Positions 1-38,962 of a stretch of 38,962 nucleotides of DNA are shown piece after piece. The notes under the pieces were generated by a model. It worked only from the letters and a program-made list of their open reading frames with translations. It did not search any database and had not been told where the DNA came from. Numbering within the stretch: the first letter of the stretch is position 1; each line of letters starts with the position of its first letter. The DNA lies in NCBI GenBank assembly GCA_012798435.1, contig JAAZNF010000053.1, forward strand, positions 1 to 38,962. The letters run 5' to 3'. The translations under genes were made by a program, and so were the position numbers. The DNA comes from Myxococcales bacterium (GTDB taxonomy: Bacteria; Myxococcota; B64-G9).

Positions 1-212
1 CCGTCCACGGCCCCGCCGTCGGGCGCCGTCGGATTCTCATCGGCTGTCGAGATCACCGGGAGCGCCGGCTCTTCCGAGGGCGGCAGGGTCCGCCCCAGAA
101 AGAAGCCGCCCAGGCCGCCAACCGCCATTCCGAGCAAGAAGCCCATGGCCACGGCCAGCCGGCCGCGACGCGGCGGATCGGAGAGATCCCGGATGGGGTT
201 GAGGACGCCCAA
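1..212 (-). CDS. Partial membrane-anchored protein, function unknown
   Basis: Only the N-terminal part is in the window; the gene runs off the left edge. In the frame read from a TTG at 212 the protein has a short basic N-terminus (PPRRGR), one hydrophobic, glycine-rich membrane segment (roughly residues 18-40) and then a Pro/Glu/Asp-rich stretch, so it is probably a single-pass protein with its bulk outside the cytoplasm. It begins about 10 bases after the stop of the GAF-GGDEF gene on the same strand, so the two are probably co-transcribed. The TTG start has no clear ribosome binding site, and an internal ATG just before the membrane segment is an alternative. I do not recognise the family. 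Confidence 0.55.
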   Translation of the reverse strand, partial: MGVLNPIRDLSDPPRRGRLAVAMGFLLGMAVGGLGGFFLGRTLPPSEEPALPVISTADENPTAPDGGAVD

Positions 213-222
213 GGTTCCGAGC

Positions 223-1413
223 TCACGAGGCAGAGCAGACGCGGTTGCGGCCTTCCTGCTTGGCGCGGTAGAGGGCGCGATCGGCCAGGCGGAACAACTC
301 GGTGCCGTCCATGGTCTCGGCCTTGCCGAAGGCCACGCCCACGCTCACGGTGACCGCGCCCACGGGCTGGTCGCCCAGCGGTCTCTCGGCGATTTCCTGG
401 CGCAGTTTCTCCGCCACGCGCGATGATTCCTCTGCGGTGGCCCCGCCGGTGAGTAGCACCACGAACTCGTCGCCCCCGTAGCGGGCCACCAGATCCTCGT
501 TGCGTACCCTGCCGCGCAGGATGCCGGCCAGGTCCTTGAGCACTCGGTCGCCCGCCTCGTGACCGGCCGAGTCGTTGATGTTCTTGAAACGGTCGATGTC
601 GAAGAGCAGCAGCGACAGCGGCCGCCCGTTGCGCTGGGCGCGAGAGATCTCCTGCTGCAGGCGAAGCTCGTAGTGGCGGCGGTTGCACACCCCGGACAGC
701 CCGTCCACTGCCGCCATCTCCTTGAGCCGCTGGTGGGCGCGGGCCCGGTCGATGGCGATGGCGGCCAGGTTGGCCAGGGTGGTCATGCCGTCCATGTCTT
801 CCGGCCGGACGTCCCGCCCGTTGAAGGTGTTGTCGGCCAGAATGACGCCGATCACCGTGTCCTTTTGCACCAGCGGTACTACGGCCATCTTGCGGAACAC
901 CATGAGCGATCCGCCGCCGGGGAGCGGCGGCTCGAACTGCGCCTCCACGCGATTGAAGAAGAAGGCCTGCCGGGTGGCCGCCGCGCGCGCCACCAGCGCC
1001 TGGAGCGGCACGCCGCTGTCTCCCTCGCGGATCGGCACCGAGGCTGCCGAGAGGGGCACCGAGAAGCCCGCCAGGCACTGGGTGAGGGCGCGGGCGCGCG
1101 GATCCTTCGCGGAGGCCTCGTAGGCGGCGAGCAGCCGGTCCAGGTCGAGGTGCATCTGCTCCATGCTCTCCCAGATGTGGTGGGCCTCCTCGGCGGTGGT
1201 CGGGCCGACGGCGGTGTAGGCCTTGAGCTCCTGGCCCGAGTCCTCTGATAAAAAGAGGAAGGCGCGGTTGAATCCCAACCCTTCGCCGTGGGTGATCCCC
1301 GACAGGATGATGTACAGGATCTGGTCGAGTTCCAGCGTTCCCAGCATGGCCGAGGTGACGGTGAGCTGGAAGCGGAGCTTGCCAAGCAGGATCTGGTCTT
1401 TCGTGACGGTCAT
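223..1413 (-). CDS. GAF-GGDEF diguanylate cyclase
   Basis: A 396-residue cytoplasmic protein predicted to make cyclic di-GMP from two GTP. Residues about 25-220 form a GAF-like sensor domain (VVPLVQKDTVIGV is typical of its core). Residues about 235-396 are a GGDEF domain with an intact GGDEF signature at 313-317, the FDIDRFKNIND metal/GTP segment near 271-281, and an RNED inhibitory I-site at 304-307, five residues before GGDEF, which predicts product feedback inhibition. The reading frame stays open upstream to 1584, but the ATG at 1413 is chosen because AGGGGG lies 7 bases before it and the protein then starts close to the GAF domain. No transmembrane segment or signal peptide is seen. A -35/-10 pair lies at 1447-1475. 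The ligand of the GAF domain cannot be told. Confidence 0.93.
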   Translation of the reverse strand: MTVTKDQILLGKLRFQLTVTSAMLGTLELDQILYIILSGITHGEGLGFNRAFLFLSEDSGQELKAYTAVGPTTAEEAHHIWESMEQMHLDLDRLLAAYEASAKDPRARALTQCLAGFSVPLSAASVPIREGDSGVPLQALVARAAATRQAFFFNRVEAQFEPPLPGGGSLMVFRKMAVVPLVQKDTVIGVILADNTFNGRDVRPEDMDGMTTLANLAAIAIDRARAHQRLKEMAAVDGLSGVCNRRHYELRLQQEISRAQRNGRPLSLLLFDIDRFKNINDSAGHEAGDRVLKDLAGILRGRVRNEDLVARYGGDEFVVLLTGGATAEESSRVAEKLRQEIAERPLGDQPVGAVTVSVGVAFGKAETMDGTELFRLADRALYRAKQEGRNRVCSAS

Positions 1414-1446
1414 GTGCAGACCCCCTGTCGGGTGGAGTCCCGCCAG

Positions 1447-1475
1447 AGAATAACCGCGCCAGGGAGCCTTGTAAA
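1447..1475 (-). promoter_or_regulatory. Candidate sigma70-like promoter of the GAF-GGDEF gene
   Basis: On the minus strand, TTTACA (1470-1475) and TATTCT (1447-1452) are separated by 17 bases, about 35 bases upstream of the chosen ATG. Matches are 5/6 and 4/6 to the consensus. The rest of the 1414-1775 gap holds this promoter, the promoter of the divergent lipoprotein gene, and no convincing gene. Confidence 0.5.
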
Positions 1476-1716
1476 GATTCTTCGGATGGCTCTTTGAATC
1501 CAATACGGACCCGGCCATTCCGCCAGTTGGGGGCATGACAAGCGACGTTGTCGGCTGTGGTTTTTGCTGTGCGCCGGGTGCCAAATGTAGCCTGTTGAAA
1601 TCAAGAGACTTTTTTGGGGGACAGGCCCCGCCTTGCGAGGTGACAAGTTTTCTTTTCGCTCGCGGCCTGCGATCTGGGCCCGCGCAGCCGAGGATAACCC
1701 TTGAGAATTTTAGTTG

Positions 1717-1745
1717 TTGTGAGGGCTTGGCCTGGCTGGTATCAT
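1717..1745 (+). promoter_or_regulatory. Candidate sigma70-like promoter of the cysteine-rich lipoprotein gene
   Basis: TTGTGA (1717-1722), a 17-base spacer and TATCAT (1740-1745) lie about 30 bases before the ATG at 1776. The surrounding sequence is locally AT-rich, as expected for a promoter in a high-GC genome. Confidence 0.55.
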
Positions 1746-1775
1746 TTGTGCAACGACGCCGGTCGGAGGAGACGA

Positions 1776-3557
1776 ATGCTCCGACGATTTCTTCTTGTCC
1801 TTGCCGTGTTCGCGGTTCTCGGGTGCTCGGAAGGCTTTCAGTCGTTCGAGCCGCCTTTCCTGGCGGGGGCGGGCGGGCTCGCGGGCGTGGTCGAGATCGT
1901 GCCCCCCGCGCTCGTCATGGGCGAATCTCGCCCGGCCTCGATGCCCGACAGCGCACGCTTTTCGGGCTTTCTGTTCGGGACCGGCGAACCTGCCACGGTT
2001 CAACTCGAGCTCAGCGCAGCCGACCACGAGGTGCGCTCGGAGATCGCGCTCTACGGCCCGCGGGACGCACGGGGGCTCTTCGGCGCCGCGCGGTTCTTCT
2101 CGGCCGGGGAGGGCAAGGCCGGGCTCTTCGACGTGTCTCTCGACGGCGCGGGAGAGTACCTGGTTCTTGCGCGGGTCGCGGGAGGCGCGGGCGTAGCCTT
2201 CGCGCTGTCGTACGATTGCAGCGCCGGTTGCGCCACGTCTTCCTGCCCGGTGCGGTTGTGTGGAAACTACTGCCCATCCGGCTTCGTGTTCGAGAACGGT
2301 TGCCCCACCTGCCAGTGCGCCGTGGGTTGCACAAGCGACGCCGGCTGTGCCCTGGGGTTCGTGTGCCGCGATGGGATGTGCCAGGCCGAGGACCCCTGTA
2401 GCTGCCCCGGCGAGCAATACGTGCCGGTGTGTGGCGCGGATGGCCGGACCTACGCCAACGCCTGCCGGCTGGCGTGCGCCGGGGTGGCGCTACAGTACAC
2501 GGGCCCCTGCCACAGCGAGTGCTCCGTCGACGCGGATTGCCCCGCCGGCATGGCCTGTCTGGCCGGGCTCTGCCGGGCAGCCTGCGCCTGCGAAGGCGAG
2601 CCCTACCAGCCGGTGTGCGGCACCGACCGGCGCACCTACGCCAACCTGTGCGAGCTGCGCTGCGCGGGCGCGGCCCTGGCCTTCGCCTGTCGCTGCGACG
2701 CCTACCTGCCGAGCGAGATCTGCGGCAACGGGCTCGACGACGACTGCGACGGGCTGGTCGACGAGGGGTGCGGCGCGTCCTGCGCCTCCGACGCCGACTG
2801 CGCGGCGAACGAGTTCTGCGCCGGTGGGACCTGCATCCCGGGCAGCGCCTGCGCCACGGACGCGGATTGCCCGGCGGGGCAGGTGTGTCAGGCGGGAACG
2901 TGCCGCTTGCCGTCGGGCTGCCAGGCGGAGGCCTGCGACGGGATCGACAACGACTGTGACGGCATGGTGGACGAGGGCTGCGCCGCCTGCCGCGCGGATT
3001 CGGACTGCGCGAGCGGCCAGAGCTGCTGCGCCGGGCGTTGCGTCGATGTACAGAACGACCGCGCCAACTGCGGCCGTTGCGGCAACGCCTGCGGCGCCGG
3101 CGAGGAATGCCAGTCGGGCCTGTGCCGGACGAGCTGCGAGGACCGCGACGGGGACGGCTACTGCGCAAGCGTCGATTGCGACGACGCCGACGCATCCATA
3201 AACCCCGGCGCGGCAGAGATCTGCGGCGACCGGCTCGACAACGATTGCGACGGGTTCGTCGACGAAGGGTGCGGGGTGTGTGTCTCCGACGCCGACTGTG
3301 CCGCAGGGCAGAGCTGCTGCGACGGCGTGTGCCTGGATCTTTCGAGCGATCCCGAGAACTGCGGCGGCTGCGGCATGAGCTGTGCAGCCGGCCAGGGCTG
3401 CGGCGGGGGATGGTGTACGGCGCGCTGCTCCAGCGACAACGACTGCGAAGCGGGGCAGGCCTGTCTGGACGGCCTGTGCCGCATCTATTGCCGCCTGGAC
3501 AGCGACTGCCTGTCGGGCCAGATGTGTCTGAACAACCTCTGCGTTCGCCAGCCATGA
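1776..3557 (+). CDS. Large cysteine-rich lipoprotein with Kazal-like and MopE-like motifs
   Basis: A 593-residue predicted surface lipoprotein. The lipobox VLGC gives a lipidated Cys17. Residues about 55-148 resemble a beta-sandwich PPC-like domain. The rest is cysteine-rich: eight modules of the form xDxDCxxGxxCxxGxC; two Kazal/follistatin-like segments (about 208-245 and 270-307, with PVCGADGRTYANAC and PVCGTDRRTYANLC); and three DxDCDGxVDEGC motifs (about 316-332, 387-402, 482-499) like those of the MopE metal-binding family. A DRDGDGYC segment at 456-463 resembles a calcium loop. The ATG at 1776 is chosen over upstream in-frame codons because GGAGGA precedes it and the signal peptide then begins correctly. 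It overlaps the next gene by an ATGA. The protein at 4377 is a paralogue. Adhesion, protease inhibition or metal binding are possible roles; none is shown. Confidence 0.92.
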   Translation: MLRRFLLVLAVFAVLGCSEGFQSFEPPFLAGAGGLAGVVEIVPPALVMGESRPASMPDSARFSGFLFGTGEPATVQLELSAADHEVRSEIALYGPRDARGLFGAARFFSAGEGKAGLFDVSLDGAGEYLVLARVAGGAGVAFALSYDCSAGCATSSCPVRLCGNYCPSGFVFENGCPTCQCAVGCTSDAGCALGFVCRDGMCQAEDPCSCPGEQYVPVCGADGRTYANACRLACAGVALQYTGPCHSECSVDADCPAGMACLAGLCRAACACEGEPYQPVCGTDRRTYANLCELRCAGAALAFACRCDAYLPSEICGNGLDDDCDGLVDEGCGASCASDADCAANEFCAGGTCIPGSACATDADCPAGQVCQAGTCRLPSGCQAEACDGIDNDCDGMVDEGCAACRADSDCASGQSCCAGRCVDVQNDRANCGRCGNACGAGEECQSGLCRTSCEDRDGDGYCASVDCDDADASINPGAAEICGDRLDNDCDGFVDEGCGVCVSDADCAAGQSCCDGVCLDLSSDPENCGGCGMSCAAGQGCGGGWCTARCSSDNDCEAGQACLDGLCRIYCRLDSDCLSGQMCLNNLCVRQP

Positions 3558-3967
3558 ACCGGAACACTGCACTGGTCGTCAGCACGCTCTTCTGGGGAAC
3601 GGTGGCCGCAGGCTGCAGCGGTGGGCTCTCCTCGCTGGAATCGCTGCGCCGCGAAGAGGTGCGGATGAGCCTCTCGCCCGACTTCGGCCAGCGCGGGAAG
3701 AGCGTCACGGTGACGGCCGATCTCGGCCCCGAGATCCAGTCCTCGTTGAAGGCGGGGCAAGCCTATGTCAGCCAGGTGAGCTTTGGGGAGGGGTGCCGGC
3801 TGCCGGACCGTTGGAGCCTGGATGCGGAGGGCAGGCTCGAGGTGGTGTTCTTCATCGACGCGCTGGCGCGGGAGGGCGAGCGCAAGGCCCTCATCCGCGT
3901 GACCGGGGAAAAGAAGACCTGGGAGGCCAAGGCCGCCTTCTTCGTGGTGGGAGGCGCCGGCGGATGA
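3554..3967 (+). CDS. Small lipoprotein, function unknown
   Basis: A 137-residue predicted lipoprotein: an N-terminal hydrophobic signal ends in a lipobox VAAGC (Cys21), followed by about 115 residues without further cysteines that look like a single beta-rich domain (alternating hydrophobics such as VTVTADLG, LEVVFFIDA, AKAAFFVVGG). The ATG overlaps the stop of the preceding cysteine-rich lipoprotein gene in an ATGA, so translation is probably coupled and the two products may act together. There is no separate ribosome binding site. I recognise no family; the fold could be Ig-like. Confidence 0.85.
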   Translation: MNRNTALVVSTLFWGTVAAGCSGGLSSLESLRREEVRMSLSPDFGQRGKSVTVTADLGPEIQSSLKAGQAYVSQVSFGEGCRLPDRWSLDAEGRLEVVFFIDALAREGERKALIRVTGEKKTWEAKAAFFVVGGAGG

Positions 3968-4376
3968 GAAGAGTGCTTCTTCGAGCGCCATCACTTCTTG
4001 CTGCTTATAGGTGCTGGCCATGTCAGGATTTTCTGCGGGGGGTCCGAATAGGTTGGTTCGTTCTTCCTTATTAAGGATGGTTTTCAGCCAGAGGCGACAA
4101 CAGAAGTTGTCACCTGTCGGGCGCGGTTGCACAGGGAGACCAGGTACAGATCGCCAGTCGTTTCAATCACTTGTTGAGTGCCTGCCGGCCCTGTAAACTC
4201 TGCTTGCTGGAAAAGAACTCGGGCCCGGGGTGGATATCATCGATGTGCACCAGGCCCACTTTCTAAAAACTCGATTATTGTCAGCTTGTTATCCGCAGGC
4301 CTGTCCCCGAGGACCTGCTGGCACGGCCGTTGCAAAAATCACCGGCCGTGACGGTCAACCATTCAAGGAGGATGCG
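3968..4376. other. 409-base intergenic region, less GC-rich than its neighbours, with inverted repeats
   Basis: No convincing gene is seen. The stretch is visibly richer in A/T than the flanking coding DNA. It contains GACAAC-AGAA-GTTGTC (4096-4111), a lone -10-like TATCAT (4235-4240) without a good -35, and an inverted repeat CACGGCCG (4322-4329) / CGGCCGTG (4343-4350) around an AT-rich centre, ending 26 bases before the ATG at 4377. Short open frames here have no start signals or recognisable products. It may be a regulatory leader or a decayed insertion. Confidence 0.4.
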
Positions 4377-5906
4377 ATGATGAAGCGGTGCCTTTCGGGT
4401 GTTCTGTGTTGTCTGTTCCTCGCCGCCTGCGGAAGCTCGGGGACCTCCGGCTACACGCCGCCGGACCTGGGAAAGAACGATGGCGCGCTCTCCATCTCGG
4501 ACCAGCCGCTCGCCTCGGGAGAATCCTACAGCGGGCGGTTCCCCGGCGAGGGCCGCTACCTGGGCTTCATCTTCCAAGGAGTCGCCGGGGCCGCTTACGA
4601 CATCGTGCTCACCCGCATCTCGGGCACGGACGTGCCGGCCGAGGTGGTGTATGCCTTCGAGGGCCAGACCTTTGGCGAGGCGCTGGCCTGGACCAGCGCG
4701 GACGCCCGCGAGCTCTCCATCACCGGCTGGAAGGCCCCCCGCACCGGGACCTACCTCATTCTGGTGGACGTGGCCTCCGGCCCACACACCGGGACCTTCC
4801 AACTCGCGCTCTCCTGCTCCGAGAACTGCGGCGACCCGCTCGCCTGCGCCGCCGACGCCGACTGCCCGGCCGGCATGGTGTGCTACGAGGGGCTGTGTTT
4901 CGACGGCAACGTGGAGTGCAACGCCGACTCCGACTGCCTGCCCGACGAGGTGTGCCTGCGCGGCTTCTGCGTCCAGTCCTGCCAGCCCATGGTGGAGGTG
5001 TGCGACGGTTGGGACAACGACTGCGACGGCCTCATCGACGAGGACTGCACCTCGGAGCCCTGCACCTCGGACGCCGATTGCGCGCGCGGCGAAGCGTGCA
5101 TCAACGGTCAGTGCCAGCCGGTGTGTGATTGCGCCATGAACGCCGACTGCCCGGCCGGCATGATCTGCCAGGCCTGCCAGTGCGTGCCCGGCGACTGCCC
5201 CGACGCCGACGGCGATGGCTACTTTTCCTGCCGCGGCGACTGCGACGATCGCAACCCGGCCGTGAATCCGGCGATGGCCGAGGTGTGTGGCGACGGCCTC
5301 GACAACGACTGTGACGGGATCGTGGACGACGGCTGCGGCGGCCTGCCGTGCGCCTCGGACGCCGACTGCCCCGCCGGCGAGATGTGCTGGGACGGCGTGT
5401 GCGTGCCCGGCCGCTGCGCCTCCGACCGCGACTGCGGCGCGGGTCTTTCCTGCTGCGCCGGACTGTGCGCGGACGTGCTCTTCGACCCGCGCAACTGCGG
5501 GGCCTGCGGCATGAGCTGCGCCGCCGGCGAGCGCTGCCTGCGGGGCGTGTGCACTGGTGGCGATCCCTGCCAGGGCGTCAACTGCCCGGCGGGCCAGGTG
5601 TGCCAGAACGGCGTGTGCGTACAGGAGTGCCACTGCAGCGCCGACACCGACTGCGCTGCGGGCCAGGTGTGCGTGGACTGCCAGTGCCAGGCGGCCTGCG
5701 AGGATCGCGACGGGGACGGATTCTGCGCCGGCGAGGACTGCGACGACGCGGACGCCGCGGTGAACCCCCGCGCCGCCGAAACCTGCGGGGACTCCCTCGA
5801 CAACGACTGCGACGGCCTGGTGGACGAGGACTGCGGCACGCCATGCCGCGCGGACTCGGATTGCCCCGCCGGATTGCGCTGCATGAACGGGGTGTGCGTC
5901 CGCTGA
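4377..5906 (+). CDS. Large cysteine-rich lipoprotein with MopE-like motifs
   Basis: A 509-residue predicted surface lipoprotein, paralogous to the product at 1776. The lipobox LAAC gives a lipidated Cys18. Residues about 45-145 look like a PPC-type beta-sandwich (ESYSGRFPGEGRYLGFIFQG through YLILVDVASG). After it come eight or nine xDxDCxxGxxCxxGxC modules and three DNDCDGxxDxxC motifs, two of them preceded by DGDGxxxCxxDCDD segments that resemble calcium-binding loops. Unlike the paralogue, no Kazal-like segment is present. The ATG at 4377 has AAGGAG six bases upstream; an adjacent ATG at 4380 is equivalent. A strong terminator follows at 5926-5958. Metal binding or surface adhesion is an inference from the motifs. 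Confidence 0.92.
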   Translation: MMKRCLSGVLCCLFLAACGSSGTSGYTPPDLGKNDGALSISDQPLASGESYSGRFPGEGRYLGFIFQGVAGAAYDIVLTRISGTDVPAEVVYAFEGQTFGEALAWTSADARELSITGWKAPRTGTYLILVDVASGPHTGTFQLALSCSENCGDPLACAADADCPAGMVCYEGLCFDGNVECNADSDCLPDEVCLRGFCVQSCQPMVEVCDGWDNDCDGLIDEDCTSEPCTSDADCARGEACINGQCQPVCDCAMNADCPAGMICQACQCVPGDCPDADGDGYFSCRGDCDDRNPAVNPAMAEVCGDGLDNDCDGIVDDGCGGLPCASDADCPAGEMCWDGVCVPGRCASDRDCGAGLSCCAGLCADVLFDPRNCGACGMSCAAGERCLRGVCTGGDPCQGVNCPAGQVCQNGVCVQECHCSADTDCAAGQVCVDCQCQAACEDRDGDGFCAGEDCDDADAAVNPRAAETCGDSLDNDCDGLVDEDCGTPCRADSDCPAGLRCMNGVCVR

Positions 5907-5925
5907 GCGGGCCGGCCCCGGGATG

Positions 5926-5958
5926 AAAGGAACGGCCGCTAGCCGTTCCTTTTTTTTT
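5926..5958 (+). terminator. Intrinsic terminator after the cysteine-rich lipoprotein gene
   Basis: AAAGGAACGGC (5926-5936) pairs perfectly with GCCGTTCCTTT (5942-5952) around a 5-base loop and runs into a T tract to 5958. It separates the lipoprotein genes from the kinase gene that follows. Confidence 0.93.
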
Positions 5959-5964
5959 GCGCGG

Positions 5965-5992
5965 TTGTTTTTTCGGACCCCTCTGCTAGCAT
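5965..5992 (+). promoter_or_regulatory. Candidate promoter of the Ser/Thr kinase gene, probably leaderless
   Basis: TTGTTT (5965-5970), a 16-base spacer and TAGCAT (5987-5992) are followed after 7 bases by the GTG start at 6000. Transcription would begin at or next to the start codon, and no Shine-Dalgarno sequence is present, so the mRNA is predicted to be leaderless. Confidence 0.6.
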
Positions 5993-5999
5993 CGGCGCC

Positions 6000-7715
6000 G
6001 TGGACGATCTCGGCTCGGAACTCGGGCGCTACCGGCTGCTCGAACGCCTCGGCGGGGGCGGCATGGGCGAGGTGTTCCTGGCCGAGCTTCGCGGCGAGGA
6101 GGGGTTCACCCGGCGCCTGGCGCTGAAACGCATGCGGCCGGAGCTGTCCAGGGACGCGCGCTTTCGGGAGATGTTCGCCAGCGAGGCCCGCCTGGCGGCG
6201 CAGCTCCACCATCCCAACATCATCCAGGTGTTCGACTTCGGCCGCCTCGGCAGCGAGTGCTTCCTGGCCATGGAGTACGTCCAGGGCCTGGACCTCGCGC
6301 GCCTGCTGGACCGGGCCCGCTCGCTGGCGCGGACGGTGCCGCGGCCGCTCGCCCTGGCGGTGGCCGCCGGTTGCCTGCGCGGTCTGGAGTACGCCCACCG
6401 GCTCGAGCCGCCGCTGGTCCACGGCGACATCTGTCCCGCGAACCTCCTCTTGGGAATCTCTGGCGAGGTGAAGATCCTGGACTTCGGCCTGGCGCGCCTG
6501 GCGCACCCCGGCGGCGCAGAAAACGAGGTGCGCGGGCACCCGGGGTACATGGCGCCGGAGGTCGCCTTCGGCGAGCCTGCCGGCCCGGCGGCGGACCTCT
6601 TCGCCGTCGGCGCCGTGTTGTACGAGCTGCTGGCCGGGGTCGGCCCGCTCGAGCCCACGGACCCTTCGGAGTTCTTGCTCGAGAGCGCCCGGCGCTGCCG
6701 CATCCCGCCGTTGCAGGCGCTGCGGCCCGAGATCCCCGCCGCGGCAGCCGACGTCGTCCAGCGCGCGCTGGCGGCCGACCCTGCCCGACGGTTTTCATCC
6801 GCCCAGGAGATGGAGGACGCGCTGGTGCGCCTTGCGGCCGCCGAGCGGGCCGAGATGGGGCCGCGGGTGGTGGCGGACTTCTGCCAGGCGCTCATGGCTC
6901 AGCCGCCGGGACCCTCGGTCAGCGGGGTATCGCCGACGCTGGTGGCCAAGACGCCGCCGGTGAGATCGGCGCGCCGGCAACGGCTTGCGTGGGGTGGAAC
7001 GATCCTCGGCCTGGTGGCTCTTTCGGCCGCGGCCTGGTGGGCCTGGCCGGACTCGTCCGTGCCGCCGCCGGCGACCGAGAGTCCCTTGCCGACGGTGGAT
7101 GCCGGGACGGCGCCGGACGCGGCGAGCGCTGCCGTCGGTTCGGACGTGCCAGCTTTCGGAGGAGCGGGATCGCTCGAGGAGGCGGCCGTCGATGACGGCG
7201 GGGTCGCTTCGGCTAAGACCCGGGATGCCGGGCCGCGATCGCCCGGGCGCAAGGGGAGTTCGCTCGCACCAGACGAGCCGGGCCCTGGCGGAGATCCGGC
7301 GCCGCCAGACGCGTCTCGCGCTAGCCGGGACGAGGACGCGGATGGCGGTGCGGGGGTCGGGACCGAGGGCGCGGTTGTGCGCGGGTTATCGGTCCGGGCC
7401 GACCGGGAGGTTCGCTGTGCCCTGGACGACGGCCCGGCCGCGCCCTGTCCCTTGACCGCCGGGGCGGAGCTCGCCGGCGCCCACCTGCTGTCGGTCGAGG
7501 ACGACGAGGGGCTGCGCATCCGGGTGCGCCTGGAGAACGAGGGTGGCGGCTACCTGCTGGCCCTGCAGTCGGAGCCGTTCGCCATCCTGTCGCTGGACGG
7601 CGAGCCGCGGGGCCTCACTCCGCTCGCCAACGTGCGCCTCGGCCGCGGCGCCCACGCGGTCACCTTCGCCGCCGAAGGGCGGCGCTCGCTCACGCTCTAC
7701 CTGTTTCTGCCGTAG
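6000..7715 (+). CDS. Membrane Ser/Thr protein kinase with C-terminal PEGA-like segment
   Basis: A 571-residue eukaryote-like protein kinase. Residues about 11-280 form the kinase domain: glycine loop GGGGMGEVF (18-26), ATP lysine in ALKRM (Lys43), catalytic loop HGDICPAN (Asp143, Asn148), DFG at 161-163 and APE at 185-187. The usual HRD arginine is Gly142, so it is a non-RD kinase, unlikely to depend on activation-loop phosphorylation in the standard way. A membrane segment lies at about 330-349, followed by a Pro/Ala/Asp-rich linker and a C-terminal domain whose end (AILSLDGEPRGLTPL) resembles a PEGA repeat, placed outside the cytoplasm. The GTG start at 6000 fits both the kinase boundary and the promoter at 5965-5992. 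Substrates are unknown. Confidence 0.93.
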   Translation: MDDLGSELGRYRLLERLGGGGMGEVFLAELRGEEGFTRRLALKRMRPELSRDARFREMFASEARLAAQLHHPNIIQVFDFGRLGSECFLAMEYVQGLDLARLLDRARSLARTVPRPLALAVAAGCLRGLEYAHRLEPPLVHGDICPANLLLGISGEVKILDFGLARLAHPGGAENEVRGHPGYMAPEVAFGEPAGPAADLFAVGAVLYELLAGVGPLEPTDPSEFLLESARRCRIPPLQALRPEIPAAAADVVQRALAADPARRFSSAQEMEDALVRLAAAERAEMGPRVVADFCQALMAQPPGPSVSGVSPTLVAKTPPVRSARRQRLAWGGTILGLVALSAAAWWAWPDSSVPPPATESPLPTVDAGTAPDAASAAVGSDVPAFGGAGSLEEAAVDDGGVASAKTRDAGPRSPGRKGSSLAPDEPGPGGDPAPPDASRASRDEDADGGAGVGTEGAVVRGLSVRADREVRCALDDGPAAPCPLTAGAELAGAHLLSVEDDEGLRIRVRLENEGGGYLLALQSEPFAILSLDGEPRGLTPLANVRLGRGAHAVTFAAEGRRSLTLYLFLP

Positions 7716-7768
7716 CGTCTGGTGCTGCCGGGCGCCCAAGCCCCATTCCCAGATCTTCCTGGAACACC

Positions 7769-7900
7769 AGGAGCATGCCTGCATGCTCCTCATATTCGCC
7801 AATTCAGCCGAAGCCGACCGCTGTCAAGGGCGAGCGAAGCGAGTCGCAGGGCGACCGCAGGCCCTTGACAGCAAAGGTCGGGCGGAGGCTACGCGAGGGT
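7769..7900 (+). repeat. Structured intergenic repeat, copy 1
   Basis: First of two copies of a dispersed element (the other is at 35924-36056). It has a hairpin AGGAGCATGC / GCATGCTCCT (7769-7778, 7781-7790), then a larger palindrome (7806-7890) built from AGCC/GGCT, CCGACC/GGTCGG, CTGTCAAGGGC/GCCCTTGACAG and an inner GTCGC/GCGAC stem. The second copy keeps all these stems with paired changes. It lies between convergent genes (kinase, and the lipoprotein gene ending at 7953). The intergenic space 7716-7952 contains nothing else convincing; open frames through it are by-products of the repeat. Confidence 0.8.
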
Positions 7901-7952
7901 GCAGCACCCGACATCGCACGTAAACACGCTGACGGCGCTTTCTTTGCAATGT

Positions 7953-8663
7953 TCAGTGCGCGCCGGTGCAGCGGGTGCGCACGGGCCGGCAGGCGGAGCG
8001 CTCGCAGGCGAGGCCAGGCTGACATTCGCCGTAGCCGCGGCAGGGGCTGCCGGCGGCCTTGCGCGGGGCGCAGCGCAAGCTCTCCTCGTCGCAGAACAGA
8101 TCGGTGCGGCAGCCCGGCCCCACGCCGGGCCGGCAGGCGGCGTCTGGCAGAAGGAGGGCGGCGCAGGTCTTCTTGTCGCCGCTCTTCAAGCAGGCGTGCT
8201 CGTTGGGACAGTCCAGAGCGCTCTGGCACGGCTCGCCAGCGGCGCGCGCTCCCTCGAAGAGGTCGGGGCAGGACTCGAAGAGCGCGTTCAGGTCGGTCCA
8301 GCCGGTGCAGCCCGGCCGGCGCGCCAGCGCAAGACACGACGCGGCGCGGTCGGGGCGGTAGCGGGCCCGGCCCTCGGAGATCGCCCGCTGCAGCGGCGCG
8401 ATCAGGTACTGCCGGGTGAGACCCTCGTGGTAACGCAGGCAGGTCTTTTCATCTGAGAAGCGGCTCCCGCCCAGGTCGGCGATCTCCTCGGCATTGCAGC
8501 AGCCAAAGAGCTGCTTGCAGAACGCCTCGGAGAAGGCTGAGGCGAACTCGTCGATGGCCAGTTCGCTGACTTCGGGCCGCTCGCAGCGGCAGCCGGCCGC
8601 AAAAAAGAGCAGGGCGGCGGTCAGCCACGCGGCGAGCGGGTGGCGGTGGGCCGGAGGGGGCAT
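7953..8663 (-). CDS. Cysteine-rich lipoprotein, function unknown
   Basis: A 236-residue predicted lipoprotein. The signal peptide ends in lipobox FAAGC (Cys25). The first half of the mature protein is largely helical with scattered cysteines (FCKQLFGCC near the start), and the second half is a disulfide-type region with repeated CxxxxDCPNEHAC, CRTDLFCDE and GECQPGLAC units akin to the other cysteine-rich lipoproteins in the window. The ATG at 8663 lies two bases after the glyA stop on the same strand, so it is probably translated from the glyA transcript, an odd pairing of a surface protein with a one-carbon enzyme. Similar small Cys-rich lipoproteins are common in myxobacteria, with no known function as far as I can say. 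Confidence 0.88.
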   Translation of the reverse strand: MPPPAHRHPLAAWLTAALLFFAAGCRCERPEVSELAIDEFASAFSEAFCKQLFGCCNAEEIADLGGSRFSDEKTCLRYHEGLTRQYLIAPLQRAISEGRARYRPDRAASCLALARRPGCTGWTDLNALFESCPDLFEGARAAGEPCQSALDCPNEHACLKSGDKKTCAALLLPDAACRPGVGPGCRTDLFCDEESLRCAPRKAAGSPCRGYGECQPGLACERSACRPVRTRCTGAH

Positions 8664-8665
8664 GG

Positions 8666-9922
8666 TCAATCGATGCAGATCCCGGGCGCCGGGAAGGCCG
8701 CGCACAGCTCGCGCACCTCCTGGGCGATGCGGGCAAGGCGCGCCTCGTCGGCCGGCGCCTGGCACACCTCGTCGATCCAGCGGGCGATGTGCTTCATCTC
8801 GGGCTCGCGCATGCCGCGGCTGGTGACCGAGGGCGTGCCCAGGCGGATGCCCGAGGGGTCGAAGGGCTTGCGCGGGTCGAAGGGCACGGTGTTGTAGTTG
8901 AGCTCCAGCCCGGCCCGGTCCAGCGCCTTGGCCGCCACCTTGCCGGGGATGCCCTTGCCGGTGAGATCGACCAGGATGAGGTGGTTGTCGGTGCCGCCGG
9001 TGGCCAGCGCAAAGCCGCGCGCCAGGAGCTCGGCCGCCAGGGCCTTGGCGTTCTTCACGATCTGGTGGGCGTACTCGGCGAAGGCCGGCTGGGCCGCCTC
9101 GTGCAGCGCCACCGCGATGGCGGCGGTGGTGTGGTTGTGCGGGCCTCCCTGGAGCCCGGGGAAGACCGCCTTGTCGATGTCCTTGGCCAGCTCCTTGCGG
9201 CACAGGATCATCCCACCGCGTGGGCCGCGCAGGGTCTTGTGGGTGGTGGTGGTGATGACGTCGGCGTGCCCCACCGGGGTGGGGTGGGCCCCGCCCGCCA
9301 CCAGGCCGGCGATGTGGGCGATGTCGGCGCACAGTTTCGCGTCCACCTCGCGGGCGATCTCGGCGAAGGCGGCAAAGTCGATGAGGCGCGGGTAGGCGGT
9401 GGCGCCGCACCAGATGATGCGCGGCCGCTCGCGCCGGGCCAGCTCGCGCACCTGGTCCAGGTCGATGCGCCCGTCCTCGCGCCGCACGCTGTACTGCACC
9501 GGGCGGAAGAACATGCCGGTGATGGAGACGTTCCAGCCGTGGGTGAGGTGGCCGCCGTGCGGCAGCGCCAGGCCCATCACCGCGTCGCCCGGCTTGCAGA
9601 AGGCCAGGTACACCGCCAGGTTGGCCGGCGAGCCCGAGTAGGGCTGGACGTTGGCGTGGTCGGCGCCGAAGAGCTGCTTGGCCCGCTCGATGGCGAGGCG
9701 CTCGACGGGGTCGATGTTCTGCTGGCCCTCGTAGTAACGCTTGCCGGCGTAGCCCTCGGAGTACTTGTTGCACAGCACGCTGCCGCAGGCCTCCAGGACC
9801 GCCGGCGAGGTGTAGTTCTCGGAGGGGATGAGGCGGATCTTCTCGAACTGCCGCACTTCCTCCGCCTGGATCAGCCGGGCGATCTCGGGGTCGGAGTTTG
9901 CGAGCGCGGGGTGACGAGCCAT
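8666..9922 (-). CDS. glyA: Serine hydroxymethyltransferase
   Basis: A 418-residue cytoplasmic enzyme, the normal length for the family. It converts serine and tetrahydrofolate to glycine and methylenetetrahydrofolate using pyridoxal phosphate, and so feeds one-carbon metabolism. Diagnostic segments are IPSENYTSPAV near residue 33, KYSEGYAGKRYYEG near 53, the PLP-lysine motif TTTTHKTLRGPRGG and the C-terminal GTPSVTSRG. Catalytic residues appear intact. The ATG at 9922 is preceded by GGGAGGA. A promoter candidate lies at 9954-9983. A lipoprotein gene follows after two bases. Confidence 0.98.
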   Translation of the reverse strand: MARHPALANSDPEIARLIQAEEVRQFEKIRLIPSENYTSPAVLEACGSVLCNKYSEGYAGKRYYEGQQNIDPVERLAIERAKQLFGADHANVQPYSGSPANLAVYLAFCKPGDAVMGLALPHGGHLTHGWNVSITGMFFRPVQYSVRREDGRIDLDQVRELARRERPRIIWCGATAYPRLIDFAAFAEIAREVDAKLCADIAHIAGLVAGGAHPTPVGHADVITTTTHKTLRGPRGGMILCRKELAKDIDKAVFPGLQGGPHNHTTAAIAVALHEAAQPAFAEYAHQIVKNAKALAAELLARGFALATGGTDNHLILVDLTGKGIPGKVAAKALDRAGLELNYNTVPFDPRKPFDPSGIRLGTPSVTSRGMREPEMKHIARWIDEVCQAPADEARLARIAQEVRELCAAFPAPGICID

Positions 9923-9953
9923 GGGTCCTCCCGGGGTTCGGAGTTCGCGAAGG

Positions 9954-9983
9954 ACATTAGGCCGCGGCGGGCCCGCGAGTCAA
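9954..9983 (-). promoter_or_regulatory. Candidate promoter of glyA
   Basis: On the minus strand TTGACT (9978-9983), an 18-base spacer and TAATGT (9954-9959) lie about 30 bases upstream of the glyA ATG. The -35 matches the consensus at 5 of 6 bases. Confidence 0.5.
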
Positions 9984-10068
9984 CAGGGCCTCCTTTCTCC
10001 TCGGGGCCAAGGAGGGGGGGACCGACGGTGCCAGGCGCCGGGCGTTGCACCGGCCCGCCATCCCCCCG

Positions 10069-10097
10069 TTGACACCCTGGGCGTGCCGTTGCAGACT
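10069..10097 (+). promoter_or_regulatory. Candidate promoter of the surface-protein operon
   Basis: A perfect TTGACA (10069-10074) is followed after 17 bases by CAGACT (10092-10097), a weak -10. An alternative -10, TATGAT, lies at 10146-10151 but has no matching -35. Either would transcribe the eight-gene operon that starts at 10215. Confidence 0.4.
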
Positions 10098-10214
10098 GGC
10101 ATCCAGGATGATGGATGCGGTGCGCCACCCGGCGGCACGACAGGGTATGATGCGATGAAGAAGCCGAACGATGATCCCGCGCGCTTCGCCCGCGGCATCT
10201 CGAGAAAGGCCCGC

Positions 10215-11264
10215 ATGGTCGGAGGACGGCAGGCAGCGCTCGCGGCCGTGTGGCTGTGGGCCATCTCGCTTTCGGGCTGCGACGAGGTGCGCTTCCGGGT
10301 GCGCACGCCGCCCGGCCAGGTGGTGGACGTGTTCCGCCAGGCCGAGGCGCCCACCATCGACATCCTGTGGGTGGTGGACAACTCGAGCTCCATGACCCAG
10401 GAGCAACAGGAGCTGGCCGATCACTTCGGCTCGTTCTTCCAGTTCATCTCCCAGAGCGAGGCCGACTTCCACATCGGGGTCATCTCCACCGACGTGTACG
10501 ACCCCGCCCACCGCGGCCGGCTGCTGGGCTCCATCCCCATCATCTCCCGGGCCACCCCGTCCCCCGCCGAGGTGTTCGCGGCCAATGTCCACGTGGGCAT
10601 CACCGGCAAGGGTGACGAGCAGGGGTTCACCGCCGCCTCGTTGGCACTGAGCGAACCGCTCATCTCCAACGAGAACGCGGGCTTCGTGCGTGAGGCCGCC
10701 AGCCTCTACATCATCTTCGTCTCCGACGAGGACGATCACTCCTTCGGTGAGGTCGAGGCCTACGTGCGGCGCTTCGAACAGATCAAGGGCGTCGGCAACG
10801 ACAAGAGGGTGGCCTGCGCCGCGGTGGTGGGCGACGTGCCGGACGGTTGCCCCGGCGCCCGGGCGGGGACCCGCTACGCCCAGCTCGCCCAGGAGAGCGG
10901 GGGCGTGGTGGGGAGCATCTGCGACACCGACTTCGCGGGCGTGCTGGAGGCGTTGGGGTACTCCGCGGCCGGGCTCAAGCGGGCCTTTTCCCTGTCCCGG
11001 GTGGCGCTCCCGGGCAGCGTCACGGTGTACGTCAAGACCGGTTGCGGGCAAACCGCCATGGATCCGGCGGTGTGCGAGAAGGTCTTCGACGACTGCCGCG
11101 GCTCGGCCCAGGGCATCTACGGGCTCACCTGCGTGGTGAGGCAGGCCCTGCCCGACGGCGTGCTCTTCGACGCCGAGACCAGCAGCATCCGCTTCGTGGG
11201 CGCGGCGCTGCCGCCCTTCGGGGCCATCGTCGAGGTGGGCTACACACCGCGGGAGGAGCCATGA
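10215..11264 (+). CDS. von Willebrand factor A-type lipoprotein
   Basis: A predicted 349-residue lipoprotein: signal peptide with lipobox SLSGC (Cys22) and then a vWA-like domain. The metal-ion-dependent adhesion site DxSxS is visible as DNSSSM (Asp55, Ser57, Ser59), and the acidic VSDEDDHS further on is in the right region for later metal ligands. The C-terminal third contains four or five cysteines. The ATG at 10215 is preferred because AAAGG lies 5 bases upstream and it gives a compact signal peptide; an in-frame ATG at 10155 would add 20 polar residues. The next gene overlaps its stop by an ATGA. This is the first of eight packed genes for exported or membrane proteins, and vWA domains often organise such multiprotein complexes. 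Confidence 0.9.
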   Translation: MVGGRQAALAAVWLWAISLSGCDEVRFRVRTPPGQVVDVFRQAEAPTIDILWVVDNSSSMTQEQQELADHFGSFFQFISQSEADFHIGVISTDVYDPAHRGRLLGSIPIISRATPSPAEVFAANVHVGITGKGDEQGFTAASLALSEPLISNENAGFVREAASLYIIFVSDEDDHSFGEVEAYVRRFEQIKGVGNDKRVACAAVVGDVPDGCPGARAGTRYAQLAQESGGVVGSICDTDFAGVLEALGYSAAGLKRAFSLSRVALPGSVTVYVKTGCGQTAMDPAVCEKVFDDCRGSAQGIYGLTCVVRQALPDGVLFDAETSSIRFVGAALPPFGAIVEVGYTPREEP

Positions 11265-12718
11265 GGCGGCGCCTCTTGCCCGCCGGCGCGTATGCCCCGG
11301 CGCTCCTGCTACTCCTGGGCTCGGCCGGTTGCAGCGACGAGCCGCTGGTGCGGGCCGACCCCCGCATCCTGCTCGGCGCAGAGAGCATCGAATTCGGCGC
11401 GGTGGCGGTGGGGGATGCCGTGACCCGCGAGATCGCCTTTCAAAACGTCGGCCAGGGCCCGCTCCAGTTCACCACCTCGATCGAAGGATCTTCTGCCGGG
11501 GTGTTCTTGCCGGAGGCGCTGGACCTGCCACTTTCTCCGGGAGGGCAGGGGCGGCTGCGGGTGACGTTCGCGCCGACCGAGGTGGCGCGCTACCAGGTGG
11601 TGCTTGCGCTGCTCACCAACGACCGGCAGCACCCGCGGGTCGAGATCGCCCTCGGCGGGGACGGCTATCGGCGGGGCGAGCTCGAGGTCGAGCCGCGGCT
11701 CCTCGACTTCGGCATGGTGAACGCCGGCGCCGCCTCCATCCGCGAGGTCACCATCCAGAACATCGGCAACGGCGAGCTCAAGGTCACCGAGATCGCGCTG
11801 GACGCGGCGACCAGCAAGGACTTCTCCGTGCTGTCCTCCACGCGCACCCCGGCCACTCTCTCCGAGGGCGCCGCCGTGCCCATCCGCGTCGCCTACCGGC
11901 CGACGGCGGCGAGTGTCCCGCCCCCGGCCGGCATCCTGCGGGTACGGGCGGCCGACCCCTTCCGCCCCGAGGTGGAGGTGGCGCTTCAGGCCCGGCTCAA
12001 CCGCGCCCCGGTGGCGCAGGCGGGGCCCGATCGCAGCGCGGAGCCGCTCGATCCGATCGAGCTGGACGGGAGCGAAAGCTTCGATCCGGACGGCGATCTC
12101 CCGCTGTCGTTCGCCTGGACCCTCACCCAGGCCCCGGTGGGCAGTCAGGCCCGCCTGGAGGAAGAGACCCAGCCGGTGGCGCGCCTCACCCCGGACCTGG
12201 TGGGGGTATACGAGGCCGAGCTGTGGGTGAGCGACAACACCGGCCTGCGGAGCCTGGTTCCGGACCGGGCGGTGGTCACGGTGCGGCCCGCCGAGCGGCT
12301 CCTGGTGGAGCTGGTGTGGGATTCGCCGATCGCCGATCTCGACCTGCACGTGCTGGCGCCGGGCGGAACCTTCGGTGGCCGGCTGGATTGCTTCTTCGGC
12401 AACCGTTCGCCCGACTGGGGAACGCAGGTCGACCCCGCGGACGACCCGCTGCTTCTGCGCGACGACCTGGCGGGCTTCGGGCCGGAGACCTTCGCCTACG
12501 CTCATCCCGTATCCGGCAGCTACTTGCTGCTTGCGGACTACTTCGCCTCCCACACCAGCTCGGGCGAGGAGCCGGCGAACGCGACCATGCGGGTGTTCGT
12601 GGACGGGCTGCTCAAGGCGGAGATCGCCCGCCGGCTCGAGCGCCAGGGGCAGCGCTGGAGCGTGGCCCAGGTGCTTTGGCCCGAGGGTACGGTGAGCGTG
12701 ATCGACGAGGTGGAGTGA
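11261..12718 (+). CDS. Lipoprotein with ASH-like and PKD-like domains
   Basis: A 485-residue predicted lipoprotein with lipobox GSAGC (Cys24). Residues about 35-250 contain two beta-sandwich repeats of the ASH/choice-of-anchor-D type (IEFGAVAVGDAVTREIAFQNVG and LDFGMVNAGAASIREVTIQNIG are equivalent positions). Residues about 250-345 resemble a PKD/cadherin-like domain (PVAQAGPDRSAEPLDPIELDGS, SFDPDGD). The C-terminal 140 residues begin with LLVELVWDSPIADLDLHV, like exported domains that follow PKD-like repeats. The ATG overlaps the upstream stop (ATGA) and has GGGAGGA before it. It probably forms a structural or binding part of the operon's surface assembly; ligand unknown. Confidence 0.88.
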   Translation: MRRRLLPAGAYAPALLLLLGSAGCSDEPLVRADPRILLGAESIEFGAVAVGDAVTREIAFQNVGQGPLQFTTSIEGSSAGVFLPEALDLPLSPGGQGRLRVTFAPTEVARYQVVLALLTNDRQHPRVEIALGGDGYRRGELEVEPRLLDFGMVNAGAASIREVTIQNIGNGELKVTEIALDAATSKDFSVLSSTRTPATLSEGAAVPIRVAYRPTAASVPPPAGILRVRAADPFRPEVEVALQARLNRAPVAQAGPDRSAEPLDPIELDGSESFDPDGDLPLSFAWTLTQAPVGSQARLEEETQPVARLTPDLVGVYEAELWVSDNTGLRSLVPDRAVVTVRPAERLLVELVWDSPIADLDLHVLAPGGTFGGRLDCFFGNRSPDWGTQVDPADDPLLLRDDLAGFGPETFAYAHPVSGSYLLLADYFASHTSSGEEPANATMRVFVDGLLKAEIARRLERQGQRWSVAQVLWPEGTVSVIDEVE

Positions 12719-12719
12719 G

Positions 12720-14183
12720 ATGAGGCGCGGCTGCCTATGGCTCGCTTGCTGGTTGTGCGCCTGCGGGGCGCCGCAGGACACCCCGGACGACGGCTCCACC
12801 CGCATCCCCTGCGCCTCGCGGCGCGACTGTCCGGGGCGCGAGGGGTGCCTGGACGGCATCTGCGGCCCGTGCTCGCGCGATCGCGACTGCGCCACCACCG
12901 AGTACTGCAGCCCGCTCGATCAGCTGTGTGCCCTGCGGCCGGGCTTCGGCGACGAATGCGCCCTGAACGGCGACTGCCCGCTGGGCGCCTACTGCGTGCA
13001 GGGCTTCTGCCGCGCCGCCGATCAGGTGACGTTGTGTCTTGGCGATCTGGACTGCTCCGAGGGCAAGCGCTGCGACCCCGCCAACCTGGTGTGCGTGCTG
13101 GACCTCGGCTGCGACCGGGACAGCGACTGCGCCGCGGGCGAGCTGTGCGACCTGGGCACCCGCCGCTGCCGGGCGGCCTGCACCCCGGAGAACCAGGAGG
13201 CGGTGTGCGGCTTCGGGCTGGTGTGCACCGCGGAGGGCCGCTGCGTCGAGTGCTTCCGCGACGATCAGTGCGGCGTCGGAAGGAGCTGTGATCTGTCCAC
13301 CTTCCGCTGCAAGGGCCCGAACGCCTGCCTCACCAGCCGCGATTGTCCCTACGGCCAGGTGTGCAACCTGCAGACGCTCCAGTGCACCGTGCCGCCGCCG
13401 GCCTGCCTGGACAATCGCGACTGTCCCCTGGGCGCGAGCTGTGACACCCAGAGCGGCGAGTGCCGCTCCTCCGACTGCCGCCCCGATCGCTACGAGCCCA
13501 ACGACACGCCCGCCCAGGCGCCGGTGCTCAAGGCCGGCCGCCAGGACGAGCTGCGCCTGTGCCCGGGCGACCTCGACTGGTTCGGCGTGGATCTTGCGCG
13601 TGGGGATCGGCTCCAGGTGATCGTGGACATCGACTTCTTCGCCGCCGATCACTTCCGGTTGGCGCTGTTCGCGCCGGAGGCCGTCCGGCTCCTCCAGGAG
13701 GACCCGCTGCTGCTCGATGTCACCGCCGATATGGGCGGCCGGTACCTCTTGCGCGCCCGCTCCAGCGACCCGGAGCGGGCCTACGGCTTGCTCCTCAAGA
13801 TCTCTCAGGGCGTGCCCTGCGACAACGATGCGCTTGAGCCCAACGACGGCCCGTTGCAGGCCTCGACGCTCACCGCGGGCCGCGTCGTCGGTCTGGCGTT
13901 GTGCCCCTATGACGAGGACTGGTTCGTGGTGCAGCGGCCCGCCGGCGAGCCGCTCGAGGTGCGCCTCGACTTCGATCCCTTCCAGGGGGTGCCCTACCTC
14001 GATCTGATCGGCGGCGACGGCCGCACCTTGCTCCTGCGCTCCCAGGCCGCCGGCTCGCCCCAGACGGTGAGCGCCGATGGTTTTGCGGGAAGCCGCTTCT
14101 TCGCCCGAGTGTGGGCAACCCAGGCGCTGTCGTGCCGCTACGACGTGACCCTCACGCTGGGCGCGCGCCCGGCGGGGAGGTGA
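12720..14183 (+). CDS. Cysteine-rich lipoprotein with two PPC-like domains
   Basis: A 487-residue predicted lipoprotein, lipobox LCAC (Cys15). Residues about 28-250 are cysteine-rich, with a series of CxxxxDCPxGxxCxxxxxxC modules of the type seen elsewhere in this window. Two copies of a PPC-like beta-sandwich follow (about 255-365 and 368-487); each opens with an EPND motif (DRYEPNDTPAQAP and DALEPNDGPLQAS) and contains a CPxDxDWF-like strand (CPGDLDWFGVDL, CPYDEDWFVVQR). The ATG lies one base after the previous stop with GAGG-type ribosome binding sequence upstream. PPC domains usually accompany secreted enzymes; here they are attached to a disulfide-rich stalk and no catalytic domain is seen. 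Confidence 0.9.
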   Translation: MRRGCLWLACWLCACGAPQDTPDDGSTRIPCASRRDCPGREGCLDGICGPCSRDRDCATTEYCSPLDQLCALRPGFGDECALNGDCPLGAYCVQGFCRAADQVTLCLGDLDCSEGKRCDPANLVCVLDLGCDRDSDCAAGELCDLGTRRCRAACTPENQEAVCGFGLVCTAEGRCVECFRDDQCGVGRSCDLSTFRCKGPNACLTSRDCPYGQVCNLQTLQCTVPPPACLDNRDCPLGASCDTQSGECRSSDCRPDRYEPNDTPAQAPVLKAGRQDELRLCPGDLDWFGVDLARGDRLQVIVDIDFFAADHFRLALFAPEAVRLLQEDPLLLDVTADMGGRYLLRARSSDPERAYGLLLKISQGVPCDNDALEPNDGPLQASTLTAGRVVGLALCPYDEDWFVVQRPAGEPLEVRLDFDPFQGVPYLDLIGGDGRTLLLRSQAAGSPQTVSADGFAGSRFFARVWATQALSCRYDVTLTLGARPAGR

Positions 14184-14188
14184 GGCGC

Positions 14189-17100
14189 ATGAACTCACGG
14201 CCTTGGAATCGCGTGCGGACCTTTTTGCTGGGCGCGGTCCTGCTCCTGGGATGGAACCTCTGCGGTTGCGCCGGTGGCGGGGACCGGCCGGACGCAACCG
14301 TGGACACGGACGCCGGCCCGGACGCGGACGGCGCCGACGGCGACCCAGGCGATGGCGATGTCGCACCGGACGGCGCGGATGGCGCGGACGGCGGCGAGGT
14401 GACGCTGCGGGTGACCGGGGTGCTGCCTTCCCGCGGCCCGGTGGAGGGTGGCATCTGGGCCAACGTGCTGGGCGAGGGCTTCGTGCGCGGTTTCGCCGAG
14501 AACCCGCTGGACGCCCGAGACGTCACCGAGGTCCGCTTCGGCGACAATCAGGCCATCGACGTGGAAGTGGTGCGAGACGACATGATCAGCGTGCGGGTCC
14601 CGCCGGGGAGCCTGGGGCCGGTGGCGGTGAGCGTGAAGAACCCGAACGGCCAGGCGGTGGGCGAGGGCGTGTTCACCTTCATCACCGCGCTCCAGGCCTA
14701 TCGGGTCGAGCCGTTCGCGCTCGCCGCCGAGGGCGGCACACCGCTCACGGTGGATGGTCGCGGTTTCGACGCGCACACCCGCGTGCTGATCGGCAACCGG
14801 CCCGCGTCCCGGCTCGAGCTGCTGGATGCCACCCGACTTGCGGCGCTCGCTCCGCCGGGGGAGCCGGGTCTGGCCGACGTGGCGGTGGTGGGGCCGAACG
14901 GCCGGGTGTCGTTGTTCCATGCCGTGCGTTACCACGCGCCGCTTGCGTTGGATGCCGTGGAGCCGGCGGCGGGCCGTGCCAGCGGTGGCGAGGCGGTGGC
15001 CCTCGGGGGCGCGGGGTTCGACGAGACGTGCCGCGCCTTCTTTGACGCCGCGGAGGCGGCCCTCTCGGGATGGAGCGGATCGCGTCTCGACGCGCTCACG
15101 CCGGCGGGGACGCCGGGCCCGGTGGACGTCTCGATCGCGAACCCGGTCGAGTCGCGGATTCTGCCCGGCGGCTATGTCTATCTGGACGCTCCCGCTGGCG
15201 ACCTCGAGGTCGTGGCGGTGGCCCCGAACCGAGGCCCCGTGACGGGCGGCCACACGCTGACGGTCGTCGGCGAGGGTTTCTTAGCCGGGGTCGAAGAAGT
15301 GCTCTTCGGCGGAAACCCGGCCGGCATGTTTTCCGTCCTCGATGATCGCCGCATCCAGGCGATGACCCCCGCGGGCGTGCCGGGCCCGGCGGCGGTGACG
15401 GTGGTGACGGCTGGAGGCGACGCCACGCGAGATGGCGCGTACCGCTACTTTGAACCCGTGGTGCTCGATTCCGTGGAGCCCGCCAGCGGCCCGGCCGCGG
15501 GCGGCACCAAGGTGGTCCTGCAGGGAGCCGGTTTCCACGCGGGTATGACGGTGCGATTCGGAGGAGTGGCGCTGGAGGCCCTGGTGGTAGAAGACGCCGG
15601 CCATGCCCGCGGGTTGACGCCGGCCGGCTCGCCCGGCCCGGTGGACGTGGTGGCCGAGGACGGCGACGGCCGCGCGGTGCTGGCAAGCGGCTTCTCGTAC
15701 CAGGGCGAGGCGCAGTTGTGGCGGGTGGAGCCCGACAACGGCGCCATGGCCGGGGGCACCTACGTGCTGTGCCTGGGCCAGGGCTTCGACGAGACGACGC
15801 GGGTGTGGTTCGGCGAGCGCCCGGCCACGGTGGTCCAGCGCATCTCGCCGTCAGTGCTGGCGGTGCGCACCCCGCGCGGCGATCCCGGCGAGGTGGAGGT
15901 GCGAGCGGAGTCGGGGCTCGGCGAGGCGCGGCTGCCCGCCGGCTTCGCGTACGTCGATCCCACCAACCAGCGCGGCGGGGCCACCGGCGGGCCGGTGCGC
16001 GGCGCGTTCAACGTCACCGCGCTGGACGGCTCCTGGTCGAAGTACGCGCAGCCGGTGCCGGGCGCCACGGTGATCCTGGCGGAGCCGGCCCTGTCGGCCC
16101 TGACCGACGATCGTGGCCAGGTCACCTTCTCCGGCCCGGCCATCGTGAAGCCGGTCACGGTGACCGTGGGCAAGGCGGGCTTCCAGGCCACCACCGTCTC
16201 CAACCTCAACGCCACCAACCTCACCGTGTACCTCTACCCCAACCAGCAGGAACCCGTCGTCATCGATCCGGGCGACCCGGGGGATCCCCACCTCGGCCGG
16301 ATTCGGGGCCGGGTGTTCGGATTCAAGGATGTGCCCTGGCTGCCCGCTGGCCCGGACGTCACTTATCAGGCGCGGGTGAACTTCACCGCCTGGAGCCTGT
16401 ACGGCGTGCCACCCTTCGGCGGGACGCCGCGCGGGACGGTCATCGAGCAGGACGGCGGGGCCTTCGACTACGAGGTCGGCTTCGGCTCCTACTCCCTGGT
16501 CGCCTTCTACGGTGCCTACCGGGCGGAGAGCGACGAATTCACGCCGGCCCTCATGGGGGTGCGCCGCGGCATCGCGGTCAAGAGTGAGGAGCCGCTCGAG
16601 AATCAGGACATCGTGCTCTCCACCGCGCTGGACCAGACGGTGACGGTCACCCTGCGCGACCCGCCCGCGCCGCCACCCGAGCGCGAGGCCCGCTACGCCG
16701 CCTACGTCAGCCTGGACCTGGGCGCCGACGGGGTGGTGTTCTTGTCCCAGGCGCAGGGCTCCACGGCGAACCTCCTCCTGGAGCGGTTGCCGGCCGCCGG
16801 GAGCGGGAGCTTCTTGTTCACGGGGCTCGCCAGCGTCCAGGGGAGCTACCCTCTGTCGTACGTGTTCCGCCGGCAGGAGGGCGGTTTCGGCGGCGGGGTG
16901 GAGCTGGGGCCGTTTCTGCCGTTCTTGTCGATCGAGGAGCCGGCCCGCGATCAGCCGCTGGCCGGCGGGCGCATCCGCTTCCGCCCGCTCGGGGGCGAGA
17001 CGCCGGACTTCATCGAGCTGCTGATCGAGACCAACGATCTCTCGCCGGTGGTGCTGTGGCGGGTCATCCTGCCGGGTGACGCCACCGAGGTCACTCTGCC

Positions 17101-17263
17101 CCAGGAGCTGCTCGGGCTCCTGCCGCAGGGCCAGCCGTTGCTCATCCTGGCGTACTCCGCCGAGTCACCTCGCTTTTCCTTCGACGGGTTCAGCTTCTCT
17201 CAACTTTACTCGAGCCGGTGGACGCGCTACACGGTGGACGTGTCCCTGTGCCTCGCGCCATAG
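14189..17263 (+). CDS. Giant TIG/IPT-repeat lipoprotein
   Basis: A 1024-residue predicted surface lipoprotein, the largest product in the window. Lipobox LCGC gives Cys27, followed by an acidic Asp/Gly/Ala linker (about 30-70). Six consecutive IPT/TIG-type Ig-like repeats occupy about 75-590; each has a VxPxxGxxxGG start and a GxGFxxxxxVxFG core. A carboxypeptidase-regulatory-like domain (about 600-685; PVPGATVILAEPALSALTDDRGQVTF) comes next, then about 330 residues of beta-rich sequence with no recognised family, ending in SLCLAP. The ATG at 14189 has GGGGAGGTG upstream and lies 5 bases after the previous stop. By analogy with other TIG-repeat proteins it is probably a long extracellular stalk or adhesin; the partner is unknown. 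Confidence 0.92.
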   Translation: MNSRPWNRVRTFLLGAVLLLGWNLCGCAGGGDRPDATVDTDAGPDADGADGDPGDGDVAPDGADGADGGEVTLRVTGVLPSRGPVEGGIWANVLGEGFVRGFAENPLDARDVTEVRFGDNQAIDVEVVRDDMISVRVPPGSLGPVAVSVKNPNGQAVGEGVFTFITALQAYRVEPFALAAEGGTPLTVDGRGFDAHTRVLIGNRPASRLELLDATRLAALAPPGEPGLADVAVVGPNGRVSLFHAVRYHAPLALDAVEPAAGRASGGEAVALGGAGFDETCRAFFDAAEAALSGWSGSRLDALTPAGTPGPVDVSIANPVESRILPGGYVYLDAPAGDLEVVAVAPNRGPVTGGHTLTVVGEGFLAGVEEVLFGGNPAGMFSVLDDRRIQAMTPAGVPGPAAVTVVTAGGDATRDGAYRYFEPVVLDSVEPASGPAAGGTKVVLQGAGFHAGMTVRFGGVALEALVVEDAGHARGLTPAGSPGPVDVVAEDGDGRAVLASGFSYQGEAQLWRVEPDNGAMAGGTYVLCLGQGFDETTRVWFGERPATVVQRISPSVLAVRTPRGDPGEVEVRAESGLGEARLPAGFAYVDPTNQRGGATGGPVRGAFNVTALDGSWSKYAQPVPGATVILAEPALSALTDDRGQVTFSGPAIVKPVTVTVGKAGFQATTVSNLNATNLTVYLYPNQQEPVVIDPGDPGDPHLGRIRGRVFGFKDVPWLPAGPDVTYQARVNFTAWSLYGVPPFGGTPRGTVIEQDGGAFDYEVGFGSYSLVAFYGAYRAESDEFTPALMGVRRGIAVKSEEPLENQDIVLSTALDQTVTVTLRDPPAPPPEREARYAAYVSLDLGADGVVFLSQAQGSTANLLLERLPAAGSGSFLFTGLASVQGSYPLSYVFRRQEGGFGGGVELGPFLPFLSIEEPARDQPLAGGRIRFRPLGGETPDFIELLIETNDLSPVVLWRVILPGDATEVTLPQELLGLLPQGQPLLILAYSAESPRFSFDGFSFSQLYSSRWTRYTVDVSLCLAP

Positions 17264-17276
17264 GAGGCAAGCCGGC

Positions 17277-18239
17277 ATGCATCGCACGCGCGCCGCCTTT
17301 CTCGCTTGGCTCCTGTGCCTGCTCATGACCGGCTGTGAGGGAGGGGAGCGCCTGCGCACCTTCTGCACCGACGACATCGATTGTCCGGCGGGCTTCCGCT
17401 GCCAGCGCGAGACGGGCCTGTGCGTGTGCGCCGTCGACGGGGTGTGCCCGCCGGGGCAGTACTGCGCTCCGGACGGTCAGTGCCGCCGCCGCTTGTCCTG
17501 CGACAGCAACGCCGACTGCCCGGCAGGGACCTTCTGCGACACCACCACCGGCAACTGCATCGAGCTGGGCAAGTGCACTCAGGACCGGCAGTGCCCCGCC
17601 GGCCAGATCTGCTCCGAGGTGTTCTTCCGCTGCGTGCCCGGCTGCCGGCAGGACGGCGACTGCGAGCTCTACGACGTGTGCCTGGAGGGCAGCTGTCAGA
17701 AGGGCCTGTGCCGGGACAAGACCTTCTGCGCCATCGGCCAGCTGTGCGACGAGCTGACCCATCGCTGCTACGACGACACCCGCGGGCCGTACTGCGCCTA
17801 CTGCAAGAGCACCACCATCTACGATCCAGACTCGTGCGGCGAGGGCCCCAACTTCTGCCTGGTCAAGGGCGGGGACCTGACCCTGCCGCCCTACTGCGGA
17901 GTGGACTGCGATCAGGGGCAAGCCTGCCCCAACGGCTACGACTGCGCCTCGGTGCGGATCGTGTACACCAGCGAGAACTGCACCCGCGACGATCAGTGCG
18001 CCTCCGGCGAGTGCTACATCCGCGAGGGAGACCAGAAGGGCTTCTGCCTGTGCACCCAGGACAGCAACTGCCCCCAGGACGCCTGCGATCTCACCTTCCT
18101 GCGCTGCAGCGTGACCCGGCGGCCGTGCACCCCCGGCGGCAACGAGTGTGATCGGCCCATCTTCTGCATCGGCGGCTATTGCCACATCGGGCGCAACTGC
18201 AAGCCGCTGGAGGGCCTGCGCTGCGAGGACTTGCGATGA
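17277..18239 (+). CDS. Cysteine-rich lipoprotein
   Basis: A 320-residue predicted lipoprotein. Lipobox LMTGC gives Cys20. Almost all of the mature protein is built of disulfide-type units (CTDDIDCPAGFRC, CDSNADCPAGTFC, CTQDRQCPAGQIC and others), related to those in the products at 1776, 4377, 12720 and 36118, with a central unique part around YCAYCKSTTIYDPDSC. GGAGG lies about 10 bases before the ATG. Its end overlaps the start of the HEAT-repeat gene by an ATGA. It has no catalytic motif and probably serves as a structural or binding component of the surface assembly encoded by this operon. Confidence 0.9.
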   Translation: MHRTRAAFLAWLLCLLMTGCEGGERLRTFCTDDIDCPAGFRCQRETGLCVCAVDGVCPPGQYCAPDGQCRRRLSCDSNADCPAGTFCDTTTGNCIELGKCTQDRQCPAGQICSEVFFRCVPGCRQDGDCELYDVCLEGSCQKGLCRDKTFCAIGQLCDELTHRCYDDTRGPYCAYCKSTTIYDPDSCGEGPNFCLVKGGDLTLPPYCGVDCDQGQACPNGYDCASVRIVYTSENCTRDDQCASGECYIREGDQKGFCLCTQDSNCPQDACDLTFLRCSVTRRPCTPGGNECDRPIFCIGGYCHIGRNCKPLEGLRCEDLR

Positions 18240-19048
18240 GACGCGGGCTGCTCACCTGGGCCAGCGTGGCCCTGCTGTTCGTTCCGGCGGCGCGGGCGCA
18301 GGAGGCGGCCTCGGACGAGACGCTGATCCAGGCCCTGTCCGACCCCAGCTTCAAGGTGCGGGCCCAGGCCGCGGTGCTGATCGGCAAGCGCGGCGTCGCC
18401 GCGGCGGTTCCCCGGCTGGTCGAGCGCCTGCAAGATGAAAACCTGGCGGTGCGCGCGGCGGCGGCGCTCTCTCTGGGAAAGTTGAAGGCCGAAGCGGCCC
18501 GCCCGGCGCTGGCGGCGCTGTTGGGCCAGCCGGCCGGGCTGGTTCCCGAGGCGGCCGAGAAGGCCTTGCGCCTGCTGGACGAGGCCCGCGGGCGGCCGCG
18601 CTTCTTCGTGGTGATCGAGCCGGTGGTGGTGGCCGACGGGCTCTCCCAGAGCGGGCTGGCGCCGTTGCAGGAGGCGTTGCGAAAGAAGCTGGGCCAGCGC
18701 GCGGAGATCGTGCTGGCCGCCGGGGAGGAGCGCGCGCTCTCCGGCGAGCGGCTGCTGACCCACCTGGCGCAGCGGAAGCTCTCGGGAATCTCGCTACGAC
18801 CCCGCCTGCTGACGCGGGAGATCGCCAAGCGCGGTGCTGCCCACCAGGCCCGCTGCAAGCTCAGCGTGGTCACCGCCAGCCTGGTGAAGAACCGCATGGA
18901 GTTCGCCGGGAACGGCGAGGCGGCCGCGGAGCTGGAGGCGCCGCCTTCCGACGATGAGCGCGCGGAGATCGAGGCCATGTTGTTCGAGGCCGCGGCGGGC
19001 GCGGCCCTGGAGCAGGTGATCGGCTACCTGGGGCGAAGAACCGACTGA
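18236..19048 (+). CDS. Exported HEAT-repeat protein
   Basis: A 270-residue protein with a Sec signal peptide (cleavage probably after ARA, near residue 21), so periplasmic rather than lipidated. Residues about 28-120 form two or three HEAT-type helical repeats (DPSFKVRAQAAVLIGKRG, DENLAVRAAAALSLGKLK). The remaining part contains a beta-alpha segment (RFFVVIEPVVV) and the motif QRKLSGISLRPRL, which I cannot assign. Its ATG overlaps the stop of the preceding gene (ATGA) and GAGGA lies upstream. HEAT repeats bind proteins, so this may be a periplasmic adaptor of the operon. Confidence 0.88.
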   Translation: MRRGLLTWASVALLFVPAARAQEAASDETLIQALSDPSFKVRAQAAVLIGKRGVAAAVPRLVERLQDENLAVRAAAALSLGKLKAEAARPALAALLGQPAGLVPEAAEKALRLLDEARGRPRFFVVIEPVVVADGLSQSGLAPLQEALRKKLGQRAEIVLAAGEERALSGERLLTHLAQRKLSGISLRPRLLTREIAKRGAAHQARCKLSVVTASLVKNRMEFAGNGEAAAELEAPPSDDERAEIEAMLFEAAAGAALEQVIGYLGRRTD

Positions 19049-19068
19049 TACCGACACGGGAGAGGTCC

Positions 19069-19671
19069 ATGTCCATGACCAAGTACCCCCGCAAGATGCG
19101 CAACTTCTTGCTCGACAAGCGTTTCCAGCTCAAGTACACCCTGGCGGTGGTGGTGCTGTCGGCCATCATCTCGACGGTGCTGGGGGTGCTCATCTACCAG
19201 GAGCAACAGAAGGTCCTCCAGGCCGAACGCGACAACTCCAAGCTGGTGGCGCTGGACGACCCGGAGCTGGACGCCGCCATGCAACAGGTGCTGGCGGAGA
19301 GCGACCAGAAGATCCAGGAGCGCAGTCGGCGCATGCTCTTTTCGCTGGTCGGCTTCCTGGGGCTCCTGGTCCTGCTGCTCACCCTGGTGGGCATCGTGGC
19401 CACCCACAAGATCGCCGGCCCGGCCTACGCCATGCGGCGCACGCTGTCGGCCATCGCTGATGGCCAGCTCCCCGTGGTGCGTGCCCTGCGCAAAGGCGAC
19501 GAACTGCGCGCGGTGGCGGAGGAGCTGCGGCGCATGGCGGACAACCTGCGCACCCGCGAGGAAGACGAGGCCCGGCGGCTCGAGCAGGCGCTGGCCGCCC
19601 CGGGGCTCCCCGAACCCGCTCGCGCCGCCCTGGCCGGCTTGATCGAGGAGAAGAAGAAGCGGCTCGGTTGA
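19069..19671 (+). CDS. Two-pass membrane protein with HAMP domain and no output domain
   Basis: A 200-residue inner-membrane protein: a basic N-terminus, a first membrane segment (about 23-43), a short helical periplasmic part (about 44-87, rich in Gln/Glu, coiled-coil-like), a second membrane segment (about 90-112), and a HAMP-like domain (about 112-165) followed by a Glu/Arg-rich helical tail. No kinase, cyclase or methyl-accepting domain follows, so it lacks any signalling output of its own. GGGAGAGG precedes the ATG, 20 bases after the HEAT-repeat gene, which suggests it ends the operon. It may transmit a periplasmic signal to a separate cytoplasmic partner. Homologues with this layout are known mainly as hypothetical proteins. 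Confidence 0.87.
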   Translation: MSMTKYPRKMRNFLLDKRFQLKYTLAVVVLSAIISTVLGVLIYQEQQKVLQAERDNSKLVALDDPELDAAMQQVLAESDQKIQERSRRMLFSLVGFLGLLVLLLTLVGIVATHKIAGPAYAMRRTLSAIADGQLPVVRALRKGDELRAVAEELRRMADNLRTREEDEARRLEQALAAPGLPEPARAALAGLIEEKKKRLG

Positions 19672-19685
19672 GCACCGCCAATTAT

Positions 19686-19714
19686 TTGATCGCTCGCTCG
19701 GGCCGCCGTACAGT
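19686..19714 (+). promoter_or_regulatory. Candidate promoter of dacZ, probably leaderless
   Basis: TTGATC (19686-19691), a 17-base spacer and TACAGT (19709-19714) end 6 bases before the ATG at 19721. No Shine-Dalgarno sequence lies between, so transcription probably starts at or next to the start codon. Confidence 0.62.
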
Positions 19715-19720
19715 CGAGTC

Positions 19721-20734
19721 ATGAGCGGAAAATCCGAACCCTCGGTCAAACCCCCATCTCTGCCGCAGATCCCGGTGGCGAAGGCCACGCTCCGCGAGGA
19801 CCCCCCTGCTCCCGCGCCGGGACCGTCTCGCCCCAAGGGTTCCAGGCGCTCCTTGACCGAGAGCTACCTGGCCTTCCTCAAGGACGCCTTGGTCCTCGCG
19901 CGCCACCTGCAGGTGGACCACGTGTTGTACGCCTCGGACGCGCCACCCCCCATCGAGCTTCTGGCGCGCCGGCCAGTCAAGAAACTGGTGGTGGTGGCCA
20001 CTCACTCGGAGAAGATCGCGGCCAGTTGCGAAGAAGAAGGATTGCGCACCGTCCTGGTCCCCGGCTACGCCTTCGATCGCTTCGAAAAGATCAAGGTGGC
20101 GCTGGCCGCCTGCGTCTCCGGTCACCTCATGGAGAACGGCGATCGGGTGCTGTGCCTGGCCGGTCCACCGCACGCCGCCGCCATCAACACCTGCCTGTTC
20201 ACGCACATCGGGGAGGACTCCGAGGAGCAGGCCGCGCTGTCCGTGCTGGGTGCGGGCCAGGAGTTCGCACCCCAGGTGCTGGAGGCGGTGTTGAACATCG
20301 CGCTCTCCATCGGGCACGAGGGGTTCGAGGGTTCCCCGGTGGGCACCATCTTCGTGGTGGGGGACTGCACCACCGTGATGGAGAAGTCGCGCCAGCTCAC
20401 CCTGAACCCCTTCCAGGGGTACTCCGAGGACGAGCGCAACATCCTCGATCCCCGGGTGCGCGAGGCCATCAAGAACTTCTGCCTGCTCGACGGCTCCTTC
20501 GTCATCCGCGAGGACGGCGTGGTGTTGGCGGCGGGACGCTACCTGCAGTCGGCGCGCGATCTCGACATCGATCTGCCGCTGGGCCTCGGGACGCGCAACG
20601 CCGCCGCCATGGCGGTGACCAAGGTGTCCCGCGCCATCGCCTTCGTGGTGAGCAAGACCAGCGGGGCGGTGCGCATCTACAAGAACGGCGAGCTGGCCCT
20701 CGAACTCAAGCAGTCCCGCCGCCGGCTGTCGTGA
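19721..20734 (+). CDS. dacZ: DacZ-like diadenylate cyclase
   Basis: A 337-residue cytoplasmic protein resembling the DacZ class, which makes cyclic di-AMP from two ATP. After a Pro-rich N-terminus, residues about 45-230 resemble the pyruvate-kinase-like domain of DacZ (TVLVPGYAF; LTLNPFQGYSEDERNILD). Residues about 235-337 are the DAC (DisA_N) domain: LLDGSFVIREDGVVLAAGRYL and GLGTRNAAAMAVTKVSRAIAFVVS. Two key positions differ from the family pattern: the DGA motif is DGS (257-259), and the RH of the GTRHxAA motif is RN (Arg292, Asn293). Activity is therefore likely but not certain. The gene has its own leaderless-type promoter. It could be a degenerate cyclase used for sensing. Confidence 0.85.
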   Translation: MSGKSEPSVKPPSLPQIPVAKATLREDPPAPAPGPSRPKGSRRSLTESYLAFLKDALVLARHLQVDHVLYASDAPPPIELLARRPVKKLVVVATHSEKIAASCEEEGLRTVLVPGYAFDRFEKIKVALAACVSGHLMENGDRVLCLAGPPHAAAINTCLFTHIGEDSEEQAALSVLGAGQEFAPQVLEAVLNIALSIGHEGFEGSPVGTIFVVGDCTTVMEKSRQLTLNPFQGYSEDERNILDPRVREAIKNFCLLDGSFVIREDGVVLAAGRYLQSARDLDIDLPLGLGTRNAAAMAVTKVSRAIAFVVSKTSGAVRIYKNGELALELKQSRRRLS

Positions 20735-20773
20735 GGCCTTGATGTCGGGTTGACCTGGACACCGGGTGGGACC

Positions 20774-21787
20774 ATGCCTCAGCGAAGACGAAAGGCGCGT
20801 TGGTTGGAGGTGCTCGCGGCGTCGGTGCTGGCACTCGCGGGCTGTGGCGGTTCCGGGCGGGCACCGCTCTCCTTTACCGCCGTCGGCTTCAACACCGGCA
20901 CCAGCGAAGGGACCGTGCCCGAAGGGGATCCCAACGGTGGCTACACCCGAGAGAAGGCGACGTACTCCGACCTGTACTACGGTGACGGATTGGCCTTCGG
21001 GGCCGTGGTGGACGACGCCCGGGAGTTCTTGACGGCTCTTCGCCCCGAGTTGGTGTTCTTTCAGGAGATCTTCTACAGCGGCGATTGCCCGTCCGTCCCC
21101 GCCGAGGCCCGCGCCGGCTTCGTGTGCGAGAGCTGGGTGGCGGGCCAACCCACCGTGGCCCAGCTCGTGGTGGGCGCGGGATACCAGGTGGCCTGCCACG
21201 TGGGCAAGAGCGACAAGTGCCTGGCGGTGCGGCGCGACTTCGGCGCCGTCCGCGGCTGCGGCGCGGACTTCTGTCTGGAGGGTCTGTACGGCTCGGCCGT
21301 CCCGGACTGCGGCCGGGGGGCGCGCATCGGCCGCGCGGTGATCGAGCTCGAGGGCGGCGGCACGCTCACCGCGGTCAACGTCCACGCCTCCTCGGGGTTC
21401 TCCGCCGAAGACCAGCAATGCCGGGTCCGTCAGGTGGAGCAGATCTTCGTGGACCTCGGCGACGGCCAGCCCGCGCTCTCGGGCGAGATCAACCTGGCCA
21501 TGGGCGACTTCAACACCGACCCCGGCAGGCTGGCCCAGGTCGATCCCAGCGCCCAGCGTCTGAACGACTTCGCCGGGCCGGACCGGCCCTTCCGCTTCGT
21601 CTCGCCGGTCGGTCCCGATGCCACGCCGACCTACGCGGACCTCTTCAACATCGATCACGCCATCAGCGATCGGCTGGTGGGGAGCTGCGTGAGCCCCGGT
21701 GTCACCGCGGGCCACCCCCCGGTCAGCGACATCGCCTACTTCGATCACCACCCTCTGGTGTGCCACCTGCAGGAAGTGACGCCGTAG
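20774..21787 (+). CDS. Exported endonuclease/exonuclease/phosphatase-family lipoprotein
   Basis: A 337-residue predicted lipoprotein (lipobox LAGC, Cys24) with the four motifs of the EEP fold: VFFQEIF with the metal-binding Glu, NVHASSGF, MGDFNTD, and the final DHHPL; NIDHAI lies between the last two. Family members cleave phosphodiester or phosphomonoester bonds (DNA, phosphoinositides, sphingomyelin); the substrate here cannot be told. Six or more cysteines in the middle suggest disulfides, as expected for an exported enzyme. The ATG at 20774 has GGGTGGG upstream; a TTG at 20750 would only lengthen the signal peptide. It begins 39 bases after dacZ and may be co-transcribed with it. Confidence 0.9.
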   Translation: MPQRRRKARWLEVLAASVLALAGCGGSGRAPLSFTAVGFNTGTSEGTVPEGDPNGGYTREKATYSDLYYGDGLAFGAVVDDAREFLTALRPELVFFQEIFYSGDCPSVPAEARAGFVCESWVAGQPTVAQLVVGAGYQVACHVGKSDKCLAVRRDFGAVRGCGADFCLEGLYGSAVPDCGRGARIGRAVIELEGGGTLTAVNVHASSGFSAEDQQCRVRQVEQIFVDLGDGQPALSGEINLAMGDFNTDPGRLAQVDPSAQRLNDFAGPDRPFRFVSPVGPDATPTYADLFNIDHAISDRLVGSCVSPGVTAGHPPVSDIAYFDHHPLVCHLQEVTP

Positions 21788-21825
21788 CTCGCTCCGACGA
21801 CCGGGGCAGGCCTGGCCCCTGGCGG

Positions 21826-21855
21826 TTGCATGCGCCGCGCCGCCTGGGCTAAGCT
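21826..21855 (+). promoter_or_regulatory. Candidate promoter of prkA, probably leaderless
   Basis: TTGCAT (21826-21831), an 18-base spacer and TAAGCT (21850-21855) are followed after 7 bases by the ATG at 21863. No Shine-Dalgarno sequence is present. Confidence 0.58.
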
Positions 21856-21862
21856 CCCCGGC

Positions 21863-24106
21863 ATGTCGAAAGACCTCATCGCCCACATCGCCTCCGGCAT
21901 CCAGGCCCACCACGCACGCGCCGGCTCGCCGCTCGGCTTCGAGGAGTACCTGGCGCTGCTCGTGGCCGAGCCCGCCTTGCACTGCCGCGGCGCCGCCGAG
22001 TACCTGCGGGACACCTTCGACTTCTTCGGAAGCCAGGAGATCTCCACCCCCGCCGGGAAGCTGCGGCGTTTCGCCCTGTTCGACCAGGCCTTCGCCGGCG
22101 GGCTGGGGCGGGTGGCCGGCCAGGAGGAAGCCCAGAACAGCATCTACCGCCTGCTGAACAACTTCGTGCGGGTGGGCCGGGTCAACCGGCTCATCCTGCT
22201 CCACGGGCCGAACGGCTCCGCCAAGACCTCCCTGATCCGGGCCATGGCGCGTGGTCTCGAGCATTATTCATCGCAAGCGGCGGGGGCGCTGTATCACTTT
22301 CGCTGGGTGTTCCCCTCCAGCCGCTTCACTCACAGCCACATCGGTTTCGGCCAGAAGGTCGGGGCCGACCTGCCGGCCGCCCCGGCGAGTTTCGCGCACC
22401 TGCCCCCCGAGGACGTGGACGCGGTGCTGGCGTGCGATCTGCACGACCATCCGCTGCTGCTGATCCCGCCGCAGGAGCGCCTGCGGCTCCTGGAGCGCCT
22501 GCGGGAGGAGGGCCGGCTGCCGGCCGACGCGGTCTTGCCCGAGGCCCTGCTGCGCGGCGATCTGTGCCCCCGCTGCCGTCAGATCCACGACGCGCTGCTT
22601 TCGGCGTACGACGGCAACGCCCTGGACGTGCTGCGCCACGTCCAGGTGCAGCGCTTCCGGTTCTCGCTACGCTACCGGCAGGGCATCTCGGTGGTCGAGC
22701 CTCAGCTCCACGTGGACGCCTCCGAGAAACAGGTCACCGCCTCCCGCGGGCTGGCCGCGCTGCCGCCGGCGGTGTCCCACCTCGACCTGTTCGAGCTGGG
22801 CGGGCCGTTGGTGGACGCCAACCGCGGCTTGCTCGAGTACAACGACCTGCTCAAGCGCCCCATCGACACCTTCAAGTACCTGCTGGTGACCTGCGAGAGC
22901 GGCCAGGTGACACTGGACCGCTCCAGCTTGTTTCTGGACACCGTGTTCATCGGCTCCACCAACGAGATGCTGCTCGACTCCTTCAAGGGGTACGCCGACT
23001 TCGCCTCCTTCAAGGGGCGGCTGGAGCTGGTGCGCGTCCCCTACCTGCGCCGTGTCTCCGAGGAGGTGCAGATCTACCGCGACCAGATCTCGGAGCCGAT
23101 ATTGGACCGGCACCTGGCGCCGCACACCCTGTACCTGGCCTCGCTGTGGGCGGTGCTCACCCGGCTGCGCCCGATCGAGGTGGACGGCCTCACCGGGGAG
23201 CTGAAGTCGGCGCTGCAATCGCTGAACCCGCTGGAGAAGGCTCACCTGTACGACAGCGGCGAGCCGCCGCCGCGCTTCAGCTCGGCCCTGGCCCGCGAGA
23301 TCCAGGCGCACGTGCCGGAGGCCTTCGCCCAGCCGGGCCAGGATTACGAGGGCCGCTCCGGGGCCTCGGCGCGCGAGGTGCGCATGCTGCTGCTGAACGC
23401 CGCCCAGCGGCCAGAGCGGAAGTGCCTGACCCCCCTCGGCCTGTTCGAGGAGATCGCCGAGCTCATGCGCGACCGTACCGTCTTCGAGTTCTTGCAGCGC
23501 AAGCCCGACGGCGAGTACGGAGACATGGAACGCCTGCTGCACCGGGTGCGCGAGGAATACCTGGAGCTCCTGGAGGACGAGGCGGCCGAGGCGCTGGGGC
23601 TGGTCACCTCGGCCAGCTACCGCGATCTGTTCAACCGCTACGTGCAGCACGTCTCGCACTGGCTGCGCAAGGAGAAACTCCAGGATCCGGTCACCGGCCA
23701 GCCGGTGCCGCCCGACGAGGAGATGATGAAGGAGGTAGAGGCGGTGGTACGGCCGGCGGACGAGGACTCGGCGGTGTTCCGTCGCAACCTGATCTCCCGC
23801 ATCGGCGCCTTCGCCCTCGATGCCGGCCGGGCCGGCCAGGGCGGCACCGCGCTGGATTACGCGCGGGTGTTCCCGGAGATCTTCGGGCGCCTCAAGGACG
23901 ACTTCATGAAGAAGCGCCGGGCCACCATCCAGCGCGCCTACCAGAACTTCTTGCGCCTTCAGGGCGGGGAAGCGCTCGAGGCCCGCGACGAACAGCAGGC
24001 GACCCGCATGCGCGACACCCTGATCCGCGAACGCGGCTACTGTATTGATTGCGCCCAGGAGGCGGTGGCCTACCTGCTCAAGCACCGCTACCAGTCCGAG
24101 GACTGA
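21863..24106 (+). CDS. prkA: PrkA-family AAA serine protein kinase
   Basis: A 747-residue cytoplasmic protein of the PrkA family, somewhat longer than the usual 630-690. It starts with the conserved FEEYLALL region, then an AAA domain with Walker A GPNGSAKTS (115-123, Lys121), FKYLLVTCESGQV and FIGSTNE segments, and ends with the PrkA C-terminal kinase-like domain (SYRDLFNRYVQHVSHWL, near residue 590). PrkA proteins in Bacillus and enterobacteria act in starvation and sporulation responses and are normally followed by yeaH and spoVR homologues; neither is present here. The ATG at 21863 is chosen over an upstream one at 21830 because of the leaderless promoter and the alignment with family starts. 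Confidence 0.94.
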   Translation: MSKDLIAHIASGIQAHHARAGSPLGFEEYLALLVAEPALHCRGAAEYLRDTFDFFGSQEISTPAGKLRRFALFDQAFAGGLGRVAGQEEAQNSIYRLLNNFVRVGRVNRLILLHGPNGSAKTSLIRAMARGLEHYSSQAAGALYHFRWVFPSSRFTHSHIGFGQKVGADLPAAPASFAHLPPEDVDAVLACDLHDHPLLLIPPQERLRLLERLREEGRLPADAVLPEALLRGDLCPRCRQIHDALLSAYDGNALDVLRHVQVQRFRFSLRYRQGISVVEPQLHVDASEKQVTASRGLAALPPAVSHLDLFELGGPLVDANRGLLEYNDLLKRPIDTFKYLLVTCESGQVTLDRSSLFLDTVFIGSTNEMLLDSFKGYADFASFKGRLELVRVPYLRRVSEEVQIYRDQISEPILDRHLAPHTLYLASLWAVLTRLRPIEVDGLTGELKSALQSLNPLEKAHLYDSGEPPPRFSSALAREIQAHVPEAFAQPGQDYEGRSGASAREVRMLLLNAAQRPERKCLTPLGLFEEIAELMRDRTVFEFLQRKPDGEYGDMERLLHRVREEYLELLEDEAAEALGLVTSASYRDLFNRYVQHVSHWLRKEKLQDPVTGQPVPPDEEMMKEVEAVVRPADEDSAVFRRNLISRIGAFALDAGRAGQGGTALDYARVFPEIFGRLKDDFMKKRRATIQRAYQNFLRLQGGEALEARDEQQATRMRDTLIRERGYCIDCAQEAVAYLLKHRYQSED

Positions 24107-24134
24107 TTCCCGGGCGAATCGGCGCAGTGGCGCT

Positions 24135-25046
24135 TCAGAAACGGAACTCGAGTCGCGCCGCGCCGGGGGAGGCGGGGGTCTCCAGCCACCAGGCAATCAC
24201 GGTGGCCAACCCCAGGGCGGCGGCCGTGCCCAGCAGGGCCGCGCCGGTGCGGTAACTGCGCTCGGAGGAATCGTGGAGCGCGCCGGCCTGGATCTGGATG
24301 GGCTCGTCGTGCGCTCGCTCGGCCTGCACCCGCCCGGACACCAGCACGGCCACGCCTGCGAAGGCCAGCGAGCCCGTCAGGCTCAGGCCGGTGAGCGTCC
24401 AGGGGGTGAGGCCAGGTTCGCGCCGCACCACCCGAGGGATGCGAACCGCGTCCGGCCGGTGCCAGGGTGACAGCGACCCGTCCACCGTCTCGACCTCGCT
24501 TGCCAGCGTGCGCGGTGGGGAGCGCACGGGGGAGCGAGGCGGCGCTGGACGAACGGGCGCCGCCGCGGCAGAAGCGCCGGGGGTGGCCACGATGGCGCCG
24601 GGGGCCAGGCGCTTCGCCGAGAAGGGGCGCACCAGCGCGCCGCGGGAGGGCCCGCCAATCACGATGCGGTAGCTGTGCGGCCCAGGGGGCACGTCGATGC
24701 GGGCCAGTACCTCGCCGCTCGGCTCGAGTGCGTCGTCCGCGGGCAGCACGGCTCCGTCGGGCGGAGGCAGCGCGATGCGCACCGTGCCCTGCTCGACGTC
24801 GTCTCGCACCACGGTGAGGTCGAGCGGCACCGGGCGGACGCCGCGCGGCGACAGGCCACGCAGGCCCAGGCCCAGCTCCAGCGGGCCCTCGATCTCCAGG
24901 ACCAGCATGCCCTGCGGCGCGAGCCGCAGCGAGGTCTGCGCCTGGCCGGACGAGATGACCTCGGCCGACTCGGAGGCGCCGATCACACGGGGGACCGCGG
25001 GGGGAGCGAGCAACAAGGAGGTGAGCAGCGCCGCCGGGCCGAGCAT
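24135..25046 (-). CDS. Exported membrane protein, function unknown
   Basis: A 303-residue protein with an N-terminal hydrophobic signal (to about residue 20), a beta-rich region (about 28-135), a Pro/Ala/Arg-rich linker (about 150-185), and two membrane segments near the C-terminus (about 220-240 and 270-288), ending in RLEFRF. There are almost no cysteines, unlike many neighbours. The ATG at 25046 lies four bases after the stop of the upstream lipoprotein gene on the same strand, so the two form an operon. The small gap to prkA (28 bases, convergent) holds no clear terminator. I do not recognise a family. Confidence 0.8.
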   Translation of the reverse strand: MLGPAALLTSLLLAPPAVPRVIGASESAEVISSGQAQTSLRLAPQGMLVLEIEGPLELGLGLRGLSPRGVRPVPLDLTVVRDDVEQGTVRIALPPPDGAVLPADDALEPSGEVLARIDVPPGPHSYRIVIGGPSRGALVRPFSAKRLAPGAIVATPGASAAAAPVRPAPPRSPVRSPPRTLASEVETVDGSLSPWHRPDAVRIPRVVRREPGLTPWTLTGLSLTGSLAFAGVAVLVSGRVQAERAHDEPIQIQAGALHDSSERSYRTGAALLGTAAALGLATVIAWWLETPASPGAARLEFRF

Positions 25047-25050
25047 GGGT

Positions 25051-25806
25051 TCATTCTACCACGGCCGGAGCCTTCGGCGGTGTCTCCTCCACGACGGGGA
25101 TGTTCTCGAAGGCCTCGACCCGGTCGTCGCGCAGGGTGACCGAGCGGCTCGGCGCGTATTGCCACTTCTCGACCTTGACGCCGTTTTCGAAGGAGCGCGT
25201 GATCCGGTCGGGATAGCCTCGGGACCGGATCAACGCATCGGCGCGCATGCCGCGGAGCACTTTCTTCTGGTCGATGGCCGCGCGTTCGGCCTCCGGTCGA
25301 TCGGCGAACTCCGGCCGGGGATCGGCCGCCACCAGGAACGTCTCCAGCGCCGGGCCGAAGTCGGACTTCTTCTCGAACTCCGGCATCAGCACCAGCACCA
25401 GGGGCTTGCCGTCCGGCGCGGCCGGGCTGTCGAGCAGCACCCAGGTGAACGAGCGGGGGGATTCCAGGCGGCGCGAGGCCACCGCCTTCGAGGTGGGGAA
25501 CTGGATCTCCCGCACCTTCACCCGCGTACCCATGGGCAGCACCCCCAGCGGTTCGCCCGGCAGCATGGGGGCACCCTTGCTGGTCTGGACCAGCACCCGC
25601 TCGTCGAAGGCCCGCTCCATGAGCAGGAAACGGTCTTCGTACACGAAGAACGGCCCGAAGTAGCAGGAGTGCTTGAGGAAGTACTCCTTGCCCGCCAGGT
25701 CTTTGGCGATGTCCTCCTGATCCTCGGGGGTCAAGCGCACGTAGGCCGGACAGGCGGCGAACACGAGCGCGCAGGCGCCAAGGCACAAAAAGAGAGAAAG
25801 ACGCAT
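25051..25806 (-). CDS. Lipoprotein, function unknown
   Basis: A 251-residue predicted lipoprotein: lipobox FAAC (Cys19), then the mature sequence PAYVRLTPEDQEDIAKDL, a mixed alpha/beta region with CYFGPFFVYEDRF, and a C-terminal part with SFENGVKVEKWQY, which is reminiscent of small beta-rich lipoproteins of the SmpA/OmlA type but not close enough to name. The ATG at 25806 has GGAGGT upstream; the reading frame extends to 25866 without a better start. It forms an operon with the membrane protein that follows. The -35/-10 pair is at 25839-25866. Confidence 0.83.
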   Translation of the reverse strand: MRLSLFLCLGACALVFAACPAYVRLTPEDQEDIAKDLAGKEYFLKHSCYFGPFFVYEDRFLLMERAFDERVLVQTSKGAPMLPGEPLGVLPMGTRVKVREIQFPTSKAVASRRLESPRSFTWVLLDSPAAPDGKPLVLVLMPEFEKKSDFGPALETFLVAADPRPEFADRPEAERAAIDQKKVLRGMRADALIRSRGYPDRITRSFENGVKVEKWQYAPSRSVTLRDDRVEAFENIPVVEETPPKAPAVVE

Positions 25807-25838
25807 GGGGACCTCCAAGTCGAGGCGAATGACGCCCC

Positions 25839-25866
25839 ATTGTACTGAAATCCGCCCGCCTGTCAC
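25839..25866 (-). promoter_or_regulatory. Candidate promoter of the lipoprotein-membrane protein operon
   Basis: On the minus strand GTGACA (25861-25866), a 16-base spacer and TACAAT (25839-25844) each match the consensus at 5 of 6 bases, about 35 bases before the ATG at 25806. Confidence 0.6.
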
Positions 25867-26096
25867 TGGTCCCCAATCCCCAATCCTCAGATAAGACTCG
25901 GCCCCACTGATTCCTCGGTGGATTTTGTACGCGAAGGGGTGACGCCGAGGGGGTCCCCGGCGAACGATCTTTCGGGAGAGAGCCGGGGGAAGAGGCGGCA
26001 GGACCCGTTCGCGTTATCCGGGGATGAGGGCCGATCGGGAGGCCTGGAAAGTTGCCTCGCGCCGTGGTAACCGAGAGGCGTTCCCGGGAGGTGCCC

Positions 26097-26756
26097 ATGG
26101 CCCTGTTCCTCGACAGCGCCGAGCCCGAGGCGATCCGCGCCGCCATGCCGCTCGGCATCTTCGCCGGCGTCACCACCAACCCCGCGCTTCTCTCCCGCAT
26201 CCCGCTCGCCGACCAGCTGGAGCACCTGGGCGAGATCGCCCGCCTGTGCCGCAAGACGCTCTACCTCCAGGCGCACGGCAGCAGCGTCGAGGAGTTGGAG
26301 CGCCACGCCTCGCTCCTCTACGAGGTGGCGCCCGGCCGCACGGTGATCAAGCTGCCCATGGGCCGCGAGGGCCTGCTGGCGTGCCAGGCGCTGCGCGCCC
26401 GGGGCGTCCCGGTGTGCCTCACCGCGCTGTTCTCGCCGTTGCAAGTGGCCGCGGCGGCGCTGGCCGGGGCGCACTCGGCCGCGCTGTACGTCGGCCGGGT
26501 GAGCGCCCGGGGCGAGGATGGCGTCGCGGTGGCCGCACAGAGCCGCCGGGTGCTCTCGGCGCTCCACTCGTCCACCCGCCTCTTGTGCGCCAGCGTCAAG
26601 GATCCCCCCACGCTGCTTTCGCTCCTCGAGATCCCCGACGCCGACGTCACCATTCCGCCGACCTTGCAGGAGGCGCTGCTCTCTCACCCCGGCACCGCCG
26701 AGGCCCTGGAGGCCTTCCGCGCCGCGGCCCGGAGCCGCCCCCCGGCGACGCCTTAA
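26097..26756 (+). CDS. Short transaldolase / fructose-6-phosphate aldolase family protein
   Basis: A 219-residue cytoplasmic class I aldolase of the TalC/FSA size class. Motifs are visible at the positions expected from E. coli FSA: LFLDSA with Asp6, GVTTNP near residue 24-29, and the Schiff-base lysine in VIKLPM (Lys85). It is therefore predicted to be catalytically competent, acting on sugar phosphates; whether it is a transaldolase or a fructose-6-phosphate aldolase cannot be settled by eye. GGGAGGTG precedes the ATG at 26097. It stands alone: no other pentose-phosphate gene is near. Confidence 0.9.
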   Translation: MALFLDSAEPEAIRAAMPLGIFAGVTTNPALLSRIPLADQLEHLGEIARLCRKTLYLQAHGSSVEELERHASLLYEVAPGRTVIKLPMGREGLLACQALRARGVPVCLTALFSPLQVAAAALAGAHSAALYVGRVSARGEDGVAVAAQSRRVLSALHSSTRLLCASVKDPPTLLSLLEIPDADVTIPPTLQEALLSHPGTAEALEAFRAAARSRPPATP

Positions 26757-26958
26757 GCTCGCCGCCGCCGAAGTTCCAAGCCTCCACGCGCAGCCTCCGA
26801 CCACAGACCAGAAGCGCGACCGCCCGCGCTGGCTTTGGAGGCCCCGCGGTCGGTCGCGTCAGAAGGCGGCAATGCAGGGAGGCGCGATCCCCGGCCGGGG
26901 GCTGAGAGAGACCCGAGGAAATGGAGCCCGATCCCGGCTTCATCTCCGTCCGGCGCGC

Positions 26959-28053
26959 TCAGGGCAGGAAGCGCTCGGGGTGCTTGAGCTTCTCGGGCAG
27001 GTAGGTGTCGATGACGTAGTTGAGGCCCCACTTGGCCAGGGCCTGCTGCTCGGCGCGCACCCCCATGTCCAGCAGCTTGTCGAAGGCCGCCTGCCAGGCC
27101 TTGTGGTGCAGCACGAAGGGGTCGTTCTTGAGGGCGTCGCGGGCCCGCTTGATGTCCACGTCCTTGAGCGGGTGGGTGGGCAGCTTGTAGTCCACGATGT
27201 CGTCGGGGGTGATGCCCAGGTAGGTGGCCTGGGGCACGCAGAAGTATTCGTTGATGTGCGCCGCGTTGCCCGAGCCGACCTTCAGGGTGCGGTAGATGTT
27301 GCCGATGCCGTAGGGATCGCAGTCCACGAACACGTACACCGGCAGTTTCTTCTCGTCGGAGAGGCGGCGCACGAAACGCCGGCAGGCCCGCGTGGGCACG
27401 CCGCCCATGGACACCAGGATGCAGTCGGCGCGTTTCCAGTAGTTGTGTTTCACCAGGCGCTGGAACATGCCGGCGGTCTCGATGGCCAGGATGAAGCGCG
27501 CCTTGGTTTCGAACTTGAGGTGCTCGACGCTGATGGGGATGGAGTAGGCGCCCGAGCCGAACTTGGTGCAGTCGATGCGTAAGGTCTTGCCGGTGTCCCG
27601 GTCCTGGTCGATGACCACCAGCCGGCCGGCCACCTCGCCGCCCTTCTCCTCGGGGATGAAGCCCAGCTGCTCGCGGTTGACCGAGAACAAGGCCTCGATG
27701 TCGTCGATCACCGTGTCGCTCTCGGGCTGGTCGTCGAAGCGCGCCGGGCCCCAGTTCTTGGAGACGTAGTAGGCCTCTCGCTTGGTGGCGATGTCGTCGC
27801 CGTCCACCAGGTCCTTGGACAGCGACAGCATGCGCAGGGTCTGGGCGAAGGTCTTGACCGTGCCCACCGTGAGCGTGCGCTCCTTGCGTCGCCCCTTGAG
27901 CTCGAAGTAGCCCACCTCCGGGCGGTAGCGCACGTTCTGCAGCGAGCGCAGCGGGAAGCGCATGCTGGGTTTTTTCCCTGCCAGGATGCTGCGGTGGATG
28001 TCGCGGGCCTCGCCGGTGATACGCTCGGCCATGGGGACGCTTTTCTTGGCCAC
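26959..28053 (-). CDS. top6A: DNA topoisomerase VI subunit A
   Basis: A 364-residue protein, the catalytic (Spo11-like) subunit of type IIB topoisomerase, which cuts both DNA strands and relaxes supercoils with subunit B. The winged-helix part carries TKREAYY, in which the second tyrosine (Tyr96) matches the catalytic position; the Toprim part carries Glu192 (ILAIETAGMF) and Asp244/Asp246 (VDCDPYG). All needed residues are present. The GTG start at 28053 is used because GGAGGAA precedes it, overlapping the end of top6B; the B gene stops 9 bases before. The enzyme is typical of archaea and plants and found only sporadically in bacteria. Confidence 0.96.
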   Translation of the reverse strand: MAKKSVPMAERITGEARDIHRSILAGKKPSMRFPLRSLQNVRYRPEVGYFELKGRRKERTLTVGTVKTFAQTLRMLSLSKDLVDGDDIATKREAYYVSKNWGPARFDDQPESDTVIDDIEALFSVNREQLGFIPEEKGGEVAGRLVVIDQDRDTGKTLRIDCTKFGSGAYSIPISVEHLKFETKARFILAIETAGMFQRLVKHNYWKRADCILVSMGGVPTRACRRFVRRLSDEKKLPVYVFVDCDPYGIGNIYRTLKVGSGNAAHINEYFCVPQATYLGITPDDIVDYKLPTHPLKDVDIKRARDALKNDPFVLHHKAWQAAFDKLLDMGVRAEQQALAKWGLNYVIDTYLPEKLKHPERFLP

Positions 28054-28062
28054 GACTTCCTC

Positions 28063-29922
28063 CTAGACCGTTGCCCGGCTGCGGCGCAGCGTGTCGGTGA
28101 GCGTCTCGACCACCTTGCGCTCCTGCTTGTCGTCGAGGCGCAGCATCTCCTTCAGCGCGATGCCGATGTGCGGGATGTAGGTCTCGATGTACGAGCGCTT
28201 GCGCCCCTCCTCCGCCTCGCGGCGCCGCTGCGACAGGTGCACCGCCAGGCGCCGGCCGCAGGTCTGCAGCGCCAGGCGGATCTCGCGCAGGATCTCGGGG
28301 TAGCGCGCCACCGCCTCCTTGCTCTCGGAGGTGAACGGCACCCACACCGAGGCGATGTGCACCATGATCACCAGCGGGCCGGTCGGCAGGGCGCCGCGGG
28401 CCTGCTGCACCCGGTAGTTGCGCCAGTCGGTGTCCATCACCGCCTTGGTGATGGCGCAGTCCGACTGTTGGTACTGCAACGGCACCCGGTTGGCGAAGCG
28501 GTACAGGGAGGCCAGCTCCTCGCCCGGCAAACTGCCGCCCCAGGCCAGGCCGGCCTCCACGATGAAGGGGTTGCCTCGGTACACCGCCGGGGGGCGGGTG
28601 GCGGAGGTGACGAAGTCGGCCTGCACGCCCTTCTGTAGCCCCTTCAGGATCAGCTCCTCGCCGATGGGCACCACGCAGGCGCTGGGCGGACTCATCACCT
28701 TGACCTGGGAGAGCGCCCGGTGCAGCCGTTCGATCTCTTCGGGTTTCGTCGAGCGGGGCTTGGCCTCCGGCCGCAGCCCGGCGATCTGCAACATGGCCTG
28801 GGCCACCCGATCGCTCACGCGGGAAAACTCGCGCACCAGCATGCCGCGCAGGTCGCGGGCGCGGGTGTCCTTGAGCATCATCCCCAGGGCCCCGAGCTCC
28901 ACTCCATGCGGGTGGGGCTTGATGGTGAGCGGCTCCGGCGGAAGCTCCTGGGTGAGGCGCTCGAAGGTGACCCGCTCGCCCTTGGGGCTCTGGTAGTGGA
29001 TGGTGGCGTGGGGGTTGGCGATGGCGGTCTGCTCGACGTACTGGTCCACCGAGCGGCGACCGGCCCGGTACAGGGCCTCGATCTCCATCTCCACCCGGGT
29101 GCCGGTGGGGAAGGGGGCCTCCCAGGGCACGTCCTTCTCGTCGCGCACGCGCTCGGGCTCGTTCTTGCGGGTGTCGATGCGGATCTCCAAGCGGTGGGCC
29201 GGGCGGTCGGCGCGGGTGCGCGAGGTGATGCACACCGGCTTTCCCGTGGTGAGCTGGGCGTACATGCCGGCGGCGGAGATGCCGATGCCCTGCTGGCCGC
29301 GCGACTGGCGTAGCCGGTGGAACTTGGAGCCGTACAGGAGCTTGCCGAAGACGCGCGGGATCTGGGAGTGGACGATGCCCGGGCCGTTGTCGGTGATGCG
29401 CACCCGGAAGCGGTTCTCCGAGAGCTCCTGGATGACCACCTCGATCTCCGGCAGGATGCGGGCCTCTTCGCAGGCGTCCAGCGAGTTGTCCACCGCCTCC
29501 TTGACTGCGGTGAGCAGGGCCTTCTGCGGGTTGTCGAAGCCGAGCAGGTGGCGGTTCTTGGTGAAGAACTCGCTGACCGAGATCTCCCGCTGGCCCGCCG
29601 CCAGCAGCTCCGCCATCGAGCGTTCCTTGGTGCGCGAGCGCCGGGCCGAAAGCGGCTTCTCGCCGGCCGGCTCCGCTACCGTCGGGGCGGTTTCGCTCTC
29701 CGCAGGTTGGGGGGTCGCGGTCGCATCCGGCGCGGGAGCGGAGCGGGCCGGGCCGGTGCGGCGCAGGACCTTCTCCGGCGATACCGCGGTGTCGAACAGC
29801 CCGAGCTGCGCCGCGGCTTTCTTGCCCTTGCGCCTGCCGGACGCGGGCCGGGACGGGGCGCGCGGCGCGGACGGCTTCTGGGCCGCTTTGGCGCCGCGGC
29901 GGTTCTGGGAGCGCTGTGCCAT
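28063..29922 (-). CDS. top6B: DNA topoisomerase VI subunit B
   Basis: A 619-residue ATPase subunit of topoisomerase VI. The GHKL nucleotide site is intact: N-box EAVDNSLDA (142-150), G1 DNGPGI (178-183), G2 GQQGIG (209-214). The transducer contains VPFTSESKEAVA with the expected switch lysine. The conserved family start (SVSEFFTKNRHLLGF) only begins at residue about 115, so the protein carries a long, Arg/Lys/Ala/Pro-rich, probably disordered N-terminal extension compared with archaeal subunits of about 530 residues. The ATG at 29922 has GGAGG upstream. It is the first gene of a two-gene operon with top6A, driven by the promoter at 29964-29992. Confidence 0.96.
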   Translation of the reverse strand: MAQRSQNRRGAKAAQKPSAPRAPSRPASGRRKGKKAAAQLGLFDTAVSPEKVLRRTGPARSAPAPDATATPQPAESETAPTVAEPAGEKPLSARRSRTKERSMAELLAAGQREISVSEFFTKNRHLLGFDNPQKALLTAVKEAVDNSLDACEEARILPEIEVVIQELSENRFRVRITDNGPGIVHSQIPRVFGKLLYGSKFHRLRQSRGQQGIGISAAGMYAQLTTGKPVCITSRTRADRPAHRLEIRIDTRKNEPERVRDEKDVPWEAPFPTGTRVEMEIEALYRAGRRSVDQYVEQTAIANPHATIHYQSPKGERVTFERLTQELPPEPLTIKPHPHGVELGALGMMLKDTRARDLRGMLVREFSRVSDRVAQAMLQIAGLRPEAKPRSTKPEEIERLHRALSQVKVMSPPSACVVPIGEELILKGLQKGVQADFVTSATRPPAVYRGNPFIVEAGLAWGGSLPGEELASLYRFANRVPLQYQQSDCAITKAVMDTDWRNYRVQQARGALPTGPLVIMVHIASVWVPFTSESKEAVARYPEILREIRLALQTCGRRLAVHLSQRRREAEEGRKRSYIETYIPHIGIALKEMLRLDDKQERKVVETLTDTLRRSRATV

Positions 29923-29963
29923 GCCCTGCCTCCGAATCGGCCCCCCGCTCCGAGGACGGGCGC

Positions 29964-29992
29964 ATGATAGAGAGCCACCGGGGTGCTGTCAA
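29964..29992 (-). promoter_or_regulatory. Strong candidate promoter of top6B-top6A
   Basis: On the minus strand a perfect TTGACA (29987-29992), a 17-base spacer and TATCAT (29964-29969) lie about 40 bases before the top6B ATG. The divergent PHP-gene promoter begins 18 bases away, so the two promoters are back to back. Confidence 0.72.
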
Positions 29993-30010
29993 ATGCAAAC
30001 CCGCCGCGCC

Positions 30011-30039
30011 TTGTGCCAATCGCCCGATGGTATTAGTAT
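30011..30039 (+). promoter_or_regulatory. Candidate promoter of the PHP lipoprotein gene
   Basis: TTGTGC (30011-30016), 17 bases, and TAGTAT (30034-30039), 19 bases before the ATG at 30059, which has its own GGAGGTG ribosome binding site. Confidence 0.58.
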
Positions 30040-30058
30040 TCTTCGCCGGAGGTGCCGT

Positions 30059-31567
30059 ATGAGAAATCCAGGCAGGCTTCTGGGGGCTGTGAGTCTTGTC
30101 TTTTTCGCCGGTTGCTCCGGGTCGGACGGGAAGCCCGAGATCCCCTGGAAGCCCACGGACGTGGTGCCGATTGGCGAGCTGGGCGCGCCGCGCGGCCACC
30201 AACTCCTGCGCGGCATCATCCACGAGCACAGCCCGTACTCCCACGACGCCTGCGACGACTTTCCGCGCTTCGACCACCACTGCATCCGCGAGCAAAACTG
30301 TATCGCCGATTCCGAGTGCCCCGGCGACCACGCCTGCCACGACGGCTACTGCGTGAGCAAGCTCACCTGCTCCACGGACGGCGACTGCCTGCCGGACTTC
30401 ACCTGCCCCGAGAGCCTGCGCAACGAGCCGTGTTTCCGCGACGCGCGCGCCGGCATGTGCGCGAGCGGGCAGGACTTCGTGTTTCTCACCGATCACGCCG
30501 CCATCTTCGCCGACTTCGAGTTCCCCGAGGTGTTGCTCTACCAGGAGGGAGACACGCTCATCCAGCGCGGCGGCGTCCCGGTAGCGAACCGCGCGCTGTG
30601 CCCGGACGGCCGGACGGTGCTGGTGGCCGCCGGCACCGAGACCTACATGATGCCCATCGGGTTGGAGCGCCACGTGGGCGAGACGCCGGCCGAGCGCCGG
30701 GCCGCCTACGAGGCGGAGGGGACCGCGGCCATCCAGGCCCTTCAGGCGGCCGGGGCGCTGGTGTTTCTCCAGCACACCGAGGGGTGGGACATCTCCTACA
30801 TCCTGGACCAGCCCATCGACGGCATCGAGATCTACAACACTCACTTCAACTTGCTTTCGAACGCCGGCGCGGTGCTGGACCTTTTGGCCAAACTGACTAG
30901 CACCCCTGAGCTGCTCCCGGCGCCGGAGCTTCTGTTGCTGCCCATCTGGCAGGAGAACACCGCCGACCTGGAGCGCTGGTCGCGCGCCTCGGAGACGAAG
31001 AGGCTCCCTGGCGTGCTGGCCACCGACGCCCATCGCAACGCCCTGCCCGGCGACGCCGGCGACGGCGAGCGCATGGACTCCTTCCGGCGCATGATGCACT
31101 GGTTCTCGAACTACCTTGTGCTCGACCCCGGCGAGTTCGACGATCAAACCCTCAAGCAGGCCATCAAGGCCGGGCACGCCTTCGGCGCGTTCCACTTCCT
31201 GGGCTACCCGCAGGGGTTCGACTTCTATGGCCAGAGCGGCAAGACCATCCTGGAGATGGGGGACGAGATCCGCACGGGCGATCCGGTCACGCTGCGCGTC
31301 AAGCGCCCACGAGTGTATGCGCTCGACCCCGAGGCCGATCCGCCGCGCATCATCGCCCGCCTGCTCCGGGCCCAGGACGGTGGGTGGACCGAACTGGAGG
31401 CCAACGAGGGCGACATCCAGCGGGAGGTGGGCGCGGGGGTGTACCGCGCCGAGATCCGTATGCACCCCTACCACCTGCGGCAGTGGCTGGGCCGGGAACC
31501 CGACAACTACCTGCGGGAGCTGGTATGGGTGTATTCCAACCCCATCTACGTCCGGCCGGCGGGGTGA
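30059..31567 (+). CDS. PHP-domain metallohydrolase lipoprotein with cysteine-rich insertion
   Basis: A 502-residue predicted lipoprotein (lipobox FAGC, Cys19) with a PHP-type metal-dependent phosphoesterase fold: the HxH motif in IIHEHSPYS (His55, His57), FLTDHAAI (Asp145, His146), GTETYM, LQHTEGW and the closing LATDAHRN. Between the first two motifs, about residues 65-134, a block of roughly ten cysteines is inserted (SECPGDHACHDGYC, DGDCLPDFTC), the same module type as in the cysteine-rich lipoproteins of this window. PHP proteins cleave phosphate esters and here would act outside the cytoplasm; the substrate is unknown. The ATG at 30059 has GGAGG upstream. It is transcribed divergently from topoisomerase VI. 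Confidence 0.92.
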   Translation: MRNPGRLLGAVSLVFFAGCSGSDGKPEIPWKPTDVVPIGELGAPRGHQLLRGIIHEHSPYSHDACDDFPRFDHHCIREQNCIADSECPGDHACHDGYCVSKLTCSTDGDCLPDFTCPESLRNEPCFRDARAGMCASGQDFVFLTDHAAIFADFEFPEVLLYQEGDTLIQRGGVPVANRALCPDGRTVLVAAGTETYMMPIGLERHVGETPAERRAAYEAEGTAAIQALQAAGALVFLQHTEGWDISYILDQPIDGIEIYNTHFNLLSNAGAVLDLLAKLTSTPELLPAPELLLLPIWQENTADLERWSRASETKRLPGVLATDAHRNALPGDAGDGERMDSFRRMMHWFSNYLVLDPGEFDDQTLKQAIKAGHAFGAFHFLGYPQGFDFYGQSGKTILEMGDEIRTGDPVTLRVKRPRVYALDPEADPPRIIARLLRAQDGGWTELEANEGDIQREVGAGVYRAEIRMHPYHLRQWLGREPDNYLRELVWVYSNPIYVRPAG

Positions 31568-31584
31568 CATCGCCGGATTTTGGC

Positions 31585-31613
31585 TTGCCAAGCGGCATTT
31601 CTCGTGCTACACA
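31585..31613 (+). promoter_or_regulatory. Candidate promoter of the FHA-TPR gene
   Basis: TTGCCA (31585-31590), 17 bases, TACACA (31608-31613). The -35 lies inside a short inverted repeat, TTGGC-TT-GCCAA, which could also be a binding site. It starts 17 bases after the PHP gene's stop. Confidence 0.5.
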
Positions 31614-31678
31614 AAAATCGGGTCCAGCGCCGGCTGTGAATGCGGGCGCGAGGCCCGGGCGTGCTCTCGGAGGCGTTT

Positions 31679-33508
31679 TTGTTCAAGCTCATCATCGAAG
31701 ACGACGAGGGACACACCACGGTCGTTCCGCTGGTGAAGGAAGAGATCACCATCGGGCGCAAGGAAGGCAACACCATCCGCCTGACCGAGCGCAACGTCTC
31801 GCGCCACCACGCCCGCCTGATCCGCTCCAACGGCTCGGTTTTCATCGAGGATCTGGACAGCTACAACGGGGTCAAGGTCAACGGGGATCGTATCGCCGCC
31901 CGCACCACCATCCGGGAAGGCGATCTGGTGGAGATCGGCGACTACCATTTCGCCATCCAGTGGGCCCCCGACACGGACACGCCCCCCGTTCCGGCCACGC
32001 CCGCCGACAAGGAGAAGCCGCCCGCGCCCCCTGCGGCGGCACGTCCGGCTCCGCCGCCGGTCGATGGGGCCACCGCCATCCTGCGCCTGCCGGTGGAGGA
32101 GAAGGCCCCCGTCGCGAGCACCGACGCCGGCCGTGCCCGGCCCATTCCGGACAACGAGGCCGGCCGGCTGGTGGTGGTGAGCACCGAGCTGGCCGGTTCG
32201 AGCTTCGTCCTCAACCGCACCGAGATGACCATCGGCCGCGGTGAGGAGTGCGACATCCAGCTCGTTCACCGTTCCGTCTCCAGCGTGCATGCCAAGATCG
32301 TCTTCGACGGCGGCATCTACCGGGTGATCGACCAGGACTCGGCGAACGGCATCCTGGTCAACGGCGAGGAGTACGCCCGGGTGGACGTCCGCAAGGGAGA
32401 CATCATCGAGCTGGGCCACGTCAAGCTGCGCTACGTGGCTCCCGGGGAGAGCTTCCAGTTCGCTCCGCAGGCGGCCGGCCAGGTCACGCCCGCGGCAGCC
32501 GCCCCCGCGGCGCCGCAGTTCGACGAGTTCGAAAAGCCGAAAAAGAGCAAGCTGCCCTTGTTCCTGGGCCTGGGCGCGGCGGGGGTGGTCGTGATCGGGC
32601 TCGGGTATTATTTCCTCCAGTCGTCAGGCAGAGGCGGTCCGGGCCCGACGCCGCCGGAGGTGAAGGATGCCGGCTCGCTCTCGGTGTCGGCCGATGCGGG
32701 GGCGGAGCCGGGCGCGGACGAGGTGGCGAACCTGTTCCGGCAGGGCCTGGACCTGCGCGCCCAGCGGAACTGGGAGGGGGCGGAGAAGAACTTCTTGGCC
32801 GTGCTCGAAAAGAACGCCGAGCACATGGCGGCGCGCAACAACCTGGAGATGGTCCGCAAGGAGAAGGGCTACCAGCAGATCGTGGAGCGCGCCAAGAAGG
32901 CCATCGCGGAGCGCGACTGGGACGCGGCGTTGGGGTTCCTGACCGAGATCCCCAGTGACAGCGTGTACCGCAAGGACGTGGAGCCGCTGCGGCCCGAGGT
33001 GCAGTCCCAGTACAAGCTGTCCCACCTCAATCAGGCGAAACGCCTACTGGAGCAGAACCAGTTCGCCGAGGCCATCCGGCACGCCGACAGCGTGCTGGCC
33101 GAGGACGAGAAGAACCTGGCCGCCCTCAATCTCAAGCGCGAGGCGGAGACTTTGCTGAAACGCCGCAATGCAAAGCCGCCGGAGCCGCCCAAGGGACTCG
33201 ACAAGCCCAAGCCCCCCGAGCCCCGGGCGGAGGTCAACCGCGAGCAGCTCAAGAACCTCAATCAAGAGGCGTACGCGCTCTCGCAGGCGGGACAGTTCGA
33301 CAAGGCGGCCGAGATCTTCCAGCGCATCCTCAAGATGGACCCCGGCTACTGCAACGCTATCGCCGGTCTGGGCGTCGCGAACGCCAAGATGGGGAACCGC
33401 GACAAGACCATCCAGTACTACCGGATGTTCATCCAGAAGTGTCCCAACGACCGCCGCGCGGCGCAGGCCCGCAACCTGCTCAAACAGTTCGAGGACGAGC
33501 AACCCTAG
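31679..33508 (+). CDS. Double-FHA membrane protein with TPR repeats
   Basis: A 609-residue signalling protein. It has two forkhead-associated domains, which bind phosphothreonine: FHA1 about 15-95 (ITIGRKEGNTIRL, NVSRHHARL, SYNGVKVNG) and FHA2 about 170-255 (MTIGRGEECDIQL, SVSSVHAKI, SANGILVNG). The core residues GR, SxxH and NG are present in both. A Pro/Ala linker precedes FHA2; a membrane segment (about 290-312; LFLGLGAAGVVVIGLGYYFL) is followed by several TPR repeats (about 340-605) in the periplasm. The start chosen is TTG at 31679, five bases after GGAGG, giving FKLIIEDDEG as N-terminus; ATG 31640 and GTG 31661 are in frame but lack such a site. A natural target would be a Ser/Thr kinase such as that at 6000. 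Confidence 0.9.
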   Translation: MFKLIIEDDEGHTTVVPLVKEEITIGRKEGNTIRLTERNVSRHHARLIRSNGSVFIEDLDSYNGVKVNGDRIAARTTIREGDLVEIGDYHFAIQWAPDTDTPPVPATPADKEKPPAPPAAARPAPPPVDGATAILRLPVEEKAPVASTDAGRARPIPDNEAGRLVVVSTELAGSSFVLNRTEMTIGRGEECDIQLVHRSVSSVHAKIVFDGGIYRVIDQDSANGILVNGEEYARVDVRKGDIIELGHVKLRYVAPGESFQFAPQAAGQVTPAAAAPAAPQFDEFEKPKKSKLPLFLGLGAAGVVVIGLGYYFLQSSGRGGPGPTPPEVKDAGSLSVSADAGAEPGADEVANLFRQGLDLRAQRNWEGAEKNFLAVLEKNAEHMAARNNLEMVRKEKGYQQIVERAKKAIAERDWDAALGFLTEIPSDSVYRKDVEPLRPEVQSQYKLSHLNQAKRLLEQNQFAEAIRHADSVLAEDEKNLAALNLKREAETLLKRRNAKPPEPPKGLDKPKPPEPRAEVNREQLKNLNQEAYALSQAGQFDKAAEIFQRILKMDPGYCNAIAGLGVANAKMGNRDKTIQYYRMFIQKCPNDRRAAQARNLLKQFEDEQP

Positions 33509-33627
33509 GCGGATTCGTCGTCGTTTCGTAATGTTCCTGTGATCTGGCAGGGGGGGATGTTGGGCGATCAGGCCGTTCGACGGGGCCTTGCGTCGCGCCA
33601 CCCGGCCTCGTGATTCGCAATTTTTGG

Positions 33628-34971
33628 CTAATCGGCGCCGAAGAACGTCGCCAGCTCCTGGGCGTCGGGAGTGGCGGCGAGCTTGCCGCGGGCGACGCAC
33701 ATCGCGATGGCCGGGCCCAGGATCTGCCCGACGTGCTCGAGGAAGGCGGCGTCGTCCGGGCTCAAGGCCGGCTTGTGGGCCAACAGCTCGCGTACCAGCA
33801 GCGTCCCGGACAGACCCTCCCGAGGAGAGAACGGCACCGCCGCGAGCACCCGGTTGGGAGGCGCACCTTCCGGTTCGGCCGGGAGGTACACCTTGCCTCC
33901 CTCAAGCGCGCGCCGGATGGCGTCGGACAGGGGAACGGGCAGCGGCGCCCCGCGGACCTCGGGGCGGCCGAAGAGCCGCACCAGGCCGCCGTCCGGGCCC
34001 ACCACGGCCACCGTGTACCCGGAGATCCCCACCAGGTCGCGCAGGGCGTCGGAGAGGGCGTCGCCGAGGCCCCTGGCCCCGACGCCATGGCAGAGCGAAT
34101 TCTGCAGGGCCAGCCGGCGGGCCAGCCGCAAGTGGTCGGCGCGCAGCCCGTCGTAGGACGCCCGCAGCTGCTCGTGATCCTGGAGGAGTTGGGCGAGGGG
34201 ATCGATGGTGGGGATGGCCTCGCGCTGGAACTCCCCGGCGTGCAAGCTGACCCGGGCGAAGATCCCGCCGGGTTGGCTCGGCGAGACGCGCACCTGATCC
34301 GCCACCAGAGAGTCGATCAGGCGCCGGCTCTCCTCGTCCATGTGGATGAAGCGCACCCCCACGCCGCCGATCTTCTCCTCGGTCCCCTCGACCCGACGCA
34401 CCACCCGGCCGTAGGCGAGCACGGGCTTCGCCACCGGCTCCGGCAGCGAGAACGACAGGCGCAGGCAGGCGTCCAGGGGAAGCGGCGGATCCATTTCGAT
34501 GAAGATGCCGTTGCGGCTGAGGTTCCGGCTGTACTCGAAGAAGATGCCCTTGAAGTCCTCGAACGAGATCTGCATCGAGGCGTTGATGCGGGGAAAGCGC
34601 CGGCGATCCACCCGGCCCAGCAGCTCCTCGACCTTGTGATCCAGCTCGTCGCTGGCGATGGGCTTGGTGAGGTAATCGTCGCAGCCCGCCTCGATGGCGG
34701 CCCGCACGTCTCGATCTCGGCTGGAACTGGAGATCACGATGAGCGGCCACTCCCGCTCCGGGTCCGCCTTGAGCCGCCGGCACAGCGCAAGCCCCTCCTT
34801 GGCGCCCGAATCGAGATCCAAGAGCACCACGTCCGGGGGGTTCTCCCGCAGGCGGGCGTCGGCCTCGCTGAAGTCGGCCGCCCGCTCCAGCCGCCAACCC
34901 CGCCAGCCGAGCACCATGGCGGCCATGTCGCCAAACGGCCGGACAGCGGAGATGAGCAGCACCCGATCCAT
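33628..34971 (-). CDS. Response regulator with receiver, PilZ and GAF-like domains
   Basis: A 447-residue cytoplasmic protein. Residues about 1-115 form a receiver domain with phospho-acceptor Asp52 (VVLLDLDSG) and conserved Lys103 (LTKPI), but the usual acidic pair of the first strand is absent (MDRVLLISAV), so phosphorylation may be impaired. Residues about 122-235 form a PilZ domain with RRRFPR and NLSRNGIFIE, the two c-di-GMP binding motifs. The C-terminal part (about 265-447) resembles a GAF domain. The ATG at 34971 has GGGAG upstream. The protein would join phospho-relay and c-di-GMP signalling; a GGDEF cyclase lies at 223. The 119-base gap to the FHA gene, convergent, holds no clear terminator. 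Confidence 0.92.
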   Translation of the reverse strand: MDRVLLISAVRPFGDMAAMVLGWRGWRLERAADFSEADARLRENPPDVVLLDLDSGAKEGLALCRRLKADPEREWPLIVISSSSRDRDVRAAIEAGCDDYLTKPIASDELDHKVEELLGRVDRRRFPRINASMQISFEDFKGIFFEYSRNLSRNGIFIEMDPPLPLDACLRLSFSLPEPVAKPVLAYGRVVRRVEGTEEKIGGVGVRFIHMDEESRRLIDSLVADQVRVSPSQPGGIFARVSLHAGEFQREAIPTIDPLAQLLQDHEQLRASYDGLRADHLRLARRLALQNSLCHGVGARGLGDALSDALRDLVGISGYTVAVVGPDGGLVRLFGRPEVRGAPLPVPLSDAIRRALEGGKVYLPAEPEGAPPNRVLAAVPFSPREGLSGTLLVRELLAHKPALSPDDAAFLEHVGQILGPAIAMCVARGKLAATPDAQELATFFGAD

Positions 34972-34987
34972 GATTTCTCCCGGCAAG

Positions 34988-35016
34988 ACCATAGACAGGA
35001 ACCGGTATTTTTGCAA
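34988..35016 (-). promoter_or_regulatory. Candidate promoter of the PilZ response regulator gene
   Basis: On the minus strand TTGCAA (35011-35016), a 17-base spacer and TATGGT (34988-34993) lie 17 bases before the ATG at 34971. Confidence 0.62.
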
Positions 35017-35039
35017 CAATTACACCAGTGGGAACCGGT
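34998..35039. promoter_or_regulatory. Direct repeat GGAACCGGT, candidate operator
   Basis: The 9-mer GGAACCGGT, containing the palindrome ACCGGT, occurs at 34998-35006 and again at 35031-35039. Starts are 33 bases apart, about three helical turns. The first copy lies between the -35 and -10 of the PilZ-gene promoter, the second just upstream of its -35, in the space shared with the divergent gene at 35150. Confidence 0.45.
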
Positions 35040-35066
35040 CCTTCGGGGTCGCGCCGGCGTTTCGGC

Positions 35067-35095
35067 TTGACCAGCGGCAACGGGCGTGGTACACG
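35067..35095 (+). promoter_or_regulatory. Candidate promoter of the receiver-XRE regulator gene
   Basis: TTGACC (35067-35072), a 17-base spacer and TACACG (35090-35095), 54 bases before the ATG at 35150, which has AGGGGAGG as ribosome binding site. Confidence 0.55.
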
Positions 35096-35149
35096 GCGCC
35101 CGTTCCTCGTTTGTCGTTGGGCCGTGACGGCTAGGTCAGGGGAGGGCGT

Positions 35150-35752
35150 ATGAAAAATCGGGTGGTGGAAATCCTGGTCCTGGACGACGATCCGGACACA
35201 TGTGAGGTCCTCAAACATTATCTTTCCAAGGAGGGTTTCAAGGTCGAGGTGGCCAACACCCCTGCCAAGGGGCTGGATCTGCTGGAGAGACAGTCCTTCC
35301 ACATCCTGATCCTCGACCTGCGCATGCCGCAGATGGACGGCATCCAGGTGCTCGAGAAGATCCGCGAGAAGGACCGAGATCTGGCGGTCATCGTGCTCAC
35401 CGGCTACCCCTCGGTCGAGACCGCGGTGGCCTCGCTCAAGGGCGGGGTGGCGGACTACGTGCAGAAACCCATCGACAAGGACCGCCTGGTCGAGGTGGTG
35501 CGCAACGTGGTGCGCCAGAAGGGCCTGATGCAGACGCCCGAGGAGAAGCTGCTCTCGGCGGTGGGGGCCAAGGTGCGCGCCCTGCGCAAGGAGCAGGATC
35601 TCACCCTCAAGCAGGTGGCCCGGCGCACCGGGCTGTCGGTGAGCCTGCTCTCCCAGATCGAGCGGGCCGAGTCGGCGGCCTCGGTGGCATCGCTGTTCAA
35701 GATCGCCTCAGCGCTGAACTCCAGCCTGGAGGATCTCTTCTCCGGCTTCTGA
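35150..35752 (+). CDS. Response regulator with receiver and XRE-type helix-turn-helix
   Basis: A 200-residue regulator. Residues about 7-120 form a complete receiver: acidic residues Asp12-14, phospho-acceptor Asp56 (LILDLRMPQMDG), VLTGY and Lys106 (VQKPI). Residues about 138-197 are an XRE/Cro-type helix-turn-helix (LRKEQDLTLKQVARRTGLSVSLLSQIERAESAASVASLFKIA region), instead of the usual OmpR, NarL or Fis output domain. This output would bind DNA in response to phosphorylation. No histidine kinase is adjacent, so it is an orphan. The start ATG follows AGGGGAGG. It is divergent to the PilZ regulator and could act at the shared intergenic space. Confidence 0.93.
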   Translation: MKNRVVEILVLDDDPDTCEVLKHYLSKEGFKVEVANTPAKGLDLLERQSFHILILDLRMPQMDGIQVLEKIREKDRDLAVIVLTGYPSVETAVASLKGGVADYVQKPIDKDRLVEVVRNVVRQKGLMQTPEEKLLSAVGAKVRALRKEQDLTLKQVARRTGLSVSLLSQIERAESAASVASLFKIASALNSSLEDLFSGF

Positions 35753-35923
35753 GCGAACGCGCCAAGCCCCCCTCCATTCCTCCCCACGGTCCTGGGAAGA
35801 AGGAGCCAGAAGATCTTCTTTCAGAAAGGGGGCAAGCCCCCCTTGAGCCCCCACCCGAAAGAACCTCGGAAAAACCTGCTGGTAAGGCAAACCGCGGAAA
35901 ACGGAAGGGCCTCTTCGATGAAG
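35753..35923. other. Intergenic DNA between the XRE regulator and the structured repeat
   Basis: No gene is seen. It holds GGGGG-CAAG-CCCCC (35828-35841), a short hairpin without a T tract, and the palindrome AGAAGATCTTCT. With the repeat copy 2 and the terminator that follow, it fills the 365-base gap between two convergent genes. Confidence 0.4.
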
Positions 35924-36056
35924 AAGAGCATGCCCGCATGCTCTTCATATCAGCAGATCCAGCCGAAGCCCGATCCCTGTCAATGGCGAGCGGAGCGAGT
36001 CGCGAAGCGACCGTAGGCCATTGACAGCACAGGTCGGGCGAAGGCTATGCGCGGCG
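35924..36056 (+). repeat. Structured intergenic repeat, copy 2
   Basis: Second copy of the element at 7769-7900, in the same orientation. The first hairpin is AAGAGCATGC / GCATGCTCTT (35924-35933, 35936-35945). The large palindrome runs from AGCC at 35961 to GGCT at 36043-36046, with CTGTCAATGGC / GCCATTGACAG and an inner GTCGC / GCGAC stem whose loop is GAA in place of AGG. Differences from copy 1 fall in matching pairs on both sides of the stems. This copy also lies between convergent genes, immediately before the terminator of the minus-strand gene. Confidence 0.82.
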
Positions 36057-36064
36057 CATGTCCG

Positions 36065-36097
36065 AAAAAAAAGCCCCTCCCGCGGGGGAGGGGCTTT
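36065..36097 (-). terminator. Intrinsic terminator of the EGF-like lipoprotein gene
   Basis: GCCCCTCCC (36073-36081) pairs with GGGAGGGGC (36086-36094) around a 4-base loop. On the minus strand the stem is followed by eight T (the A run at 36065-36072), 20 bases after the stop codon of the gene at 36118-38649. Confidence 0.9.
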
Positions 36098-36117
36098 CGC
36101 CTTCGAGTCAGGCTCGC

Positions 36118-38649
36118 TTACGGCCGGCAGGTGTCGGTGTCGGGCTTGCAGTTCCAGACTCCGCCACCGAGGTCGGTGCAGGTGCTGCCGCTCGGGCACT
36201 CGTTTCCGCCCTGGGTGCACACCTTGCCGCAGTACTTCTCGCCGGGGACCGCCACCGACTCGATGCAATTGGCGGTGCCGCAGTCGGCGTTCTGGGCGCA
36301 GATGGAGCACAGGGGGCTATCGGTGTCGGGCTTCACGCAGGCGGTGCCGTACTCGGTCTGGGAGAGCCCGATGTAGACGCACTCCATGGTGTACGCCGCG
36401 CAGTCGGCGTTGGTCTGGCACACCGCCGAGCAATACCCGGCGGTGAGGCACAGGTCGTTCGCGCAGGGAGTGGTCTGGTTGCAGGTCTCACCGGGGTTGG
36501 CGCCGTTCTGAACCGGCGTGGCGCACAGCGCCTCGATGCCGTTCACCGTACCCACGTACACGCATACCTCGGCCGGGTTGTTGTCCGCGCAGGTGGCGTT
36601 GCTGGTGCATGCCTCGGCCGAACCCTCGAACTTGATGCAGCCGCCGGTGGAGAGCGTTTCGCTCAGGCCGATGGCGGCGCAGATCATCCCCGAGGGGCAG
36701 TCGGCGTTCACGTCGCACAGGGTGGAGCAGTAGCCGGCGGTGAGGCACAGGCCGCCAAAGCAAGGAGGCGAGGTGTCGGAGCAGGCGCCACCGGCTGCCA
36801 CGCACTCGGCCGGGACGGCCGGGTCGCAGTTCTGGGAGGTGCAGACCTTCACCACCGCGGTGCCGGTGGGGTTGGTGTAGAAGTCGCACATCTCGCCGGC
36901 CGGGCAGTCGTCGTGCGCGCCGCAAGCGGTGCCGCTGCCGGGGAACCAGCGGCACACCGCGCCGTAGCCGATCTGTGTGCAGTTCTGGTCCAGGCAGAAG
37001 CCGATCTGGGTGCACACCCCGCCGGGGGCGCAGTCCTCGTTGGTGTCGCACATCGAGGTGCAGTGCCCGTCGAAGCACATGCCTTTGCAGGGATCGGGGC
37101 TGGCGTTGTCGTCGCATGCGGCGGCGAAGTCGATGGTGCCGCTGGTGGACTCGCAGGCGCCGATGATGGTGTTGTTGGGGCCCAGCGTGGGCATGCACAC
37201 CTCGCCGCTCTTGCAGTCGGAGTTGCCGGTGCAGCGGCCGGGGATGCAGGCGCCGGTGGTCTGGGTGTCGCTCACCCGCAGCAGCCCGCATAGCATGTTG
37301 CTCGGGCAGTCGGTGTCGTCCTTACACAGCGCGGAGCAGAAGTAGTCGGTGCCCGAGCCGATGCAGAAGTCGCCCCAGCAATCCTTGCCGGTGACCTGGT
37401 AGCAGTCGGAGCCGATCGGCATGCAGGTGGCGGCGTTGGCCGGGTCGCAGTTCTGGTTGATGCACACCTTCTGCACGGTGGAGGAGGCGCCCGGGGGCAG
37501 GTAGTAGGCGCAGTAGGTGCCGGCCGGGCAATCGCCGTTGCCGTCGCAGGCGGTGAGCGGGCCCTCCATCCAGTAGCACATGCCGACCGAAGCTATCGTG
37601 GTGCAGCTGGATTCCATGCAGAAGTTGATGGTGTTGCACACCATGTGTTCCGGGCAGTCGCTGCTCATCTCGCACACCTCGGAGCAGTGGTCGTTGAGGC
37701 AGTAGAAGTCCGAGCAGCGCTCGCTGGCCGGCAGGTTGTTGGCGTTGGCGTCATCGTCGCACACCGCGCCCGGGGCCAGATCGCCCAGCCTGCTGCAGCC
37801 CGGCTCCATCTTCTTGCCGTCCTTGCTGGGGAAGGGCACGCACACTTCCGGCGGCTCGCAGTCGGCCGAGCTCTGGCAGAGGGCCTGGCCAGCCAGGCAG
37901 TAGGTCTCGCCGCCGGAGATGGGCTGGCAGGTGAACGCCTTGTCCGGATCGTTGGGATCGCGGCAGTTGGTGCAGTCCGCGTCCGAGTTGCACTTGGCGG
38001 AGCACACCGCGTTGGGGTCATCGTCGCCCGCGGAGAGGCAGGGGAAGTTCGGGTCGCAGGCCGAGCTCATCTGGCAGGCGCAGGAGGAGCCGCAGGTGCC
38101 GCTCTGGTCGCCGCAAGCGCAGCCCTTGCCGCCCTTGAGACAGATGAAATAGTCGCCGCCGGCGTCCACGCAGCACATGGTCTTGCCGTCGCCGGACTGG
38201 TTGGTGCACTCGCTGTTCGACTTGCAGTCCTTGATGGTGCAGAAGCCGGTCTCCTGGCCCACGTACTTTAGGCAATAGCCGGAGCAGCACTCGGTGGGCT
38301 GGGTGCAGGTCACGCCGAGCTTGAAGCACCCGCCCTCGGGCACGCAGGCCAGCGGGCCCTGGTTGACGAAGGTGGGATCGCAGTTGCACTTGGCATAGCC
38401 GTTCTCCACCACGCAGGTGCCATGACCGCTGCAGGTCTGGCCGGTGCAATCGATGGGGATGGCCTTGCACTCCAGACCGTCGGCGTAAAAACCGCTCTCG
38501 CAGTTGCAGGCCGCCTGGCCGCCGTTGTCCACGCAGGTGCCGTGGCCCGAGCAGGTGATGTCCTTGCAGACGTCTTCCGAGGAGGCGCAGCCGCCGGCGA
38601 GCGCGAGCAACGCCACGCAACACAACCCGAAAAATACGTTCCGACTCAT
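36118..38649 (-). CDS. Large cysteine-rich lipoprotein with EGF-like domains and internal duplication
   Basis: An 843-residue predicted surface lipoprotein. The lipobox LAGGC gives Cys21. Two EGF-like domains follow (about 28-61 and 68-102, each with CSGHGTCV and CNCxxxF), then about 740 residues of disulfide-type modules, with nearly one cysteine per ten residues. A block of about 200 residues is duplicated: 297-499 and 512-709 carry the same order of elements (DCPxxxxC, GFC/NFC, TACxxxxDCPAGxxC, VCxxQNCDP, CxGLCLTAGYCS or CIGSGTDYFCS, DCPSxMxC), and a partial third copy follows at 723-771. The ATG at 38649 has GGAGG upstream. A role in adhesion or matrix is a guess from the domains. Confidence 0.93.
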   Translation of the reverse strand: MSRNVFFGLCCVALLALAGGCASSEDVCKDITCSGHGTCVDNGGQAACNCESGFYADGLECKAIPIDCTGQTCSGHGTCVVENGYAKCNCDPTFVNQGPLACVPEGGCFKLGVTCTQPTECCSGYCLKYVGQETGFCTIKDCKSNSECTNQSGDGKTMCCVDAGGDYFICLKGGKGCACGDQSGTCGSSCACQMSSACDPNFPCLSAGDDDPNAVCSAKCNSDADCTNCRDPNDPDKAFTCQPISGGETYCLAGQALCQSSADCEPPEVCVPFPSKDGKKMEPGCSRLGDLAPGAVCDDDANANNLPASERCSDFYCLNDHCSEVCEMSSDCPEHMVCNTINFCMESSCTTIASVGMCYWMEGPLTACDGNGDCPAGTYCAYYLPPGASSTVQKVCINQNCDPANAATCMPIGSDCYQVTGKDCWGDFCIGSGTDYFCSALCKDDTDCPSNMLCGLLRVSDTQTTGACIPGRCTGNSDCKSGEVCMPTLGPNNTIIGACESTSGTIDFAAACDDNASPDPCKGMCFDGHCTSMCDTNEDCAPGGVCTQIGFCLDQNCTQIGYGAVCRWFPGSGTACGAHDDCPAGEMCDFYTNPTGTAVVKVCTSQNCDPAVPAECVAAGGACSDTSPPCFGGLCLTAGYCSTLCDVNADCPSGMICAAIGLSETLSTGGCIKFEGSAEACTSNATCADNNPAEVCVYVGTVNGIEALCATPVQNGANPGETCNQTTPCANDLCLTAGYCSAVCQTNADCAAYTMECVYIGLSQTEYGTACVKPDTDSPLCSICAQNADCGTANCIESVAVPGEKYCGKVCTQGGNECPSGSTCTDLGGGVWNCKPDTDTCRP

Positions 38650-38718
38650 GAACCTGTCCTCCTGTCTGGGGTGGGTCAATCGACCTCGGTAAAATCGCAT
38701 CCGGCGCGACCGGGGGCC

Positions 38719-38747
38719 ATTCTGCGGGATGAGGCTTTTCCTGTCAA
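38719..38747 (-). promoter_or_regulatory. Candidate promoter of the EGF-like lipoprotein gene
   Basis: On the minus strand a perfect TTGACA (38742-38747), a 17-base spacer and CAGAAT (38719-38724) lie about 70 bases upstream of the ATG at 38649. Confidence 0.6.
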
Positions 38748-38776
38748 CCCCAATCTGCGGCCCATTTTCGGCCGGA

Positions 38777-38806
38777 TTGACAGACCGGGCGCTTTTCGGT
38801 TTTCAT
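38777..38806 (+). promoter_or_regulatory. Candidate promoter of the partial exported protein gene
   Basis: A perfect TTGACA (38777-38782), an 18-base spacer and TTTCAT (38801-38806) end 17 bases before the ATG at 38824. This promoter and the one at 38719-38747 are back to back, 29 bases apart. Confidence 0.55.
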
Positions 38807-38823
38807 CGGTCCGGAGGCTCCCG

Positions 38824-38962
38824 ATGAGACGCTTTGCCGGTGTGCTCTGGCTGCTCGCCCTGGCGGTGCCCGCCGCCGCCCAGGAGGACGAGCCGGTCAC
38901 CGATCCGTTGCAGGATCCCTCGCTGCTCGACTCCCTGCCGGAGCCGGACAGCCCGCTGTACC
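38824..38962 (+). CDS. Partial exported protein
   Basis: The first 46 codons of a gene that runs off the right edge. The ATG is preceded by GGAGG. The N-terminus is a typical Sec signal peptide (MRRFAGVLWLLALAVPAAAQ, probable cleavage after AAA or AAQ), followed by an acidic, Pro/Leu-rich segment. Nothing more can be said of its function from this part. Confidence 0.8.
   Translation, partial: MRRFAGVLWLLALAVPAAAQEDEPVTDPLQDPSLLDSLPEPDSPLY

Follow-up and report, generated by a model that had tools for sequence, protein, structure and literature searches.

A dispersed REP/BIME-like palindrome with a cloverleaf tip in a Myxococcota genome, and matching tips in Actinomycetota and on plasmids

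The window, i.e. the whole stretch of 38,962 nucleotides that was analysed, carries two copies of a palindromic repeat family that is dispersed over the intergenic regions of its host genome. The fold of this repeat is maintained by covariation, and its tip recurs in a second phylum and on plasmids. We consider the chances about even that the element is a REP/BIME-like palindrome, probably non-autonomous and mobile, that a factor recognises in a folded, single-stranded DNA form. The conserved part would be a cloverleaf tip formed by one DNA strand, on an outer stem that would be free to vary as long as it stays paired. A protein would recognise the fold of this tip in the single-stranded state, be it at replication forks, during rolling-circle replication of plasmids or upon conjugative transfer, and such recognition may have spread copies within genomes and onto plasmids. 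The copies would persist mainly downstream of genes, where they are likely to do little harm. GNA loops and tandem G.A mismatches are known for their high stability in single-stranded DNA, so that selection on this dispersed bacterial repeat would plausibly act on folded DNA and not on RNA. RAYTs are the partners of many such repeats, and an element without a RAYT link bears on how REP-like repeats can spread without one. Owing to the plasmid copies, in turn, a function in single-strand replication or transfer could be tested directly in laboratory plasmids.

The two copies in the window and the host repeat family

The elements of the two copies are as follows, with positions counted from the first nucleotide of the window.

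7752..7893, + strand: core element of copy 1, matched by the 143-position covariance model R1 (cmsearch 150.5 bits, E 5e-29; structure counts)
7769..7790, + strand: left hairpin of copy 1, AGGAGCATGC CT GCATGCTCCT (sequence; covarying pair at columns 21-40, GC 14 and AU 11)
7806..7890, + strand: right palindrome of copy 1, with outer stem AGCC..GGCT and (G)CCGACC..GGTCGG(GC) around the tip (fold; pairs 58-142 to 71-129)
7823..7869, + strand: cloverleaf tip of copy 1, stem GTCAAGGG/CCCTTGAC which closes three mini-hairpins (R2, a tip model derived from other copies)
35859..35916, + strand: left module B, a purine-rich GAAAAACCTGCTGGTAAGG.. unit joined to copy 2 (match E 3e-4)
35907..36049, + strand: core element of copy 2 (cmsearch 155.6 bits, E 5e-30)
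35923..35946, + strand: left hairpin of copy 2, GAAGAGCATGC CC GCATGCTCTTC (sequence; structure counts)
35961..36046, + strand: right palindrome of copy 2, AGCCGAAGCCCGATC..GGTCGGGCGAAGGCT (fold; structure counts)
35979..36025, + strand: cloverleaf tip of copy 2, GTCAATGG C-GA-GC(GGA)GC-GA-G TCGC(GAA)GCGA CC(GTA)GG CCATTGAC (R2, 71.4 bits)

The two copies are homologous, with 84% identity where they were aligned by BLAST. The paired changes that an earlier note on this DNA had listed were confirmed, namely AGG/CCT versus AAG/CTT and AAGGG/CCCTT versus AATGG/CCATT, as was the constancy of the inner GTCGC/GCGAC stem around a loop that reads AGG in one copy and GAA in the other. That note had located the element correctly, but had drawn its ends slightly short; the shared core spans 7752-7893 and 35907-36049, and modules related to the repeat mosaic described below were found further left of it. 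Relative to dinucleotide shuffles, the RNA folds of copies 1 and 2 have z-scores of -5.85 and -5.27 on the + strand, where every shuffle folds less well than either copy, and of -4.47 and -3.88 on the - strand.

A second hairpin of the CTTCCTG..CAGGAAG type (7752-7775 and 35907-35930) overlaps the left hairpin and would compete with it. Pairing in this alternative hairpin (columns 3-8/18-23) amounts to 68%, which is above the 61% seen upon permutation.

The host genome is a Myxococcota draft, presumably metagenome-assembled, of 5.05 Mb that is 97% complete and consists of 129 contigs. When it was searched with copy 2, 40 matches were scored from 101 candidates. The covariance model R1 was built from 28 aligned host copies, and its use on the same genome gave 72 matches, 59 of which exceeded 80 bits, i.e. 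at least 59 strong copies. Such a covariance-model search of the full genome had been proposed in the earlier note, and the stem covariation noticed there holds across the 28 copies. Indeed, 96.4% of the cells are paired in the RNAalifold structure of these copies, compared to 91.7% after shuffling and 28-42% after sliding. Two-sided changes were observed at 12 pairs (7.0 in the shuffled alignments) and in 59 cells (17.1 in the shuffled alignments), and none of 500 shuffles attained the observed values for pairing and two-sided change. About 29 switches between Watson-Crick pair types were counted on a FastTree tree, a number that recombination between copies could inflate.

It could be argued that such compensatory changes need no selection and stem from a decaying repeat in which imperfect palindromes are corrected by template switching. 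Quasi-palindrome correction by template switching is known in bacteria, and the about equal numbers of G.U and A.C on the + strand (24 versus 19) would be in line with it. However, template switching would erase mismatches, whereas 67 of 68 cells retain the tandem G.A mismatch in the first mini-hairpin of the host tips, and GNA loops are conserved in both phyla. We therefore consider this explanation very improbable. Nor does the near equality of G.U and A.C speak for the + strand being selected as RNA.

The covariation in the 28 copies and a non-coding pattern of variation bear out the view that the fold is conserved rather than the sequence or a protein. A frame EHACML..P* is open in nearly all copies. 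Protein coding was nevertheless rejected, because codon position 2 varies most and position 3 least, and because in copy L018 the left hairpin is intact although the peptide read from it is largely different.

Many copies carry a left-hand module, which is either A, a GC-rich hairpin, or B, a purine-rich unit. Module A was found without the core at four host loci (L166 and L170-L172) and module B at three (L178-L180), which indicates that the host holds a mosaic of several interleaved extragenic repeat families. The earlier suggestion of a REP/BIME-like dispersed element is supported.

No copies were detected with R1 in 38 relatives, all of which belong to genera other than that of the host. 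Rfam gave 0 matches at the gathering score, and none even at an E-value of 0.1 in one search, and no publication on sequences of the element was found in the openly accessible literature, in agreement with the earlier impression that no named element matches. IMG/VR gave no match and phages only a weak partial match in Halorubrum, and a phage or provirus origin was rejected on these grounds.

Placement relative to genes

Genes were called with a purpose-written gene caller that was trained on 1.02 Mb of the host and reached a coverage of 88%. Among the 59 strong host copies, 27 are located in convergent, 29 in tandem and 2 in divergent gaps, and the remaining one lies at the edge of a contig. 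No copy has its centre within a gene, and overlaps with gene ends do not exceed 17 nt. Both copies in the window lie in convergent gaps (7715>/<7953 and 35752>/<36118), as previously noted, but the claim that the element is found only between convergent genes fails for the 58 copies with both neighbours called. What the earlier note had proposed to look for, an enrichment in convergent gaps, is nonetheless evident: among gaps of at least 20 nt, a copy is present in 27 of 75 convergent, 29 of 296 tandem and 2 of 111 divergent ones, with p-values of 1e-9 for the convergent enrichment and 4e-5 for the divergent depletion, each versus the rest. The actinobacterial chromosomal copies resemble the host copies in this respect, with 17 convergent, 19 tandem and 2 divergent placements at a gene-calling coverage of only 59%. 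Across 111 neighbour genes, 158 Pfam families were seen, each in at most 5, and no flanking gene family is shared. A regulon-specific element, or a cis-regulatory RNA of one gene class, was rejected because the neighbours have no common family.

The position downstream of genes and the avoidance of divergent gaps would suit a transcribed RNA element, the palindrome of which ends or protects mRNA 3' ends as a stabiliser or factor-dependent terminator, as has been proposed for REPs. The same applies to the strong RNA fold and to the GNA loops on one strand. However, a T-run follows no copy, G.U is not in excess over A.C, and the transcript-strand bias in tandem gaps is not significant at these small counts (18:11 in the host and 29:19 when pooled). 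Moreover, the loops are triloops, and not the GNRA or UNCG tetraloops of RNA. The element is also absent from the family relatives and, therefore, not needed for the genes of these relatives. Altogether, we regard a function as transcribed RNA as unlikely. Two further suggestions of the earlier note appear wrong or weak for related reasons. A small RNA is disfavoured by the G.U and A.C counts and by the lack of a significant orientation bias to the transcript, and a bidirectional terminator by the fact that no copy has a T-run and that copy 2 is adjoined by a separate terminator at 36064-36100. Intrinsic termination by the element itself is unsupported, as an intrinsic-terminator T-run was found within the element in 0 of 58 element-bearing gaps.

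The terminator-like hairpin at 36064-36100 (AAAAAAAAGCCCCTCCCGCGGGGGAGGGGCTTT) is preceded by A8 and followed by TTT, and directly adjoins copy 2. Among the host gaps scanned, few have an intrinsic terminator of this type. The window also encodes cysteine-rich, internally repetitive proteins (2395-5900 and 36118-38616), and the protein beside copy 2 (36121-38616) has no Pfam match.

The cloverleaf tip, its occurrence in other genomes and on plasmids, and possible partners

The cloverleaf tip with its GNA loops, as well as its occurrence in another phylum and on plasmids, were absent from the earlier note. An 8-bp stem (GTCAAKGG/CCMTTGAC) closes a four-way junction of three mini-hairpins, h1, h2 and h3, which have GNA loops and covarying stems. 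The G of the loops is present in 91% and the A in 92% of the cases in 34 unique host tips, with a free middle base, and both are present in 96% in 24 actinobacterial tips (51-mers). Copy 2 has GNA in all three loops, and copy 1 has GAA in h1, a deviant AGG in h2 and GCA in h3. The mismatch in h1 of the host tips, a tandem G.A/A.G, has a covarying C-G/T-A pair on one side and two G-C pairs on the other. At this site, the stems of many actinobacterial tips are fully Watson-Crick (TGAGC/GCTCA, TGGGC/GCCCA, TGCGC/GCGCA, TCGC/GCGA). The stems of both h1 and h2 are replaced in the tip of Myxococcus stipitatus, which reads CGCTC(GCA)GAGCG, CCGC(GGA)GCGG and GCC(GGA)GGC. The third mini-hairpin is smaller in the host family than in the actinobacterial tips. 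That the structure is kept across two phyla while most of the stem sequence has changed is strong evidence for the recognition of shape.

The GNA loops are carried on one strand. The tip folds under energy models for RNA as well as for DNA, and these do not separate the two. For the actinobacterial tip, the DNA fold tool assigns equal energies to both strands and is therefore uninformative on the strand in use. DNA mini-hairpins with GNA loops are extraordinarily stable (PMC4686876, citing Hirao 1994 and Yoshizawa 1997), and palindromes II and III of Streptomyces telomeres, which are bound by Tap as single-stranded DNA, have GCA-type loops with sheared G:A closure (PMC4513846). For these reasons, we favour folded single-stranded DNA as the form in which the element would act.

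The exact host-tip pattern was found in only 11 stretches in 85k genomes, which understated the spread of the tip, since a covariance model later found more. Exact matches were present in Amycolatopsis arida, A. bullii and Nocardioides caldifontis, where the tip is centred in long palindromes with outer stems unlike those of the host and unlike each other. R2, for which actinobacterial tips formed part of the training set, matched 48 of the 249 genomes from the A. arida family, presumably the Pseudonocardiaceae, several of them with at least 15 copies; these counts are lower bounds, 24 candidates being scored per genome. In the phylum of the host, R2 matched nothing but the host itself and plasmid pYRE of M. 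stipitatus.

A search of plasmids with the host version of the element gave no match, and the actinobacterial version matched on actinobacterial plasmids. On Pseudonocardia plasmids with a rep gene, the tip is oriented as rep. It is located about 242-250 bp upstream of the ArdC gene of Kocuria pCE7, and its three copies on pYRE (NZ_CP102771.1; 36200, 42257 and 45565; L272) are located 247-250 bp upstream of the genes for ArdC, ParB and a hypothetical protein. The Streptomyces plasmids contain a unit of about 190 or 340 bp that is sharply bounded and common to otherwise unrelated contexts, and inverted dimers of about 345 bp were found at 5 of 6 fetched loci in another genome (G792). Neither excision nor a clean empty site or a target duplication was detected; the search for empty sites on plasmids gave unit boundaries only, so that the mobility of the element is an inference. 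A parent transposon was not found.

The region around the first tip copy of pYRE has 7 matching places in the plasmid, and an upstream unit appears to be repeated. In G792, a tandem array with periods of about 23 nt lies beside an inverted dimer (L218:1596-1913), and a tip copy on a Streptomyces plasmid has an IS110 transposase fragment on one side and an IS1380-like piece on the other (L284:2350-2950).

In 23 of the 27 outer-stem clusters of actinobacterial and plasmid tips, an nAnnnT-type hexamer follows the TTGAN of the tip stem after 15-18 nt, a spacing that is reminiscent of -35 and -10 regions. The chance of such a hexamer is about 9% per cluster in GC-rich sequence, although the count is not independent, because the clusters share ancestry. 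The actinobacterial hexamer 17 nt after TTGA is not explained by simple selfish spread and, accordingly, counts against our preferred explanation. Its fixed spacing would suit a single-strand origin or single-stranded DNA promoter (sso, ssi or Frpo-like), the fold of which mimics a duplex promoter and primes complementary-strand synthesis or early plasmid transcription, with derivative chromosomal copies. Such a function would also be consistent with the rep orientation on the Pseudonocardia plasmids, with the positions upstream of ArdC on pCE7 and of the three genes on pYRE, and with the precedent of Frpo in leading regions (PMC11541004). However, the host family has no -10-like motif, the chromosomal copies avoid divergent, promoter-bearing gaps, and many plasmid copies have no such gene nearby. 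An origin or promoter of this kind is therefore possible for plasmids, but quite improbable for the element as a whole. The absence of the hexamer from the host and the smaller third mini-hairpin suggest that the host and actinobacterial elements might differ in function.

The host genome contains two truncated Y1_Tnp (RAYT-like) genes at contig ends, L121:1453-1752 (C75) and L122:4-312 (C125). Together with the resemblance of the inverted dimers to REPINs, these genes could point to a RAYT-driven REP, moved by a Y1/HUH REP-associated transposase. Yet, no element is present within 1.5 kb of either gene on the visible side, where another palindrome is found, and Y1_Tnp is absent from 8 of 10 element-rich genomes, compared to 7 of 10 genomes without a reported match. 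A RAYT is thus an unlikely partner of the element, and we attach very little credence to RAYT-driven movement. The placement in Actinomycetota and the host, the inverted dimers, the recurring plasmid units and the absence of Y1_Tnp together suggest a REP-like repeat that spreads without a RAYT.

Each of the truncated Y1_Tnp genes is adjoined by another palindrome with AAATCCGGAC, and a separate second REP-type system may exist in the host.

Beyond the preferred explanation of a mobile palindrome recognised as folded single-stranded DNA, we tentatively propose that the element might represent a class of DNA element that has not been described before. This would be a three-GNA cloverleaf that works only as folded single-stranded DNA and serves as a recognition site, for transposition, as a single-strand origin or as a single-stranded DNA promoter, for a conserved partner that is shared by Actinomycetota and Myxococcota, and it would be carried between them by plasmids.

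Comparison with known systems

BOX, ERIC and MITE-type repeats are like the present element in being modular, intergenic and palindromic, with a length of 100-150 bp and no ORF. A terminal inverted repeat plus target duplication was not found for the element. Its plasmid units have sharp ends.

Hairpins with GCA-type loops are shared with the telomere palindromes of Streptomyces, a likeness by description rather than alignment, but these palindromes are located at the ends of linear replicons whereas the element is dispersed in the replicon interior. Like Frpo, a promoter of leading regions that is formed by a folded single strand, and like ssi and rolling-circle single-strand origins (PMC11541004, PMC3583192), the element has a predicted single-strand fold on plasmids and, in the actinobacterial copies, a -35/-10-like spacing. 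It differs from these in being mostly chromosomal and located behind genes, and in the host copies being free of a -10-like motif.

The closest likeness is to REP, BIME and REPIN elements, with which dispersed extragenic palindromes in tens of copies, a position downstream of genes, mosaic modules, inverted dimers and covarying stems are shared. REPs are mostly found between convergent and unidirectional genes and rarely between divergent ones (PMC3733652), and the present element is placed likewise (27/29/2 in the host and 17/19/2 on actinobacterial chromosomes, for convergent/tandem/divergent). A REP unit measures 20-40 bp, compared to a core of 143 nt here. In most GTAG families, more than 90% of the members have a GTAG tag at one end (PMC3733652), whereas the element has no consistent GTAG/CGTC tag, GTAG being seen by eye at the minus-strand 5' end in about 11 of 28 copies. 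What further sets the element apart from REP, BIME and REPIN elements (PMC3733652, PMC3116915) is that it has no RAYT link and that it carries a cloverleaf tip with three GNA loops, which is common to phyla and plasmids.
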